Assembly (NCBI RefSeq): GCF_014191605.1
Contig: NZ_JACHWU010000001.1
Coordinates: 124,001-188,000, forward strand
Direction: 5' to 3'
DNA from: Prauserella isguenensis
GTDB lineage: Bacteria; Actinomycetota; Actinomycetes; Mycobacteriales; Pseudonocardiaceae
DNA length: 64,000 bases
The translations under genes were made by a program, and so were the position numbers. Of the stretch, positions 1 through 64,000 are shown piece after piece. The notes under the pieces were generated by a model. The model was not told the origin of the DNA and ran no database searches. It saw only the letters and a list, made by a program, of their open reading frames with translations. How positions within the stretch are numbered: position 1 is the stretch's first letter; each line of letters opens with the position of its first letter.

Positions 1-632
1 GGCCCCCGCGGGAGGCGCCCCGACCGCCCGCGACCGGGTGGGACGCGGTGCTCCGCGCGCGATCGACCGGTCGCCCCACTGCCCGGTCCTATGTGGATTC
101 CTACGTGGACTGGCGCGAGGACATCCGCGGCGACCGGTCCGGCGGCACCGACGACGGTGTGTTGTGCGGTTTCGGGCATCGTAACGGTGCCACCGTGGCG
201 TACGCGGCGCAGTGCGGCACGGCGACCACGCCCGCCGGATTCCGCACCGCGGCACGGCTGGTGCGGCTCGCCGACCGGCTGGGCATCCCCGTGCTGACGC
301 TCGTCGACACGCCGGGCGCCGCCAACGACGCAGCGGCCGAACGTGCAGGTGCCGGCCCCGCGATCGCCGAGCTGTTCTCGGCGATCGCGTCGGCGACGGT
401 GCCGGTCACCACGCTCGTGATCGGCGAGGGCGGTTCCGGCGGGGCGCTCGCGTTCGCAGCCGCCGACCGCATGTGGATCACCCCGGACGCCTACTTCTCG
501 GTCACATCCCCGGAAGCCGCCGCGCGGATCCTCAAACGCGACGCCGACGACGTCCCCGCAACCGCCGACCAGCTACGCCTGCGCCCGCAGGACCTCGTCG
601 ACCTGGGCATCGCCACCGGCATCACCGACTGA
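1..632 (+). CDS. Carboxyltransferase-like protein (acetyl-CoA carboxylase beta/alpha type), 3' part
   Basis: The reading frame is open from the left window edge (codons in phase with base 3), so the N-terminus is missing and about 210 residues are visible. The sequence fits the crotonase-fold C-terminal half of acyl-CoA carboxylase carboxyltransferases. It has an AWDAVL-type helix (here GWDAVLRARS), the stretch PVLTLVDTPGA and the glycine-rich oxyanion segment GEGGSGGALAF, followed by a MWITPDAYFSVTSPEAAA block typical of AccA/AccD-like proteins. The expected role is carboxyl transfer from biotin to an acyl-CoA, or a related biotin-independent reaction. The substrate cannot be told from this part. 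It converges on tsaE across a 120-bp spacer that holds a tandem repeat. Confidence 0.8.
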   Translation, partial: PPREAPRPPATGWDAVLRARSTGRPTARSYVDSYVDWREDIRGDRSGGTDDGVLCGFGHRNGATVAYAAQCGTATTPAGFRTAARLVRLADRLGIPVLTLVDTPGAANDAAAERAGAGPAIAELFSAIASATVPVTTLVIGEGGSGGALAFAAADRMWITPDAYFSVTSPEAAARILKRDADDVPATADQLRLRPQDLVDLGIATGITD

Positions 633-663
633 GCCGCGTCACGGCTTCCACCGGCGACGACCC

Positions 664-747
664 GGCTCCTTGAATCGACAACACAATCCCCGGAACCCGC
701 AACACGATCTCCGGAACCCGCAACACGGCCCCCGGAATCTGCAACAC
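664..747. repeat. 21-bp tandem repeat array A (4 units)
   Basis: Four contiguous 21-bp units (664-684, 685-705, 706-726, 727-747) fill the spacer between two convergent genes. Read on the minus strand, each begins GTGTTG and carries a TTCCGG core (the unit at 664-684 is degenerate). The same family occurs at 13680-13784. The length is a multiple of three, but no gene covers it. Confidence 0.85.
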
Positions 748-752
748 GGCGG

Positions 753-1208
753 TCAGGGGAGGGTGTCGACGCGGGCTTTCCAGGTGCCGTGGGGCTCGAA
801 GCTGACGGTGCGGGTGTCGTCGGCGTGGCGTTCGATGCGGACGACGAGACGGTCCTCCGACAGCGGTTCGGCCAGCCCCTCGCCCCACTCCACGACGACC
901 GCGGACTGCTCGAGTTCCGCATCGAGGTCGAGGTCGTCCAGTTCGGACAGATCGCCGCCGAGCCGGTAGGCGTCGACATGGACGAGAGCGACGCCGCCGT
1001 CCGGCGCGGAATGGACGCGCGCGAGCACGAACGTCGGGGAGCTGACGCGGCCGGAAACGCCCATGCCGTCGGCGATGCCGCGCGTCATCGTCGTCTTTCC
1101 CGCACCGAGCGGGCCGGCCAGCAGCACGAGATCCCCCGCCCGCAGCGACATCCCCAACGACCGTCCGAATCGGATCGCGTCGTCGGCCGTGGTCAGTTCG
1201 ATGGTCAC
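753..1208 (-). CDS. tsaE: tRNA threonylcarbamoyladenosine biosynthesis ATPase TsaE
   Basis: 151 residues. TsaE is the small P-loop ATPase that works with TsaB/TsaD to build t6A at position 37 of ANN-decoding tRNAs. Visible signs are the Walker A motif GPLGAGKTT near residues 32-40, the family segment SSPTFVLARVH, the acidic VHVDAYRL motif and the conserved VVVEWGEGL. The chosen GTG start (1206-1208) overlaps the stop of the upstream hydrolase as GTGA, which suggests translational coupling. GTGs at 1217 and 1220 are alternatives. tsaB, rimI and tsaD, which usually follow, are not next to it here, because the neighbour is an opposing carboxyltransferase-like gene. Confidence 0.93.
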   Translation of the reverse strand: MTIELTTADDAIRFGRSLGMSLRAGDLVLLAGPLGAGKTTMTRGIADGMGVSGRVSSPTFVLARVHSAPDGGVALVHVDAYRLGGDLSELDDLDLDAELEQSAVVVEWGEGLAEPLSEDRLVVRIERHADDTRTVSFEPHGTWKARVDTLP

Positions 1209-2212
1209 CGGCGCCACCACCTCGACTTCCGTTTCGCCTTCTCCTTGCCCGTGACACCTGTGCACCGTTGCACCAGTTCGATCACGTGGCCGTTGACCTC
1301 GTCCGGCTGTTCGAGTTGCAACATGTGCCCCGCGCCGGGAAGTCGCAGCAGCGACGCGTCCGGCAGCTCGGCGACGATGCGTTCGGTGTGCGAGTACGGC
1401 GTGATGCGGTCGGCGTCCCCGCCGACGACGAGCGTGTGCACGTGTTTCAGTCCGGCCAGCGCCGCGTATCGGTTGTGGGTGCCGAACGTGTCGGCGAAAC
1501 CGGCCAGCTGTTTCACCGATGACACCGCCAGCATCTCCTGCATGAACGACACGACCTCCGAAGGCACGTCGTGCTTGCCGAACGCCAAATGCCGCACGGC
1601 GGTGCGGGTCAGCTGCCCGCCCGCGGCGCGCACGAACTCGACGATCCCGGGCTGCCATCCGGCGAGTTCGCCGACACCGCGGGTGATCGGATTCTTCCGA
1701 GACAGCAAGGATTTCGGCAGTCCGTGGCTGCCGACCTCGCCGGCGGCCGTGGCCAGCAGCGCCACGCCACACACCTGCGAGGCGAACAGCTCGGGTGCCT
1801 GCTGGGCCAGCTCCATGAGCACCATGCCGCCCATCGAGTGTCCCATCAGGACGATCGGCTCACCCGACGCGACGGTGCGGATCACGACGTGCAGGTCGGC
1901 GGCGAGCTGTTCGATGGTGCTGGTGTCCGGGTCGGCGGGCCCGGACTCGCCGTGCCCGCGGTGGTCGTAGTACACCTGCCGCACGCCCGGCTGTTCGAGC
2001 GCGGTGAGAGCGCGGCGCTGGAAATGCCAGCTGCGCCGTGAAAGGGCGAATCCGTGCACACCCACCACTGTCAGTGCGGCCTTCCCCGACCGCGGTGCGA
2101 TCTCCTCGACGAGCAGTGGCGTGCCGTCCTCGGCGGCGACCGTCGAGACCCTGCCGTCGCCCGGCGCGCCCAGGACGCCCTCGGGTTCCGGCCTGCCCAC
2201 CTCCGCGGTCAC
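1205..2212 (-). CDS. Alpha/beta-fold hydrolase
   Basis: 335 residues with a classic alpha/beta hydrolase layout: oxyanion HGF near the N-terminal third, nucleophile elbow GHSMGG, an acid in VVGGDADRITPYSH and the histidine in LPGAGHMLQLEQ. The substrate is unknown; esterase, lipase and epoxide hydrolase subfamilies share these motifs. The GTG start at 2210-2212 overlaps the alr stop as GTGA. A longer frame exists upstream but lies inside alr and looks arginine-rich and non-native. Its position between alr and tsaE is common in actinomycetes and says nothing firm about function. No signal peptide is visible, so a cytoplasmic location is expected. Confidence 0.9.
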   Translation of the reverse strand: MTAEVGRPEPEGVLGAPGDGRVSTVAAEDGTPLLVEEIAPRSGKAALTVVGVHGFALSRRSWHFQRRALTALEQPGVRQVYYDHRGHGESGPADPDTSTIEQLAADLHVVIRTVASGEPIVLMGHSMGGMVLMELAQQAPELFASQVCGVALLATAAGEVGSHGLPKSLLSRKNPITRGVGELAGWQPGIVEFVRAAGGQLTRTAVRHLAFGKHDVPSEVVSFMQEMLAVSSVKQLAGFADTFGTHNRYAALAGLKHVHTLVVGGDADRITPYSHTERIVAELPDASLLRLPGAGHMLQLEQPDEVNGHVIELVQRCTGVTGKEKAKRKSRWWRR

Positions 2213-3339
2213 GACTCCGCTCCCGTGTAGGTGCGCTGCAGCCGGGGCCGGTACATGCCCGTGACGATCTCGTAGTCGATCGTGCCGATCGTGTCCGCCC
2301 ATTCGCGCGCGGTCGGCCCGCCCTCGGAGCCGGTTCCGAAGAGCACGACCTCGGCGCCGACCGGAGGTTCGTCGTCGCCGCAGTCGACGACGATCTGGTC
2401 CATGCACACCCGGCCGACGACGGGCCGCCTGCGCCCGCCGAGCCAGACGTCCATCCGGCCCGACAGCGTGCGCGGCACGCCGTCGGCGTAGCCGACGGGC
2501 ACGAGCGCGAGTGTCGTGTCCCGATCGGCGGTCCAGGTGAGGCCGTAGGACACCGCTTCACCCGCCGCGATGCGCTTGGTCAGCACGACGTGCGAGGAGA
2601 ACGTCATGGCGGGCGTCAGTTCCGCGGACCCGGGGACGGGATTGAGGCCGTAGATCGCGATGCCCGGGCGGACGAGGTCGAAATGCAGGTCCGGGCGGGT
2701 GAGCGTGGCGGCCGAGTTGGCCAGGTGCCGCAACGGGTTCAAACCCGCCTCGCGCGCGAGCTCGTAGGCGTCGGAGAACCGCCGGGCCTGCCGGTCGATC
2801 GAGGGGTCTCCCGGTTCGTCGGCCGCCGCGAGATGCGACCACACGGCGACGACGTCGACACCTGACTCGGCGGCGGCGGACTTGACCAGCGTGGGCCACA
2901 GTTCGGCCGGGCAGCCGTTGCGCGACAGCCCCGTGTCGATCTTCAGGTGCACGCGTGCCCGCCTGCCGGTGCGCGCGGAAGCGCCCGCCACGCGCGCCAA
3001 CTCGGAGGCGGACGACACCGACACGTCGACGCCCGCCTCCAGCGCGGGTGCGAAGTCGGCGTCCCACGCATCGAGCCAGCTGAACAGCGGCACGTCGATA
3101 CCGGCCTCGCGCAGTGCCAGTGCCTCGGCCATCGAGCACGCGCCGAGCCACGTCGCGCCGCCGCGCAGGGCCGCACGTGCGGCCTGCTCGGCGCCGTGGC
3201 CGTAACCGTCGGCCTTGACGATCGCCATCGTCTCGGCGCCCGACGCGGCCGCGCGCGACGAGAGCAGTGCGACGTTACGGCGGATCGCGCCGAGGTCCAC
3301 GGTCGCCAGCGCCCGCGCCGGCCGGGTGTGTGCGGTCAT
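2209..3339 (-). CDS. alr: Alanine racemase
   Basis: 376 residues. This PLP enzyme interconverts L- and D-alanine for peptidoglycan. The PLP lysine is K42 in MAIVKADGYGHG and the second catalytic base is Y265 in AVSYGLTW. The C-terminal beta domain carries the GRVCMDQI motif. The ATG at 3337-3339 has an AGGAA ribosome binding site just upstream. A longer frame to 3447 includes a repeat-derived arginine/histidine stretch and is rejected. It is separated from nnr by 111 bp that hold an 18-bp direct repeat. The downstream hydrolase and tsaE are coupled to it by 4-nt overlaps, so the three genes are likely one transcript. Confidence 0.97.
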   Translation of the reverse strand: MTAHTRPARALATVDLGAIRRNVALLSSRAAASGAETMAIVKADGYGHGAEQAARAALRGGATWLGACSMAEALALREAGIDVPLFSWLDAWDADFAPALEAGVDVSVSSASELARVAGASARTGRRARVHLKIDTGLSRNGCPAELWPTLVKSAAAESGVDVVAVWSHLAAADEPGDPSIDRQARRFSDAYELAREAGLNPLRHLANSAATLTRPDLHFDLVRPGIAIYGLNPVPGSAELTPAMTFSSHVVLTKRIAAGEAVSYGLTWTADRDTTLALVPVGYADGVPRTLSGRMDVWLGGRRRPVVGRVCMDQIVVDCGDDEPPVGAEVVLFGTGSEGGPTAREWADTIGTIDYEIVTGMYRPRLQRTYTGAES

Positions 3340-3361
3340 GAGGTTCCTGCGCTGCTGTCGT

Positions 3362-3397
3362 GTGTCGTTCCGGTGTGCGGTGTCGTTCCGGTGTGCG
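3362..3397. repeat. Perfect 18-bp tandem duplication
   Basis: Two identical, adjacent 18-bp copies (3362-3379 and 3380-3397) lie in the nnr-alr spacer. They sit upstream of the alr ribosome binding site and so would be in its leader RNA. Confidence 0.9.
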
Positions 3398-3450
3398 GAG
3401 CCGCCGTTCGGGCCCCTCGTTCGTGGACTGTCGTCCGGTGGGGCCACCGT

Positions 3451-4923
3451 TCACGCACCGTGTGCGCCATCGTCGCACAACGCACGTACCCGCCGGATCG
3501 CCTCCGGTACGGCCGTGAGCACCTGCGATGCCGACGTCGGCGCCCCGGCCGCGGCGATCTCCCCCGCACGGGCGTGCACGTCGGCGGCCGCCCCCGCGGC
3601 GAACCACGGGTCGAGTCCCGCGGCGAGCAGTGCCCCGAGGATGCCCGAGAGCACGTCGCCGGACCCCGCGGTCGCGAGCCACGCGCCGCGCGGACGGTTG
3701 ACGAGCACCCGCCCGTCGGGGGCGGCGACGAGCGTGCAGTGGCCCTTCAGCAGCACGACTGCGTCGAACCGGCGGGCCGCGTCGCGGGCGGCGGCCACGC
3801 GGTCGGCGCCGGGGCGGTCGCCGGTGAGGCGGGCGAACTCGCCGTCGTGCGGGGTGAGCACCAGCGGCGTGTCCGGATCCCGCGCGTCGAGGACCTCGGG
3901 CCGCGTGGCGATGAGCGTGATGGCGTCGGCGTCGGCGCACACGGGCACGCCCTGCCCGAGGACGTGGGCGAGGACGTCGGAACCGTCGCGGCCCGTGCCG
4001 AGGCCGGGGCCCGCAGACCACGCCTGCACCCGTCCCGCGTCGGCCACCGACCCGGTCGCGACGGCCTCGGGCCACCAGGAACGCACCTCGTCGGCGGCAG
4101 GCCCTGCATAACGCACCATGCCGGACGTCGCCCGCACCGCGGCGCCCGCGGCGAGGACCGCCGCGCCGGGGTAGGTGGCCGAGCCCGCGGCGATCCCGGC
4201 GACGCCCTGCGTGTACTTGTCGTCCTCGGGGGAGGGAACCGGCCAGGCCGCGGCGACGTCGGCGACGTCGAGCTGCTGCAGCTCGGGCGGCCGTCCGTGG
4301 TCGGCGCCCAACGGCAGGCCGAGGTCGACAAGTGTGACGTCACCGCACCGCCCCGGACCGAGCAGGTGCACGGGTTTGCGTGCGCCGAACGTGACCGTGG
4401 CGACGGCCCGCACGGCGGGTCCGTCGACGGCGCCGGTGTCGGGGTCGACGCCACTGGGCAGGTCGACGGCGAGTACGGGCGCGGTGACGCGGCCGAACAG
4501 GTCCGCGGCGGCGGGCCGGAGCGGACCGCGGGCGGAGATGCCGACCACGCCGTCGACGACCAGCTCGGCCCGTTCGATCCACTGTGGAACGTCCGTCTCG
4601 GACAACACGCGGCCACCGGAACGGCGCAACGCGGCCAGCCCCGCGGCGTGCGCCTTCTCGGGAGCGAGCAGCACCGCGGCGACGCCCACGCCGCGCCGGC
4701 GCAGGAACGCCCCCGCCCACAGTGCGTCACCGCCGTTGTTGCCCGCCCCGACGACGAGCAGCACCCGGCGTCCCGCGACACCGCCCGTGTGTTCGGCGAG
4801 CAGCGCGGCCGCGCGCACCGCGACGGCGTGGGCGGCGCGCCGCATGAGCGCACCGTCGGGCGTGCGGGCGAGGACCTCGTCCTCGGCCTCCCGCACCCCG
4901 GCGGTCGTCCACGCGCCGCGCAC
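3451..4923 (-). CDS. nnr: Bifunctional NAD(P)H-hydrate epimerase/dehydratase
   Basis: 490 residues. A two-domain repair enzyme: the N-terminal YjeF_N domain epimerises damaged NAD(P)HX (GAGNNGGDALWAGAFL motif near residues 60-75; VDLPSGVDPDTG), and the C-terminal carbohydrate-kinase-like domain dehydrates the S epimer using ADP (LTPHDGEFARLTG; the GSGDVLSGILGALLA motif near the C-terminus). It has the usual full length. The GTG start at 4921-4923 gives the expected MRGAWTTAGVREAED N-terminus and lies 6 nt after the glmS stop, so the genes are co-transcribed. No residues look missing. Confidence 0.96.
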   Translation of the reverse strand: MRGAWTTAGVREAEDEVLARTPDGALMRRAAHAVAVRAAALLAEHTGGVAGRRVLLVVGAGNNGGDALWAGAFLRRRGVGVAAVLLAPEKAHAAGLAALRRSGGRVLSETDVPQWIERAELVVDGVVGISARGPLRPAAADLFGRVTAPVLAVDLPSGVDPDTGAVDGPAVRAVATVTFGARKPVHLLGPGRCGDVTLVDLGLPLGADHGRPPELQQLDVADVAAAWPVPSPEDDKYTQGVAGIAAGSATYPGAAVLAAGAAVRATSGMVRYAGPAADEVRSWWPEAVATGSVADAGRVQAWSAGPGLGTGRDGSDVLAHVLGQGVPVCADADAITLIATRPEVLDARDPDTPLVLTPHDGEFARLTGDRPGADRVAAARDAARRFDAVVLLKGHCTLVAAPDGRVLVNRPRGAWLATAGSGDVLSGILGALLAAGLDPWFAAGAAADVHARAGEIAAAGAPTSASQVLTAVPEAIRRVRALCDDGAHGA

Positions 4924-4929
4924 GGCGGG

Positions 4930-6795
4930 TTACTCCACCGTCACGGACTTGGCGAGGTTGCGCGGCTTGTCGACGTCGTAACCGCGCGTCCGCGCGATCT
5001 CGGCGGCCAGCACCTGCAGCGGCACGGTCGACACGAGCGGCTGCAGCAACGTCGACACGGCGGGCACCTCGATGAGCTCGTCGGCGAACGGACGCACCGT
5101 CTCGTCGCCCTCCTCGGCGATGACGACGGTGCGGGCGCCGCGAGCCTGGATCTCACTGATGTTCGACACCAGCTTGGCGTGCAGCACCGCGCGGCCCCGC
5201 GGCGACGGCATCACCACCACCACGGGCAGGTCCTTCTCGATCAGCGCGATCGGACCGTGCTTGAGCTCACCCGCGGCGAAGCCCTCGGCGTGCATGTAGG
5301 CGAGCTCCTTGAGCTTGAGCGCGCCTTCGAGCGCCACCGGGTAACCGACGTGCCTGCCGAGGAACAGCACGGCCTTCGAGTCGGCGAGCCGTGCGCCGAG
5401 TTCGCGCACCTGGCCGACGGTCGACAGCACCTGCTCGACCGCCTTCGGCATGGCTTCGAGCTCGGCGAACTCGCGGCCCACCTCGTCCGGGTACTTGGTG
5501 CCGCGGGCCTGGGCGAGCGCGAGGCCGACGAGGTAGTTGGCGGCGATCTGCGCGAGGAACGCCTTCGTCGACGCGACGCCGATCTCCGGGCCGGCGTGCG
5601 TGTACAGCACGGCGTCGGACTCGCGGGGGATCTGCGCGCCGTTGGTGTTGCAGACCGCCAGCACCCTGGCCTTCTGCTCCCTGGCATGGCGGACCGCTTC
5701 GAGGGTGTCCATCGTCTCGCCGGACTGGGAGACCGCCACGACGAGCGTGTCGCGGTCCAGCACCGGGTCCCGGTAGCGGAACTCGCTGGCCAGCTCCACC
5801 TCGACGGGCAGGCGGCACCAGTGCTCGATCGCGTACTTCGCGACCAGCCCCGAGTGGTACGCCGACCCGCACGCGATGACGAACACCTTGTCGATGTCGC
5901 GCAGATCCTGGTCGGAGATGCGCTGCTCGTCGAGGACGACCCGGCCGCCGGAGAAGTGCCCGCGGAGCGAGTTGGCGAGAGCCTCGGGCTGCTCCTCGAT
6001 CTCCTTGAGCATGAAGTACTCGTGGCCGCCCTTCTCGGCGGCCGACAGGTCCCAGTCGACCGTGAACGGCTTGCCCTGCGCGAGCTCGCCGTGGAAGTCG
6101 CTGACCTCGTAGCCCTCGCGGGTGATCGTCACGAGCTGGTCCTGGCCGAGCTCGACGGCCTCGCGGGTGTGCTCGATGAACGCGGCGACGTCGGAGGCCA
6201 CGAACGTCTCACCCTCGCCGACGCCCACCACCAGGGGCGACGACCGGCGTGCGGCGACGATCAGATCCGGGTGGTCCGCGTGCGTCACGACGAGGGTGAA
6301 CGCACCTTCGAGCCTGCGGCACACCGCCCGCACGCTGGCGGGCAGGTCGCCCGCAGTGTCCGGGTCCTTGTCGTAGGCGCGCGCGATGAGGTGCGCGGCC
6401 GTCTCGGTGTCGGTGTCGCTCTCGAGCTCGACCCCGTTCGCCTCGAGCTCGGCGCGCAGCTGCGCGAAGTTCTCGATGATGCCGTTGTGCACCACGGCGA
6501 CGCGTTCGGCCGCGTCACGGTGCGGGTGCGAGTTGCGGTCCACCGGCGGGCCGTGGGTGGCCCAGCGCGTGTGGCCCATCCCGGACCTACCCGCGAACCG
6601 CGACCGGCCCACCTCGTCCAGCGCACCCTCCAGGTTCGCGAGCCTGCCCGCCTTCCGCTCGACGGTCAGGCCGCCCGCCCCGTCCAGGACGGCGACGCCC
6701 GCCGAGTCGTAGCCGCGGTACTCCATGCGTCGTAGCCCACCGAGCACCACATCCAGTGCGTCCCGGTGCCCGACGTATCCGACGATTCCACACAC
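4930..6795 (-). CDS. glmS: Glutamine-fructose-6-phosphate aminotransferase
   Basis: 621 residues. Makes glucosamine-6-phosphate from fructose-6-phosphate and glutamine, the first step to UDP-GlcNAc; glmM, the next enzyme, is about 5 kb away. The N-terminal nucleophile is the cysteine after the start (CGIVGYVGHRDA). The glutaminase region holds GHTRWATHG and two SIS domains follow (VSQSGETMDTL; IGVASTKAFLAQ); the C-terminus ends DVDKPRNLAKSVTVE as in the family. The start must be the GTG at 6793-6795 because the catalytic Cys has to be residue 2. The open frame continues upstream without homology. No glmS ribozyme-like structure was recognised in the leader. Confidence 0.97.
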   Translation of the reverse strand: MCGIVGYVGHRDALDVVLGGLRRMEYRGYDSAGVAVLDGAGGLTVERKAGRLANLEGALDEVGRSRFAGRSGMGHTRWATHGPPVDRNSHPHRDAAERVAVVHNGIIENFAQLRAELEANGVELESDTDTETAAHLIARAYDKDPDTAGDLPASVRAVCRRLEGAFTLVVTHADHPDLIVAARRSSPLVVGVGEGETFVASDVAAFIEHTREAVELGQDQLVTITREGYEVSDFHGELAQGKPFTVDWDLSAAEKGGHEYFMLKEIEEQPEALANSLRGHFSGGRVVLDEQRISDQDLRDIDKVFVIACGSAYHSGLVAKYAIEHWCRLPVEVELASEFRYRDPVLDRDTLVVAVSQSGETMDTLEAVRHAREQKARVLAVCNTNGAQIPRESDAVLYTHAGPEIGVASTKAFLAQIAANYLVGLALAQARGTKYPDEVGREFAELEAMPKAVEQVLSTVGQVRELGARLADSKAVLFLGRHVGYPVALEGALKLKELAYMHAEGFAAGELKHGPIALIEKDLPVVVVMPSPRGRAVLHAKLVSNISEIQARGARTVVIAEEGDETVRPFADELIEVPAVSTLLQPLVSTVPLQVLAAEIARTRGYDVDKPRNLAKSVTVE

Positions 6796-6978
6796 GCCCT
6801 CCAGCGTATCGACACGGCGGCGCGGCGCCCTGGCGGCCGCGGTGGACGGGCGTTGCGCCTCCGCACGGCAGGTGCCCTCGGGGGCATGAACCTCCCGCCG
6901 CCCCCGGCAGCACCAGTGCGGATCGCGCACCTGTGTCGGCCGTCTCGTCGCCGCGGGTTGTCGAGTAATCTGCCCGGC

Positions 6979-7815
6979 ATGGCCAAGGCGAAGCAGTTGC
7001 TCGAGGACCTCACCTTCCCGGGACCGCACGGCGTGCTGCGCGGCGACCTGGCACTGGTCGGGTTGCCGGGCGTGGTCTACACGCCGAAGGAGGGCCGCGG
7101 GCTGGCTGCCGTCGCGTTCGGCCACGGGTGGCTGCAGCCGACCGGCCAGTACCGCGAGCTGCTGCGGCACCTGGCGAGCTGGGGCATCGTCGCGGCCGCT
7201 CCGTCGACACAGGGCGGGCCGTTGCCGTCGCACCGGCTGCTGGCCGACGACCTGCTGTCGACCCTGGACATGCTCACCGGGGTGCGGCTCGGACCGGGCG
7301 CGATCAGCGTCGACCCGGAGAAGCTGGGCGTCGGCGGCCACTCCACGGGCGGCGGCTCGGCGGTGCTGGCGGCGGCGAAGGAGCAGTCGGTACGCGCGGT
7401 CGGCACGTTCGCGCCCGCGCAGACGGTCCCGTCGGCATCGGAGGCGGCCCGTCAGGTGGACCGCCCGGGACTGCACCTGGCCGCGGAGGACGACCTCGTG
7501 GCGCCCGCCCAGGGCAACGCCGAGGCCATCGCCCGCGCCTGGGCCGGCCCGGTGCAGCTGCGGACCGTGCCGAAGGCGTCGCACCTGGCCGTCACCGAGG
7601 GCATGCACTGGAGCAGGCTGCTCGTGCACGGCAAGCCGAACCGCGCGGCGCACCGCACCGTGCGCGCACTGCTCACCGCGTTCTACCTGACGCACCTGAC
7701 CGGCACCGACACGTACCGGCCGCTGCTCGACGAGAGCGTGAAAGCCGCCAAGATCGTCGACCTCGACGAGTCGGGCTCCGGTTCCGACAAGGCCGTGACG
7801 GCGAAGGCGAACTGA
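6979..7815 (+). CDS. Alpha/beta hydrolase, dienelactone hydrolase/chlorophyllase-like
   Basis: 278 residues. Cytoplasmic serine hydrolase fold with the nucleophile elbow GGHSTGGGSAV, a preceding HGW oxyanion segment and a late histidine in KASHLAVTEG. The fold class is secure; the substrate is not. The ATG at 6979 is preceded by a short AT-containing stretch and no strong ribosome binding site, so near-leaderless translation is possible. It stands alone, divergent from glmS and convergent with the 154-residue gene at 7985, with a perfect hairpin between. Confidence 0.85.
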   Translation: MAKAKQLLEDLTFPGPHGVLRGDLALVGLPGVVYTPKEGRGLAAVAFGHGWLQPTGQYRELLRHLASWGIVAAAPSTQGGPLPSHRLLADDLLSTLDMLTGVRLGPGAISVDPEKLGVGGHSTGGGSAVLAAAKEQSVRAVGTFAPAQTVPSASEAARQVDRPGLHLAAEDDLVAPAQGNAEAIARAWAGPVQLRTVPKASHLAVTEGMHWSRLLVHGKPNRAAHRTVRALLTAFYLTHLTGTDTYRPLLDESVKAAKIVDLDESGSGSDKAVTAKAN

Positions 7816-7847
7816 CCCGGCCGAGCTGGGTCTCGGCACACACCGGC

Positions 7848-7883
7848 CACAGCAGTCATAGCGGTCACAACAGTCATAGCGGC
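7848..7883. repeat. 18-bp tandem duplication (near-perfect)
   Basis: Two adjacent 18-bp units with two differences (7848-7865, 7866-7883), followed by a partial third. Located just after the hydrolase stop. Confidence 0.8.
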
Positions 7884-7950
7884 CACAGGGCCGGGCGGGC
7901 TGCGCTGATGTACCGACTCCGACATGGGCGTGTCAGGCCCCGACGCCGCA

Positions 7951-7982
7951 GTCGAGTTCCGGCATCTTCGCCGGAACTCGAC
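7951..7982. terminator. Bidirectional hairpin between convergent genes
   Basis: Perfect 13-bp arms (7951-7963 and 7970-7982) with a 6-nt loop lie 3 nt past the stop of the minus-strand gene and 135 nt past the plus-strand gene. There is no long U-tract, as is usual in high-GC actinomycetes. Confidence 0.75.
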
Positions 7983-7984
7983 GA

Positions 7985-8449
7985 CTAGACGAACCAGTCG
8001 CGGTTGGCGAAGTCCTCGTCGTCGTCCTCCTCCGCGCGCCGGTGCCGCGCGGCCGGCCCGGGCTGCGTCGGCTGCTGCGACGGTGCAGGGTCCGCGGCGG
8101 GCGGTTGCGGCGGCGTGGCGGCGGGCTGCGGCGGGGCCGCGGCGGCCTGCTCGTCCTCGAAGCCGTCCCCGGCGGGACCGAAGTCCATCGTGCGGCCACC
8201 ACCGTCGTCGCGCCGCTGCAACCACTCGTTCTTCGAGTTCGGATCCTCGCGGGCTTCCTTGTTGGCAGCGATCTGCTCGTCGAGTTCCTTGTTCAGTTGC
8301 ACGGCAGCCTGCCGACGCGCTTCCGCAGCCTCTTCCCGCTCGCGTTCTGCCTGCTGCGCCCATTCGTTGATCTCGGCGGTCGCGGCACGCAACCGGGACC
8401 GATTGTCAGCGAGCCGCTGCGCCAGCTCCGAATCCGCACTCTCGACCAT
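7985..8449 (-). CDS. Small coiled-coil/proline-rich protein linked to the EspB-like gene
   Basis: 154 residues; function unknown. Residues 1-75 form a charged helix rich in Glu, Arg, Ala and Gln that looks like a coiled coil (NEWAQQAEREREEAAEARR). The middle is a Pro/Ala linker, and the C-terminus is a strongly acidic patch ending in Asn-Arg-Asp-Trp-Phe-Val. There is no signal peptide or membrane segment. The ATG at 8447-8449 follows a GGGGAAC ribosome binding site. It lies 81 nt downstream of the 1013-residue gene on the same strand, so it may be a chaperone or partner for that protein (inference from position and coiled coil only). Confidence 0.75.
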   Translation of the reverse strand: MVESADSELAQRLADNRSRLRAATAEINEWAQQAEREREEAAEARRQAAVQLNKELDEQIAANKEAREDPNSKNEWLQRRDDGGGRTMDFGPAGDGFEDEQAAAAPPQPAATPPQPPAADPAPSQQPTQPGPAARHRRAEEDDDEDFANRDWFV

Positions 8450-8530
8450 GACTGTTCCCCGCTTTCTCCCAGATCGGCGCCGAAGCGGCACCCATCCCGA
8501 AACCGTCGCCTGCCACGCCGGTAGGTGCCG

Positions 8531-11500
8531 TCACCGGCGGAACGCCACGGCGGACTCGACGCCCTCGCCGATCGTGCCCGTGATGTGGTTCCCGGCGACG
8601 GCCTCGCCGAACAGGTCGCTGACGGCGTTGAGGATGAACTGGCTCTGCCGTTCCTCATCGCCACCGCCACCGCCACCGCCGCCGCCTCCGCCGGCGCCGC
8701 CCATGCCTCCGCCCATCATGCCGCTGCCCGCACCGCCGGAGCCGCCACCGCGGTCGCCGGAACCTCCGGGCCCGCCGTTGTCACCGTCCCCGGAGTCGGC
8801 CGCAGGGCCACCATCGGCGCTGTCGCCCATGTCGGCGTCTCCGAGGCTGCTGCCGCCGGCCTCACCGGCACCACCACCGAGCGCGTCGTCTCCCAGGGAC
8901 GAACCGAGATTGGATGCGGGCGCGGTGGAGTCGTCGGCACCACCACCGTCGGCGGCTTCGGCGGCGGGCGCCTGGTCGCCACCCGGCTGGCCGGCCGGGG
9001 ACGGCTCCGCGGCCGGTGCGCCCCCACCGGATTCGGGCGAGCCGCCACCGGCCGAGCCCATGTCGTCGGGCATCGACGGGCCACCACCCGCGGCCGATGC
9101 GGACGGAGCGGCCTGCATCGCTTCGCCACCCGATTCTGCGGGCGTACCGCCGCCTGCGGCACCGAGGTCACCCGTGACCGATCCCGCATCGGCGGCACCC
9201 ACGTCGGACGGGGCCGGTGGACCGCTGTCCTGAGCCGCCTGCGCAACACCGCCCTCGGCGGCATCGGCCTGACCGACCGGCCCCGACTCGGCGGTCATGC
9301 CGCGAGCTGCGAACTCGGCACCGCCACTGCCGGGCCGCATGCCGTCGCCCGCGGCCGACGGTTCGCTCTGCTCCTGGCCGAGGGTGTAGGTGGTGGGTTC
9401 GCCTTTGCCGTCGTCGACGGTCACCTTGGTGGGTCCGTCGGGTCCGTCGGGCTGTTCGGCGACGATCTCGGTCTCGCCGTCCTGGATGCGGATCTTGCCG
9501 TCCTCGTCCGGCGTGTAGACCTTCTCGTCCTGGCCGCCGCCCTGCGCGCCGTCAGCCCCGTCACCGGAACCCTGCGGACCGAAGTCCTGCCGGCCCGGCT
9601 CGCCGGGGTTCTGTCCCTGGCCGGCGCCCGGGCCCTGGTTCTCCCCTCCGGGCCCCTGGCTCTGGCCAGCGACCTGGGCGGGACCGCCCTGGTTCGGAGC
9701 ACCTGGCTGCGCACCTCCGGAGGCGTCCTCGCCGTCGCCGAAGTCGAGCTTGTAGTCCTTGAGCTGCCCGTTGCCGTCGTCGACGGAGATGTTCATCTCG
9801 CCGTCGGCGTTGGGCTCGGCGAGTTCGAACTTCTTGTCGCCCTGCTCGACGGTCAGCCTGTCGCGCTCGGTGGCGTCCTTGACGGCTTCGCCGGTTTCAG
9901 GGTCGATCGGGTACGGCTCGCCGGTCTCAGGGTCGGTTTCGAGCTCGCCACCCGTGACAGGGTTCTTCTCCTCGCCCGCTTCACCCGGTTCGCCCGGTTT
10001 CGGCTGACCGCTGCCACCCTGGCCGGTTTCTCCCGGCGCCTGCTCACCGGCGGCGGCCGGGTCGACCGAGGCCTGCGGAGGCACGGCCGGCGAACCTGTA
10101 GGGGAACCACCTGGTTGCTGCGGTCCACCACCTGTCGGCGGCCCACCGCCCTGAACAGGACCGGCGGTCTGCGTCGCCGTCTGCTGGTCGGCGGGAACAG
10201 CAGGTTTGTCGCCCCCCTGGTCACCGAATACTTGCCCCAGATTCTTATTCAGGGCGTTAATCATTTCAGAGTAGTTTGTCTGAATACCCCCGACGTACTC
10301 CTGCCCAACACCATGGAACTGTTGGGCCTTCTGCTCATAGGCACCCAGAAACGCCTTGAGCTGATTTTCGGCATCCTTCAGGGCCTGCCTACCACGCTGA
10401 AGCTCCTGGTCGATGTTGTCACTGTTGATGACTTCAGAGAACTTGTAGTCCTGAAAATCGAACAAGGAAGATTGACCACGGGGCACACCGCCGCTGTACA
10501 TCCCGAACGACTGAAGCTCCATAAAGCCACCAGCGATATCTTGAAAGACATTTGTGTCCTTCATTTCCTCGAGGCGAGAAATCCCGGAAGGAAACTGCTG
10601 AACCACCGCAATGAGCGTGTCGATGTCGGACGGAACCAAGCCCGAAATTCTGCCATTCCCGTACATGTCGAGTACAACCTCGACGTACTGCGCCACACAC
10701 TCCCGGACTGCATCGATGCCGGCCATCACACTGTCAGCAGACGTGTTGAGCGCCTGCGAGAGATCACCAGCGTTCTTGTTGATCGCACTGTTTCGCTGGC
10801 CCGCCGCATCCTTGGCCTCGCCGACCCAGTCGGCGGTTCCGTCCTGCCATGCCCCGTTCAGTGATTCCTTGATCTCACCGACCTTCTCGTGAGTGTCCGA
10901 GAAGGAATTGGAGTCCTGCCAGAAGCAGTGGAACTCGATGCCACGGAACTCATCCAGGCCAGCCCGGATATCGTCCGGCTTGTTCCCGTCCGCCGAGTAC
11001 TTCGCGGTCGCACCCGCTTTACCCTGACCCGAATTCGGGTCGTTGATCTCGGCTCGCGGCATCTCACGCTTCCCCGGATCACCGGAATCAGCGTTGTATC
11101 CCAGAGATTTTACTTCGGTGTACTTCGGGTAGAACTCACTGAAGAGCTTGACGATCAGCTTGGCCTTGTCGATGATCTGATCCGAAGACCGATACGACTT
11201 GAGTTCCTGCAGGCTGTCCTTCGCATCCGATATTTTACCCTGATGCGCTTCACGTTGCGCCCTGCGCAAAGACCGCTGCGCGTTGTACAGATTCTCGAGC
11301 GGAGCCTCTCCGCCCCGCTTTATATCTTCCGCGTCGTACCCGTACTTGTTGGAGTACTCGTCGATCTCCTGGACACTGACCATGTCCGCGTTGGACAGCG
11401 CCATCAGCATCTGCCCGCGATGCTCCGGCGAGACACTCGGGTCATCGAGCAGAGTCTTCATCTCTTTCAGCTCTGCATCGGTGAACATCGACTTGGCCGT

Positions 11501-11572
11501 CTTTTGCGCCGCTTCGGCGCGGGCCTCCTGGCCAAGGATTCCGGAGAGAGCGGTAGAGGTCTTGCCATCCAT
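8531..11572 (-). CDS. Large EspB-like WxG-domain protein with disordered Gly/Pro tail
   Basis: 1013 residues; no family firmly recognised. Residues 1 to about 445 are helical, with a Trp-Val-Gly (WxG) turn near residue 249 followed by a long helix, as in PPE/EspB-type T7SS substrates. From about 450 the chain is Gly/Pro/Gln/Ala-rich and apparently disordered. This part holds two similar 45-50 residue blocks (ISVDDGNGQLKDYKL and VTVDDGKGEPTTYTL), a run of about ten glycines, and a short ordered C-terminus (SQFILNAVSDLFGEAVAGN). The 5' part (about 10230-11570) has many A/T third positions, unlike all neighbours. It starts 2 nt after the EspC-like gene, so the pair is likely co-translated. Probable role: a secreted or surface T7SS substrate (inference). 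Confidence 0.8.
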   Translation of the reverse strand: MDGKTSTALSGILGQEARAEAAQKTAKSMFTDAELKEMKTLLDDPSVSPEHRGQMLMALSNADMVSVQEIDEYSNKYGYDAEDIKRGGEAPLENLYNAQRSLRRAQREAHQGKISDAKDSLQELKSYRSSDQIIDKAKLIVKLFSEFYPKYTEVKSLGYNADSGDPGKREMPRAEINDPNSGQGKAGATAKYSADGNKPDDIRAGLDEFRGIEFHCFWQDSNSFSDTHEKVGEIKESLNGAWQDGTADWVGEAKDAAGQRNSAINKNAGDLSQALNTSADSVMAGIDAVRECVAQYVEVVLDMYGNGRISGLVPSDIDTLIAVVQQFPSGISRLEEMKDTNVFQDIAGGFMELQSFGMYSGGVPRGQSSLFDFQDYKFSEVINSDNIDQELQRGRQALKDAENQLKAFLGAYEQKAQQFHGVGQEYVGGIQTNYSEMINALNKNLGQVFGDQGGDKPAVPADQQTATQTAGPVQGGGPPTGGGPQQPGGSPTGSPAVPPQASVDPAAAGEQAPGETGQGGSGQPKPGEPGEAGEEKNPVTGGELETDPETGEPYPIDPETGEAVKDATERDRLTVEQGDKKFELAEPNADGEMNISVDDGNGQLKDYKLDFGDGEDASGGAQPGAPNQGGPAQVAGQSQGPGGENQGPGAGQGQNPGEPGRQDFGPQGSGDGADGAQGGGQDEKVYTPDEDGKIRIQDGETEIVAEQPDGPDGPTKVTVDDGKGEPTTYTLGQEQSEPSAAGDGMRPGSGGAEFAARGMTAESGPVGQADAAEGGVAQAAQDSGPPAPSDVGAADAGSVTGDLGAAGGGTPAESGGEAMQAAPSASAAGGGPSMPDDMGSAGGGSPESGGGAPAAEPSPAGQPGGDQAPAAEAADGGGADDSTAPASNLGSSLGDDALGGGAGEAGGSSLGDADMGDSADGGPAADSGDGDNGGPGGSGDRGGGSGGAGSGMMGGGMGGAGGGGGGGGGGGDEERQSQFILNAVSDLFGEAVAGNHITGTIGEGVESAVAFRR

Positions 11573-11574
11573 CC

Positions 11575-11880
11575 TCAGACCCCCTTCGAGGCGATGGTCT
11601 CCGCGTTCACGGTCTCGCCGTCCTCGTACGCCTTGGCGGCTTGCTTCATGTTGTCGCCCAGGTCCGCGGCCTGTTCACCGTACTTGGTCACAGCATCGCG
11701 GTACTTCTTGATCGCCTCGGCATACGGTTTCGCGGTATCCGACCAGGCTTTGCCGACCTGCGCCTCCCCGACGTCGGTCTCCAGCCTTCCGCCGACCTCC
11801 TTCAGCTGCCCACCGTCCTGGGTGTACGCATCACCGGCCGCGCGCAGCTTGCCGACGTCGACTGTTTGTCCACCGGCCAT
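11575..11880 (-). CDS. EspC-like type VII secretion-associated protein
   Basis: 101 residues. An all-helical small protein of the EspC type (ESX secretion-associated), with a helix-turn-helix layout and the export motif YxxxE at Y85-E89 (AYEDGE). The residue positions match two paralogues at 55238 and 57853. The ATG at 11878-11880 has a strong GGGGAGG ribosome binding site; a longer frame upstream is less likely. The stop is 2 nt before the start of the large EspB-like gene. In mycobacterial ESX-1, EspC-type proteins are co-secreted with larger Esp partners, and the same pairing is inferred here. Confidence 0.82.
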   Translation of the reverse strand: MAGGQTVDVGKLRAAGDAYTQDGGQLKEVGGRLETDVGEAQVGKAWSDTAKPYAEAIKKYRDAVTKYGEQAADLGDNMKQAAKAYEDGETVNAETIASKGV

Positions 11881-12075
11881 CGGTTCCTCCCCCTGTTGCA
11901 TGTCGTGCAGGTCGAGCTTGTCTCTCACGGTTCAGACGCAACACGATGACGTCCGGTGCCGTTACGAAAGCACAGAGAAACATACCGAATCGCCCGGGTC
12001 TACGGGCGGGAACAGCCGCCCGACCTGTACGTGACCAGCGCCGCAGGAGTCGAAGCCCCGGTCACGGGCACCTTC

Positions 12076-12111
12076 CGGATGCGGCGCCGCGAGTGTCGCG
12101 CCCGTCATCCG
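12076..12111 (-). terminator. Possible hairpin after glmM
   Basis: An imperfect stem (CGGATG/CATCCG plus GGCGC/GCGCC with small bulges) lies 31 nt downstream of the glmM stop. It is weak and has no U-tract. Confidence 0.35.
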
Positions 12112-12141
12112 AGGCGGCGCCCGGGACGCGGGTAATCGGCG

Positions 12142-13485
12142 TCACGCGACCGCGGCGACCACTCCGGCCAGCCGGTCGGCGGCTGCCTGCGCGGTGGCCT
12201 CCGCCTTGGCCTCGACCATCACCCGCACCAGCTGCTCGGTGCCCGAGGGGCGCAGCAGTACGCGTCCCTCCTCGCCCAGCTCCGAGGTCACCGCGTCGAC
12301 AGCATCCTTCACGGCCTGCGACGCCGCCACCGCCGCCTTGTCGGCGACCCGGACGTTCACCAGCACCTGCGGGAGCCGCTCCATCACGGCCGCCAGCTCG
12401 GCCACGGGTTTGCCCGTCGCCGCAGCCCTGCTCATGAGCCGCAACGCCGTCAACAGCCCGTCACCGGTCGTCGCGTGCGCGGGCAGCACCACATGGCCCG
12501 ACTGCTCACCGCCGAGCGCGAAGCCACCGGACCGCAGTTCCTCGAGCACGTAACGGTCGCCGACGGCCGCGGTGCGCAGCGTGATGTCGTGTTCCTTCAT
12601 CGCCAGGTGCAGGCCGAGGTTGCTCATCACCGTGGCTACGAGCGTCGTGTGCGCCAGCTCGCCGCGCTCGGCCATGTCCAGCGCCAACACCGCCATGATC
12701 TGGTCGCCGTCCACGAGCGTGCCGTCGGCGTCCACGGCCAGACACCGATCCGCGTCGCCGTCGTGCGCGATCCCCAGGTCAGCGCTATGAGAGAGGACCG
12801 CCTCCTGCAGCCGCGACGGATGCGTCGAGCCGCACCCGTCGTTGATGTTCAGCCCGTCCGGCTCGGCGTGGATCGCCACCACCTCGGCGCCCGCCTTCCG
12901 GTACGCCTCGGGCGCCGCCGCCGACGCCGCGCCGTTCGCGCAGTCCACGACCACCTTCAGGCCCGACAGCGCGTGCGGCGTCGCCGCCACCAGATGCGCC
13001 ACGTACCGGTCCAGCGCATCGTCGACGTCCCGCACCCGGCCGACCTCCGACCCCGTCGGACGCGCCTGCCCCGGCCCGCGACCCGCGAGCGCGGCCTCGA
13101 TCTCGTCCTCGATGCTGTCCGGCAGCTTGTGCCCACCCTCGCCGAACAGCTTCACGCCGTTGTCGGGCATCGGATTGTGCGACGCCGAGATCATGACGCC
13201 GAAGTCGGCGCCCAGGTCGCCGACGAGGAACGCCACCGCAGGCGTCGGCAGCACGCCGACCCGCAGCACGTCCGCACCCGCCGACGTGAGCCCCGCGACC
13301 ACCGCGGCCTGCAACATCTCGCCGCTCGCCCGCGGATCCCGCCCCACGACGGCCACGGGACGGTGCGACCGGTCGTGCGCCGCCAACACCCCCGCGGCGG
13401 ACGCAGCCACCGACATCGCCAGCTCCGGTGTCAGCTCACTGTTCGCGAGACCGCGCACGCCATCGGTGCCGAACAGGCGGGCCAT
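12142..13485 (-). CDS. glmM: Phosphoglucosamine mutase
   Basis: 447 residues. Converts glucosamine-6-phosphate to glucosamine-1-phosphate, between GlmS and GlmU. The active-site phosphoserine is S102 in [11 protein letters not shown], the same number as in E. coli. The metal loop is DGDADRC, the sugar-binding segment is GGEQSGH and the phosphate loop is [12 protein letters not shown] near the C-terminus. The ATG at 13483-13485 follows a strong TTGGAGGAA site, which rules out the longer frame. It is co-oriented with rplM-rpsI upstream but separated by a terminator and a repeat array, so it likely has its own promoter. Confidence 0.98.
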
Positions 13486-13679
13486 ACGTTCCTCCAACTG
13501 CAACTTCTCGCGCCTCACGACGCTTCCGAGCCCACCGTGGGCACTGCACGCCGCGCGGACAACTTAGCGACACACGCGCGGGCGATACCGGCGGGTCACC
13601 GTTTGCACTACGGCCGGTGCCCGACCGGCGACATTCCGCACCCGCAGACGCCGCCGCGCGCCGCCCGAGGGACGGTGGC

Positions 13680-13784
13680 CGGCCGACGAATGCGCAACAC
13701 CCGCCCCGGAAACCACAACACGCGCCCTGAGGACCGCAACACGGTCTCCGGAAAACGCAACACGGGGCCCGGAAACCGCAACAC
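13680..13784. repeat. 21-bp tandem repeat array B (4-5 units)
   Basis: Units at 13701-13721, 13722-13742, 13743-13763 and 13764-13784, plus a degenerate one at 13680-13700. They are read best on the minus strand as GTGTTGCGG followed by a TTCCGG core, the same family and strand orientation as the array at 664-747. The array lies between the rpsI terminator and glmM. Confidence 0.88.
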
Positions 13785-13802
13785 GACGGCTTCGGTACCC
13801 GG

Positions 13803-13849
13803 ACACGCGAAAGCGCCCACCCGTGTATCGGATGGGCGCTTTCGCGTGT
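13803..13849 (-). terminator. Terminator of rplM-rpsI
   Basis: Perfect 17-bp arms (13803-13819, 13833-13849) with three further pairs inside lie 48 nt beyond the rpsI stop. This is one of the strongest hairpins in the window. Confidence 0.88.
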
Positions 13850-13896
13850 TGCCGCGCGCGCATGTGACGCACGCGACCGGAAGTCTTCGCCGAACG

Positions 13897-14381
<485 letters not shown>

Positions 14382-14385
<4 letters not shown>

Positions 14386-14834
14386 TTGGTCACCTGAGCG
14401 ATCTTGGTGATCTCGTGCGGCTGCGGGTTCTGCGCGGCGTGCGGGTGGTCCGGGCCGGCGTACACCTTCAGCTTCTTACCCATGGCACGGCCGAGCTTGT
14501 TCTTCGGCAGCATGCCCTTGATGGTCTTCTCGAGAAGGCGCTCCGGCTTGTGGTCCAGCAGCTCGCCGAACGACTGCTTGCGCATGCCGCCCGGGTAGCC
14601 GCTGTGGCGGTACGCGAACTTCTGCTCGCGCTTGTTGCCGGTGAGGGCGACCTTCTCGGCGTTCACGATGATGACGAAGTCACCCGTGTCCACGTGAGGA
14701 GCATAGGTCGGCTTGTGCTTGCCGCGCAGCAGCGTGGCAACCTCGGTCGCGAGCCGGCCGAGCACGACGTCCTGGGCGTCGATCACGTGCCAGGCACGGG
14801 TGACATCGCCGGGCTTAGGGCTGTACGTGGGCAA
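14382..14834 (-). CDS. rplM: 50S ribosomal protein L13
   Basis: 150 residues, normal length, with family blocks [29 protein letters not shown] and [17 protein letters not shown]. The only start that gives the family N-terminus ([15 protein letters not shown]) is a TTG at 14832-14834, preceded by GAGGT with about 6 nt spacing; no ATG or GTG is available upstream in frame. A TTG start is unusual for a ribosomal protein. It is first in a two-gene operon with rpsI, with a 524-bp spacer in front. Confidence 0.97.
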
Positions 14835-15195
14835 GGGTCTACCTCGTCGTCAAGATTGCTTGTGGGTAAGTGCGGGCCGGCCGCAAACACTCGGCGCGCG
14901 CACAGACTACGAAGATACCCGGTCGCTTCGGAGAGCATGGAAGCGGGGTCGGGTCGGCCGGTCATCCTAATACCGGCGACCCCGGCGGCCCAACAGGCCG
15001 CACCGGCGCGTCGACCTCCGGCGCGCATCAGTCTACGCACCGCCCCGACCAGGCCCGAGAACCCCCGATGGCCTCTCGACATACGCGCGGACGGGGCCAT
15101 GCGCGAGACCGACGACACCGGGCCGTCGCCGCGTTGTCCACGCGCGCGCACGCGAGAGTCGCGCACCTGAGGGTGAAGCGTCCCGGCACCACCCC

Positions 15196-15225
15196 CAGGC
15201 ATTTGCTCCCCAGGCATTTGCTCCC
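15196..15225. repeat. Perfect 15-bp tandem duplication
   Basis: Two identical adjacent 15-bp units (15196-15210, 15211-15225) in the spacer between the Esx pair and rplM. Confidence 0.9.
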
Positions 15226-15296
15226 CCGGTACCGCTCCCGAGACATGGCTCTCGCCATCACGCCCGGCACAGCTCCCGGCGTCCGCACATGCGAAA

Positions 15297-15322
15297 GCGG
15301 GCCCGGCCGATACCGGACCCGC
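15297..15322 (-). terminator. Terminator of the Esx pair
   Basis: 10-bp arms with one mismatch (15297-15306, 15313-15322) and a 6-nt loop, 36 nt after the stop of the EsxA-like gene. Confidence 0.7.
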
Positions 15323-15358
15323 CTCACACTGCGTCGTCAGCCGACAGCCGGAGCCGTC

Positions 15359-15646
15359 TCAGCCGAACATGCCCTTGATGCCCTGCTCCGTACCCTGGTA
15401 CGAGTCGGCGATCTGCGGCAGCGCGGTCGCGATCTGCGCGAGAACCTGCTTCAGCTCGTCGAGCGAGTTGTTCCAGTTCTGCTGCAGCTCCTGCCAGGCC
15501 GCCATGGCCTCGCCTTCCCACTCGCTGGTGAGCGGGGCGAGGTTGCTCTTCAGCTGCTCGAACAGGGCCTCGAGCTCCGAACCGGTGGCCTTGCAGTCCT
15601 CGGCCGCGGTCTGGATCGTCGCGTAATCAACCTTAATTCCGGACAT
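15359..15646 (-). CDS. WXG100 protein, EsxA/EsxT-like
   Basis: 95 residues, the standard WXG100 length. Two helices are joined by the turn W43-E-G45 (LTSEWEGEAMAAWQ), with a C-terminal YxxxE export motif at Y83-E87 (SYQGTE). It is expected to form a heterodimer with the protein encoded immediately upstream and to leave the cell through the EccC-driven pore. A clear ribosome binding site (AGGGAAGAAG) precedes the ATG at 15644-15646. Its position next to glmM/rplM and eccC matches EsxT/EsxU of ESX-4 in M. tuberculosis. It could be either partner of the pair; orthology by position only. Confidence 0.93.
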   Translation of the reverse strand: MSGIKVDYATIQTAAEDCKATGSELEALFEQLKSNLAPLTSEWEGEAMAAWQELQQNWNNSLDELKQVLAQIATALPQIADSYQGTEQGIKGMFG

Positions 15647-15708
15647 GGTCTCTTCTTCCCTCCAGAAGTCTTAAGAAATGAAGTGGATCAGGATGCGGGA
15701 GCGCCTGC

Positions 15709-16026
15709 TCAGAGGCCGCCGAGGACGTTGCCGATGTTGCTGATGGCGGAGTTCTGCTCCTCCTCGGCCTGCTGGTACTTGTGACCCGACTGCTGGAGCA
15801 GGTCGGCGATGTCCTGCAGCGCCTGGTTCAGCTTCAGGTTCTTCTCGTCGAACGCGGCCATCACGTTCTGGAACGCGCCGGCAGCCTCGCCCTTCCAGCC
15901 TGCCGAGGTGGCCTCGATGTTCGAACGGAGCTTCTGCATGTTGGAGTCCATCTGAGTCTTGGTCTCCGACACGTCCTGGAACGCCTTCTGGAACTGCTCC
16001 GGTGTCCCTGCAAAACCGCCAGCCAT
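15709..16026 (-). CDS. WXG100 protein, EsxB/EsxU-like
   Basis: 105 residues, helical hairpin with the turn W44-K-G46 (SAGWKGEAAGAF) and a C-terminal YxxxE at Y84-E88 (KYQQAEEE). First gene of the Esx pair, 62 nt before the second. Both partners carrying a YxxxE motif is worth noting, since in the classical pair only one does. The ribosome binding site AGGGGG lies 9 nt before the ATG. Confidence 0.93.
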   Translation of the reverse strand: MAGGFAGTPEQFQKAFQDVSETKTQMDSNMQKLRSNIEATSAGWKGEAAGAFQNVMAAFDEKNLKLNQALQDIADLLQQSGHKYQQAEEEQNSAISNIGNVLGGL

Positions 16027-16496
16027 TGGGAATGACCCCCTTCGTAAGTGGTTCGGTCGAGTACTTCCTCGTTGGTACTGACCCTACGACGAAGACCCTG
16101 CCACGGTCGGTTCCACGATGTCCCACGGGATCTGGAAGTAGTTGCTCCCGTAAACGCGACAGGTCGGAACCACCGGGAACCGACGTCGTTTCCCCAGGTC
16201 AGAACCACTCGAGTGGCGATGTGCATTCGTTTCCGAAAGCGCGCGTGAACACGTCCGGGTTACCGGCGAAGGATCGAATCCCACCATGGTCGGCGGTGGT
16301 TTGCGAAAGCGACAGCAGCGATTCGCAAACGCGACCCCCGCGGTTTGCGAAAGCGATCCTCGAGAGGTCGGGACATTGCCCGAACCCGGGACGCAGCACT
16401 CCGCCCTGCCCCGCTGCGCGGCAGCGCCCGGCCCGCGTGGCTCCGTGCGATGCACGGTCGGTTCGCGGAGCCGCGTCTCGTTGGTGGCGCTGCGCG
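16027..16496. other. Promoter-bearing spacer between hsp70-like gene and Esx pair
   Basis: 470 bp without a gene. On the minus strand, GGAACC (16109-16114) and CGTCG (16087-16091) are 17 nt apart, which resembles an ECF-sigma promoter for the Esx pair, and TAGGGT could be a -10; neither is certain. The region also carries the 22-bp-periodic motif array at 16299-16356. Confidence 0.4.
16299..16356. repeat. 22-bp-periodic GTTTGCGAAAGCGA motifs
   Basis: GTTTGCGAAAGCGA occurs at 16299-16312 and 16343-16356, with the related ATTCGCAAACGCGA between them at 16321-16334, so the spacing is exactly 22 bp. A related TTTCCGAAAGCGCG lies at 16230-16243. Phasing near two helical turns suggests a protein-binding array or a decayed tandem repeat. 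Confidence 0.6.
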
Positions 16497-18701
16497 TCAG
16501 TTGGTGAAGTCGAGGGTGCCGACGATCTGGCTGCACCCCGTTTCCAGCCGCTGCTCCATCTTCACGATGCGACAGCCGATGCTGACTTGCGCCTTCCCGT
16601 TGGCCTGGACGTACCACTTGATGATCACACCCTCGGACGGGAACTCCTCGTAGTAGATCGTGTCCTTGTCGGCGTAGGTGTGGTGCTCACGGAAGTTGCG
16701 GTACTTGCCGGGGCTCTGCGAGTTCGCCTCGTCGGCGTCGGCGCGCAGGGTGTCGTAGAGCTGCCGGTGCTGCTCGCCCGCGTCGAAGTCCTGCTCGATC
16801 TGCTGGACGACGACCCGGTCGGAACCGTCGGAGCCCTTCGGGGCGAACGCGACCCGCGCGCGTTGCGTGTCCTCGAGGAGCTTCTCCCATCCTTCGGGCG
16901 CCACGAACGAATAGGAGAACCGCGCGATCTCCGTGCCGGGCGGCCGGTCGTCGCGCAGGAAGAAGAACCAGCCCGCCGTGCCGGCCACCAGCAAAGCGAC
17001 CAGCGCAGCCGCGGACCACACGAGTCCTCGACGCCTCCGCTTCGGTGCGCTCTGCCCGTCAGCGCCGTCGGTGCGGGAACCCGCGGGCTGCCGATACCCC
17101 TGCGACGGCTGGTGACCGAATCCGTACGGCCCGGACTGGTGCGCACCACCCGGCTGCTGACGCGGGAACGGCCCGCTCTGCGGATACGCCTGCGGAGGCT
17201 GTCCGTGCCCCGGGGACTGAGTCGCCCTGCCTTGCAGGCCCTGCTGGTTCGGACCCTGCTGGGTCGGTGCCTGCTGTGTCGGACCACCCGGGTGCCGACC
17301 GTGCCGGTTCGGCCCGCCGTGCCAGGCCTGCGGCGTACCGGACTGTGGGGTGCCGGACTGTGGTGTGCCGGTCCCGGGATGCGGTGTCCCGGAATGCGGT
17401 GCGCCCGAATGCGGTGGGCCTGAATGCGGTGTCTGCCCCTGGTCCGGGCGCCCGGAACCCGCCTGCGCCGGGGCGCCCGGCCCGCCCTGGATCGCGCGGT
17501 TCGCCTCGTCCCGGCCGACGACCGTCGTGGTCTCGCTGCCCCGCCCCGGCAACGCGGCCGGCACGGAACCGCCACGGTCAGGGATCACCTGCACGGCCCG
17601 CAGCGCGCCGCGGGCGACGACCGTTTCCGGCTGGTCGAGCGTCGTCGGCACCACTCCGGTGCGCTCGTGCACCAGCCTCGACATCATCGGGATCCGGCTC
17701 GACCCACCCACCAGGAAGATCGCCGTCAGCTGCTTGGCCCGCAGCTTCGCGTCCTCGATCGTGGCGAGCGTCAACTCGACGGCCCTGCCGAGCGGCGAGG
17801 CGATCAGTTCTTCGAGCTGCTCACGCGTGACGTGGGCGTCCGCGAACGGCGGCGGCATCGGCACGTCGGTGTAGGCGTGGCGTGACAGGGTCTCCTTCGC
17901 GCCGCGGATGTCCTGCCGGAGCACCCGCCTGCGCCTGCGGTCGGCGAGCTCGCGGCCCTGCACCAGCTCGTCCCACGCCTCACGGTCCGCAGCCGGCACG
18001 AGCGACCCGACGTGTTCGAGTAGCGCCTGGTCGATGTCCGCACCGCCGAAACTCGGATCACCGCGGGTGGCCAGCACCTCGAAGGCCGTGCGCCGCTGCT
18101 GCGACTCCGTCCTGCGCACCACGCTGACGTCGATCGTGCCTCCGCCGAAGTCCAGCACGGCCAGCGTGTCACCGGGACTGCCGGTGAACGCGACCGTCTT
18201 CTCCGGGTTGTCAGCCTTCGCGGGCGCGTACGTCGCGGCGTGGAACACCGCGGCCGCCACCGGTTCCGGCACCAGCGCCACCTCGTGCCCCAGTCCCGAC
18301 GCCGCCTGCCGCAACAGTCGCGTGCGCACCGCGCCCCAGTCGGCGGGGTGCGTCAGCACGAGCAGGTCGACGTCGGCGTTCGCCGCGAGCCTGCGGGCCT
18401 CGCCCACCGCCCGGGACAGCACCGTGCGGACGACGTCGACGACCGGCAGCACCGTGTCACCCAGCAGCAGCTCACCTTCGTCGATGCGCCGCTTCGGCGT
18501 CGGTTCGAACCGCGCCGGGTCGACCGCGGCCTGCCGTTCGGCCTCCTGACCGACGAACAGCGTGCCGTCGCTGTGGGCGTACACCGCGGACGGCATCAGC
18601 GGCTGCCCGTCGATCACGACGACCTGCGGTTGCCGTTCCCCGATCGCCGCCACGACACAGGTGCTCGACGTGCCGAAGTCGATCGCGACGCGAAAAGTCA
18701 C
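16497..18701 (-). CDS. Type VII secretion-associated Hsp70-like membrane protein (Rv3446c family)
   Basis: 734 residues. N-terminal Hsp70/actin-fold ATPase: phosphate-1 loop AIDFGTSSTCVVAA, phosphate-2 loop LDFGGGTIDVSVV and adenosine loop FLVGGSSRIPMM. Then comes a Pro/Gly/Gln-rich linker (about residues 390-550), one membrane helix at about 557-580 (RRRRGLVWSAAALVALLVAG) and a C-terminal domain of about 150 residues typical of the T7SS-associated Rv3446c family. No substrate-binding Hsp70 domain follows. The GTG start and its GGAGG site are buried in a 15-bp hairpin. It lies between eccC and the Esx pair, as in ESX-4. It may energise or chaperone secretion; the mechanism is unknown. Confidence 0.93.
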   Translation of the reverse strand: MTFRVAIDFGTSSTCVVAAIGERQPQVVVIDGQPLMPSAVYAHSDGTLFVGQEAERQAAVDPARFEPTPKRRIDEGELLLGDTVLPVVDVVRTVLSRAVGEARRLAANADVDLLVLTHPADWGAVRTRLLRQAASGLGHEVALVPEPVAAAVFHAATYAPAKADNPEKTVAFTGSPGDTLAVLDFGGGTIDVSVVRRTESQQRRTAFEVLATRGDPSFGGADIDQALLEHVGSLVPAADREAWDELVQGRELADRRRRRVLRQDIRGAKETLSRHAYTDVPMPPPFADAHVTREQLEELIASPLGRAVELTLATIEDAKLRAKQLTAIFLVGGSSRIPMMSRLVHERTGVVPTTLDQPETVVARGALRAVQVIPDRGGSVPAALPGRGSETTTVVGRDEANRAIQGGPGAPAQAGSGRPDQGQTPHSGPPHSGAPHSGTPHPGTGTPQSGTPQSGTPQAWHGGPNRHGRHPGGPTQQAPTQQGPNQQGLQGRATQSPGHGQPPQAYPQSGPFPRQQPGGAHQSGPYGFGHQPSQGYRQPAGSRTDGADGQSAPKRRRRGLVWSAAALVALLVAGTAGWFFFLRDDRPPGTEIARFSYSFVAPEGWEKLLEDTQRARVAFAPKGSDGSDRVVVQQIEQDFDAGEQHRQLYDTLRADADEANSQSPGKYRNFREHHTYADKDTIYYEEFPSEGVIIKWYVQANGKAQVSIGCRIVKMEQRLETGCSQIVGTLDFTN

Positions 18702-18734
18702 CGGTCGCCTCCGAGATCAGAGGCGACCGGTGAC
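18697..18734 (-). promoter_or_regulatory. Hairpin covering RBS and start codon of the Hsp70-like gene
   Basis: Perfect 15-bp arms (18697-18711 and 18720-18734) with an 8-nt loop. On the minus strand the 3' arm contains the GAGG of the ribosome binding site and the GTG start (18699-18701), while the 5' arm begins 19 nt after the eccC stop. It could block translation, act as a partial terminator after eccC, or be melted by ribosomes from upstream. Confidence 0.75.
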
Positions 18735-18753
18735 CGGTTCGACAGCGCGGTGA

Positions 18754-21700
18754 TCACTCGGGGTTGATCCACGAGACATGCATGAGCTGTTTGCCGACCT
18801 TGCGGCTGACCAGGTTGCCACGGCCCGGAGGCATCGGCCCCGCCTTGACGTTGCCGAGCAGCTGCCCCTCGTCCTTCGACCCGTTCATGACGATGCCGGG
18901 CATCGCCAGCTCCTTGAGCTTGCCGAGGATCGGGTCCATACCGGTCCGCGCGGCACCACCGGTGCGGCGCGCGACGATCATGTGCAGACCGACGTCCTTC
19001 GCCTGGGCCAGGTACTCACCCAGCGGCCGCAGCGGGTTGTTCTGCTGGGTCGCCACGAGGTCGTAGTCGTCGACGATCACGAACAGCTCCGGTCCCTGCC
19101 ACCACGAGCGGTCCCTGAGCTGCTGCGGCGTGACGTCCGGGCCGGGCAGTCGCTTCTGCATCGACCCGGCGACCTCCTTGACGATGCCGTCGAGCTGGTT
19201 GGCCGACACGACGTACGACAGCACCTGGTCGCCCTCGACGAAGCCGAGCATCGTGCGGCGGTAGTCGACGAGGATCAGCACCGCTTCCTTGGCCGTGTAC
19301 CGGTCGGTGATGCCCCGGACGATCTGCCGCAGCAGGTTCGTCTTGCCGGACTCGCCGTCGGCGTACGCCAGGAAGTGCGGATCCGCGTCGAAGTCGAGGT
19401 ACACGGGCGCCAGCTCGTCCTCGTCGACGCCGATCGGCACCAGCTTCGAGTCGCGGCGGTGGTCCATCGCGAGCAGGTCCTCGTACGGCATGACCTCCGG
19501 CAGCAGCCGCACCTGCGGCGCCTTCCGGCCGTGCCACGCGGCGTTGATCTTCGCGACGGCGTCGCTCACGCCCTCACCGATGGTCTCCGCGTCGCTCGAG
19601 CCGTCGATCCGCGGCAACCCGCCGAGAAAGTGCAGCTTGTCGCGGGTCAGACCGCGACCGGGCCTACCCGCCGGGATGTTCACCGCGGTGCGGCGGTCGA
19701 TGTCGGACTCGCTCGGGTCACCGAGACGTAGCTCGAACCGCGTACCCAGCATGTCCTTGATGGCCGGGCGGATGTCGGCCCACCGGTTCGAGGCGATGAC
19801 CACGTGCACGCCGTAGGCCAGGCCCTGCACCGCGAGCTTCGTGATCTGCGGTTCCAGCTCCTCGAAGTCGTCCCGCAGCGCACGCCAGCCGTCGACGACG
19901 AGGAACGCGTCGCCGAACGCGTCCTGGTCGGCCGTGATGTCACCCCGGCGCTTGCGGTTACGGAAGTCGGCCATCGAGTCGACGTTCAGCTCGCCGAACC
20001 GCGCCTCACGCTCGTTGGCGAGCGTCGTCAGCTCGGCGACGATCCGGCGGGCCTTGTCGGGATCCCGCCTCGCCACGGCCACACCACCGACGTGTGGCAG
20101 GCCGTCCAGCGAGGCGAGCGTGCCGCCGCCGAGGTCGATCGCGTAGAACTGCGCCTCCTGCGGCGTGTGCGTCAACGCCATCGACATGACCAGCGTCCGC
20201 AGCAACGTCGACTTGCCCGACTGCGGACCGCCCACGACCGCGCCGTGACCCGTGGCGCCCGAGAAGTCGGCCCACATCGGGTCGCGCCGCTGCTCGTACG
20301 GGCGGTCGACGATGCCGAGCGGCACCTGCAGCTTGCCGTTGCCGAAGAATCCGACCGGCGACAGGCCGCGCTCCTCGGTCGGGTTGAGGTTGGGCAGCAA
20401 GGTGTCGAGCGAGTTCGGCTCGTTCAGCGGCGGCAGCCACACCTCGTGGGCCGGCGGGCCCTGGCCGACGAGCCTGCCGACGATGACGTCGAGCTCGCTC
20501 GGCTCGACGGCCTCCTCCGACTCGGGCTGTTGCGGTTCCGGTTCCGGCTCCGGTTCGGGTTCCGGTTCCTTCGGCAGTTCGATGTAGTCGGGCACGAAGC
20601 GCTGCGGCCGCTTGTCCGCGCGCACGACCTTCGCACCCGGCGCCGCGGCCTTGATGCCCGCGGGCCGGTAAGGACCGGACACATAGGACGCCTTGAACCG
20701 TTCGAGCGTCGACGTGTCGTACTTCAGATAGCCACCGCCGGGCACCGACGGCAGCTCGAACGCGTCCGGCACGCCGATCGCGGCGCGGGACTCCGCGGCC
20801 GAGAACGTCTTCAGGCCGATCCGGTACGACAGGTGCGAGTCCAGACCGCGCAGCTTGCCCTCTTCGAGGCGCTGCGAGGCCAGCAGCATGTGCATCTGCA
20901 GCGAACGGCCCAGCCGGCCGATCGCGACGAACAGCTCGATGAAGTCGGGCTTCTCGCTCAGCAGCTCGGAGAACTCGTCGACGACGATGAACAGCGCGGG
21001 CAGCGGGTCGAGGTCGGCACCGTTCTCGCGGGCCTTCTCGTACTCCCACACGTTCTTGAAGTTGCCGCCGTTCTTGAGCGCCTCCTGGCGGCGGTTCATC
21101 TCACCGGCGAGCGCATCCTTCATACGGTCGACCAGCGTGACCTCGTCGGCGAGGTTGGTGATGACCGCCGAGACGTGCGGCGCCTTGTCCAGACCGAGGA
21201 ACGTCGCACCACCCTTGAAGTCGACGAGCACGAAGTTCAGCGACGTCGACGAGTGCGTGGCCAGCATGCCCAGCACGAGCGTGCGGAGGAACTCGGACTT
21301 GCCGGAACCGGTCGCACCGATGCACAGGCCGTGCGGACCCATGCCCTCCATCGCGGCTTCCTTGATGTCCAGCTCGACCGGCTGGCCCATCTCGCCGACA
21401 CCGAACGGCACGCGGTAGCGGTCGCGCACCGGGCGTGGCCGCCACGCCTGCTGCACGTCGAACGTCATCGGGTCGCCGGGGATGCCCAGCAGTTCGAGCA
21501 GAGACGGGTTGGACAGCAGCGGCTGTTCCTCGCCGTCCTCGGCCGCGGCCGTGCCGATGCGGTACGGCGACAGCTTGCGCGCGAGCGCCTCCATCTCGAC
21601 GAGGCTGAGCGTGTCGGGCGCACCGAACCACTCGACGCCGCCCGCGCTGCGCGCACCCAGCCGCTCGGGCTCGGCGACCAGGCGCAGACCACGCCGGGCG

Positions 21701-22773
21701 GCGAGCGTGCCGATCGTGTCGGAGAGGTCGACCAGCGTGACGCCGACCAGCCCCTCCTCCAGCAGGATCCGCTCCTCGCCGGTGACGTCGGCGTCGTCGA
21801 GGACGATCACGATGTGCGGCTGATCCGGCGGGGGCGTGGCGTTGCGCGAGAACCGCTGCCGGTCGCGCAGTTCCTCCTCCAGCCACTGCTCGAGCTGCGC
21901 GAGCGAACCGGCCATCATGCGGAGCTGGCCGATGCCGTCCGACAGTGTCGGATGCTGGGTGTGGGGCAGCCACTTGGCCCACTCCCACTCGGCCTTCGAC
22001 CGGCCGGTCGACGCGACCGCGATGAGCACGTCCTCCGGGCTGTGGAACGTGACGAGCTGCGCGAGCGCCGCCCGCGTCAGCCCGCGGACGAGTTCCCGCT
22101 CGCCCTGCACGCCGACGGCCGCGAACCCGCGCAGCGTGATCTGCGTCGGCAGGTCCGGGACGATCGAGTGCGCGCGCACGAACCGACGCAGCGCGAGCGT
22201 GGCGATCGGCTCCAGCTCGTCGACGGGGCCGGTCTGCGGCGGCACGAGCCGCGTCGCCAGCCGGTGCGCACTACGGCCCACCCGCAGGTGGAGAAAGTCC
22301 TGGTCGTTCTGCCTGCGCTCCCACATCCGGCGCGTGGCCGCCATCGACCACAGCGTCTGCGGATCCGGGTGCACCCACTCCAGCGAGGCGCGCTGCTCCT
22401 CCATCGCCTCGCGAGCGCGTTCGCGCATCTGGCCGAGGTACCGCAGGTAGTCCTTGCGGTCCTCGTTCATCTCGGCCTTCTTCTGACCGCCCCCACGGCC
22501 GCCGCCCGCGAACATGCCGACCATCGACATGATCATCATCATCGGCATCATCATCATGAACGGGCTGGGAGCCTGCCCCTGCTCCAGCCGCGGCACCATG
22601 ATCATGCCGACCATGCCGAGCATCGCCACGATCATGACGACCGGCAGGATCTTCATCATGATGTTGCCCGGAATCGCCCGGGGAACCTCGGGTGGCGGCT
22701 CAAGGTGAACCTCGCCGCCCGGAGGGCGGGGCGCAGCAAGACGTGGCGACCGCTTGAACTGCAGCGTGCTCAC
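18754..22773 (-). CDS. eccC: Type VII secretion FtsK/SpoIIIE ATPase EccC
   Basis: 1339 residues, single-chain form. Two membrane helices lie near residues 37-60 and 70-88 (ILPVVMIVAMLGMVGMIMV; a methionine-rich second helix). Three FtsK-type ATPase domains follow, with Walker A lysines K492 (GATGSGKSE), K854 (GGPQSGKST) and K1144 (DGESGKTN). The motor of the secretion machine: it recognises the YxxxD/E tails of substrates and drives assembly and export. An acidic Glu/Pro linker lies between domains 1 and 2. The GTG start has an AGGGG site 9 nt upstream. It is divergent from eccD across 288 bp, which should hold both promoters. Confidence 0.97.
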   Translation of the reverse strand: MSTLQFKRSPRLAAPRPPGGEVHLEPPPEVPRAIPGNIMMKILPVVMIVAMLGMVGMIMVPRLEQGQAPSPFMMMMPMMMIMSMVGMFAGGGRGGGQKKAEMNEDRKDYLRYLGQMRERAREAMEEQRASLEWVHPDPQTLWSMAATRRMWERRQNDQDFLHLRVGRSAHRLATRLVPPQTGPVDELEPIATLALRRFVRAHSIVPDLPTQITLRGFAAVGVQGERELVRGLTRAALAQLVTFHSPEDVLIAVASTGRSKAEWEWAKWLPHTQHPTLSDGIGQLRMMAGSLAQLEQWLEEELRDRQRFSRNATPPPDQPHIVIVLDDADVTGEERILLEEGLVGVTLVDLSDTIGTLAARRGLRLVAEPERLGARSAGGVEWFGAPDTLSLVEMEALARKLSPYRIGTAAAEDGEEQPLLSNPSLLELLGIPGDPMTFDVQQAWRPRPVRDRYRVPFGVGEMGQPVELDIKEAAMEGMGPHGLCIGATGSGKSEFLRTLVLGMLATHSSTSLNFVLVDFKGGATFLGLDKAPHVSAVITNLADEVTLVDRMKDALAGEMNRRQEALKNGGNFKNVWEYEKARENGADLDPLPALFIVVDEFSELLSEKPDFIELFVAIGRLGRSLQMHMLLASQRLEEGKLRGLDSHLSYRIGLKTFSAAESRAAIGVPDAFELPSVPGGGYLKYDTSTLERFKASYVSGPYRPAGIKAAAPGAKVVRADKRPQRFVPDYIELPKEPEPEPEPEPEPQQPESEEAVEPSELDVIVGRLVGQGPPAHEVWLPPLNEPNSLDTLLPNLNPTEERGLSPVGFFGNGKLQVPLGIVDRPYEQRRDPMWADFSGATGHGAVVGGPQSGKSTLLRTLVMSMALTHTPQEAQFYAIDLGGGTLASLDGLPHVGGVAVARRDPDKARRIVAELTTLANEREARFGELNVDSMADFRNRKRRGDITADQDAFGDAFLVVDGWRALRDDFEELEPQITKLAVQGLAYGVHVVIASNRWADIRPAIKDMLGTRFELRLGDPSESDIDRRTAVNIPAGRPGRGLTRDKLHFLGGLPRIDGSSDAETIGEGVSDAVAKINAAWHGRKAPQVRLLPEVMPYEDLLAMDHRRDSKLVPIGVDEDELAPVYLDFDADPHFLAYADGESGKTNLLRQIVRGITDRYTAKEAVLILVDYRRTMLGFVEGDQVLSYVVSANQLDGIVKEVAGSMQKRLPGPDVTPQQLRDRSWWQGPELFVIVDDYDLVATQQNNPLRPLGEYLAQAKDVGLHMIVARRTGGAARTGMDPILGKLKELAMPGIVMNGSKDEGQLLGNVKAGPMPPGRGNLVSRKVGKQLMHVSWINPE

Positions 22774-23061
22774 CGAAAAGACCCCTCTTCAACTCGGCTG
22801 ATCGAGTCGCCATGCGAGCGGCCACGTACGGGCCGAATGCTGGCAGAGACCACACGGTAGCGAACGAGAGCAACCTGCGATCCACAGACCGGCGAAGTCA
22901 TGGCCGCCTTTCGGCGAATCCGTCCCGCCGAGCGGCCGAGTGCGCTAGAAACGGCACGCGGCCGCGTGAGACAGCCGTAGGCGTCCGGGCAGGCGAACGG
23001 TAAGTTCCCGTGCGCGGTATAAGTACCGGGTCAGCGACACATCCAGGTAGGGGGACAACAG

Positions 23062-24456
23062 GTGGCAACGGGCACGACCGTATTCAGCCGGGTCACGGTG
23101 GTCGCACCGAGCACCCGCATCGACGTCGCACTGCCGGCCGACGTGGCCGTTGCGGACCTGATGCCGATGCTGCTGGAGATGGCCAAGGAGGTCTCTCCCG
23201 ACGGCGGCGCTCGGCACGGTGGCTGGGCACTGGCCAAGCTCGGTGACGCTCCCCTGGACCCCAGCCGCACGCTCGCCTCCCTCGGTGTCGTCGACGGCGA
23301 GCTGCTGCAGCTGCGCAAGCGCAACGAGAACCCGCCACCGCCGCTCTACGACGACGTCGTCGACGCCATCGCCGAGGCCGATCCGGACGGCTTCCGCCCC
23401 TGGAGCAAGGAGACGGCCCGCAAGATCGGCCACGCCGCGGGCGGCCTGTCGGCCGTGCTCGCCGCGCTCGCCCTGTTCCTCGGCGGCATCGGCGGCTACG
23501 CGCTGTTCGCCGCGATCGCGGCCGGCGTGGTGGCCATCGCCGCCGTCGCGCTGGGCGCCACCCTCGTCCGCGCCTACCAGGCCGTCTCGACCGGCGTGCT
23601 GATCTCCGCCGTGGGCGGCCTGCCGATGGCGTTCGTCGCGGGCTTCTTCATCGTGCCGCTCGATACCTCGATCCGGCCGAACCTTCTGCTGGCCAGCGCA
23701 CTCGTGGTCGTGGTCGCCGCCGCCTCGATCATGATCATGGGCACGGGCCTGACGACCTTCATCGCCGCCGCGACCGCGGGCGTGTTCGGCGTCGTCGCGT
23801 TCCTCGTCGCCACGCTCGTCGACCACCCTGCGCCGGGCGTCGCCGCGGGCACGGCCGCCGTGGCACTCGGCTGCATCTCGATGCTGCCCCGCGCGACCAT
23901 CTGGCTGGCCAAGCTGCCGCTGCCGACCGTTCCGGGCACCGCCGACGAGCTCAAGGAAGACTCCGAGATCCCGGACTACTCCGACATCGAGCAGCGCACC
24001 AGCTCGGCGCACAACTACATGACGGGCCTGCTCGTCGGTTGCGGCGCCGTCACCGCGCTCGCGGCCATGCTCACCGCCACCTCCGGCGACATCTGGGGCA
24101 TCCTCACCGGTGCCATCGCCACCGTGGTGCTGCTGCTGCGCGCCCGGACGTACGCCAACGGCGCACAGGCCGTCGCACTGCTGGTCACCGGCATGGTCTC
24201 CGCGGGCGGCATCCTCATCGGGTGGCTGCAGGGCGCCGAGCCGTTCGACCAGCTGCTGTGGGCCAGCATCGCGTTCGTCGTGCTCTCCGCGGGCTCGGTC
24301 GTACTGGGCGTCGTGATCCCGAACCAGCGGTTCTCACCCCCGGTGCGCCGCACGGTCGACATCCTCGAGGCCGTCTGTATCGCGGCGGTGCTGCCGCTCG
24401 CGCTGGCGGTCATGGGCCTGTACTCGTTCTTCCGCCACCTCGACCTTCTCGGCTGA
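23062..24456 (+). CDS. eccD: Type VII secretion integral membrane protein EccD
   Basis: 464 residues. An N-terminal ubiquitin-like domain (about residues 1-90, with RVTVVAPSTRIDVALP) is followed from about residue 128 by many hydrophobic helices (about eleven), consistent with the pore-forming EccD subunit. The GTG start follows a GGGGGA ribosome binding site. It is the first gene of the rightward unit with mycP, 73 nt downstream. It is divergent from eccC, as in ESX-4 of mycobacteria. Confidence 0.95.
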   Translation: MATGTTVFSRVTVVAPSTRIDVALPADVAVADLMPMLLEMAKEVSPDGGARHGGWALAKLGDAPLDPSRTLASLGVVDGELLQLRKRNENPPPPLYDDVVDAIAEADPDGFRPWSKETARKIGHAAGGLSAVLAALALFLGGIGGYALFAAIAAGVVAIAAVALGATLVRAYQAVSTGVLISAVGGLPMAFVAGFFIVPLDTSIRPNLLLASALVVVVAAASIMIMGTGLTTFIAAATAGVFGVVAFLVATLVDHPAPGVAAGTAAVALGCISMLPRATIWLAKLPLPTVPGTADELKEDSEIPDYSDIEQRTSSAHNYMTGLLVGCGAVTALAAMLTATSGDIWGILTGAIATVVLLLRARTYANGAQAVALLVTGMVSAGGILIGWLQGAEPFDQLLWASIAFVVLSAGSVVLGVVIPNQRFSPPVRRTVDILEAVCIAAVLPLALAVMGLYSFFRHLDLLG

Positions 24457-24529
24457 CGGCGGGGGCGGACTCGCACGCGGCCGACAGCAGGCCACGCAGG
24501 CACGGCAACAGACGTCAAGGGGGTTTCGG

Positions 24530-26281
24530 GTGCGTTCGGTCGGTCCACACGCCGGTTCGAGATCTGCCGGCCGGTTCGGTGCCGGTCCACGGACCGGTAC
24601 GCGCCGGACGGGACCGGCCCGCCGGATCTCCGCGGTACTGCTCACCGCCGCCATCGGTGCCACGACGGCACTCGTCCCGTCGCTGCCCGCGGCCGCCCAG
24701 GCGGATGCCTGGACACCGCCGCCAGACACCGGCCTGCCGCCCGTGGGCGGTCTGAAGATGAACGGGCCGGACGAGAACTACGAGCTCCACACCGAATGCG
24801 TGAAGGCCGCCGAACTCGAGGAGGCCGACCGTCTCCGGCAGGCCCCGTGGGGGCAGCTCTACCTGCGGCTCGACGAGGCCCACCGGATCCTGGCCGCCGA
24901 GGGCAAACAGCCGGGCGCGGGCGAGACCGTCGCCGTGATCGACACCGGCGTCGAGGACGGCCACCCGTACATGAAGGGCCCCGACGGGAACAGCCGCGTT
25001 CACGGCGTCGGCGAGTACGTGAAAGAGGAAGGCGGGCCCGGCGTCCGCGACTGTGACGGCCACGGCACCGAGGTCGCGGGCATCATCGGCGCGAACACCC
25101 CACCCGACATCGGCTTCCAGGGCGTCGCACCCCACGTGCGGATCAACGCGATCCGCCAGTCCAGCCAGTACTACGAGAAGAGCGACGAGCCCGCGCAGCC
25201 GCAGAACCCGGGCGGCGGCCAGAACGGCGGCGACGGCGGCGACGGCGGTGGCCAGAACGGTGGCGACGGCGGCGGCCAGAACGGTGGCCCCGGTGGTGAC
25301 GGCGGTGGCCCCGGTGGTGACGGCGGTGCAGGCGGCGACGGCGGTGGCGACGCCGGCACCGGCGAGTCCTCGGCCACGGGCACGTCGCAGCGGCAGGCCG
25401 ACAGCGAGGAGGGCGCGGGCACGCTCGCCACGCTCGCCGCCGCGATCATCAGGGCGGCCGACGAGGCGCCCGGCAGCGTCATGAACGTGTCGATCAACAA
25501 CTGCCAGCCCTTCTCGACGACCATCGACGCCGAGAACAAGAAGCTTCAGGCCGCCGTCAAGTACGCGCACGAGGTGAAGGACGTCGTCGTCGTGACCGCG
25601 GCGGGCAACGTCGGCGAGAACTGCCAGCAGAACACCGACTCGGACCTCAACAAGCTCAACTCGATCGTCTCGCCGCCGGTGTTCTCCGACCACGTGCTGT
25701 CGGTGGCCGCGATCGGCGAGGAGGGAACCGCGCCGTTCAGCATGAACGGTCCGTGGGTCGGCGTCGCCGCGCCCGGCACGAAGATCATTTCGCTGGACCC
25801 TGCGGAGAACTCCGACCGCATCGTCAACCAGACGATCGACCCCAGCGGCAACGCGGCCCCGATCGAAGGCACGAGCTTCGCGGCACCGTACGTCTCGGGG
25901 CTGGCCGTCCTCGTGCGGCAGATGTACCCGAACCTCACGGCCACGCAGGTCATGGAGCGCATCAAGTACACCGCGCACCACCCGGCCACCCCCGACGGCC
26001 ACGACCAGTACATCGGCGAAGGCGTCATCGACCCCGTCGCCGCGCTGACCGCCGACGTGCCCCAGGAGATGGGCGTCCAGCAGATCCAGCAGCAGCCGCT
26101 GCCCGACGACCTGCCGCCCGCGAACATCCCCAACTGGACACCGTTCGCCGTGGCCGTGACCGGGTCCGCGGGCGCGCTGGTGGCACTCGGCGTGACGATG
26201 TTCGTGGTGCACACCGTGCGGCGGAAACAGAAACCACCAAGGGCCTCGGCGAAGGCGTCCTCCTCCGGCTCACCGAGCTGA
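24530..26281 (+). CDS. mycP: Type VII secretion-associated serine protease mycosin
   Basis: 583 residues. A subtilisin-family protease anchored in the membrane. It has an N-terminal signal peptide (ISAVLLTAAIGATTALVPS, cut near AAAQA), catalytic D138 (VIDTGV), H178 (GHGTEVAG) and S449 (GTSFAAPYVSG), and oxyanion N360 (AAGNVGENC). The C-terminal helix at about 540-563 ends in a basic stop-transfer. A Gly/Asn/Asp-rich insert of about 50 residues (about 226-280) sits in the loop after the catalytic His. Full length and active by motif. Coupled to eccD; convergent with eccB through the hairpin at 26550. Confidence 0.97.
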   Translation: MRSVGPHAGSRSAGRFGAGPRTGTRRTGPARRISAVLLTAAIGATTALVPSLPAAAQADAWTPPPDTGLPPVGGLKMNGPDENYELHTECVKAAELEEADRLRQAPWGQLYLRLDEAHRILAAEGKQPGAGETVAVIDTGVEDGHPYMKGPDGNSRVHGVGEYVKEEGGPGVRDCDGHGTEVAGIIGANTPPDIGFQGVAPHVRINAIRQSSQYYEKSDEPAQPQNPGGGQNGGDGGDGGGQNGGDGGGQNGGPGGDGGGPGGDGGAGGDGGGDAGTGESSATGTSQRQADSEEGAGTLATLAAAIIRAADEAPGSVMNVSINNCQPFSTTIDAENKKLQAAVKYAHEVKDVVVVTAAGNVGENCQQNTDSDLNKLNSIVSPPVFSDHVLSVAAIGEEGTAPFSMNGPWVGVAAPGTKIISLDPAENSDRIVNQTIDPSGNAAPIEGTSFAAPYVSGLAVLVRQMYPNLTATQVMERIKYTAHHPATPDGHDQYIGEGVIDPVAALTADVPQEMGVQQIQQQPLPDDLPPANIPNWTPFAVAVTGSAGALVALGVTMFVVHTVRRKQKPPRASAKASSSGSPS

Positions 26282-26622
26282 CCCCGCTCGCCCCGCTTGT
26301 CCTGCAGAGCCCGCAGGGCCGTCACAACGCGCACGCCTGCCGAGCCGCTGGGCACTACCGGACCCGGTGGACCCAGCAGAGCCTGGGTTGAGCCGCTGAG
26401 CCTGCAGTACCCGCTGAACGGCTGGGCTTGCAGTACCGCCCGAGCCCGTGTGTCGGTGTCGGTGGCGGTGTCGGTGTCGATGCCGGTCCCGGTGGGTCAG
26501 CGTCGACCCGATCGGCCGTCACACACGACCGCCCGGGCCCGGACACGACGATGCCCCGAAGGACACCCTCGGGGCGCTCAACGCCACTAGGTGCCCTTCG
26601 GGGCATCAGACCGGAGGTGCCG
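26282..26622. other. mycP-eccB convergent spacer
   Basis: 341 bp without a gene. It contains a GGTGTC/GGTGGC hexamer-like run at 26450-26497 and the long hairpin at 26550-26607. Confidence 0.7.
26550..26607. terminator. Bidirectional terminator between mycP and eccB
   Basis: 13-bp perfect arms (26550-26562, 26595-26607) are extended inward by CACC/GGTG after one mismatch, around a 22-nt loop that has a small inner hairpin. It lies 16 nt before the eccB stop. Confidence 0.8.
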
Positions 26623-28266
26623 TCAGCCGCCGGCGGCCGCCGCGCCGCTGTCGACACCCGGCGTCTGCACCTGGACCGAGTCGTACGTCTGCCGCACGTC
26701 CTGATAGTTCAGCGAGGAACCCGCGGGCAGCATCTTGAGAATCGTTTCCGGCGCCGCGTCGAACATGTCCCCGGTCAGGCCGAGCCACTCGGCGGTCGTC
26801 ACGTCCGGAATGCTGTAGCGGATACCGCGATCGGAGACCAGCTGCAGCGGGCCTCCGTCGAACGTCTCCCGCGTGGTGGCCGAGCGGACGACCGCAGCGT
26901 GACCCGGCTGCATGTAGAACTGGTCGACCTGGTTGTACCCGTCGGGCGCGGGTGTCTCCACGTCGATCGGATTCGCCCCCTTGGGCAGCGGCGACGTGTT
27001 GTGCACGTACAGCCGGGTCACCGAGTCGCGGGCCCGTCCCTCGCCCTCGACGCTCCAGCCGAGGCAGGTGTGCGGGGTGAGTTCCTGGTCGACGATCTCG
27101 AGGTCACCGGCCACCGGCAGGTGGTCGAGCTCGTACCAGCCCTGGTCGCCCTCCGACAGCTTCGGCGCACCGGCGATGGCGCCCGGCCCCACGCGGCGCG
27201 CGGTCCTGGCGCTCTCGTCGGCGGCGAGCATGACGCTGGCCGCACCCTCGTTGATCTCCTGCACGCCCTGCTGCAGCACGAGGTAGTACGTCGTCGACCC
27301 CGCGTCCTGGACCTCGAGGACCGAGCCGACCGGCGCCGACTCCACGTCGAAGTCCTGCGGGGTGCTGCCCATTCCCGGGATCTTCGGGGCGACGAGCTCG
27401 CCGGACGCATTCGGGATGGCCTCGAGCAGGCTCGGCGACATCTTGCGGACGTCGTCTTCGCTCAGGTTGAACGCGTTCACGATCGGGTCATCGCCGGACA
27501 TGTCGACCGGCGCCTTCACCGCATCGCCCTGACCCGCCTGTGTGTCCGCCTGGCGGTAGACCAGGTAAACCGTGTTGTCGCTGCCCTTCGAATTCTTGGC
27601 GAGAATCGCCTGGTTCCGCGCCAGTTCGTCCTGACGCGCGCCGCCGGACTCGCCGGCGAGCACCTGGCTCGTGACCTCGGCCTCCTGCCGCGCCGTGGTG
27701 TCGGGCAGCGAACTGTCGTAGTTCAGGTTGTCGCACACGGCCCAGTTCTGGCCGATCGTCTGCTCGTTCGTCGGCAGCAGCGGCGGGCCGTCGGGAATGC
27801 CCCGCAGCCGTTCCCGGCCGATGTCGACCAACTGCGTGTCGGGCACGACCTGCGGCTCGAGGTCAGCGGGATCGGGCGCCTGCGGCAGCTGTCCCCCACC
27901 TTCACCGCCGTCGCCGCCCTGCTGGGCCTGCGCCATGCTCAGCAGCTTCGCGGACGCGACGTTGAACGTCGGGATGAGCCGCTTGTCGCCGCCCTGCGCT
28001 TGGTGCACGACGTAGACCTGGCCGGACTGTTCACTGATCACGATGCCGCTGTCGGGCACGGTCGGCGCCGGCTTGAAAATGCCGAACACGAGGAATCCGA
28101 GGCAGCCGAGCGCGCCGAGGACGACGCCGACCGTGGTCGCACGTCCGTGGGTTCGCATCGGGTCGTGCAGCATGACCGGGTCCTTGCGCACCAGAGCCGA
28201 CTGCATGCGGCGCAGTACGAACCGGTACGCCTGAACCTGTGACTTTGTTGTCGGTGTTGACGGCAT
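26623..28266 (-). CDS. eccB: Type VII secretion protein EccB
   Basis: 547 residues. Begins with the family signature PSTPTTKSQVQAYRFVLRR and a short cytoplasmic part; one membrane helix lies at about residues 44-66 (GVVLGALGCLGFLVFGIF). A large extracytoplasmic repeat domain follows, with two cysteines (near VCDNLNYDSS and HTCLGWSVEG) likely forming the conserved disulfide. Inner-membrane complex subunit. The ATG at 28264-28266 is certain from the signature. Divergent from eccE, with 215 bp between. Confidence 0.96.
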   Translation of the reverse strand: MPSTPTTKSQVQAYRFVLRRMQSALVRKDPVMLHDPMRTHGRATTVGVVLGALGCLGFLVFGIFKPAPTVPDSGIVISEQSGQVYVVHQAQGGDKRLIPTFNVASAKLLSMAQAQQGGDGGEGGGQLPQAPDPADLEPQVVPDTQLVDIGRERLRGIPDGPPLLPTNEQTIGQNWAVCDNLNYDSSLPDTTARQEAEVTSQVLAGESGGARQDELARNQAILAKNSKGSDNTVYLVYRQADTQAGQGDAVKAPVDMSGDDPIVNAFNLSEDDVRKMSPSLLEAIPNASGELVAPKIPGMGSTPQDFDVESAPVGSVLEVQDAGSTTYYLVLQQGVQEINEGAASVMLAADESARTARRVGPGAIAGAPKLSEGDQGWYELDHLPVAGDLEIVDQELTPHTCLGWSVEGEGRARDSVTRLYVHNTSPLPKGANPIDVETPAPDGYNQVDQFYMQPGHAAVVRSATTRETFDGGPLQLVSDRGIRYSIPDVTTAEWLGLTGDMFDAAPETILKMLPAGSSLNYQDVRQTYDSVQVQTPGVDSGAAAAGG

Positions 28267-28481
28267 TCTCGCCCCACTGCCTCCCCATCGCGATACGGTC
28301 CCGCAGGATAGCCGTGCAGGACCGGCTGGTGTTGGTTTCTACCAACACCCGCTAGTCTGCGGCTCCCCGGGATGGCTGTTTTCGCTGCGTGACCGTCACA
28401 CGAGTCCCGCAGTGAACAAACCAGGCTGCGCCTGCGGCCGACCGGGCACACGCGAGGGACAAGAGGGGAAGAAGCCAGCGG

Positions 28482-30311
28482 ATGTCCGTCACCACTCCAC
28501 GTTCATCGGGCCCGCCTCCGGGAGGGAGGCCGCCGGGCCCCGGGGGACCCCAGCGGCCGCAGGGACCCGGCGGTCCCGGACGTCCGGGCCCGGGCGGACC
28601 CGGTGGTCCCGGTGGTCCTGCAGGCCCCGGCAGACCCGGTCCCGGCGGCCCGGGCGGACCCGGTGCACCCGCGGGTCCGAAGGGCCCGGGCGGTCCCGGT
28701 GGGCCGGGAGGTCCCGGCAGGCCCGGCCCCGGTGGCCCCGGAGGACCGGGTGGGCCGAACGGTCCGGGCGGCCCCGGCGGGCCGAGCGGACCCGGTGGCG
28801 CTCCGCAGCGACCCGGCGGCCCTGGAGGACCCGGCGGCCCCGGAGGACCCGACAAGGGTGCGCCGAAGGGACCGCCTCCCGGCGGACCCGGTGGCCCCGG
28901 CGGCAACGGCCCCGGCGGCAACGGCCCCGGCGGGCCGGGCGGACCCGGTGGGCCGGGAGGTCCCGGTGGGCCGGGAGGTCCCGGTGGGCCGGGTGGCCCG
29001 AGCGGGCCGCACGGCTCCGGCGGACCCGAACCCACGCCGCCCGAACCTGCCACACCGCAGGAATCGCAGCCCCGGAACGCACCGCCCGCCCGCAGGCGGA
29101 CCCTCGGCGCGAGCCTCGGCCCGCTGCCGGTGATGAACGTCGTGCTCATCGAGGTCGGGCTCGCCATCGGACTGGTGCTGGTCGCGATCAACGAAGCGCT
29201 GCTGTGGGTCGGCGTCGGCGTTCTCGGCCTGACGATCGTCCTGGCACTGCTGCGCTGGAACGGCCAGTGGTTCACCCAGTGGGCGGGACTGACGTCGCGG
29301 TACACGTTCCGTTCGCGCGCCCGCACGGCGACACCGCCGCCTCCGAAGTCCATCGAAACGGTGGACGACGAGGAGGAGACGGTCATCGGCGACGACGACG
29401 TGCGCGTCAACCTGCTGCGGCTGGCGATCCCCGGCCTCGTCGTGGCGCACGGCAACGACCACGAGCACTCCGACGTCGGGCTCGCCTGGCACGACGGCAC
29501 GTGGACGGCCGTGCTGCTGGTCGAGCCGACCCCGGCGCTGATCACGCAGGCGGGCGGCGCGCCGAGCCTGCCGCTGTCGGCACTGGCACCGTGCCTCGAG
29601 GACCGCGGCGTGGTGCTCGACTCCATCCAGATGACGTGGCACTGCTACCCCGGCAGCGCCGCGCTTCCCTCCGACTCGCCCGCGCTCAGCTCGTACATGG
29701 AGGTCCTCGGCCCGCTTCCCGCCGCCGCGCGGCGAACGACGTGGATCTCGCTGCGGCTGGACCCGAAGCGCTGCGCCGAGGCCGTCCGCGAACGTGGCGG
29801 CGGTGTCGTCGGTGCGCATCGCGCGCTGATGGGTGCGCTCTCTCGCGTCCGCAACGCCCTCGAGTCGAACGGCATCCCCACGCGCCCGCTGGACGCCGAC
29901 GAACTGCTGAGGGCCGGAATCTCCGCCGCCGAGCTCACGGGCGTCGTCGGCTCGGGCCAGAAGGTGTCGCTGAAGGAGAAGTGGACGGGCGTGACGGCCG
30001 CGGGCATCGGCCACGCCAGCTACGCCATCACCGGCTGGCCGAAAGGCAAGGTCACACAGAACCTGAACGCCCTGACCAGCGTGCGCGCGCTGTCGTCCAC
30101 GGTGGGCATGGCGATCTCCCCCGCCGAGGACGAAGGCAAGGTCACGCTGCGCGGCATCGTCCGCGTCAGCGCCCGCAACCCGCGTGAACTCGACACCGCC
30201 GACCAGCGACTCGGCACGCTCGCCGACAAGGTGGGCGTCTCGCTGACCCCGCTGCGCGGCAAACAGACCGACGGACTGGCGGCGACGATCCCGCTGGGAG
30301 GCACCGCATGA
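28482..30311 (+). CDS. eccE: Type VII secretion protein EccE with collagen-like N-terminal extension
   Basis: 609 residues. From about residue 204 it matches EccE: two membrane helices (about 213-236 and 238-260; [20 protein letters not shown]) and a cytoplasmic/peripheral domain. Residues about 10-183 are almost pure GPG/GPP-type triplets with occasional Arg, Asn, Ser and Lys, like a collagen domain. This lies before the first helix and so would be cytoplasmic by the usual topology. The extension is in frame from an ATG with a GAGGGGAAG site, and no internal start is better. The stop overlaps the next micro-ORF as ATGA. ESX-4 of M. tuberculosis lacks eccE, so this is a fuller version. Confidence 0.93.
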
Positions 30312-30391
30312 CCCGGGCACAGACGACGACCCGTGCGCAGCGCAGGGCCGCCAAGGCCCGAGGCGCGGAGCGGGAAGGAATCGAGAAATGA
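30308..30391 (+). CDS. 27-residue basic micro-ORF coupled to eccE
   Basis: 27 codons with product [19 protein letters not shown] plus a charged tail (8 residues ending EK). The ATG overlaps the eccE stop as ATGA (30308-30311), and its own stop overlaps the next ATG as ATGA (30388-30391). Codons are G/C-ending like neighbours. It is very basic and has no membrane segment. It may be a real microprotein or mainly a translational relay that passes ribosomes to the next gene. Confidence 0.6.
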   Translation: MTRAQTTTRAQRRAAKARGAEREGIEK

Positions 30392-31107
30392 CCCGACTGC
30401 AAGACCCGACCAAGGTCGACGGGGTGGCGCCCGAGTTCATCGCCGACCCCGCGCTGCTCGACGCCGTCAGCCCGTCCGGCGACCGCGGCGGCATCATCCT
30501 CGGCTCCGGGCTGCAGGGTGAACCGCTGACGGTCTCCGCGCTGCGGTCGGTGCCGACGCGCATCGTGCTGGTCGGCGGGCTGTACCTGGCGCGCCAGGTG
30601 GCGATGCGTGCGATGGCGGTCGGCGCGTGGTGCATCGTCGCCACGGGCCGCCCCGCCGCGTGGCACGTGCTGCAGCAGGCCGCGGGTACGCATCGGGACG
30701 GCCAGCCGTCGCCGCTGGTGCAGATCCGCAGGCTCTCGCCCGTCGAACTGCCCCGGCCGTCGGAGGACGCGCCGCTGCTCGTGGTCAACGACGGCGGTCC
30801 CACGCCGCAGGACCTGTTCCCACCGCGCTCTCCGTGGCAGACGACCGTCTATGTGCTGCCGTACCTGCACCCGCAGGCCACGGCGGTCGCCAACGGTGCC
30901 GACCTGGTGCTGATGCAGCGACTGCCCGCGGGCCAGGCCGACCTGGCGGCGCAGATCTGGCGGCTGCCGCAGCAAATGACCCGTCAGCTGACGACGTTGA
31001 AGGACGACCAGGTCGTCGCCCTCGGCAGGAACCTGTGGCGCCCGCTCCGGCTCGTCACGACCAACAAGGAGCAGGCGATCCTCGGCCCCGTCCGCCGAGG
31101 CGACTGA
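30388..31107 (+). CDS. Conserved T7SS-locus protein of unknown function
   Basis: 239 residues; family not recognised. Compact alpha/beta composition with hydrophobic strands (PTRIVLVGGLYLARQVAMRA; DAPLLVVNDGG; TVYVLPYLHP), no signal peptide and no clear membrane helix. Linked to eccE through the 27-codon ORF by two ATGA overlaps, so it is surely in the same operon. The C-terminus is basic (RNLWRPLRLVTTNKEQAI). It may be a peripheral component working with EccE (inference from position). Confidence 0.82.
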   Translation: MTRLQDPTKVDGVAPEFIADPALLDAVSPSGDRGGIILGSGLQGEPLTVSALRSVPTRIVLVGGLYLARQVAMRAMAVGAWCIVATGRPAAWHVLQQAAGTHRDGQPSPLVQIRRLSPVELPRPSEDAPLLVVNDGGPTPQDLFPPRSPWQTTVYVLPYLHPQATAVANGADLVLMQRLPAGQADLAAQIWRLPQQMTRQLTTLKDDQVVALGRNLWRPLRLVTTNKEQAILGPVRRGD

Positions 31108-31121
31108 CAGGCCCGGCGCGT

Positions 31122-31143
31122 GCCCCCAAGGCACCTTGGGGGC
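31122..31143. terminator. Terminator between the eccE operon and truA
   Basis: 10-bp self-complementary arms (31122-31131, 31134-31143) with a minimal loop. A second copy of the right arm (31149-31158) allows an alternative, larger hairpin. It serves converging genes on both sides. Confidence 0.8.
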
Positions 31144-31173
31144 GTTTGCCTTGGGGGCGTCCTCGCTGCGTGT

Positions 31174-32001
31174 TCAGAGTGCGTCGCGGACGTTGCGGGT
31201 CTGCTCTGCGCGGGCGGCGAGCTCGTCGTCGGGCGGGTAGTCGATCGCCAGGAGTGTGAGCCCGTGGGCCGGCGCGACGGAGCTCGCGCGCTGCCGGCTG
31301 TCGAGCACCCGGTGCGGCCATTCCACGTCACGCCTGCCGTCGCCGACCATCAGCACCGCCCCGACGAGGCTGCGCACCATCGAGTGGCAGAACGCGTCCG
31401 CGGACACGTCGGCGTGCACCTCGTGCTCGCCCACGCGCCGCCACGTGAACCGCTGCAGTTCCCTGACGGTCGTCGCGCCCTCACGCTGCTTGCAGTACGC
31501 CGCGAAGTCCTGCAACCCCAGCAGCGCCTGAGACGCCTCCTGCAGCGCGTCGACGGCCAACGGGCGGTGCCAGGCCAGCGTGTCCTTCCGCCGCAACGGT
31601 TCGACGCCCCACGGCGCGTCGGAGACCTGGTAGCGGTAGTGCCTCCGGACGGCGGAGAACCGGGCATCGAAACCGTCCGGGGCCGGAGCCGCGGCGAGCA
31701 CGCGCACGTCCGGCGGCAGCAGTCGATTCCACCGGTGACGCATGCGGTCCAGGTCCGGCAGGCCGCGCTCGTCGACGGTCAACCGGCGCGACGTCGGCTG
31801 CCCGTCGTAGGGTTCGACGTCGACGTGCACCACCTGCCTCGCCGCGTGCACCCCGGCGTCCGTACGGCCCGCGACGACCACCGACCGCGGCACCGACGCG
31901 CCGGGCGGCTGCGTCGCCAGCGCCTCCTCCAGCGACCCCTGCACGGTCCGCCTGCCGGGCTGCCGAGCCCACCCGGAGAAGTCCGTGCCGTCGTAGGCCA
32001 C
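31174..32001 (-). CDS. truA: tRNA pseudouridine(38-40) synthase TruA
   Basis: At least 275 residues. The catalytic Asp is in [11 protein letters not shown]; other blocks are [16 protein letters not shown] and the C-terminal [14 protein letters not shown]. The first usable start, a GTG at 31999-32001, begins inside the first beta strand. The in-frame codons just upstream encode RLRLE, which fits the usual family N-terminus, but the codon at the expected start (32017-32019) is GTT, not a normal initiator. Either translation starts at this GTG or at a non-standard codon. That upstream stretch borders the rplQ terminator hairpin. Confidence 0.93.
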
Positions 32002-32015
32002 CTCGAGGCGCAGAC

Positions 32016-32056
32016 GAACGAGCCCGCCCTCCCCGAGGGGAGCGGCGGGCTCGTTC
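32016..32056 (-). terminator. Terminator of the alpha operon (after rplQ)
   Basis: 13-bp arms (32016-32028, 32044-32056) continue inward with six more pairs (29-34 with 37-42) around a GA loop, with a single bulged base at 32043. It starts 16 nt beyond the rplQ stop and ends just before the truA start. Confidence 0.88.
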
Positions 32057-32072
32057 GATGCGTGACTGCCTG

Positions 32073-32651
32073 TCAGGCTTCGTCCTTCTTCTCGGACTCG
32101 GCCTGCTCGTCGGCCTGCTCGCCCGCCTCGGCGGCCGGGCTGTCGGCCGAGTCGGCGGAGTCCGCCGAGTCGCCCGAGTCGGCACTGTCGGCGGAGTCCG
32201 CGGACTCGGCGCTCTCAGCCGACTCGGCCTCTGCGGGCTTCTCGTCGGCCGCGAACTTCGTGCCGCGAGCCTTCTCGGCCTCGGACGTCACGGTCTTCTC
32301 CGCCACCAGTTCGATGACCGCCATCGGGGCGTTGTCGCCCTTGCGCGGCAGCGTCTTGGTGATGCGGACGTAACCACCGTTGCGGTCCGAGAAGTGCGGG
32401 CCGATCTCCTCGACCAGCTTGTGCACGACGTCCTTGTTGCGGATGGTCCGCATGATCTGACGCCGGTTGTGCACGTCGCCGCGCTTGGCCTTCGTGATCA
32501 GCTTCTCCGCGAGCGGCCGGACACGCCTGGCCTTGGCCTCGGTGGTGGTGATCTTGCCGTGCTCGAACAGCGACGTGGCCAGGTTCGCCAACATCAGCCG
32601 CTCATGCGACGGCGATCCACCGAGACGGCGTCCCTTGGTGGGGGTGGGCAT
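32073..32651 (-). CDS. rplQ: 50S ribosomal protein L17 with acidic repeat tail
   Basis: 192 residues. Residues 1-118 are the L17 core ([41 protein letters not shown]). The remainder is an added tail in which Ser-Ala-Asp triplets repeat many times (about residues 143-168), then Glu-rich sequence. Such tails vary among actinobacteria; the triplet nature suggests DNA slippage. Last gene of the alpha operon, 70 nt after rpoA. Confidence 0.98.
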
Positions 32652-32721
32652 CGGTTCTCCTCGTTAGCTTCTCAGCCGTGGGACCCGGTGGCCGGCGCGA
32701 ACCGGCCACCGTCGTCGGGTC

Positions 32722-33801
32722 CTACAACTGCTCCGTCTCTGCGTAGTCCTGGCCATCGTCGTGGCCATCGTCGGACAGACCACCGGGGACGCCGACGGAC
32801 ATGTCGTCGCCCCAGCCCTCGCCGTCGTCGTAGTTGGCGGCCGCGGTCGTCGGGTCGAACCCGGGCGGGCTGTCCTTGAGCGCGAGGCCGAGGCCGACGA
32901 GCTTCATCTTCACCTCGTCGATCGACTTCGCACCGAAGTTGCGGATGTCGAGCAGGTCGGCCTCGCTACGCGAGACCAGCTCGCCGACCGTGTGAATTCC
33001 CTCGCGCTTGAGGCAGTTGTAGGACCGCACCGTCAGGTCCAGGTCCTCGATCGGCATCGCGTAGGCGGCGATGGTGTCCGCCTCCTGCGGCGACGGGCCG
33101 ATCTCGATGCCCTCCGCGTCGACGTTCAGCTCCCGGGCGAGGCCGAACAGCTCGACGAGCGTCTTGCCCGCCGAGGCGACGGCGTCCCGCGGCGTGATCG
33201 ACGGCTTCGTCTCCACGTCCAGGATCAGCTTGTCGAAGTCGGTCCGCTGCTCGACACGCGTGGCCTCGACCTTGTACGTCACCTTCAGCACCGGCGAGTA
33301 GATCGAGTCGACCGGGATCCGGCCGATCTCGGCACCCGCCTGCTTGTTCTGCAGCGCGGGCACGTAGCCACGGCCACGCTCGACGACGAGCTCGACCTCG
33401 AGCTTGCCCTTGTCGTTCAGCCAGCCGATGTGCAGATCCGGGTTGTGCACGGTCACCCCTGCCGGCGGCACGATGTCCGCCGCGGTGACCTCACCCGGGC
33501 CCTGCTTGCGCAGGTACATGGTGACGGGCTCGTCCTCCTCGGAGGACACCACGAGCTCCTTGAGGTTCAGGATGATCTCGGTGACATCCTCCTTCACCCC
33601 CGGGACGGTGGTGAACTCGTGCAGAACGCCGTCGATGCGGATGCTCGTGATCGCAGCACCCGGGATCGACGACAGCAACGTACGCCGGAGCGAGTTGCCG
33701 AGCGTGTAGCCGAAGCCCGGCTCGAGCGGCTCGATGGTGAACCGGGACCGGGTCTCGTTGACCGTCTCTTCTCCGAGAGTCGGCCGCTGGGAAATCAGCA
33801 C
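32722..33801 (-). CDS. rpoA: RNA polymerase alpha subunit
   Basis: 359 residues. The N-terminal dimerisation domain ([20 protein letters not shown]) and the C-terminal DNA/activator-binding domain ([20 protein letters not shown], with the helix-hairpin-helix) are complete, ending in an acidic tail. The GTG at 33799-33801 gives the family start LISQRPTL and follows AAGGA; a longer frame to 33834 is rejected. 91 nt after rpsD. Confidence 0.98.
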
Positions 33802-33892
33802 TGTTCCTTGTCCTTTCCTGCCGGCGCCCGCCATATGACGCCGAAAGGGATGGCGGAGCGGCGGCGCGGATCGGCCGCGCCGCCGCCGGCGA

Positions 33893-34498
33893 TCACTTCG
33901 AGTAGTACTCGACGATCAGCTGTTCCTGCACGGGGATCTCGATCTGCGCCCGCTCGGGGAGCTGGTGCACGAGAATCCGCAGCGTCGACGGCACGACCTG
34001 CAGCCAGGCCGGGATCGGACGCTCGCCCAGGGCCTCCTTGGCGGCCACGAACGGCAGCATCTTCGCGGACTTCGGCCGCACGTCGATGATGTCGAACTTG
34101 GACACCCGGTAGCTGGGCACGTTCACGTTCTTGCCGTTGACCGTGAAGTGGCCGTGGCCCACGAGCTGACGGGCCTGGCGGCGGGTACGGGCGATGCCCG
34201 CGCGGTACACGACGTTGTCCAGCCGCGACTCGCAGATCTGCAGGAGGTTCTCGCCGGTCTTACCGGAACGCCGTGCGGCTTCCTCGTAGTAGCGGCGGAA
34301 CTGGCGCTCGAGCACGCCGTAGGTGTGGCGGGCCTTCTGCTTCTCCTGCAGCTGAAGCAGGTACTCGCTCTCCTTGACCCGGCCGCGGCCGTGCTGGCCC
34401 GGCGGGTAGGGACGACGTTCGAAGGCCTGGTCGCCGCCGATGAGGTCGGTCTTGAGGCGACGCGACAGACGCGTCGCGGGGCCGGTGTAACGAGCCAT
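33893..34498 (-). CDS. rpsD: 30S ribosomal protein S4
   Basis: 201 residues, the zinc-free type. It begins [18 protein letters not shown] and has the S4 RNA-binding domain in the middle ([20 protein letters not shown]). Primary binder of 16S rRNA 5' domain and, in many bacteria, autoregulator of the alpha operon. 23 nt after rpsK. Confidence 0.98.
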
Positions 34499-34521
34499 TT
34501 CTGTCTACTCCTCCCCGTTCC

Positions 34522-34920
34522 TCAGACCCGACGACGCTTCGGCGGGCGGCAGCCGTTGTGCGGCTGCGGGGTCACGTCCTGGATGGTGCCGACCTCGAGG
34601 CCGGCGGCCTGCAGCGAGCGGATCGCGGTCTCGCGACCCGAGCCCGGGCCCTTCACGAACACGTCGACCTTCTTCATGCCGTGCTCGGCGGCCTTGCGGG
34701 CCGCGTTCTCCGCGGCCATCTGGGCGGCGAACGGCGTGGACTTACGCGAGCCCTTGAAGCCGACGTGCCCGGACGAAGCCCACGAGATCACAGCACCGTT
34801 CGGGTCGGTGATCGAAATGATCGTGTTGTTGAACGTGCTCTTGATGTGAGCATGCCCGTGGGCAACATTTTTCTTCTCTTTGCGGCGCACCTTCTTGGCG
34901 CCGCCACTGCGGGGTGGCAT
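34522..34920 (-). CDS. rpsK: 30S ribosomal protein S11
   Basis: 132 residues with the family blocks [18 protein letters not shown] and [18 protein letters not shown], and the basic C-terminus [11 protein letters not shown]. It starts at an ATG with a GAGGAG site. It follows the 63-residue ORF by 15 nt rather than rpsM directly, which is the unusual point here. Confidence 0.98.
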
Positions 34921-34935
34921 TGGGTGATCTCCTCG

Positions 34936-35127
34936 TTAGCGCGAGTGCTTCTCGTCGGCGGCCGCGGCGGCTTCCTGCTGCCCGCGCCGGATGATCGTTC
35001 CGGCGTCGGAGTACAGCTCGCGCAGCGCCATCGGACGGGCGTACAGCGACTTCGGCGACGTCGCGTGATTGCGACGCGAGCCGACGCCCGCGCGCATCGC
35101 ACGCCGCTTGGTCCGTACGACGGTCAT
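34936..35127 (-). CDS. 63-residue basic protein between rpsM and rpsK, unknown
   Basis: 63 residues, beginning [20 protein letters not shown] and ending EEK-like charged (DEKHSR). Third codon positions are about 90% G or C, as in real genes of this genome. The ATG (35125-35127) overlaps the rpsM stop by one base (TGATG), and a GAGGAG-type site for rpsK follows its TAA. It is rich in Arg/Lys/Ala with a predicted helix (ALRELYSDAGTIIRRGQQEA). The standard alpha operon has rpsK straight after rpsM, so this is an extra gene. It may be a ribosome-associated or regulatory small protein; I do not recognise a family. Confidence 0.78.
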   Translation of the reverse strand: MTVVRTKRRAMRAGVGSRRNHATSPKSLYARPMALRELYSDAGTIIRRGQQEAAAAADEKHSR

Positions 35128-35504
35128 CAGCGGCCCGCCTTCTTCTTGCCGGCGACCGTCTTCTTCGGGCCCTTGCGCGTGCGCGCGTTGGTCTTGGTGC
35201 GCTGACCGCGGACAGGCAGGCCACGGCGCCAACGAAGACCCTCGTAGCACCCGATCTCGATCTTCCGACGGATGTCGGCGTTCACCTCGCGGCGGAGGTC
35301 ACCCTCGACCCTGAAGTTCTCTTCGATGTGGTCACGCAGCTTCACCAGGTCGTCGTCGCCGAGGTCCTTGACCCGGGTGTCCGGGTTCAGTTCCGTCGCG
35401 ACGGCGATCTGCTTGGCGCTGGTACGGCCGATGCCGTAGATGTATGTCAGCGCGATCTCCAGCCGCTTCTCGCGGGGGAGATCGACGCCAGCGAGTCGTG
35501 CCAT
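35127..35504 (-). CDS. rpsM: 30S ribosomal protein S13
   Basis: 125 residues. Family start [20 protein letters not shown], helix-two-turn-helix region ([11 protein letters not shown]) and the RNA-binding basic tail ([17 protein letters not shown]). A contact of the ribosomal head with the P-site tRNA. Coupled to the downstream 63-codon ORF by a one-base overlap. 238 bp separate it from rpmJ, enough for its own promoter. Confidence 0.98.
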
Positions 35505-35742
35505 TGGCGCTTGTGCTCCTCGTAGTTTCTCTTCAGGTCTGCTCCCCGACCACTTCCGGGACGACTCGCGTCTCCACCCGCTCTCGCAGGCGGTGTCCCG
35601 GCCCCGGCCTGAAGTCCGGAGGTCGGCGCTGTACGGCTCGTGTCCGGTCAGCGCAGGTTCGGGGAGGCTGTAGTTGTCACAGTGCTCTTGTGATGTGCCA
35701 GTGCTCTGGTGTCACGTCACTGTCGACAAGTGGACGAGCTGC

Positions 35743-35856
35743 TCAGCCCTGCCGCTGCTTGTGCCGCAGGTTGTCGCAGATCACCATGATCCGGCCGTGC
35801 CGCCGAACCACCTGGCACTTGTCGCAGATTCGCTTGACGCTCGGCTTGACCTTCAC
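35743..35856 (-). CDS. rpmJ: 50S ribosomal protein L36
   Basis: 37 residues, the zinc-binding (C+) form: [20 protein letters not shown] has the CxxC pair, and [12 protein letters not shown] the following Cys and His. The GTG start at 35854-35856 has an AGGAGA site. It lies between infA (79 nt upstream) and rpsM. Confidence 0.96.
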
Positions 35857-35935
35857 GTCTCCTGCTTTCGTCGTGTCGAATAACCGCGTGCCCTACCGGG
35901 GAGGGCACCTCAGGCATCCGCCACGCCCTCCGTGA

Positions 35936-36157
35936 TCACTTGTAGCGGTAGACGATGCGACCACGAGACAGGTCGTAGGGCGACAGCTCCACAACCACTT
36001 TGTCCTCAGGCAGGATGCGGATGTAGTGCTGCCGCATCTTGCCGCTGATGTGGGCCAGGACCTTGTGGCCGTTCTCCAACTCGACACGGAACATCGCGTT
36101 GGGGAGCGGCTCGATCACGCGGCCTTCTACCTCAATGGCCCCGTCTTTCTTCGCCAT
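35936..36157 (-). CDS. infA: Translation initiation factor IF-1
   Basis: 73 residues, a single OB fold identical in layout to other actinobacterial IF-1 ([20 protein letters not shown]; ending [12 protein letters not shown]). Binds the ribosomal A site during initiation. First gene of the infA-rpmJ-rpsM unit, preceded by a 312-bp spacer with a plausible promoter. Confidence 0.99.
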
Positions 36158-36469
36158 GTACTCCGCAATTCGTGATTGGTTGAGCGATGGTGCTTACCTG
36201 GACTGACGGGCGCTCCATCCTGCGTCCGAACACGTCGAGTGGCCGGGAGGATTCCGGAACCGGAAATCCGCACCTGCCCCGAACGGGCATCGGAGAACAG
36301 CATGGAAGGCACGCCAGCTGTACAGTCTACGCACCTCGTGTCACGGCCCCCAAACCGGGGCCGGTCGTGATAGGTGCGCGCAGCATCCGTGCGCTCCGCG
36401 AACGCGGAGAGTGAGCGGCCTTGGTCCATCCGAGTGACGGTCCGCAGCAACCTCGGTACAGAGTCCAGG
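36158..36469. other. map-infA spacer
   Basis: 312 bp without a gene. It holds the infA leader, in which a candidate promoter sits about 170 nt before the start. Confidence 0.6.
36324..36353 (-). promoter_or_regulatory. Candidate sigma70-type promoter for infA
   Basis: On the minus strand, TTGGGG (36348-36353) and TAGACT (36324-36329) are separated by 18 bp. The -10 fits the actinobacterial TAnnnT pattern; the -35 matches only TTG. Prediction by eye. Confidence 0.35.
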
Positions 36470-37303
36470 TTACTCCGCTGACGCCGCCTCCGGCGCGGTG
36501 AGCACCCACGGGCCGTCCTCGGTGACCGCCACGGTGTGTTCCCAGTGGGCCGCGCGCGAACCGTCGTCGGTGATGACGGTCCACCCGTCGTCGAGCTCCA
36601 CCGTTCCGCCGGATCCGCCGGTCAGCATCGGCTCGATCGCCAGGGTCACGCCCGGCTGCAGCTCGGGTCCACGACCCGGCTTGCCGACGTTCGGCAGGAA
36701 CGGCTCCATGTGCATCTCGCGCCCGATGCCGTGCCCGCCGTACTCCTCGATCATGCCGTACTCGATGCCGTCCTCGAGGATCTTACTCAGGGCTTCCATC
36801 TCGACGGCGTGGGAGATGTCGGTCAGCCGGGCGCCGGGACGGGCGGCGTCGATCCCGGCCTGCATCGCCGACTTCGTCGCCGCCGACAACTTCCGGTCTG
36901 GCTCGCTCACCTCGCCGACCGAGATGGTCACGGCCGAGTCGCCGTGCCAGCCTTCGAGGATCGCACCGCAGTCGACCGACAGCAGGTCGCCGCTGGTGAG
37001 GACCAGCTCCGACGACGGGATCCCGTGCACGATCTGGTCGTTCACCGACGCGCAGATCGACCCCGGGAAACCGTGGTAACCCTTGAACGAGGGCACCGCG
37101 TCGGCGTCACGGATCAACTGCTCGGCCAGAGCGTCGAGTTCGAGCGTGCTCACCCCTGGCCTGGCCGCATCGGTGACGGCGGCCAGGGTGCGCGACACGA
37201 CGAGACCCGCCGCACGCATGGCTTCCAGCTCGCCACGGGACTTCGCCTCGATCGAACCGCCGCGGCGCATCCACCGCGGCATCCTCAGGCCGAGCAGGTT
37301 CAC
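36470..37303 (-). CDS. map: Methionine aminopeptidase type I
   Basis: 277 residues. Removes the initiator Met from new proteins. Metal ligands are visible in [16 protein letters not shown] (two Asp), [10 protein letters not shown] (His), AIEPML (Glu) and WEHTVAV (Glu); the substrate His is in [11 protein letters not shown]. The GTG start overlaps the adk stop as GTGA. A later ATG (PRWMRRGG) is possible. The first 15 residues are a short basic lead, and no SH3/zinc-finger extension is present. Confidence 0.96.
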
Positions 37304-37854
37304 GAGCTCTTGCCGAGCGCGTCCAACACGCGCTGCGAAACCTCGTCGACCTCACCGATGCCGTTCACGGTCACCAGGATGTCGGCGTAGTACTCGAGCA
37401 ACGGCGCCGTCTCCTGCCGGTAGACCTCCTGCCGGCGACGGATGATCTCTTCGGTGTCGTCGCTACGGCCGCGGGCCAGCAGGCGCTCGACCAGCTCGTC
37501 CTCGCTCACCTTCAGCTCGATCACACCGTCGAGCGCCGTGTTCTGCGCGGCGAGCATCTCGCCCAGCACGTCCGCCTGCTTCGTGTTGCGCGGGAACCCG
37601 TCCAGCAGGAAACCGGCCTTGGCGTCCGGCTCCTCCAGACGTTCGCGCACCATCTCGTTGGTCACCGAGTCGGGTACGAGCTCGCCGGCGTCCATGTACC
37701 GCTTCGCTTCGAGGCCCAGCGGCGTTTCGTTGCCGACGTTGGCACGAAACAGATCACCTGTCGAGATGTGCGGAACGCCCAGTCGCTCGGAGAGAGAGAC
37801 CGCCTGCGTCCCTTTGCCCGCTCCGGGAGGACCCACAAGGAGCACACGCGTCAT
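37300..37854 (-). CDS. adk: Adenylate kinase
   Basis: 184 residues, the short form without a zinc lid. P-loop [11 protein letters not shown] near residues 8-18, NMP-binding [10 protein letters not shown] and [13 protein letters not shown]; the lid is short (RGRSDDTEE). Balances AMP, ADP and ATP. Overlaps secY upstream (ATGA) and map downstream (GTGA), so the three are one unit. Confidence 0.98.
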
Positions 37855-39158
37855 CGGAGGAACCCTTCGTAGTTGCGCTGCATGAGCTGGCTTTCGATCT
37901 GCTTCACCGTGTCCAGTCCGACACCGACCATGATCAGAACCGCCGTGCCGCCGAGCGGGAAGTTCTGGTTCTGGCCTTCGCCGGTGAGGGACAGGAAGAA
38001 GTTCGGCAGGATTGCCACGATGCCAAGGTAGATCGATCCGGGCAACGTGATCCTGCTCAGTACGAAGCGCAAGTACTCGGCGGTCGGCCTGCCCGGGCGG
38101 ATACCCGGGATGAAGCCGCCGAACTTCTTCATCTCCTCGGCGCGATCGTCAACGTTGAAGGTGATCGTGATGTAGAAGTACGTGAAGAAGATGATCAGGG
38201 CGAAGTACAGCAGCATGTGCAGCCAGCTGCTCTGATCACTCAGGTACGTCTGGATGAACTGCGTGAAGCCCGACGGGTTCTGCGGGTCGCCGGTCAGGTT
38301 CACCAGCAGGTCCGGCAGGTACAGCAGCGACGAGCCGAAGATCACCGGAATGACACCGGCCTGGTTGACCTTGATCGGCAGGTACGTCGACGTGCCCCCG
38401 TACATGCGCCTGCCGACCATGCGTTTGGCGTACTGCACCGGGATTCGGCGTTGCCCCTGCTCGACGAAGACGACGCTCGCGATGATCACCAGTGCCAGCA
38501 GGCAGACGAACCCGAACACGAGCGGCGTGTTCTGGTTCAGGATGTTGGCGCCCTCGGCCGGGATCTGCGCCGCGATGTTGAGGAAGATCAGCAGCGACAT
38601 GCCGTTACCGACGCCGCGCTCGGTGATCAGCTCACCCATCCACATCATCACGGCGGTACCGGCGGTCATCGTCAGGACCGTGATCGCCATGGTGAGGACG
38701 CTGCTGTCCGGGAAGATCGATTCGGTGCAGTTCGGGAACATCCCGCCGCGCTCTGCCAGCGCGATCACACCGGTGGCCTGGAGGATGGCCAGCGCGATCG
38801 TCAGGTAGCGCGTGTACTGCGTCAGCTTGCCCTGCCCGGACTGGCCCTCCTTCTTCAGCTCCTCGAAGTGCGGGATGACCACCGTGAGCAGCTGCACGAT
38901 GATGCTCGCCGTGATGTACGGCATGATGCCCGTCGCGAAGATGGAGAGCTGAAGGAGCGCTCCACCGCTGAACAGGTTCAGCAGCGTGAAGAAACTCTGA
39001 CCCTCGACCTGCGCCTGACAAGCCTGAACGCTGTTGTACGACACGCCAGGCGCTGGAATGACCGCGCCGAGCCGATACACGGCCACGATCATCAACGTGA
39101 ACAGGATCTTCTTGCGCAGGTCCGGCGTGGCGAGAGCCGAGCGGAAGGCGCTGAGCAC
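37851..39158 (-). CDS. secY: Preprotein translocase subunit SecY
   Basis: 435 residues with ten membrane helices; central pore protein of the Sec channel. The start [18 protein letters not shown] and the cytoplasmic loop with [12 protein letters not shown] fit the family. The GTG at 39156-39158 has a GAGGAGG-type site. Separated from rplO by 391 bp with a terminator, so secY-adk-map has its own promoter rather than being read only from the spc operon. Confidence 0.98.
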
Positions 39159-39549
39159 GCGGGGGACCTCCTCAGGCGTCGCCGGCGGGTTCCGGCGAGC
39201 GGCTTGGCCGACGGTCTCGGACGCCGGCGGGACGACTCACTTCGCTGGCGAGCTGGCCAGACGGACGCTTGAAGACATGGGACGTCCCCAGGCGCCTCGA
39301 CGACTCTAACAGCCGCTCAGGGTGGCGATTCACCGAGTTGCCGAACTGACCGCAGCATACCTACGGAAGTCGCGCAGCCCTCTCGCGCACCGTCCTCGAA
39401 GCGACGAACGCCACTCCGCGCGGGCCCGGACCGTCACGCGCATCACACGCGCCGACCGCGGTACGAACGCGCCGAGCACACTCCGACCACACACGGCAGC
39501 GGCCCGCCCGGCTGTCGCCGGACGGGCCGCTGCCGCGAATTCTCGAGCG
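39159..39549. other. rplO-secY spacer
   Basis: 391 bp with no gene. It contains the rplO terminator at 39494-39535, and on the minus strand a TAGAGT (-10-like) near 39304 that could drive secY; no good -35 is seen. Confidence 0.55.
39494..39535 (-). terminator. Terminator of the spc operon (after rplO)
   Basis: 13-bp perfect arms (39494-39506, 39523-39535), one mismatch, then five more pairs around a TGTC loop, 14 nt beyond the rplO stop. Confidence 0.88.
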
Positions 39550-39993
39550 TCAGAGCGTGGTGGCCGCGCCACCCGCCGCCTCGAGCTTCTCCTTCGCGCT
39601 CTTGGAGAACGCGTCGGCCGAAACCTCGAGCTTGACGCCGTCGACGTCACCGTTGCCGAGAACCTTGACGAGGTGGCCCTTGCGGACGAGGCCGCTGTCG
39701 ACGAGCTCGTCCTTGCCCACCTTGCCGCCGTCGGCGAACACGCGGGCGATGTCGCCCACGTTCACCGGCTGGTACTCGGTACGGAAGCGGTTCTTGAAGC
39801 CACGCAGCTTCGGGAGCCGCATCTGGATGGGCATCTGCCCACCCTCGAAGCCGGCGGGCACGTTCTTCCGGGCCTTGGTGCCCTTCGTACCGCGACCGGC
39901 GGTCTTGCCTTTCGAACCCTCACCACGGCCGACGCGCATCTTCTCGCGCTTGGCGCCGGGTGCAGGCTTCAGGTCATGGATCTTGATGGTCAT
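39550..39993 (-). CDS. rplO: 50S ribosomal protein L15
   Basis: 147 residues. Glycine-rich basic N-terminus ([17 protein letters not shown]) and the conserved [18 protein letters not shown]. The ATG overlaps the rpmD stop (ATGA). Last gene of the spc operon. Confidence 0.98.
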
Positions 39994-40175
39994 GAGTTGA
40001 CCTCCTCCACGCTCACCAGGTGCCGCACCGTGTGGACCAGGCCGCGAACGTCGGGAGTGTCCTCACGCACCACGGACTGGCGGATCTTCCGCAGCCCCAG
40101 GGTACGCAGGGTGTCCCGGTGGCTCTGCCGCGTGCCGATCACGCTCTTGGTCTGGGTGACCTTCAGCTGCGCCAT
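39990..40175 (-). CDS. rpmD: 50S ribosomal protein L30
   Basis: 61 residues. [20 protein letters not shown] and the ending [12 protein letters not shown] match L30. The ATG at 40173-40175 follows CAGGAGGTC and lies 1 nt after the rpsE stop; the longer frame upstream is inside rpsE and rejected. Confidence 0.98.
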
Positions 40176-40176
40176 C

Positions 40177-40818
40177 TCAGACCTCCTGACCCGCACGCTG
40201 ACGCAGCATGCGCGCCGGCGCGACGTCCTCGAGCGGCAGACCGCGACGGGCCGCCACCTCTTCCGGACGGGACAGACCCTTCAGCGCGGCGACGGTCGCG
40301 TGCACGATGTTGATCGCGTTGTCGCTGCCCAGCGACTTCGACAGCACGTCGTGCACACCCGCGCACTCCAGCACGGCACGCACCGGGCCACCGGCGATGA
40401 CACCGGTACCGGCGGAGGCCGGACGGAGCAGCACCACACCGGCGGCATCCTCACCCTGAACCGGGTGCGGGATGGTACCGGCGATGCGGGGCACGCGGAA
40501 GAAGTTCTTCTTGGCCTCCTCGACACCCTTGGCGATCGCCGAGGGCACCTCCTTGGCCTTGCCGTAGCCGACGCCGACCTGACCGTCGCCGTCGCCGACC
40601 ACGACCAGAGCGGTGAAGCTGAAGCGACGACCGCCCTTGACCACCTTGGCCACACGGTTGATCGCTACAACGCGCTCGAGGTGCGGGTTCTTGTCCTGGG
40701 CCGCCCCGCCACGGCCACCGTCACGACGGTCCCTGCGGTCCCGGCCGCCACCGCGCTCGCGGTTCTGCTGCTCGCCGGGCCCGCCCTGGCCGCCGGATTG
40801 CCGCGTACGTCCCGGCAT
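40177..40818 (-). CDS. rpsE: 30S ribosomal protein S5
   Basis: 213 residues. An N-terminal Gly/Arg/Gln-rich extension of about 40 residues precedes the dsRNA-binding fold ([20 protein letters not shown]) and the C-terminal domain ([20 protein letters not shown]). The ATG at 40816-40818 fits the family start; the longer frame overlaps rplR and is rejected. Confidence 0.98.
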
Positions 40819-40852
40819 CAGGCGTTCCTTCCGTTCTCGAACTTGTTCACCA

Positions 40853-41251
40853 TCAGAATTCCAACCCCGCTTCGCGAGCGGCGTCGGCCAGCGCCGCGAT
40901 CCGGCCGTGGTAGGCGTTGCCGCCGCGGTCGAACACCGCGGACTCGACACCCGCGTTCTTGGCGCGGGAGGCAACCAGCTCGCCGACCTTGGCGGCCTTG
41001 GCCTTCTTGTCGCCCTCGACGGCGGCCACGTCGGCCTCGAGCGTCGACGCCGAGGCCACGGTGTGGCCCGCCACGTCGTCGATCAACTGCACGTAGATGT
41101 GCCGGGAGGAGCGCTTCACCGACAGCCGCGGACGCTCCGCGGTGCCGAAGATCTTCTTGCGCAGCCGGTTGTGCCGGCGAGCTTTGCCCACGCGGCGACG
41201 GGTCGAGACGTCCTTGCCGATCGGCCTGCGCTTCGTAACCGTTTCGCTCAT
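40853..41251 (-). CDS. rplR: 50S ribosomal protein L18
   Basis: 132 residues. [20 protein letters not shown] and the ending [20 protein letters not shown] are L18. Binds 5S rRNA with L5. The ATG at 41249-41251 lies 2 nt after the rplF stop. A GTG two codons upstream (41255-41257) overlaps that stop as GTGA and is an alternative start. Confidence 0.97.
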
Positions 41252-41253
41252 GA

Positions 41254-41793
41254 TCACTTACCCGTCTTTCCGACCTTGCGACGGATGCGCTCACCCTCGT
41301 AGCGCAGGCCCTTGCCCTTGTACGGGTCCGGGCGCCGCAGCTTACGGATGACCGCAGCGGTCTGGCCGACCTTCTGCTTGTCGATGCCGGCCACCGAGAA
41401 CTTCGTCGGGCTCTCCACGTTGAACGTGATGCCCTCCGGAGCCTTGATCAGTACCGGGTGGCTGTAGCCGAGGGCGAACTCGAGGTCCGAACCCTTGGCC
41501 TGCACGCGGTAACCGACCCCGTGGATCTCCATCTTCTTCTCGTAGCCTTCGCTGACGCCGACGACCAGGTTGTTCACCAGCGTCCGCGTGAGGCCGTGCA
41601 GCGACCGGTTCTCACGCTCCTCGTCCGGGCGATTCACCACGATCGCGCCGTCGGAGTCGCGCTCGACGACGATCGGCTCCGGCACGGTGTGCTCGAGGGT
41701 GCCCTTCGGGCCCTTCACCGACACGTGCTGGCCGTCGATGTTCACCTCGACCCCGGAGGGGACGGTGATCGGCAGCTTTCCAATGCGTGACAT
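41254..41793 (-). CDS. rplF: 50S ribosomal protein L6
   Basis: 179 residues, two-repeat L6 fold ([20 protein letters not shown]; the C-terminal [21 protein letters not shown]). The ATG at 41791-41793 is the family start; a longer frame through rpsH is rejected. 16 nt after rpsH. Confidence 0.98.
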
Positions 41794-41809
41794 TGCCTTG
41801 TCCCCTCCC

Positions 41810-42208
41810 TTACCAGACGTAGGCGAGGACTTCGCCGCCCACGCCGTTGCGCATGGCCTGACGGTCGGTCTGGAGGCCGGCGGACGTCGAGATGATCGCG
41901 ACGCCGAGGCCGCCGAGAACCTTCGGCAGGTTGTTGGATTTCGCGTACACACGCAGACCCGGCTTCGACACGCGGCGAAGGCCGGCGATGCTGCGTTCAC
42001 GGTTCGGCCCGAACTTGAGGTTCACGACGAGGTTCTGGTGCTTCTCGCCGGGCTCGGTGCGGTACTCCGCGATGTACCCCTCGCGCTTGAGGATCTCGGA
42101 GATGTTCTCCTTGATCTTCGAGTGCGGGAGCGTCACCTCGTCGTGGTGCGCCGAGTTCGCGTTCCGCAGACGTGTCAGGAAGTCTGCGATCGGGTCGGTC
42201 ATCGTCAT
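41810..42208 (-). CDS. rpsH: 30S ribosomal protein S8
   Basis: 132 residues. [17 protein letters not shown] and the C-terminal RNA-binding block [20 protein letters not shown] are complete. In many bacteria S8 represses its own operon by binding mRNA; no site was identified here. 79 nt after rpsZ. Confidence 0.98.
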
Positions 42209-42287
42209 GGTGACCTGTCAACCTTTCTCGCCCTGGTTCCCCGGCACTGCCGGGGCCTGTGGCGAAGTGGGAGTTATCGGGGCGCCT

Positions 42288-42473
42288 TCACCAGCTGGAC
42301 TTGCTCACGCCGGGAAGCTGTCCCGCGTGCGCCATTTCCCGCAGGCAGATGCGGCAGAGGCCGAACTTGCGGTAGACCGAGTGCGGCCGGCCGCAACGCT
42401 GGCAACGCGTGTAGGCCCGCACCTTGAACTTCGGCTTCCGAGCGGCCTTGGCGATGAGGGACTTCTTAGCCAT
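42288..42473 (-). CDS. rpsZ: 30S ribosomal protein S14, zinc-binding type Z
   Basis: 61 residues with CxxC at RCQRCGRP and again at LCRICLRE, the short zinc-containing S14. The start [20 protein letters not shown] matches the family. 3 nt after rplE. A zinc-free paralogue may exist elsewhere in the genome, as in other actinobacteria (not visible here). Confidence 0.98.
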
Positions 42474-42476
42474 GGC

Positions 42477-43046
42477 TCACGCCTCCTTAAAGGGGAAGCC
42501 GAGCTTGCGGAGCAGCGCACGGCCTTCGTCGTCGTTGTTGGCGGTGGTCACGACCGTGACGTCCATGCCGCGCGGGCGGTCGATGGAGTCGGGGTCGATC
42601 TCGTGGAACATCGACTGCTCCGACAGGCCGAACGTGTAGTTGCCGTGCCCGTCGAACTGCTTGCTCGACAGCCCGCGGAAGTCGCGGATCCGCGGCAGCG
42701 CGATGTTCAGCAGCCGGTCCAGGAACTCCCACATGCGGTCGCCACGCAGCGTCGTGCGCGCACCGATCGGCATGCCCTCACGCAGCTTGAACTGCGCGAT
42801 GGACTTGCGGGCCCTGCGCACCTCGGGCTTCTGCCCGGTGATGGCGGCGAGGTCACGCACTGCGCCTTCGATGAGCTTGCTGTCGCGGGCGGCGTCGCCG
42901 ACGCCCATGTTCACGACGACCTTCGTGACACCGGGGATCTGGTGCACGTTCTCGAGGTCGAACTCCTCGCGCAGCTGGCCCGCGATCTCCTCGCGGTAGC
43001 GGACCTTGAGCCGCGGGGTCGGGTATGTCGTCTCTGCGGTCGTCAT
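42477..43046 (-). CDS. rplE: 50S ribosomal protein L5
   Basis: 189 residues. 5S rRNA-binding protein with [33 protein letters not shown] and the ending FPFKEA. The ATG overlaps the rplX stop by one base (TGATG). Confidence 0.98.
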
Positions 43047-43360
43047 CAGATGTCCTTGCCCGTCTTACGCGAGATCCGAACCTTCTTGCCGTCCTCGTCG
43101 AAGCGGTAGCCGACCCGGGTCGGGTTGCCGTCGGAGTCCACGACCATCACGTTCGACACGTGGATCGGGGCCTCCTGGGTGACGATGCCGCCGGACTCGG
43201 CACCACGCTGGTTCTGGGAGATCCGCGTGTGCTTCTTGATCCGGTTCACGCCCTCGACGAGGACCTTGCTGCGCTCCGGGTCGGCCTTGATGACCTTGCC
43301 CTTCGCACCCTTGTCCTTGCCCGCGACGACGAGAACGGTGTCGCCCTTCTTGACCTTCAT
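43046..43360 (-). CDS. rplX: 50S ribosomal protein L24
   Basis: 104 residues. KOW motif at the start ([20 protein letters not shown]), followed by [17 protein letters not shown]. Assembly initiator of the large subunit. Begins directly after the rplN stop with no gap. Confidence 0.98.
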
Positions 43361-43729
43361 TCAGAGCACCTCCGGCGCCAGCGAGATGATCTTCATGAAC
43401 TTGCGGTCGCGCAGCTCGCGACCGACCGGTCCGAAGATGCGCGTGCCTCGCGGCTCGTTGTCGTTCTTGATGAGCACCGCGGCGTTCTCGTCGAAGCGGA
43501 TGTAGGAGCCGTCAGGGCGACGCCTCTCCTTCGCTGTACGGACGATGACCGCCTTGACGACGTCACCACGCTTCACATTGGCGCCCGGGATGGCGTCCTT
43601 GACGGTGGCGACGATGATGTCGCCGAGGCCCGCGTAGCGCCGCCCCGAGCCACCGAGCACGCGGATGGTCAGGATCTCCTTGGCACCCGTGTTGTCGGCG
43701 ACTCGCAGTCGCGACTCCTGCTGGATCAC
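43361..43729 (-). CDS. rplN: 50S ribosomal protein L14
   Basis: 122 residues. [19 protein letters not shown] and the ending [12 protein letters not shown] identify L14. First gene of the spc part; 81 nt separate it from rpsQ, where a promoter could lie. Confidence 0.99.
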
Positions 43730-43810
43730 GTCAACTCCTGTATGTCGCGCCGGTTCTCGGGGTTTCGTACCGAGCCTGGCGGAACGAATGGGGCTGTTGC
43801 CGCCCCCTGA

Positions 43811-44092
43811 TTACTTGGCCTTCTCGCGGATCTCGACCAGCCGGTACCGCTTGGTGGCGGACAGCGGGCGGGTCTCCATCACGATGACGCGGTCACCCAC
43901 GCCGGCCGTGTTCTGGTCGTCGTGCGCCTTGACCTTCTTGGTCGAGCGCATGACCTTGCCGTACAGCGGGTGCTTCTTACGGTCCTCGAGCTCCACGACA
44001 ATCGTCTTGTCCATCTTGTCGGACACGACCAGGCCCTCACGGACCTTCCGGTAGTTCCGACCGGAGTCAGCCTTCTGTACCGGCTCGCTCAT
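43811..44092 (-). CDS. rpsQ: 30S ribosomal protein S17
   Basis: 93 residues. [19 protein letters not shown] and [20 protein letters not shown] fit S17. The ATG overlaps the rpmC stop as ATGA. Confidence 0.98.
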
Positions 44093-44340
44093 GCGGCACC
44101 TTCACTCTCGTCAGTCTCGTCAGGCGCGATCGAGAGACCGAGCTCGCGCTCGCGCATCACGGTGTAGATGCGCGCGATGTCCGCGCGGACCGTGCGAAGC
44201 CTGCGGTTGTTGTCGAGCTGGCCGGTCGCCATCTGGAACCGGAGGTTGAACAGCTCCTCCTTGGATTCCTTCAGACGCAGCACGAGCTCTTCCGCAGTAA
44301 GCTCACGCAGCTCCGACGCAGCAACTCCAGCTGCCGCCAT
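44089..44340 (-). CDS. rpmC: 50S ribosomal protein L29
   Basis: 83 residues, two-helix L29 ([40 protein letters not shown]) with a short acidic tail. It lies at the tunnel exit and is a docking site for trigger factor and SRP. One-base overlap with rplP. Confidence 0.98.
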
Positions 44341-44759
44341 CAGAACTCACCACCTTCACGGCTCACGATCCTGCACTTCATCGGCAACTTGTGGATCGCG
44401 CGGCGCATGGCCTCGCGGGCCACGGCCTCGTTCGGAAAGCTCATCTCGAACATCACGCGGCCCGGCTTGACGTTGGCGACCCACCACTCCGGCGAACCCT
44501 TACCGGAACCCATGCGGGTTTCGGCCGGCTTCTTCGTGAGCGGACGGTCGGGGAAGATGTTGATCCAGATCTTCCCGCCACGCTTGATGTGGCGCGTCAT
44601 GGCGATACGAGCGGACTCGATCTGCCGGTTCGTCACGTAGGCGGGCTCGAGCGCCTGGATACCGTAGTCACCGAAGGTGACCTTCGTGCCGCCCTTGGCG
44701 GCACCCTTGCGCTTCGGCGCGTGCTGCTTACGGTGCTTGACCTTGCGTGGGATGAGCAC
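44340..44759 (-). CDS. rplP: 50S ribosomal protein L16
   Basis: 139 residues. [20 protein letters not shown] and [20 protein letters not shown] are L16 hallmarks. Sits near the A-site tRNA elbow. 3 nt after rpsC. Confidence 0.98.
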
Positions 44760-44762
44760 GCC

Positions 44763-45626
44763 TCAGCCCTCCGTCTTCTCTGCAGCGTCCGGCGAAGCCA
44801 CCTCGGGGGCGTTCGCGGACGCAACGTCTGTGTCGGCCTTGGCGGCACCGGAGCCGGACTCCTGCGCGGCCGCCCGACCGGCCTCCGTCGAGGTCGGCGT
44901 GGTACCCGAAGCGCCACCACGACGCCGCTGCGGACGCTCGCGGCGCGGCTGACGCTCGGACGCCGCGGCGGCGTCACGCTCGGCCTTGGCCTTCAGCCCA
45001 CCGACGAGCTCGCCCTTGTAGATCCACACCTTCACGCCGATGCGGCCGAACGTCGTCTTGGCCTCGAAGAAGCCGTAGTCGATGTCGGCACGCAGCGTGT
45101 GCAGCGGGACCCGGCCGTCGCGGTAGTGCTCGGAACGGGACATCTCGGCACCGCCGAGGCGACCGCTGCACTGCACCCGAATGCCCTTGACCTGCGGCGA
45201 CCGCATGGACGTCTGGATCGCCTTACGCATGGCGCGGCGGAACGCGACACGGTTGGACAGCTGCTCCGCGATGCCCTGCGCAACCAGCTGGGCGTCGGCC
45301 TCGGAGTTCTTCACCTCGAGGATGTTCAGCTGCACCTGCTTGCCGGTCAGCTTCTCCAGCGAACCGCGGATGCGGTCGGCCTCGGCGCCGCGGCGGCCGA
45401 TGACGATGCCCGGCCGCGCGGTGTGGATGTCGACGCGGACCCGGTCACGGGTGCGCTCGATCTCCACCTTGGCGATGCCCGCCCGCTCCATGCCCGTGGA
45501 CAGGAGCTTGCGGATCTTGACGTCCTCGGCCACGTAGTCCGAGTACTGCTTGTCGGCGTACCAGCGAGACTTCCAGTCCGTGGTGATCCCGAGCCGGAAG
45601 CCGTGCGGGTTGATCTTCTGGCCCAC
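44763..45626 (-). CDS. rpsC: 30S ribosomal protein S3
   Basis: 287 residues. The KH domain ([20 protein letters not shown]) and the C-terminal S3 domain ([17 protein letters not shown]) are complete by about residue 215. The rest is a variable Arg-rich then Ala/Ser/Glu-rich tail. The ATG overlaps the rplV stop by one base. Confidence 0.98.
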
Positions 45627-46036
45627 TACCGGCCACCTGCCTTCTTGCTCTTCTTCGCCTCAGGACGGGACTCGACCTCGACGGTGATGTGGCTCGTCCG
45701 CTTGCGGATCCGGAACGCACGCCCCTGGGCGCGCGGCTGGATGCGCTTCAGCGTCGGACCGTCATCGGCGTAGGCGTTCTTCACCCACAGCGTGTCGGGG
45801 TCCAGGTCGAGGTTGTTCTCGGCGTTGGCCATCGCGCTCGCGAGGACCTTGGACAGCTGGTACGCCGCGGCCTGCGGCGAGTACTTCAGCGTCGTCAGAG
45901 CGTCGTTCGCGTTCTGACCCTTGATCAGCTCGATCACCCGGCGCACCTTGGTCGGCGAGTCCCGGACGAAGCGAGCCCGCGCGAAAGCCGTCGGCAGGGT
46001 CTCCTGCTCGGCTACCGCGTCGTTACGCGCGTTCAT
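45626..46036 (-). CDS. rplV: 50S ribosomal protein L22
   Basis: 136 residues. [20 protein letters not shown] and the hairpin region [20 protein letters not shown] that lines the exit tunnel (macrolide-related site) are normal. 30 nt after rpsS. Confidence 0.98.
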
Positions 46037-46066
46037 CGTTACTTCCTTCTCTTAAGGTGCGCTGCT

Positions 46067-46348
46067 TCAGCGGCGACGAGATTTGCGGTCGTCCTTGACG
46101 TGGCCCTTGAAGGTCCGCGTCGGGGCGAACTCGCCCAGCTTGTGGCCGACCATGGCCTCGGTGACGAAAACCGGGACGTGCTTGCGGCCGTCGTGCACCG
46201 CGAGGGTGTGGCCCAGCATGTCCGGAATGATCGTGGACCGGCGGGACCAGGTCTTGATCACGGTCTTCTTGCCCGACTCGTTGAGCGCGTCCACCTTCTT
46301 GAGCAGGTGGTCGTCCACGAAAGGGCCCTTTTTCAGGCTACGCGGCAT
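46067..46348 (-). CDS. rpsS: 30S ribosomal protein S19
   Basis: 93 residues. [20 protein letters not shown] and the tail [20 protein letters not shown] are typical. 18 nt after rplB. Confidence 0.99.
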
Positions 46349-46366
46349 GTTCTTCTACCTCCCTGC

Positions 46367-47203
46367 TCAGCGCTTCTTCTTGCCGGTCTTCCGGCGGCGG
46401 ACGATCATCTTGTCGCTTTCCTTGCGACGGCGGGTGCGGCCTTCCGGCCGGCCGTTCGGGTTCACCGGGTGGCGACCACCGGAGCTCTTGCCCTCACCAC
46501 CACCGTGCGGGTGGTCGATCGGGTTCATGACGACACCGCGCACCGTCGGACGCTTGCCGCGCCAGCGGCTGCGGCCCGCCTTACCCCAGTTGATGTTGGA
46601 GTGCTCGGAGTTGCCGACCTCGCCGACCGTGGCTCGGTTGCGCACGTCCACGTTGCGGATCTCGCCCGAAGGCATCCGCAGCTGGGCGTACGGGCCGTCC
46701 TTGGCGACGAGCTGCACGCGGGCGCCTGCCGAACGCGCGATCTTCGCGCCGCCGCCGGGGCGGAGCTCGATCGCGTGGATCACGGTGCCGACCGGGATGT
46801 TGCGCAGCGGCAGGTTGTTGCCCGGCTTGATGTCGGCCGACGGGCCGTTCTCCACCGTGTTGCCCTGCTTCAGCTTCTCCGGCGCGATGATGTAGCGCTT
46901 CTCGCCGTCCGCGTAGTGCAGGAGCGCGATACGAGCCGACCGGTTGGGGTCGTACTCGATGTGCGCGACCTTGGCGGGGATGCCGTCCTTGTCATTGCGA
47001 CGGAAGTCGATGATCCGGTAGGCGCGCTTGTGGCCACCGCCCTTGTGACGGGTGGTGATCTTGCCGCCGGAGTTACGACCACCGGTCTTGCTGACCGGCT
47101 TGACCAGCGACTTCTCCGGCGTCGACCGAGTGATCTCGGAGAAGTCGGCCACGCTCGAGCCGCGACGGCCCGGAGTGGTCGGCTTGTGCTTACGGATACC
47201 CAT
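46367..47203 (-). CDS. rplB: 50S ribosomal protein L2
   Basis: 278 residues. [20 protein letters not shown], the essential histidine block [19 protein letters not shown] and the basic C-terminus are present. Needed for subunit association and peptidyl-transferase assembly. 14 nt after rplW. Confidence 0.99.
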
Positions 47204-47217
47204 GTCTACTCAGTCCC

Positions 47218-47526
47218 TTACGCGCCTGCGCCGAAGATCTCGATCGGCTTGCTCTCGGGCGACAGCGTGACGATCGCGCGCTTGGTGTCCTTGCGCTTAC
47301 CGAAGCCGTACCGGGTGCGCTTGCGCTTGCCCTGCCGGTTGATCGTGTTCACGCTGATCACCTTGACGCCGAAGACCTTCTCGACCGCGATCTTGATCTG
47401 GGTCTTGTTGGCGTCCGGACGGACCACGAACGTGTACTTGTTGTCCTCGAGCAGCCCGTAGGACTTCTCGGAGATCACCGGCGCGATGAGGATGTCACGC
47501 GGGTCGGGGATGGCCACCGAGCTCAC
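47218..47526 (-). CDS. rplW: 50S ribosomal protein L23
   Basis: 102 residues. [20 protein letters not shown] and [20 protein letters not shown] identify L23, the tunnel-exit protein. The GTG start overlaps the rplD stop (GTGA). Confidence 0.98.
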
Positions 47527-48215
47527 TGCTGGTCACTCCCTTCCGAGACCTCGCCGGAGGTCGCCGTCGCCTTCGCACCCTTGCCCTTGACCGGGCCGGC
47601 GAGGAAGGCGTCCAGCGCCGCCTTGCTGAAGACCACGTCGTCGTTGACCAGCACGTCGTACGTGTTGAGCTGGTCCGCCGTGATCAGGTGGACGTTCTCG
47701 AGGTTGCGGGCCGACAGCCACTGCGTTTCCTCGTCGCGGTGCAGGACCACGAGGACGCGCTTGCCGCTCGTGAGGGCGGCCAGCGACTTCTTGGCCTCCT
47801 TCGTCGACGGAGTGTCACCGTCGATGAGGGCGGTCACCACGTGGACCTGGTCGTTGCGCGCCCGGTCCGAGAGGGCACCGCGCAGTGCGGCGACCTTCAT
47901 CTTCTTCGGGGTGCGCTGCGCGTAGTCACGCGGCGTCGGCCCGTGGACGGTGCCACCGCCGGTGAACTGCGGCGCGCGCTCCGAACCCTGACGCGCACGG
48001 CCGGTGCCCTTCTGGCGGTACGGCTTGGCGCCACCGCCGCGGACCTCGCCACGCGTCTTCGTGTCGTGCGTGCCCTGGCGGGCAGCGGCCAGCTGAGCCA
48101 CCACGACCTGGTGCATCAGCGGGATGTTCGCCTGGACGTCGAAGATCTCACCGGGCAGCTCGACGGAGCCGTCGGCAGTGCCGGCCGGGGTCTTCACCTC
48201 GATCGTCGCGGTCAT
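47523..48215 (-). CDS. rplD: 50S ribosomal protein L4
   Basis: 230 residues. The extended loop that reaches the exit tunnel is intact ([20 protein letters not shown], then [19 protein letters not shown]). In E. coli L4 autoregulates the S10 operon; no leader structure was identified here. The ATG overlaps the rplC stop by 4 nt; a short acidic tail follows the core. Confidence 0.98.
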
Positions 48216-48868
48216 GCGGTCACACCACCCTTCGCGGCGCTACGGACGAAGAGAAGGCCGCCCTTCGGGCCGGGAACCGCGCCCTTGATAAGCAGCAGAC
48301 CGTCCTCGGCACGCACCTGGTGGACCTTCAGGCCCTGGGTCGTGACGCGGTTGTTGCCCATCCGGCCGGACATGCGAATGCCCTTGAACACGCGACCCGG
48401 GGTCGCCGCACCACCGATGGCGCCCGGCTTGCGGTGGGTCGCCTGGTTACCGTGGCTCGCGCCCTGGCCCGAAAAGCCGTGGCGCTTCATCGTGCCCGCG
48501 AAGCCCTTGCCCTTCGTGGTGCCGGTGATGTCGACGATCGCGCCGTCCTCGAACACCTCGGCGGTCAGTTCCTGACCGACCTCGTAGGTGTCCGCGTCGG
48601 ACGTGCGCAGCTCGGCGACGTGACGCCGCGGCGTCACCCCGGCCCGGTCGAAGTGGCCCGTCTCCGGCTTGTTGACCTTGCGCGGGTCGATGGCGCCGTA
48701 GGCCAACTGCACGGCCGAGTAGCCGTCCTTCTCCTGATTGCGCACCTGGGTCACGAGGTTCGGCCCGGTCTGCACGACGGTCACCGGAACGATCCGGTTG
48801 TTCTCGTCGAAGACCTGCGTCATGCCGAGCTTCGTGCCCAGAATGCCCTTCACTTGCCTGTCAGACAT
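48212..48868 (-). CDS. rplC: 50S ribosomal protein L3
   Basis: 218 residues. [20 protein letters not shown] and the conserved [20 protein letters not shown] loop near the peptidyl-transferase centre are present. 31 nt after rpsJ. Confidence 0.99.
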
Positions 48869-48899
48869 GAGTCTCTTATCTCCGCCGCTCGCCCAACGC

Positions 48900-49205
48900 T
48901 TACTGGATGTTCACGTCGACACTCGCCGGCAGGTCGATGCGCATGAGCGCGTCGACCGTCTTCGGCGTCGGGTCCACGATGTCGATCAGCCGCTTGTGCG
49001 TGCGCATCTCGAAGTGCTCGCGCGAATCCTTGTACTTGTGCGGCGAGCGGATGACGCAGTAAACGTTCTTCTCAGTGGGCAGCGGCACCGGCCCAACCAC
49101 GGAGGCGCCGGTGCGCGTGACCGTCTCGACGATCTTGCGCGCACTCGAGTCGATCGCCTCGTGGTCGTAGGCCTTGAGCCGGATGCGGATCTTCTGTCCC
49201 GCCAT
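48900..49205 (-). CDS. rpsJ: 30S ribosomal protein S10
   Basis: 101 residues. [20 protein letters not shown] and [20 protein letters not shown] are S10 (NusE), also part of antitermination complexes. First gene of the S10 operon, behind a 370-bp spacer. Confidence 0.99.
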
Positions 49206-49575
49206 GGTGGCAGCTCGTTCCTTCGTCTCGTGCCGCTTGTCTGAAGCCTCGCAAGGTCCTTGTCGGACCCAGTTGGAGGTTTCCGCACGTCAACGATCCG
49301 GCCTCCGGTCCACGCGGTCGGGCGTGTCGCCCTTGCCGCGCACACGGATCCCGCAGGATCATTGTCGTGCCCTAGGTCTTTGCTCTATGAAGTGATCACT
49401 GCCGGAAAAGGCAGGCGGATCACTCCCGACTCACAGTCGACTGTCGTCCCTGTCAGCCCAGGACGCTCGCGCCGGGGCGGCCGATTCTCGTCTACTCGTA
49501 GAATCGGCCGCCCCGCGTCGAGCAACCTAAATAGGATGCCATACCGAAATATGGCTCCTGCACCCGGGGTGCGAA
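49206..49575. other. tuf-rpsJ spacer
   Basis: 370 bp without a gene. The left part should hold the S10-operon promoter and leader (no clear -10/-35 by eye); the right part holds the tuf terminator. Confidence 0.65.
49473..49515 (-). terminator. Terminator of the rpsL-rpsG-fusA-tuf operon
   Basis: Perfect 16-bp arms (49473-49488, 49500-49515) with an 11-nt loop, 60 nt after the tuf stop. Confidence 0.88.
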
Positions 49576-50769
49576 TTACTTGTTGATCTTGGTGACCTGG
49601 CCGGCGCCGACGGTACGGCCACCCTCACGGATGGCGAACCGCAGACCCTCGTCCATGGCGATCGGCTGAATCAGCTGCACCGAGATCTCGGTGTTGTCAC
49701 CCGGCATGACCATCTCGGTGCCCTCGGGGAGGGTCACGACGCCGGTCACGTCGGTCGTCCGGAAGTAGAACTGCGGACGGTAGTTGTTGAAGAACGGCGT
49801 GTGACGGCCACCCTCGTCCTTGGAGAGGATGTAGACCGAGCCCTCGAACTCCGTGTGCGGGGTCGTGGTGCCCGGCTTCACGATGACCTGGCCACGCTCG
49901 ACGTCCTCACGCTTGATACCGCGCAGGAGCAGCGCCGCGTTGTCACCGGCCTGACCGGCGTCGAGCAGCTTGTTGAACATCTCGATCGAGGTCACCGTGG
50001 TCTTGGTGGCCTTCTCGCGGATGCCGACGATCTCGACGTCCTCGTTGAGCTTGATCTCGCCACGCTCGATACGGCCGGTGACGACCGTGCCGCGACCGGT
50101 GATCGTGAAGACGTCCTCGACCGGCATGAGGAACGGCTGGTCGACGGCACGCTCCGGGTCCGGGATGTTGTCGTCGACGGCGTTCATCAGCTCGATGACG
50201 GCGTCGGACCACTTCTCGTCGCCCTCGAGGGCCTTCAGGCCCGAGACCTTCACGACCGGGGCGTCGTCGCCCGGGAACTCCTGCTCGGAGAGAAGCTCAC
50301 GGACCTCCATCTCGACGAGCTCGAGGATCTCCTCGTCGTCGACCATGTCGGCCTTGTTCAGCGCCACGACGATGTACGGCACGCCGACCTGACGGGCGAG
50401 CAGCACGTGCTCACGCGTCTGCGGCATCGGGCCGTCGGTGGCCGCGACCACGAGGATCGCACCGTCCATCTGGGCCGCACCCGTGATCATGTTCTTCACG
50501 TAGTCGGCGTGACCCGGGGCGTCGACGTGCGCGTAGTGACGCTTCTCGGTCTCGTACTCGACGTGCGAGATGTTGATCGTGATGCCGCGCTGCTTCTCTT
50601 CCGGCGCGTTGTCGATCTGGTCGAACGCGCGCGACTGGTTGAGCTCCGGGTAGCGCTCGTGCAGCACCTTGGTGATCGCCGCGGTCAGCGTGGTCTTGCC
50701 GTGGTCAACGTGACCGATGGTCCCGATGTTGACGTGCGGCTTGCTCCGCTCGAACTTCGCCTTCGCCAC
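49576..50769 (-). CDS. tuf: Translation elongation factor Tu
   Basis: 397 residues. GTPase with P-loop [21 protein letters not shown] (switch II) and NKADM (NKXD), then domains II and III ending [11 protein letters not shown]. Delivers aminoacyl-tRNA to the ribosome. 126 nt after fusA. No obvious kirromycin-resistance-type change was noticed, but I did not check each known position. Confidence 0.99.
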
Positions 50770-50895
50770 TGGAATGTCCTCCTGGACTGTACTTGCTCGC
50801 TCCCGGCGTGGCTGCGCCGATTGCGACTCGATCTGGTCGGTTGTGCGGACCTTAGGGGAGGCCCCTTTTCCGCCCGCTTTGGGTGCTGGTGGGAG

Positions 50896-52995
50896 TTACT
50901 CCCCTGTCGCCTTGGCGATGATCTCCTTCGCGACGTTCGACGGAACCTCGGCGTAGGAGTCAAAGACCATCGTGTAGTTGGCACGACCCTGGGTCTTGGA
51001 CCGCAGGTCGCCCACGTACCCGAACATCTCCGACAGCGGCACGAGCGCCTTGACGACGCGCGTGCCAGACCGCTCCTCCATGGCCTGGACCTGGCCACGG
51101 CGGGAGTTCAAGTCACCGATGACGTCACCCATGTACTCCTCGGGTGTGGTGACCTCGACGGCCATCATCGGTTCCAGCAGTACCGGGTTCGCCTGCCGCG
51201 CGGCGTCCTTGAGCGCCACGGAGCCGGCGACCTTGAAGGCCATCTCCGAAGAGTCGACCTCGTGGTACGCACCGTCCAACAAGGTGAGCTTCAACCCGAC
51301 GAGCGGGTAGCCGGCCTGCACGCCGTACTGCATGGCGTCCTGCGCGCCCTCGTCCACGGACGGGATGTACTCCCGCGGGATGCGGCCACCGGTCACCTGG
51401 TTGTCGAATTCGTAGAGAGCACCATCACCGGTGGTCAACGGCTCGAGCTTGATGATCACCCGCGCGAACTGACCGGAACCACCGGTCTGCTTCTTGTGGG
51501 TGTACTCGAACTTGTCCACCGTCTTGCGGATGGTCTCACGGTAAGCCACCTGCGGCTTACCGATGTTCGCCTCGACCTTGAAGTCGCTCTTCATCCGGTT
51601 GACGAGGACCTCGAGGTGGAGCTCGCCCATGCCCTCGATGATCGTCTGACCGGTCTCGTCGTCCTGGCTCACCCGGAACGTCGGGTCCTCCTCCGCGAGC
51701 TTCTGGATCGCGGTCGAGAGCTTCTCCTGGTCGGACTTCGTCTTCGGCTCGATCGCGACCTTGATGACCGGTTCCGGGAAGGTCATCGACTCGAGCACGA
51801 TCGGGTTCTGCGGGTCGGCCAGGGTGTCACCGGTGGTGGTGTCCTTCAGGCCTTGGACCGCGTAGATGTGGCCGGCCTGTGCATCGTCGACCGGGTTCTC
51901 CTTGTTGGAGTGCATCTGGAAGATCTTCCCGATGCGCTCCTTGCGCTCCCGCGTCGCGTTCATGACCTGCGTGCCGGAGGTGACCTTGCCCGAGTACACC
52001 CGGATGTAGGTCAGCTTGCCGTAGAACGGGTGGACCGAGATCTTCGAGACCAGCGCCGCGAACGGCTCCTGGGTCGAGGGCTTGCGCTCGGCGGGCGTCT
52101 CGCCGTTGAGCAGCGTGCCCTGGACCGGCGGCACGTCGAACGGCGACGGCAGGTAGTCGACGACCGCGTCGAGCATGGGCTGCACGCCCTTGTTCTTGAA
52201 CGCGGAGCCTGCGAGCACCGGGAACGCCTCGCGGGCGATCGTCAGCTTGCGGATGCCGGTCTTGATCTCGTCGATCGTCAGCTCTTCGCCGCCGAAGTAC
52301 TTCTCGAGCAGCTCCTCGTCGGACTCGGCGACCTGCTCGATCAGCTTCTCGCGGTACTCCGCGGCGCGGTCGGCCAGGTCGGCCGGGATCTCCTCGATCT
52401 CGTACTGCTCGCCCTTCTTGACGTCACCGCGCCAGGTCAGAGCCTTCATGGAGACGAGGTCGACGATGCCTTCGAAGTCGGACTCCGCACCGATCGGCAG
52501 CTGCAGCACCAGCGGCGTCGCGCCCAGGCGGTCCTGGATCGTGCCGACGGTGAAGTAGAAGTCGGCGCCCAGCTTGTCCATCTTGTTGACGAAGCAGATG
52601 CGCGGAACGTCGTACTTGTCCGCCTGGCGCCAGACCTGCTCGGACTGGGGCTCGACGCCCTCCTTGCCGTCGAACACGGCGACCGCGCCGTCGAGCACGC
52701 GGAGGCTGCGCTCCACCTCGACGGTGAAGTCGACGTGACCAGGGGTGTCGATGATGTTGATCTGGTAGTCGCCCCAGAACGTGGTGGTGGCAGCCGAGGT
52801 GATGGTGATGCCCCGGTTCTGCTCCTCCTCCATCCAGTCCATCGTCGACGCACCGTCATGGGTCTCACCGAGCTTGTAGTTGATCCCCGTGTAGAACAGG
52901 ATCCGCTCGGTAGCGGTGGTCTTACCGGCGTCAATGTGGGCCATGATGCCGATGTTGCGGACCTTTTTCAGGTCGGTCAGCACGTCACGTGCCAC
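50896..52995 (-). CDS. fusA: Translation elongation factor G
   Basis: 699 residues. GTPase with [35 protein letters not shown] and [10 protein letters not shown], plus the domain IV tip region. Catalyses translocation and, with RRF, recycling. The GTG at 52993-52995 ([15 protein letters not shown]) with AGGGGAA 8 nt upstream is preferred over the start seven codons earlier. 89 nt after rpsG. Confidence 0.99.
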
Positions 52996-53084
52996 TTGAA
53001 TGTTCCCCTGTCTCAAGCGTGGGGCCCGGCACTGGCTCGATCATTCACGTCGACCGGGCGTCGGTTTGCTTCGGTGGTGGCGAT

Positions 53085-53555
53085 TCACCAGCGGTAGTGC
53101 GCGAAGGCCTTGTTCGACTCGGCCATCTTGTGCGTGTCCTCGCGGCGCTTCACGCTGGCCCCGAGGCCGTTGCTCGCGTCGAGCAGCTCGTTCTGCAGGC
53201 GCTCGATCATCGTCTTCTCACGGCGCTGACGCGAGTACGTGACCATCCAGCGGAGCGCAAGGGTCGTCGAGCGACCGGGCTTGACCTCGATGGGCACCTG
53301 GTATGTGGCACCACCGACACGACGGCTCTTCACCTCGAGGGAAGGCTTGACGTTGTCGAGGGCGCGCTTCAGCGTGACGACCGGGTCGGTGCCGGTCTTC
53401 TCGCGAGCGCCTTCCAGGGCGCCGTACACGATGCGCTCGGCCAGCGAGCGCTTGCCGTCGGTCAGCACCTTGTTGACCAGTTGCGTGACGAGCGGCGATG
53501 CGTAGACCGGGTCAGCGATCAGCGGCCGCTTCGGGGCCGGACCCTTGCGGGGCAT
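53085..53555 (-). CDS. rpsG: 30S ribosomal protein S7
   Basis: 156 residues. [20 protein letters not shown] and the C-terminal [13 protein letters not shown] are typical. Primary binder of the 16S 3' major domain. The ATG overlaps the rpsL stop by one base (TAATG). Confidence 0.99.
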
Positions 53556-53929
53556 TAGCTCTTCTCCTTCTTAGCGCCGTACCGGCTGCGCGCCTGCTTA
53601 CGGTTCTTCACGCCCTGCGTGTCGAGCGAACCGCGGACGATCTTGTAGCGGACACCGGGGAGGTCCTTCACACGACCACCACGCACGAGCACCATCGAGT
53701 GCTCCTGCAGGTTGTGGCCCTCGCCCGGGATGTAGGCGGTGACCTCGATGCCGCTGGTCAGCCGGACACGCGCGACCTTGCGGAGCGCGGAGTTCGGCTT
53801 CTTCGGCGTGGTGGTGTAGACGCGGGTGCACACGCCGCGCCGCTGCGGGCTCCCCTTGAGCGCCGCGGTCTTCTGCTTGGCAGCCTTGTCCTGGCGGCCC
53901 TTGCGGACCAGCTGCTGGATCGTGGGCAA
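53555..53929 (-). CDS. rpsL: 30S ribosomal protein S12
   Basis: 124 residues. The decoding-centre loops are wild type: [20 protein letters not shown] (lysine of the K43 region) and [18 protein letters not shown] (lysine of the K88 region), so no classical streptomycin-resistance change is seen. First gene of the str operon. Confidence 0.99.
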
Positions 53930-54492
53930 TGGACCAGCTTTCTCTCGCGTCTGTAAAAGCTTCTGCAGCTTTACTGTGGCTCTTATCTGTGTGTGGCTCT
54001 GTCTCCCCGGTCCCCGCGGTCGGGCGTGTCGGCCCGCATCAGGGTCGTCACGACCCGTGAACTCCCGTCGGGGTTTCCGGAGTTATGACCGGAGCTCCGA
54101 TCCACCGTTGTGCTGCAGATCCACGTTGTACTGCGGAAGCCTGCTGACCCGGTCCGGACACGAAAATCCGGCCCGTGAGCACTTCGGCGCACGGAGCAGC
54201 CCGGCAGCGTGCCGGGCACAGATGTCAAAGATACCCGCCCGTGCCGACAGCGACGACCCGGGGGGTCCCTAACGGCCCCGGCGACCGGCGGCGACGGCGG
54301 TGGTCATCGGGTACGGTACCGCGATCACCGTCCGGGGATCACCGCTCGGGCCGGCGTGAGATTCGTGCACGCGCGGACGCGGAGATGCTGGCGCCTAGCT
54401 TAACGCGACAGGCCGCCGCTTTCGAGGATCCCGGGCCGATCCGCGCGCCGTCGGGGACGGAACGCACCGACACCGAGGGGAGTCGCAGGGGC
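53930..54492. other. rpsL leader and divergent spacer
   Basis: 563 bp with no convincing gene. Just upstream of rpsL the DNA is unusually A/T-rich, with a near-palindrome around AAAGCTGCAGAAGCTTT (about 53963-53979) that would fold in the rpsL leader. An imperfect 18-19-bp repeat lies at 54099-54135. Promoters for rpsL (minus) and the accessory cluster (plus) should be here. Confidence 0.55.
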
Positions 54493-55164
54493 ATGCATCC
54501 TGGCACGTTGATGGTGATTCTGCTGGGGCTTTGCGCCCTCGGAGCGCTCGTGGCGTTCCTCGTGTCCCGCCGGAACGCGGCGGCGAAGAAGATCGGCAGG
54601 GAGGAGTTCGCCCGCCGGACCGGCGCGGTCGAACACTACGTGGAGAGGGGAACGCGGCCGAGCTTCGGGGTGTTCCCCGGAAAGGACGCCCGCACCGGCG
54701 CGCCGTTCACCTACGCCGTCGAATTCACCTACGGGGGATATCCCGTCATGGCCGCCGAGTGGCGCATGGGCGGCGGAACCATGCGGGTGCGCTACACCGG
54801 CACCGTCCAGGTCCCCAGCGGCCTGCCCGCCGATGCCCCCTACCTGATGATCGGCGAGTACATGCGCTACGGCGTCGACCCGGAAACCGGCGGCAAGCTG
54901 CCTGCGCTGAAGGGGTTCGCCGACGAGCGGCTGCGCGTGCTGTGCCCCGACGAGACGTTCGCGCGGCGCATCGTCACCCCCGAGGTCGCCGCGATCTTCA
55001 CTGAACACCGGCGCAGCCGCATGATGCCGCGGGTCACCTTCGAAGGCGGGGTCATGCACATGCTGGCCGTACAGCGGCTCGACCCGGACGGGCTCTTCCG
55101 GAACGCCGAGCTACTCACCCGGCTCGCCCGTACCGTCGCCGCGCAGCAACAGCCGCCGCGCTGA
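54493..55164 (+). CDS. Single-pass membrane protein opening the T7SS-like accessory cluster
   Basis: 223 residues; no named family recognised. One N-terminal membrane helix (about residues 4-25, MVILLGLCALGALVAFLV) and then a soluble domain. The C-terminal block MPRVTFEGGVMHMLAVQRLD (about 178-197) resembles MPRLLTFESGLLYATAPGRI in the 482-residue protein at 59295, so the two share a domain. The ATG at 54493 has a GGGG-type site. It starts the plus-strand cluster, divergent from rpsL. Confidence 0.75.
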   Translation: MHPGTLMVILLGLCALGALVAFLVSRRNAAAKKIGREEFARRTGAVEHYVERGTRPSFGVFPGKDARTGAPFTYAVEFTYGGYPVMAAEWRMGGGTMRVRYTGTVQVPSGLPADAPYLMIGEYMRYGVDPETGGKLPALKGFADERLRVLCPDETFARRIVTPEVAAIFTEHRRSRMMPRVTFEGGVMHMLAVQRLDPDGLFRNAELLTRLARTVAAQQQPPR

Positions 55165-55237
55165 CGAATTTCCGCCGCGTGGGAACCGGCGGACCCGCAT
55201 CCCGGTCGAAGTGGACAGAGTTGCCAGGGAGGCGGGC

Positions 55238-55573
55238 ATGACCGGATTCAACGTCGAGATCGAAGCCCTCGAGGGCTACGGCGACAATCTCAAGTCCTTC
55301 AAGGAGCAGGCGAGCACGTTCGACGAACTGACCGGCCGCGCCGATGTCGGCGACGAGTCGTGGGGCGTCGTCGGGATCATGACGAAAGGCAAGTACGACG
55401 AGGCCCTCGCCGAGCTGAAGAACCTGCTCGACGCGCTCAAGACGGGCCTGGACACGACGTCCGAGAAGATCTCGACGGCGGCGAAGGCCTACCGCGCGAA
55501 CGACGATCAGCACGTCGTGACCCTGGGCAAGTACCAGGGTTCGATCGACACGACCGACGAGCCGCGAGTCTGA
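55238..55573 (+). CDS. EspC-like small secretion-associated protein, copy 1
   Basis: 111 residues, helical, with export motif YxxxD at Y85-D89 (AYRAND). It shares ADVGD-x-SWG-x-VGI and later LK..L...L and AAKxYR positions with copy 2 at 57853, and its Y85 spacing equals the EspC-like protein at 11575. A GGAGG site precedes the ATG. The stop lies 11 nt before the start of the WxG membrane protein, so they form a pair, presumably exported or assembled together. Confidence 0.78.
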   Translation: MTGFNVEIEALEGYGDNLKSFKEQASTFDELTGRADVGDESWGVVGIMTKGKYDEALAELKNLLDALKTGLDTTSEKISTAAKAYRANDDQHVVTLGKYQGSIDTTDEPRV

Positions 55574-55584
55574 GGGGCGGAACC

Positions 55585-56736
55585 ATGACCGAGGTCAACG
55601 ACGTCGCGGGCGACATCAGTCTGAACGCGGACAAGGAATCGGGCTTCGGCGACTACGCGATGGGCGTCGCCAAGAACACCCCGGGTGTCGAGACCGCCAT
55701 CAAAGGCGTCGACACCGTCACCAACTTCTGGCAGGGCCTTCCCGACGACCCGGACGCGGCCGACGTCATGCTGCACGGGGCCAACTGCGCCACCGACACG
55801 GCGGCGTTCATCGCCGAGTGCGGCACCGAAGCGGCGACGGCGGTGCTCGACCCGGTCGGCTGGCTCGTGGGGCACGGCCTGGACTTCTTGCTGAACCTGA
55901 TCACGCCGCTGCAGGACGCGCTGCACATGGTCACCGGCGACGGCCCGGCGCTCGAGAAGGCATCGCAGGACTTCCAGGGCATCGGCGACGGGCTCGTCGA
56001 CTACGCGAACGAGTTCCGCCGGGTCGCCGACGAGGCGCTGGCCGACTGGAACGGCGACGCGGCCGGCGCGGCCAAGAACGCGCTCGCCGACTTCTCCAAG
56101 GGCATCGACGGCGTGTCCACGAGCGCGGGTGGCGTCGTGGAGATCCTGAAGCTGTCCTCGATGCTCATGAAGGTCATCGAGGAGGTCATCAAGGCCATCA
56201 TCACGGAGATCGTCAGCTGGCTCATCGCGCTGTGGGTGCCCGCGCTCGCGGCCGCGGTGCCGACGGCGGGTGCCTCGACGGCGGCGGCCGGTGCGGCCAC
56301 GGCTCCGAAGGCGGCCGCCACGATCTCGAAGGTGACCTCGAAGCTGGGCAAGCTCGGCAAGATCCTCGACGACATCTTCGCGTTCTTCCAGAAGTTCGGC
56401 TCGACGATGGTCAAGCTCGGCAAGCGGCTCGGGGTCAAGCCGAACAGCCTCGGGGCGAAGGCCGACGAGCTCGCCGAGATCACCACGAACGCCGGGAAGA
56501 TCGGGAAGATCGCCGCCGAGGCGGGCAAGGCGGGTGCGACGAAGCTGTCGCAGGAGACCATCGGCATCGACCCGACGAGCGGTCCCGGCGACGACCCGCT
56601 CCAGGCCGCCAAGTTCGTCAACGACCACTACGGCAAGATCACCGACAACACGCGGGGTCTGAAGGACGCCGCCGACGGCGCGAACACCGGCAGCGGCGCG
56701 TCGGCCGAGGAGACCGAGGAGAACCTGCGCATGTGA
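55585..56736 (+). CDS. WxG-domain membrane-associated T7SS-like protein, copy 1
   Basis: 383 residues. An N-terminal helical region with DPVGWLVGHGLDFLLNLITP and GDGPALEKASQDF, then a WxG turn (W155-N-G157, DWNGDAAGAAKNALADF), then a hydrophobic stretch at about 198-240 (likely one or two membrane helices), then a charged helical C-terminus. It aligns along most of its length with the 371-residue protein at 58176. Such N-termini occur in actinobacterial WXG/LXG-type secreted proteins, but no toxin domain is seen at the C-terminus. Role unknown. Confidence 0.76.
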   Translation: MTEVNDVAGDISLNADKESGFGDYAMGVAKNTPGVETAIKGVDTVTNFWQGLPDDPDAADVMLHGANCATDTAAFIAECGTEAATAVLDPVGWLVGHGLDFLLNLITPLQDALHMVTGDGPALEKASQDFQGIGDGLVDYANEFRRVADEALADWNGDAAGAAKNALADFSKGIDGVSTSAGGVVEILKLSSMLMKVIEEVIKAIITEIVSWLIALWVPALAAAVPTAGASTAAAGAATAPKAAATISKVTSKLGKLGKILDDIFAFFQKFGSTMVKLGKRLGVKPNSLGAKADELAEITTNAGKIGKIAAEAGKAGATKLSQETIGIDPTSGPGDDPLQAAKFVNDHYGKITDNTRGLKDAADGANTGSGASAEETEENLRM

Positions 56737-56860
56737 CGCGTCGTCCGGCCTCCCACTGCGGGGCCGGACGATCGTGGCAGCGGGTGCGCGCACACGCACC
56801 CGGCGCAGCGAGGAGGATGGGCGGCGGCCGCCGTCCGATTGTCGTCGAGGGAGAAGCAAC

Positions 56861-57445
56861 GTGTCAGCTGAGTTCGACCGGCTCGTCGCGGAGTTCGAGA
56901 AGTTCCAGTCGAAGATGAAACACGTCGACCAGCAGATGGCCGGCGTCCAGGACATGCAGAACGAACTGGCCGAGCTCGAGGCGACCGCCTCGAACGCCGA
57001 CCGTTCGGTCACCGTCGTCGCCGGTCCCGGCGGTGCGGTCAAGGATCTGCAGCTCACCGACAAGGCGATGAACCAGCCGCCGCAGGCACTCGCCGCCGCC
57101 ATCAAGTCGACCCTCTCCGAGGCCGTCGCCGAGGCCGCACGCAAGCAAGCGGGCATCGTCGACACCCACATGGGCGGCATGGGCATCAACGCCACCGAGC
57201 AGGTCATCGAGACCCAGGCCGAGGCGTTCGGCATCCCGGCGGAGGAGTTGCGGCAGCGCATGGCCGAGGAGCAGCCGGTGCGCAGGGAGGTTCCGGTCGA
57301 GGAGGAGTACCACGAGGACTACTCACGGCAGAGTGTCTTCGGCGGCGACTCCGAGGACGACCGCCCCGCTCCCCCGCCCGCGCAGAGCGGCGGTTCGGCG
57401 GGCGACGACTTCCTCAAGAACCTCTTCGACGAGGACGACCGCTGA
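56861..57445 (+). CDS. YbaB/EbfC-family (EspL-like) protein
   Basis: 194 residues. Residues about 1-110 match the YbaB/EbfC fold (coiled N-terminal helix, then SVTVVAGPGGAVKDLQLTDK). The rest is an acidic, flexible tail with a short hydrophobic end motif (DDFLKNLFDEDD). YbaB proteins bind DNA or act as partners; in mycobacterial ESX-1 the related EspL serves secretion. The GTG start has a GAGGGAGAAG site. It lies between the two cassette copies and may serve both. It is not the recR-linked ybaB. Confidence 0.8.
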   Translation: MSAEFDRLVAEFEKFQSKMKHVDQQMAGVQDMQNELAELEATASNADRSVTVVAGPGGAVKDLQLTDKAMNQPPQALAAAIKSTLSEAVAEAARKQAGIVDTHMGGMGINATEQVIETQAEAFGIPAEELRQRMAEEQPVRREVPVEEEYHEDYSRQSVFGGDSEDDRPAPPPAQSGGSAGDDFLKNLFDEDDR

Positions 57446-57457
57446 GGCAGCCCCACG

Positions 57458-57475
57458 CGCGGCCGACCGGCCGCG
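57458..57475 (+). terminator. Short GC hairpin after the YbaB-like gene
   Basis: 8-bp perfect arms with a 2-nt centre (effective loop larger), 13 nt after the stop. No U-tract. Confidence 0.5.
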
Positions 57476-57585
57476 GCGGCTCCGCTCCCGACCGGTGTCT
57501 CCGCTGAGCACCAGGGGCTGAGCACTGCGGGCGGGGCCGGTACTGCGGGCGGGCGGGACTCGGCGGCATCCACCGGCACCTTTCG

Positions 57586-57617
57586 AGGCGGCGCTCGCAC
57601 ACGTGCAGGCGCCGCCT
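57586..57617 (+). terminator. Hairpin with short T-run in the cassette spacer
   Basis: 8-bp arms (57587-57594, 57609-57616) plus an inner GCAC/GTGC pairing, followed by TTTC. Stronger than the hairpin at 57458 and likely the true end of the first transcription unit. Confidence 0.6.
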
Positions 57618-57852
57618 TTCTCGGGTTCACGCCGTCAGCGGCGGACGCATGTACGTCAGGTCCGGTCCGGCGGGCGCGCGGGTCGGCGTACACATTCCCG
57701 GCCGGTCGACGAGCGCCGCACGTCCGAGGTCTACACCGCGGATCGGCACGGTCCGGTGTCGCGTCCGAGGGTGAAACGGCATCATGTCCTGTCAGACGCG
57801 CGCCGAGCCGCCGTAGGCGCCGCGCGCGAGCGGCAGCAACGAGGAGGGGGCC

Positions 57853-58173
57853 ATGAGCGGCTTCGACGTCAATGCGAACGAACTGGATACCTACGCCGGG
57901 AAACTGGGCGGCCAGCGGGAGACCGCGGGCCAGATCGGGAGTTTGGTCGACAAGGCCGACGTCGGCGACCAGTCCTGGGGGATCGTCGGCATCTTCGTCC
58001 TCAACAACTACAAGGAGATGCTCGGCGACCTCAAAGATCTCTTCACGAGCCTCGACGAGGGTTTCGCCTCCGGTGAGGACAAGTTCAAGAACGCGGCCAA
58101 GGGCTACCGCGAGAAGGAGCGAGCGGTGAAGGAGCTCCTGGACAAGTTCGACATCACGATGGGGGGCAAGTAG
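57853..58173 (+). CDS. EspC-like small secretion-associated protein, copy 2
   Basis: 106 residues. Paralogue of the protein at 55238, with the same SWGIVGI segment and YxxxE at Y85-E89 (GYREKE). Helical, no signal peptide. The ribosome binding site GAGGAGGGGG is very strong. The stop is 2 nt before the next ATG, so it is co-translated with the 371-residue protein. Confidence 0.8.
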   Translation: MSGFDVNANELDTYAGKLGGQRETAGQIGSLVDKADVGDQSWGIVGIFVLNNYKEMLGDLKDLFTSLDEGFASGEDKFKNAAKGYREKERAVKELLDKFDITMGGK

Positions 58174-58175
58174 CC

Positions 58176-59291
58176 ATGGCCGAAGAGACGACCGAATCGG
58201 GCGGCGTCGAGATCACGACCGGCGGCAAAGGCCTGGGCACGACGGCACTGGAATCCGCACCGTTCCTCGGCGGCGCGATCAAGACCTTCCAGGCAGGCGG
58301 CAAGCTCACCGACGGTGCGGACCCTTCCGAGATCGGTGGGCTGCTGTCAGAAGGCACGAGTTTCATCTCGTCCTGCGCAGGCACCGCGGGTGAGATCGCC
58401 ATGGACCCCATCGGCTGGCTGGTCGGGCAGGGCCTGGACTTCCTCATCTCCATCTGCCAACCGATCCAGGACGCCATCCATATGGTCAGCGGCGACGGCC
58501 CCGCTCTGCAGCAGGCAGCCGACAACTTCAAAGCCATTGGCCAAGGCATCCAGGAGCTGAGCGGAAAATTCAGTGAGGAACTGAACTCGTCGCTGCAGAA
58601 CTGGGGCGGCGAGGCGTCCGAGGCAGCGGGTACCAAGCTCGCCGACTTCGCCAAGGGCATCGACGGCGTCGCCGGTCAAGCGGGCGAGCTCTCCTCACTG
58701 CTCCAGATGTCCAGCATGGTGATGACGGTCATCGAGGAGTTCATCAAGGCCATTCTCACCGAGTTCATCACCTGGCTGATCATGATCTGGGTCCCCGCGA
58801 TCGCGAGTGCGGGGCCGACCTTCGGCGCCTCCACGGCCGCCGCAGGCACGGCCACCGGCGTCCGCGCTGCGAGCACGGGCAGCCGGGTGTCCCGCATGGT
58901 GCAGAAACTGAAGGACGTCCTGAACAAGATCATGGACTTCCTGCGCCGCATGCGGACCCGGATGGGCAACCTCAAGCAGGGCGTCCGCCAGGCGATGGAT
59001 CACAGGAGGATGCGGAGCGGTCTGGCCGACTTGGCAGTCGAGGACGGCACCGCCGGCGCCCGGGAGAAACTGCTGAGCGGCGACGGTCTGGTCGGCGAAC
59101 AGCTGCAACAGGGCTTGGGCAGGTCCATGTGGGAGGCAGGCAAGGATTCGCTCAAGGACCAGGTCGGCGTGGGTCCCAACGGCAAGGGAAAGCTGTACGG
59201 CAACCTCGGCAAGGTCGCCGGAGCCGCCGAGGGCGAAGGAACCGGCGAAGACCAGTCCAAGAGCGAGACCGAAGACCACTTGGACATCTGA
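58176..59291 (+). CDS. WxG-domain membrane-associated T7SS-like protein, copy 2
   Basis: 371 residues. Paralogue of the protein at 55585: DPIGWLVGQGLDFLISI, GDGPALQQAADNFKAIGQGI, WxG turn W143-G-G145 (NWGGEASEAAG), hydrophobic segment at about 186-228 (EFITWLIMIWVPAIASAG). Its C-terminus is different from copy 1: basic (MRTRMGNLKQGVRQAMDHRR) then acidic. Conservation of the front half with divergence behind is like polymorphic secreted proteins. Function unknown. Confidence 0.78.
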   Translation: MAEETTESGGVEITTGGKGLGTTALESAPFLGGAIKTFQAGGKLTDGADPSEIGGLLSEGTSFISSCAGTAGEIAMDPIGWLVGQGLDFLISICQPIQDAIHMVSGDGPALQQAADNFKAIGQGIQELSGKFSEELNSSLQNWGGEASEAAGTKLADFAKGIDGVAGQAGELSSLLQMSSMVMTVIEEFIKAILTEFITWLIMIWVPAIASAGPTFGASTAAAGTATGVRAASTGSRVSRMVQKLKDVLNKIMDFLRRMRTRMGNLKQGVRQAMDHRRMRSGLADLAVEDGTAGAREKLLSGDGLVGEQLQQGLGRSMWEAGKDSLKDQVGVGPNGKGKLYGNLGKVAGAAEGEGTGEDQSKSETEDHLDI

Positions 59292-59294
59292 CGC

Positions 59295-60743
59295 ATGGAC
59301 TCCCTACTCGAAGGCATCGGAGATTGGTTCGACAGTCTGTCGGTCCTGCTCGACATGTGGCCACTGCTGCTCGGCCTCGCCGCGCTCCTTCTCTACGGCA
59401 TCCGGTCCTCACGACGGCGAGCCCGTCAGGAGGCCGAAGCCAACCTCGCCCAGCTCCACGAGATGGCCAAGCCACTGAACGGCACGGTGTTGACCGGGGA
59501 CCAGGCCGAGGGCTGGTCGACCGGACTGTGGCCACCGTTCGAGAGGAACAACCGCGGTCTGCGCCGGTTCGGACGGCGAAGCAAACCTCAGTTCGGCATG
59601 GCCGTCGAGTTCACCCGCGGGCCATGGCGGGTACGCATCAGCCAGGCATCGCAGCGGTCGCGCACGGCCAACCGCCGGTTCGTCACCACCTTCGAACACC
59701 GCATCGACATCGCCACCGCCGATCTTCCGCCGCTCAAGGTGTCCCAGCGGCAGTACACGGATTACCGGGGGCGACCGCACGATCCGGACGACGAGGCTTT
59801 CCTGTTCGGATCGCCGCTGGTCAAGGAACCACCCGCCACCGCCGAACAGCGTCAGGACCACTGGGTCCAAGCGGCGGTGTCGGCTCCGGCGAACCAACAC
59901 CTCGCGGCGTTCACCAGTGACCCGGCCGCAGCAGCGCGCATGCTCAACGGCAACGCCACAGCATGGCTCCTCGACCGGCAGCGTTCGATGCCGCGACTGC
60001 TGACATTCGAGTCCGGCCTGCTGTACGCCACGGCACCCGGCCGCATCGACCCGTTCGGTGCCACCGAGACCGTCAACACGATGCTCGGGCTCCTCGACTG
60101 CATCCCCGGAGCGGCGCCCGCCGGGGCCGTGGCGGGGGCGACACCCGCTCAGGCGGGCCACGCGACACCCGTGCACTCCCAGGTCGAGAACGAGAACCAC
60201 CTGATCGCCGAAACCCCACCGCCGGCGGCCGAGGACGACGAACACAAGTCCTCGGCCATGTCCACGCTGGGCTTCATCGGCATCGCGATCGCCGGACTGG
60301 CTCTGCTCCTCGGCCTACTCGGTTACGGCAGTGTCGCCATGATCAACGGAGTCGGCATGGCGACCGGACTGTCCGAAGAGATCGAGGTGCACATCATCGG
60401 TGAATCCGACTGGCGCGCCCATCGCCACAGCAGTATTACCTCGAAGTTCGTCGGCGAGTACACGGTGGACGGTCGGACTCACCAAGTCGGTGTGAGCAGC
60501 GGAGAGGTCGGTGACGTGATCGAGGGGAACCTCCCGCCGCTGCCCATCGAGTGGCTCGGGTTCCACTACGACGAGCCGACGACCGATACCAACTGGTGGG
60601 AGCCGTACCTGTACATCCTCGCCGGTGTGGTCTGTTTCGGCCTATTCGCGGTGCCGATATGGCTGGGTCGTGCCGATAGGAAGGACATGGCCGCCGCAGC
60701 GCAGGACTCGGCGCCCGGCGAACCGTCGACGCGACCGGAATGA
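59295..60743 (+). CDS. Membrane protein with shared C-block, end of accessory cluster
   Basis: 482 residues. First membrane helix at about 20-38 (MWPLLLGLAALLLYGI), two more at about 322-352 and 437-457, so part of the chain is outside. The block MPRLLTFESGLLYATAPGRI (about 232-251) is homologous to one in the 223-residue protein at 54493; the later half is an extra, not present there. It starts 3 nt after the 371-residue gene. With that gene and the EspC-like one it forms the second copy of the cassette. Terminated by the hairpin at 60761. Confidence 0.76.
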   Translation: MDSLLEGIGDWFDSLSVLLDMWPLLLGLAALLLYGIRSSRRRARQEAEANLAQLHEMAKPLNGTVLTGDQAEGWSTGLWPPFERNNRGLRRFGRRSKPQFGMAVEFTRGPWRVRISQASQRSRTANRRFVTTFEHRIDIATADLPPLKVSQRQYTDYRGRPHDPDDEAFLFGSPLVKEPPATAEQRQDHWVQAAVSAPANQHLAAFTSDPAAAARMLNGNATAWLLDRQRSMPRLLTFESGLLYATAPGRIDPFGATETVNTMLGLLDCIPGAAPAGAVAGATPAQAGHATPVHSQVENENHLIAETPPPAAEDDEHKSSAMSTLGFIGIAIAGLALLLGLLGYGSVAMINGVGMATGLSEEIEVHIIGESDWRAHRHSSITSKFVGEYTVDGRTHQVGVSSGEVGDVIEGNLPPLPIEWLGFHYDEPTTDTNWWEPYLYILAGVVCFGLFAVPIWLGRADRKDMAAAAQDSAPGEPSTRPE

Positions 60744-60760
60744 GCCGACCGCTGTGATTC

Positions 60761-60799
60761 CGCGGCGGCGGTCCGGGCACGTCCCGGGCCGCCGCCGCG
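60761..60799 (+). terminator. Terminator of the accessory cluster
   Basis: Arms 60761-60777 and 60783-60799 pair over 17 positions with one G-T wobble, around a CACGT loop, 17 nt after the stop. Confidence 0.82.
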
Positions 60800-60895
60800 C
60801 CACCCCCTACCTGCAACGTCGCACCGGTGCCGAGCAGCGCCGTCGCGCTCAGGCCTGACGTCGTCATGAACCGCTCGGCCACGCCGGCGAACCCC

Positions 60896-60925
60896 GCGCC
60901 GGCCACCTCCGCGCCGGCCACCTCC
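60896..60925. repeat. Perfect 15-bp tandem duplication
   Basis: Two identical adjacent 15-bp copies (60896-60910, 60911-60925) in the spacer between the accessory cluster and rpoC. Confidence 0.88.
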
Positions 60926-60956
60926 GCGCAACGAAGCGGAAACGCCCCCGAACACG

Positions 60957-60993
60957 AAAACGGCCCCCGGTCCGATGTGGACCGAGGGCCGTT
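60957..60993 (-). terminator. Terminator of rpoC
   Basis: About 14 paired bases with one mismatch (left arm ends 60973, right arm starts 60979), GATGT loop. On the minus strand it is followed by a TTTT run, 12 nt beyond the rpoC stop: a classic intrinsic terminator. Confidence 0.88.
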
Positions 60994-61004
60994 CCCGTCA
61001 CTGC

Positions 61005-64000
<2,996 letters not shown>

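What the first reader, a model, noticed from the sequence alone, without database searches (positions are those of the whole stretch)
54493..60743. Duplicated T7SS-like cassette around a YbaB/EbfC protein, inserted between rpsL and rpoC
Seven plus-strand genes form two related sets: an EspC-like small protein (111 and 106 aa), a WxG membrane protein (383 and 371 aa) and a membrane protein with a shared block (223 and 482 aa), with a YbaB/EbfC-like (EspL-like) gene in the middle. The pairs align clearly by eye (ADVGD-x-SWG-x-VGI in the small ones; GWLVGxGLDFL and GDGPAL in the large). No Ecc machinery is nearby, so they probably use the ESX-4-type machine 25-30 kb away. I know of no described system with exactly this make-up.
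Basis: partly seen in the sequence, partly recalled or inferred. Interest (0 to 1): 0.85.

Follow-up and report, generated by a model that had tools for sequence, protein, structure and literature searches.

The report
Two paired type VII substrate operons
An actinomycete carries two old sister sets of genes that look like paired cargo for a protein-export machine, with a helper of the YbaB fold and membrane helpers whose fold matches a factor known from mycobacterial lipid transport; YbaB-type helpers are also found near export cargo, some of it toxin-like, in related bacteria.

Summary
The seven plus-strand genes are real. Each set has a small EspC-like protein (invariant Tyr-x3-Asp/Glu), a 371-383 aa WXG protein and a membrane protein; one YbaB gene lies between the sets. 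In 49 of 49 named Pseudonocardiaceae loci, found with one large protein alone, the other three kinds occur on the same strand. The sets are ancient paralogs, under purifying selection. The genome has one EccB, in the ESX-4-type locus 26 kb away, so that is the only candidate exporter. Best reading: two type VII heterodimeric substrates with a dedicated YbaB-fold chaperone, working like mycobacterial EspF/EspE/EspH, plus a bitopic membrane factor whose cytosolic domain has the TtfA fold (Z 14.8). Divergent YbaB genes have WXG/EspC genes in the same 8-kb region in 27 of 34 regions from 14 other genomes; six canonical YbaB controls have none by local profiles and lie by RecR. In this genome one such operon encodes a WXG protein with a TNT toxin-family domain. 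Export, chaperoning and the TtfA-fold protein's role are inferred. New variant of a known kind.

The parts
54493..55164 (+). MEMa: N-terminal TM (about 1-27) and soluble domain, same profile family as the N-terminal domain of MEMb
55238..55573 (+). EspC-like small partner 1, with YRAND (Y-x3-D)
   Evidence: (PF10824 23.0 bits, cut-off 23.5)
55585..56736 (+). large WXG protein 1 (383 aa), WNG turn, hydrophobic segment about 200-228
56861..57445 (+). YbaB-family protein (194 aa) with acidic, proline-containing tail ending FLKNLFDEDDR
57853..58173 (+). EspC-like small partner 2, with YREKE (Y-x3-E); no Pfam match of its own
58176..59291 (+). large WXG protein 2 (371 aa), W143-G-G145 turn, hydrophobic segment about 189-226
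   Evidence: (PF06013 34.2 bits)
59295..60743 (+). MEMb: N-terminal TM, TtfA-fold domain (about 47-274), then a two-TM domain (319-351, 435-453)
18754..22773 (-). EccC-like ATPase of the ESX-4-type locus (three FtsK/SpoIIIE stretches)
23062..24456 (+). EccD
   Evidence: PF19053, PF08817
24530..26281 (+). MycP-like subtilase
   Evidence: PF00082
26623..28266 (-). EccB, the only EccB match in the genome
15359..16026 (-). WXG100 pair of the ESX-4-type locus (15359-15646, 15709-16026)

Best explanation
The cluster encodes two type VII substrate heterodimers (EspC-like small protein + large WXG protein) and a dedicated YbaB-fold cytosolic chaperone. Proposed working: the YbaB protein binds and stabilises the pair after translation; the Y-x3-[DE] motif of the small partner and the WxG turn of the large one form the composite export signal; the single ESX-4-type machine (EccB/C/D, MycP) exports the pair; the membrane proteins, through a TtfA-fold cytosolic domain held at the membrane, receive or hold the chaperone-substrate complex near the machine, or help place the exported protein through its conserved hydrophobic segment. 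Shown: genes, families, motifs, conservation, co-occurrence, single EccB, fold match of a predicted model. Inferred: binding, export, chaperone role, every step for the TtfA-fold protein.
For: 49 of 49 named loci found with the large protein alone also carry EspC-like, YbaB and membrane genes on the same strand (in one, L106, the YbaB gene is cut by the contig end). Y-x3-[DE] 64 of 64 and WxG 64 of 64. EspC and WXG partners co-diverge, r 0.919, against mean 0.569 and maximum 0.824 in 1000 within-genome partner swaps (swaps also break shared history, so this shows joint inheritance). YbaB and EspC genes overlap by 4 or 1 nt in 34 of 53 cases. YbaB-like EspH binds EspE and is needed for EspE/EspF secretion (PMC6107294, abstract and passages); EspL stabilises EspE/F/H (PMC6319747, abstract and passages). 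One EccB in the genome; EccB in 34 of 34 genomes with the large protein that were tested. In the same genome the four other divergent YbaB genes lie by a large protein with a T7SS-type domain above the Pfam cut-off, 4 of 4.
Against: No secretion, binding or expression data. None of the 20 families listed for the large proteins is an EspA/EspE family. AlphaFold of the large protein alone is poor (mean pLDDT 51.6). EccB is also present in 6 of 6 same-family genomes without a hit, so that co-occurrence discriminates weakly. In the window the YbaB gene starts 124 nt after WXG1 and ends 407 nt before EspC2, not overlapping. TtfA is known for lipid transport, not type VII export; a shared fold shows no function.
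Confidence: 0.62

Rival explanations
1. A contact-dependent antibacterial set: the large WXG protein is itself a membrane-inserting toxin (hydrophobic plus Gly/Ala-rich segment) and the adjacent membrane protein is its immunity protein.
For: The N-terminal module is shared weakly with ORFs of about 1100-1800 aa in other genomes; sister YbaB-EspC operons front toxin-like proteins: 4 of 23 large neighbours match a papain-fold glutamine deamidase family, and a 1005-aa sister in this genome ends in a TNT toxin-family domain (106 bits) and is followed by a 90-aa ORF without a Pfam match. MEMb evolves fastest (dN/dS 0.42-0.45), and the downstream membrane proteins fall in three diverged groups.
Against: No toxin family in 57 large proteins; the hydrophobic segment is one of the two best conserved stretches, unlike variable toxin ends; in 24 of 49 loci the set sits between rpsL and rpoC, unlike accessory toxin loci; the membrane protein's domain is cytosolic by the charge rule in 100 of 103 cluster members with a TM found (redundant set).
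Confidence: 0.2
2. The YbaB protein is a DNA-binding regulator of the locus; the EspC-WXG pairs are exported without it.
For: The Pfam family is named DNA-binding; match 42.1 bits. EspL loss also lowered WhiB6 (PMC6319747, abstract).
Against: Cassette YbaB proteins are strongly acidic (mean net charge -16.4 in 26, against -4.6 in 5 canonical ones with heuristic starts) with a long tail; espE/espF/espH transcripts were unaltered in the espL mutant (PMC6319747, passages).
Confidence: 0.12
3. The membrane proteins act in envelope lipid transport beside an RND transporter, as TtfA does, and the exported pairs serve the envelope.
For: TtfA is the clear top fold match, Z 14.8, 3.2 A over 170 residues, with the same layout of N-terminal TM then domain (TtfA TM 2-24: PMC6593404, passages).
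Against: No sequence match to TtfA; TtfA homologs were reported among mycolate producers, and this family is recalled to lack mycolates; no transporter gene among the seven.
Confidence: 0.15

Closest known systems
ESX-1 EspF-EspE-EspH and EspC-EspA-EspD (mycobacteria)
   Same: small EspC-type partner, large partner of similar size (recalled), YbaB-like chaperone
   Different: no match to an EspA/EspE family among the families listed; outside mycobacteria; the genome has only one EccB, in an ESX-4-type locus; a TtfA-fold membrane protein is added; none of the seven genes is an EspG or EccA
EspL (ESX-1, YbaB-like)
   Same: YbaB-like, proposed to stabilise substrates post-transcriptionally
   Different: 194 aa with a conserved acidic C-terminal motif, against 115 aa; tied to one substrate family
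TtfA, MmpL3 accessory factor (PDB 6t84)
   Same: N-terminal TM followed by a domain of the same fold
   Different: no sequence similarity found; different gene context; MEMb adds a two-TM domain
PE/PPE-EspG and WXG100 heterodimers of T7SSa
   Same: WxG turn in one partner and Y-x3-[DE] in the other
   Different: neighbouring chaperone candidate is YbaB-like, not EspG; the genome has 9 EspG genes at other places
WXG100_2 polymorphic toxins of actinobacteria
   Same: YbaB, EspC-like and large WXG genes together
   Different: no toxin domain found in the window's large proteins or their 55 scanned homologs

Membership tests
Type VII substrate heterodimer | WxG turn in one helical partner | tested here: met
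   64 of 64 in the paired alignment; WXG100 at E up to 0.1 in 57 of 57
Type VII substrate heterodimer | Y-x3-[DE] in the other partner | tested here: met
   64 of 64
Type VII substrate heterodimer | secretion dependent on an Ecc machine | not testable with these tools
   one EccB in the genome is necessary, not sufficient
EspC (PF10824) | Pfam score above cut-off | tested here: inconclusive
   first small protein 23.0 against 23.5 bits, second none; 24 of 39 homologs at E 0.01 or better
EspA/EspE family | Pfam match of the large protein | tested here: not met
   absent from the 20 families listed for 57 members at E up to 0.1
YbaB/EbfC (PF02575) | Pfam score above cut-off | tested here: met
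   42.1 against 25.5 bits
YbaB-fold T7SS chaperone (EspH/EspD/EspL-like) | binds or stabilises the neighbouring substrate pair | not testable with these tools
   genetic linkage only: 49 of 49 loci
TtfA | fold of the soluble domain | tested here: met
   predicted model; VIA-align Z 14.8, 3.2 A, 170 of 178 residues; next best 9.2; Foldseek E 4.9e-4, TM 0.60 on target
TtfA | sequence homology | tested here: not met
   profile of 39 members lists no TtfA chain among PDB sequences at E up to 10
TtfA | complex with MmpL3 and need for trehalose monomycolate transport | not tested
   needs experiment
Polymorphic toxin | C-terminal toxin domain | tested here: not met
   no toxin family among those listed for 57 large proteins

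The most novel reading that the evidence does not exclude
Divergent YbaB-fold proteins are a second, general class of substrate chaperone for actinobacterial type VII secretion, parallel to EspG and used for toxins as well as non-toxin substrates, and a TtfA-fold membrane-anchored protein is a so far unrecognised substrate-handling component coupled to it. TtfA's role in lipid export would then be one branch of a wider family of export factors.
Probability: 0.4. Interest if true: 0.85.

Novelty: new variant of a known kind. Interest (0 to 1): 0.66.

Why it matters
[quoted passage not shown] Finding a similar gene set in a genome whose only EccB is of an ESX-4-type locus, and the YbaB-EspC arrangement before toxin-family proteins, would make the chaperone question testable in harmless soil actinomycetes, suggest a function for divergent YbaB paralogs now filed under a DNA-binding family name, and tie the fold of the mycobacterial factor TtfA to type VII gene clusters.

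Tried and rejected
Recent tandem duplication: rejected. In the tree of 65 large proteins, WXG1 groups with Saccharomonospora and Amycolatopsis rows and WXG2 in another clade, so the split predates the genus (midpoint root; the tool warns that long branches meet). Lone insertion peculiar to this genome: rejected. YbaB and EspG as strict alternatives: in this genome 8 EspG loci with 1.5-kb flanks hold no YbaB match and the ninth lies divergently beside a YbaB operon, but in the class sample 5 of 34 divergent-YbaB regions also hold an EspG match, so no rule is claimed. Spread of the large family: 2 of 396 phylum genomes at E 1e-15, the own genome and one same-order genome whose match lies in a 1651-aa ORF; in the order sample 79 of 298 had a match to the single protein at E 1e-10, weak long-ORF matches included. 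So the large family is narrow although the YbaB arrangement is wider. Fold search with the large protein's weak model gave no match at E 0.001 or better; WXG100 and PE/PPE chains appear only at E 0.9-3.3. PDB searches with the large- and small-protein profiles gave nothing clear; with the YbaB alignment a probably spurious top hit and a weak hit to an uncharacterised chain. The membrane family has a weak DUF3137 match in 5 of 39 (best E 4e-4), not used. Weaker fold neighbours of the TtfA-like domain (ribosome-translocon chains Z 9.2 and 8.3, a type III secretion chaperone Z 6.3, DR_1245 Z 5.3) were noted and not used.

Rows left out and limits: the alignments used 57 of 65 large, 39 of 64 small and 26 of 53 YbaB proteins and 39 membrane proteins, chosen by hand to thin similar rows. 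One large protein (L117) had no start-called EspC partner, though one search lists an EspC-profile ORF overlapping its start. In one locus (L126) the large ORF runs over the start of the membrane gene and the latter was counted by profile. The 27-of-34 count joins 20 regions with local profile matches anywhere in about 8 kb, four or five of them weak (E 1e-3 to 7e-3), and 7 more by Pfam WXG100_2 in the large gene; seven regions showed none. The six controls got the local profiles (0 of 6) and Pfam on the next gene, RecR in 6 of 6, and on four large upstream genes, none WXG; in one control my gene finder did not call the YbaB ORF. Pfam on the next small gene matched EspC in 9 and WXG100 in 5 of 20 (a member can match both). 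Gene calls in scripts are heuristic; dN/dS is a simple pairwise count.
Full report
Observation. They fill the interval between rpsL and rpoC, both on the other strand. The small pair is 41% identical, the large pair 41% over 315 residues, the membrane pair 33% over 64 residues. Pairwise dN/dS against four Prauserella species is 0.13-0.45 (the P. alba membrane gene that reads as two ORFs was left out). The window is C1:124001-188000 of a 4.95-Mb genome; the nearest named relatives found are Prauserella alba, salsuginis, halophila and aidingensis.

Families. Pfam gives YbaB for the middle gene (42.1 bits, cut-off 25.5), WXG100 for the second large protein (34.2, cut-off 27.3) and below cut-off for the first, EspC just below cut-off for the first small protein, and nothing above cut-off for the second small protein or the membrane proteins. 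With homologs: WXG100 at E up to 0.1 in 57 of 57 large proteins, EspB_PPE in 33, PPE in 29; EspC in 24 and WXG100 in 18 of 39 small ones at E up to 0.01. The small proteins hold an invariant Tyr followed four residues on by Asp or Glu in 64 of 64, and the large ones a WxG in 64 of 64. The YxxxD/E motif is named as a characteristic of type VII substrates in PMC6107294 (passage); that the two motifs sit in two partners of a pair is established knowledge of WXG100 and PE/PPE dimers (recalled).

Conservation of the set. A scan of species genomes with the second large protein alone gave 49 named loci in Prauserella, Amycolatopsis, Saccharomonospora, Saccharothrix, Lentzea and Actinosynnema. All 49 carry an EspC-like and a YbaB gene on the same strand (in L106 the YbaB gene is cut by the contig end), and all 49 a membrane gene of the wider family. 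Two of the three membrane groups join the third only by profile comparison, probability 94-95%. The next gene after the large protein is such a membrane gene in 58 of 63: 36 in the main group, all with the family profile, 15 and 6 in the other two, one by profile alone. Four of the five exceptions are the set-1 genes of the window's own clade, with the membrane gene upstream and the YbaB gene next; the fifth is a Saccharomonospora set-1 relative with no called gene after it. YbaB and EspC genes overlap by 4 or 1 nt in 34 of 53 cases, and most EspC-WXG gaps are under 30 nt, so the usual form looks like one operon, YbaB-EspC-WXG-membrane. In 24 of 49 loci both rpsL and rpoC lie in the fetched stretch around the set, in 6 one of them, in 19 neither.

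History. In a tree of 65 large proteins the window's two copies fall in different, well supported clades; set 1 groups with Saccharomonospora sp. NB11 and the Amycolatopsis orientalis group. The pair is an old paralogy. Small and large partners follow each other: distance correlation 0.919, against at most 0.824 in 1000 partner swaps within the 14 two-cassette loci. That shows joint inheritance and fits physical pairing without proving it.

Machine. The window holds an ESX-4-type locus: WXG100 pair, EccC-like ATPase, EccD, MycP-like protease and EccB, beside the genes for ribosomal proteins S9 and L13, a neighbourhood I recall for ESX-4. EccB occurs once in the genome. All 34 tested genomes with the large protein have EccB, but so do 6 of 6 same-family genomes without a hit, against 1 of 5 from other families; 12 of the 34 have only one. 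By my comparison of positions, EccB lies 26-35 kb from the nearest listed large-protein match on the same contig in 24 of the 34. If the pairs are exported by type VII secretion here, this is the only machine available.

A wider theme. The genome has six YbaB genes: one canonical, beside a gene I read as recR, and five divergent. One is in this finding. The other four lie by an EspC-like gene (local profile E 2e-4 or better) and a large gene with a T7SS-type Pfam domain above cut-off, 4 of 4: a 524-aa WXG100 protein; two proteins with a T7SS_signal domain (412 and 532 aa), one of these loci also with a membrane gene of this family; and a 1005-aa protein with WXG100_2 at its start and a TNT toxin-family domain at its end (106 bits, cut-off 27), followed by a 90-aa ORF without a Pfam match. 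In 88 genomes of the class the YbaB scores split in two: 62 matches at 79-124 bits, one in each of 62 genomes, and 42 at 26-56 bits. I fetched 34 regions around the 37 divergent genes of other genomes (14 genomes) and 6 canonical controls. 20 of the 34 hold EspC/WXG matches by local profiles and 7 more by Pfam WXG100_2 in the large gene. The controls hold none by local profiles, and their next gene is RecR in 6 of 6. Of 23 large neighbours scanned, 14 match WXG100_2 and 4 a papain-fold glutamine deamidase toxin family. EspG, the other chaperone class, has 9 genes in the window's genome, none seen in an operon with YbaB; elsewhere 5 of 34 regions hold both.

Membrane protein. AlphaFold gives most of residues 20-275 of the 482-aa protein at pLDDT near 95, with a dip at 151-180. 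The best solved match is TtfA of mycobacteria: Z 14.8, 3.2 A over 170 of 178 residues, next best 9.2; Foldseek E 4.9e-4. A sequence profile does not find it. TtfA is an N-terminally anchored partner of MmpL3 needed for trehalose monomycolate transport, with homologs reported among mycolate producers (PMC6593404, abstract and passages). The charge rule puts the domain in the cytosol in 100 of 103 cluster members with a TM found (a redundant set). The C-terminal two-TM part is a separate ORF in Amycolatopsis arida.

Mechanism. EspH, predicted YbaB-like, binds EspE and is needed for EspE and EspF secretion; EspD stabilises EspA/EspC; EspL stabilises EspE, EspF and EspH without changing their mRNA (PMC6107294 and PMC6319747, passages). 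The window's set has the same make-up: small EspC-type partner, large partner, YbaB gene. I therefore take the YbaB protein as the dedicated chaperone of one or both pairs. Cassette YbaB proteins are more acidic than canonical ones (mean -16.4 in 26, against -4.6 in 5) and end in a conserved hydrophobic-acidic tail, which fits protein rather than DNA binding but does not prove it. The hydrophobic stretch after the helical hairpin is one of the two best conserved parts of the large protein, suggesting membrane insertion at some step. The role of the TtfA-fold protein is the weakest point: a membrane-side receiver of substrate, a lipid-transport factor and an immunity protein all remain open.

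Literature. Held papers with YbaB, type VII secretion and EspL: 2. YbaB with WXG100: 3, two seen as listing only, the third being the EspL paper. TtfA with type VII secretion: 0. EspC with Pseudonocardia and type VII secretion: 1, a mycobacterial genome paper by its title. The listings count no 'YbaB' in the review of T7SS variants (PMC11217815; abstract and outline seen) or the polymorphic toxin survey (PMC3482391; listing only). Within this library and these searches I found no description of this set or of the TtfA link; most subscription papers are not covered.

Noticed in passing
window 16497-18701 (-): An Hsp70-like protein of 734 aa is encoded between the WXG100 pair and the EccC gene of the ESX-4-type locus.
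   Followed up: no
window 11575-11928 (-): A further WXG100/EspC-like gene beside a gene that looks like glmM, 3.4 kb from the WXG100 pair (glmM read from sequence, not searched).
   Followed up: no
L081:9117-10521 (Prauserella alba): The membrane gene that is one ORF in the window reads as two overlapping ORFs that part near the linker between its two domains.
   Followed up: partly
L118:9742-10209 (Amycolatopsis arida): The two-TM domain fused to MEMb in Prauserella is a separate small ORF.
   Followed up: partly
L141:3453-7539 (own genome, C5): YbaB, EspC-like and a 1005-aa gene with WXG100_2 and a TNT toxin-family domain, followed by a 90-aa ORF that may be an immunity gene.
   Followed up: partly
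window about 57405-57442 and homologs: Cassette YbaB proteins share a C-terminal motif (FLKNLFDDED-like or FLNLYDDED-like) after a proline-rich stretch, seen in the 26 rows printed.
   Followed up: partly
C-termini of the large WXG proteins (window about 56698-56733, 59253-59288): The last residues are conserved in type (QSKSETEDHLDI / ASAEETEENLRM), perhaps a docking tail.
   Followed up: no
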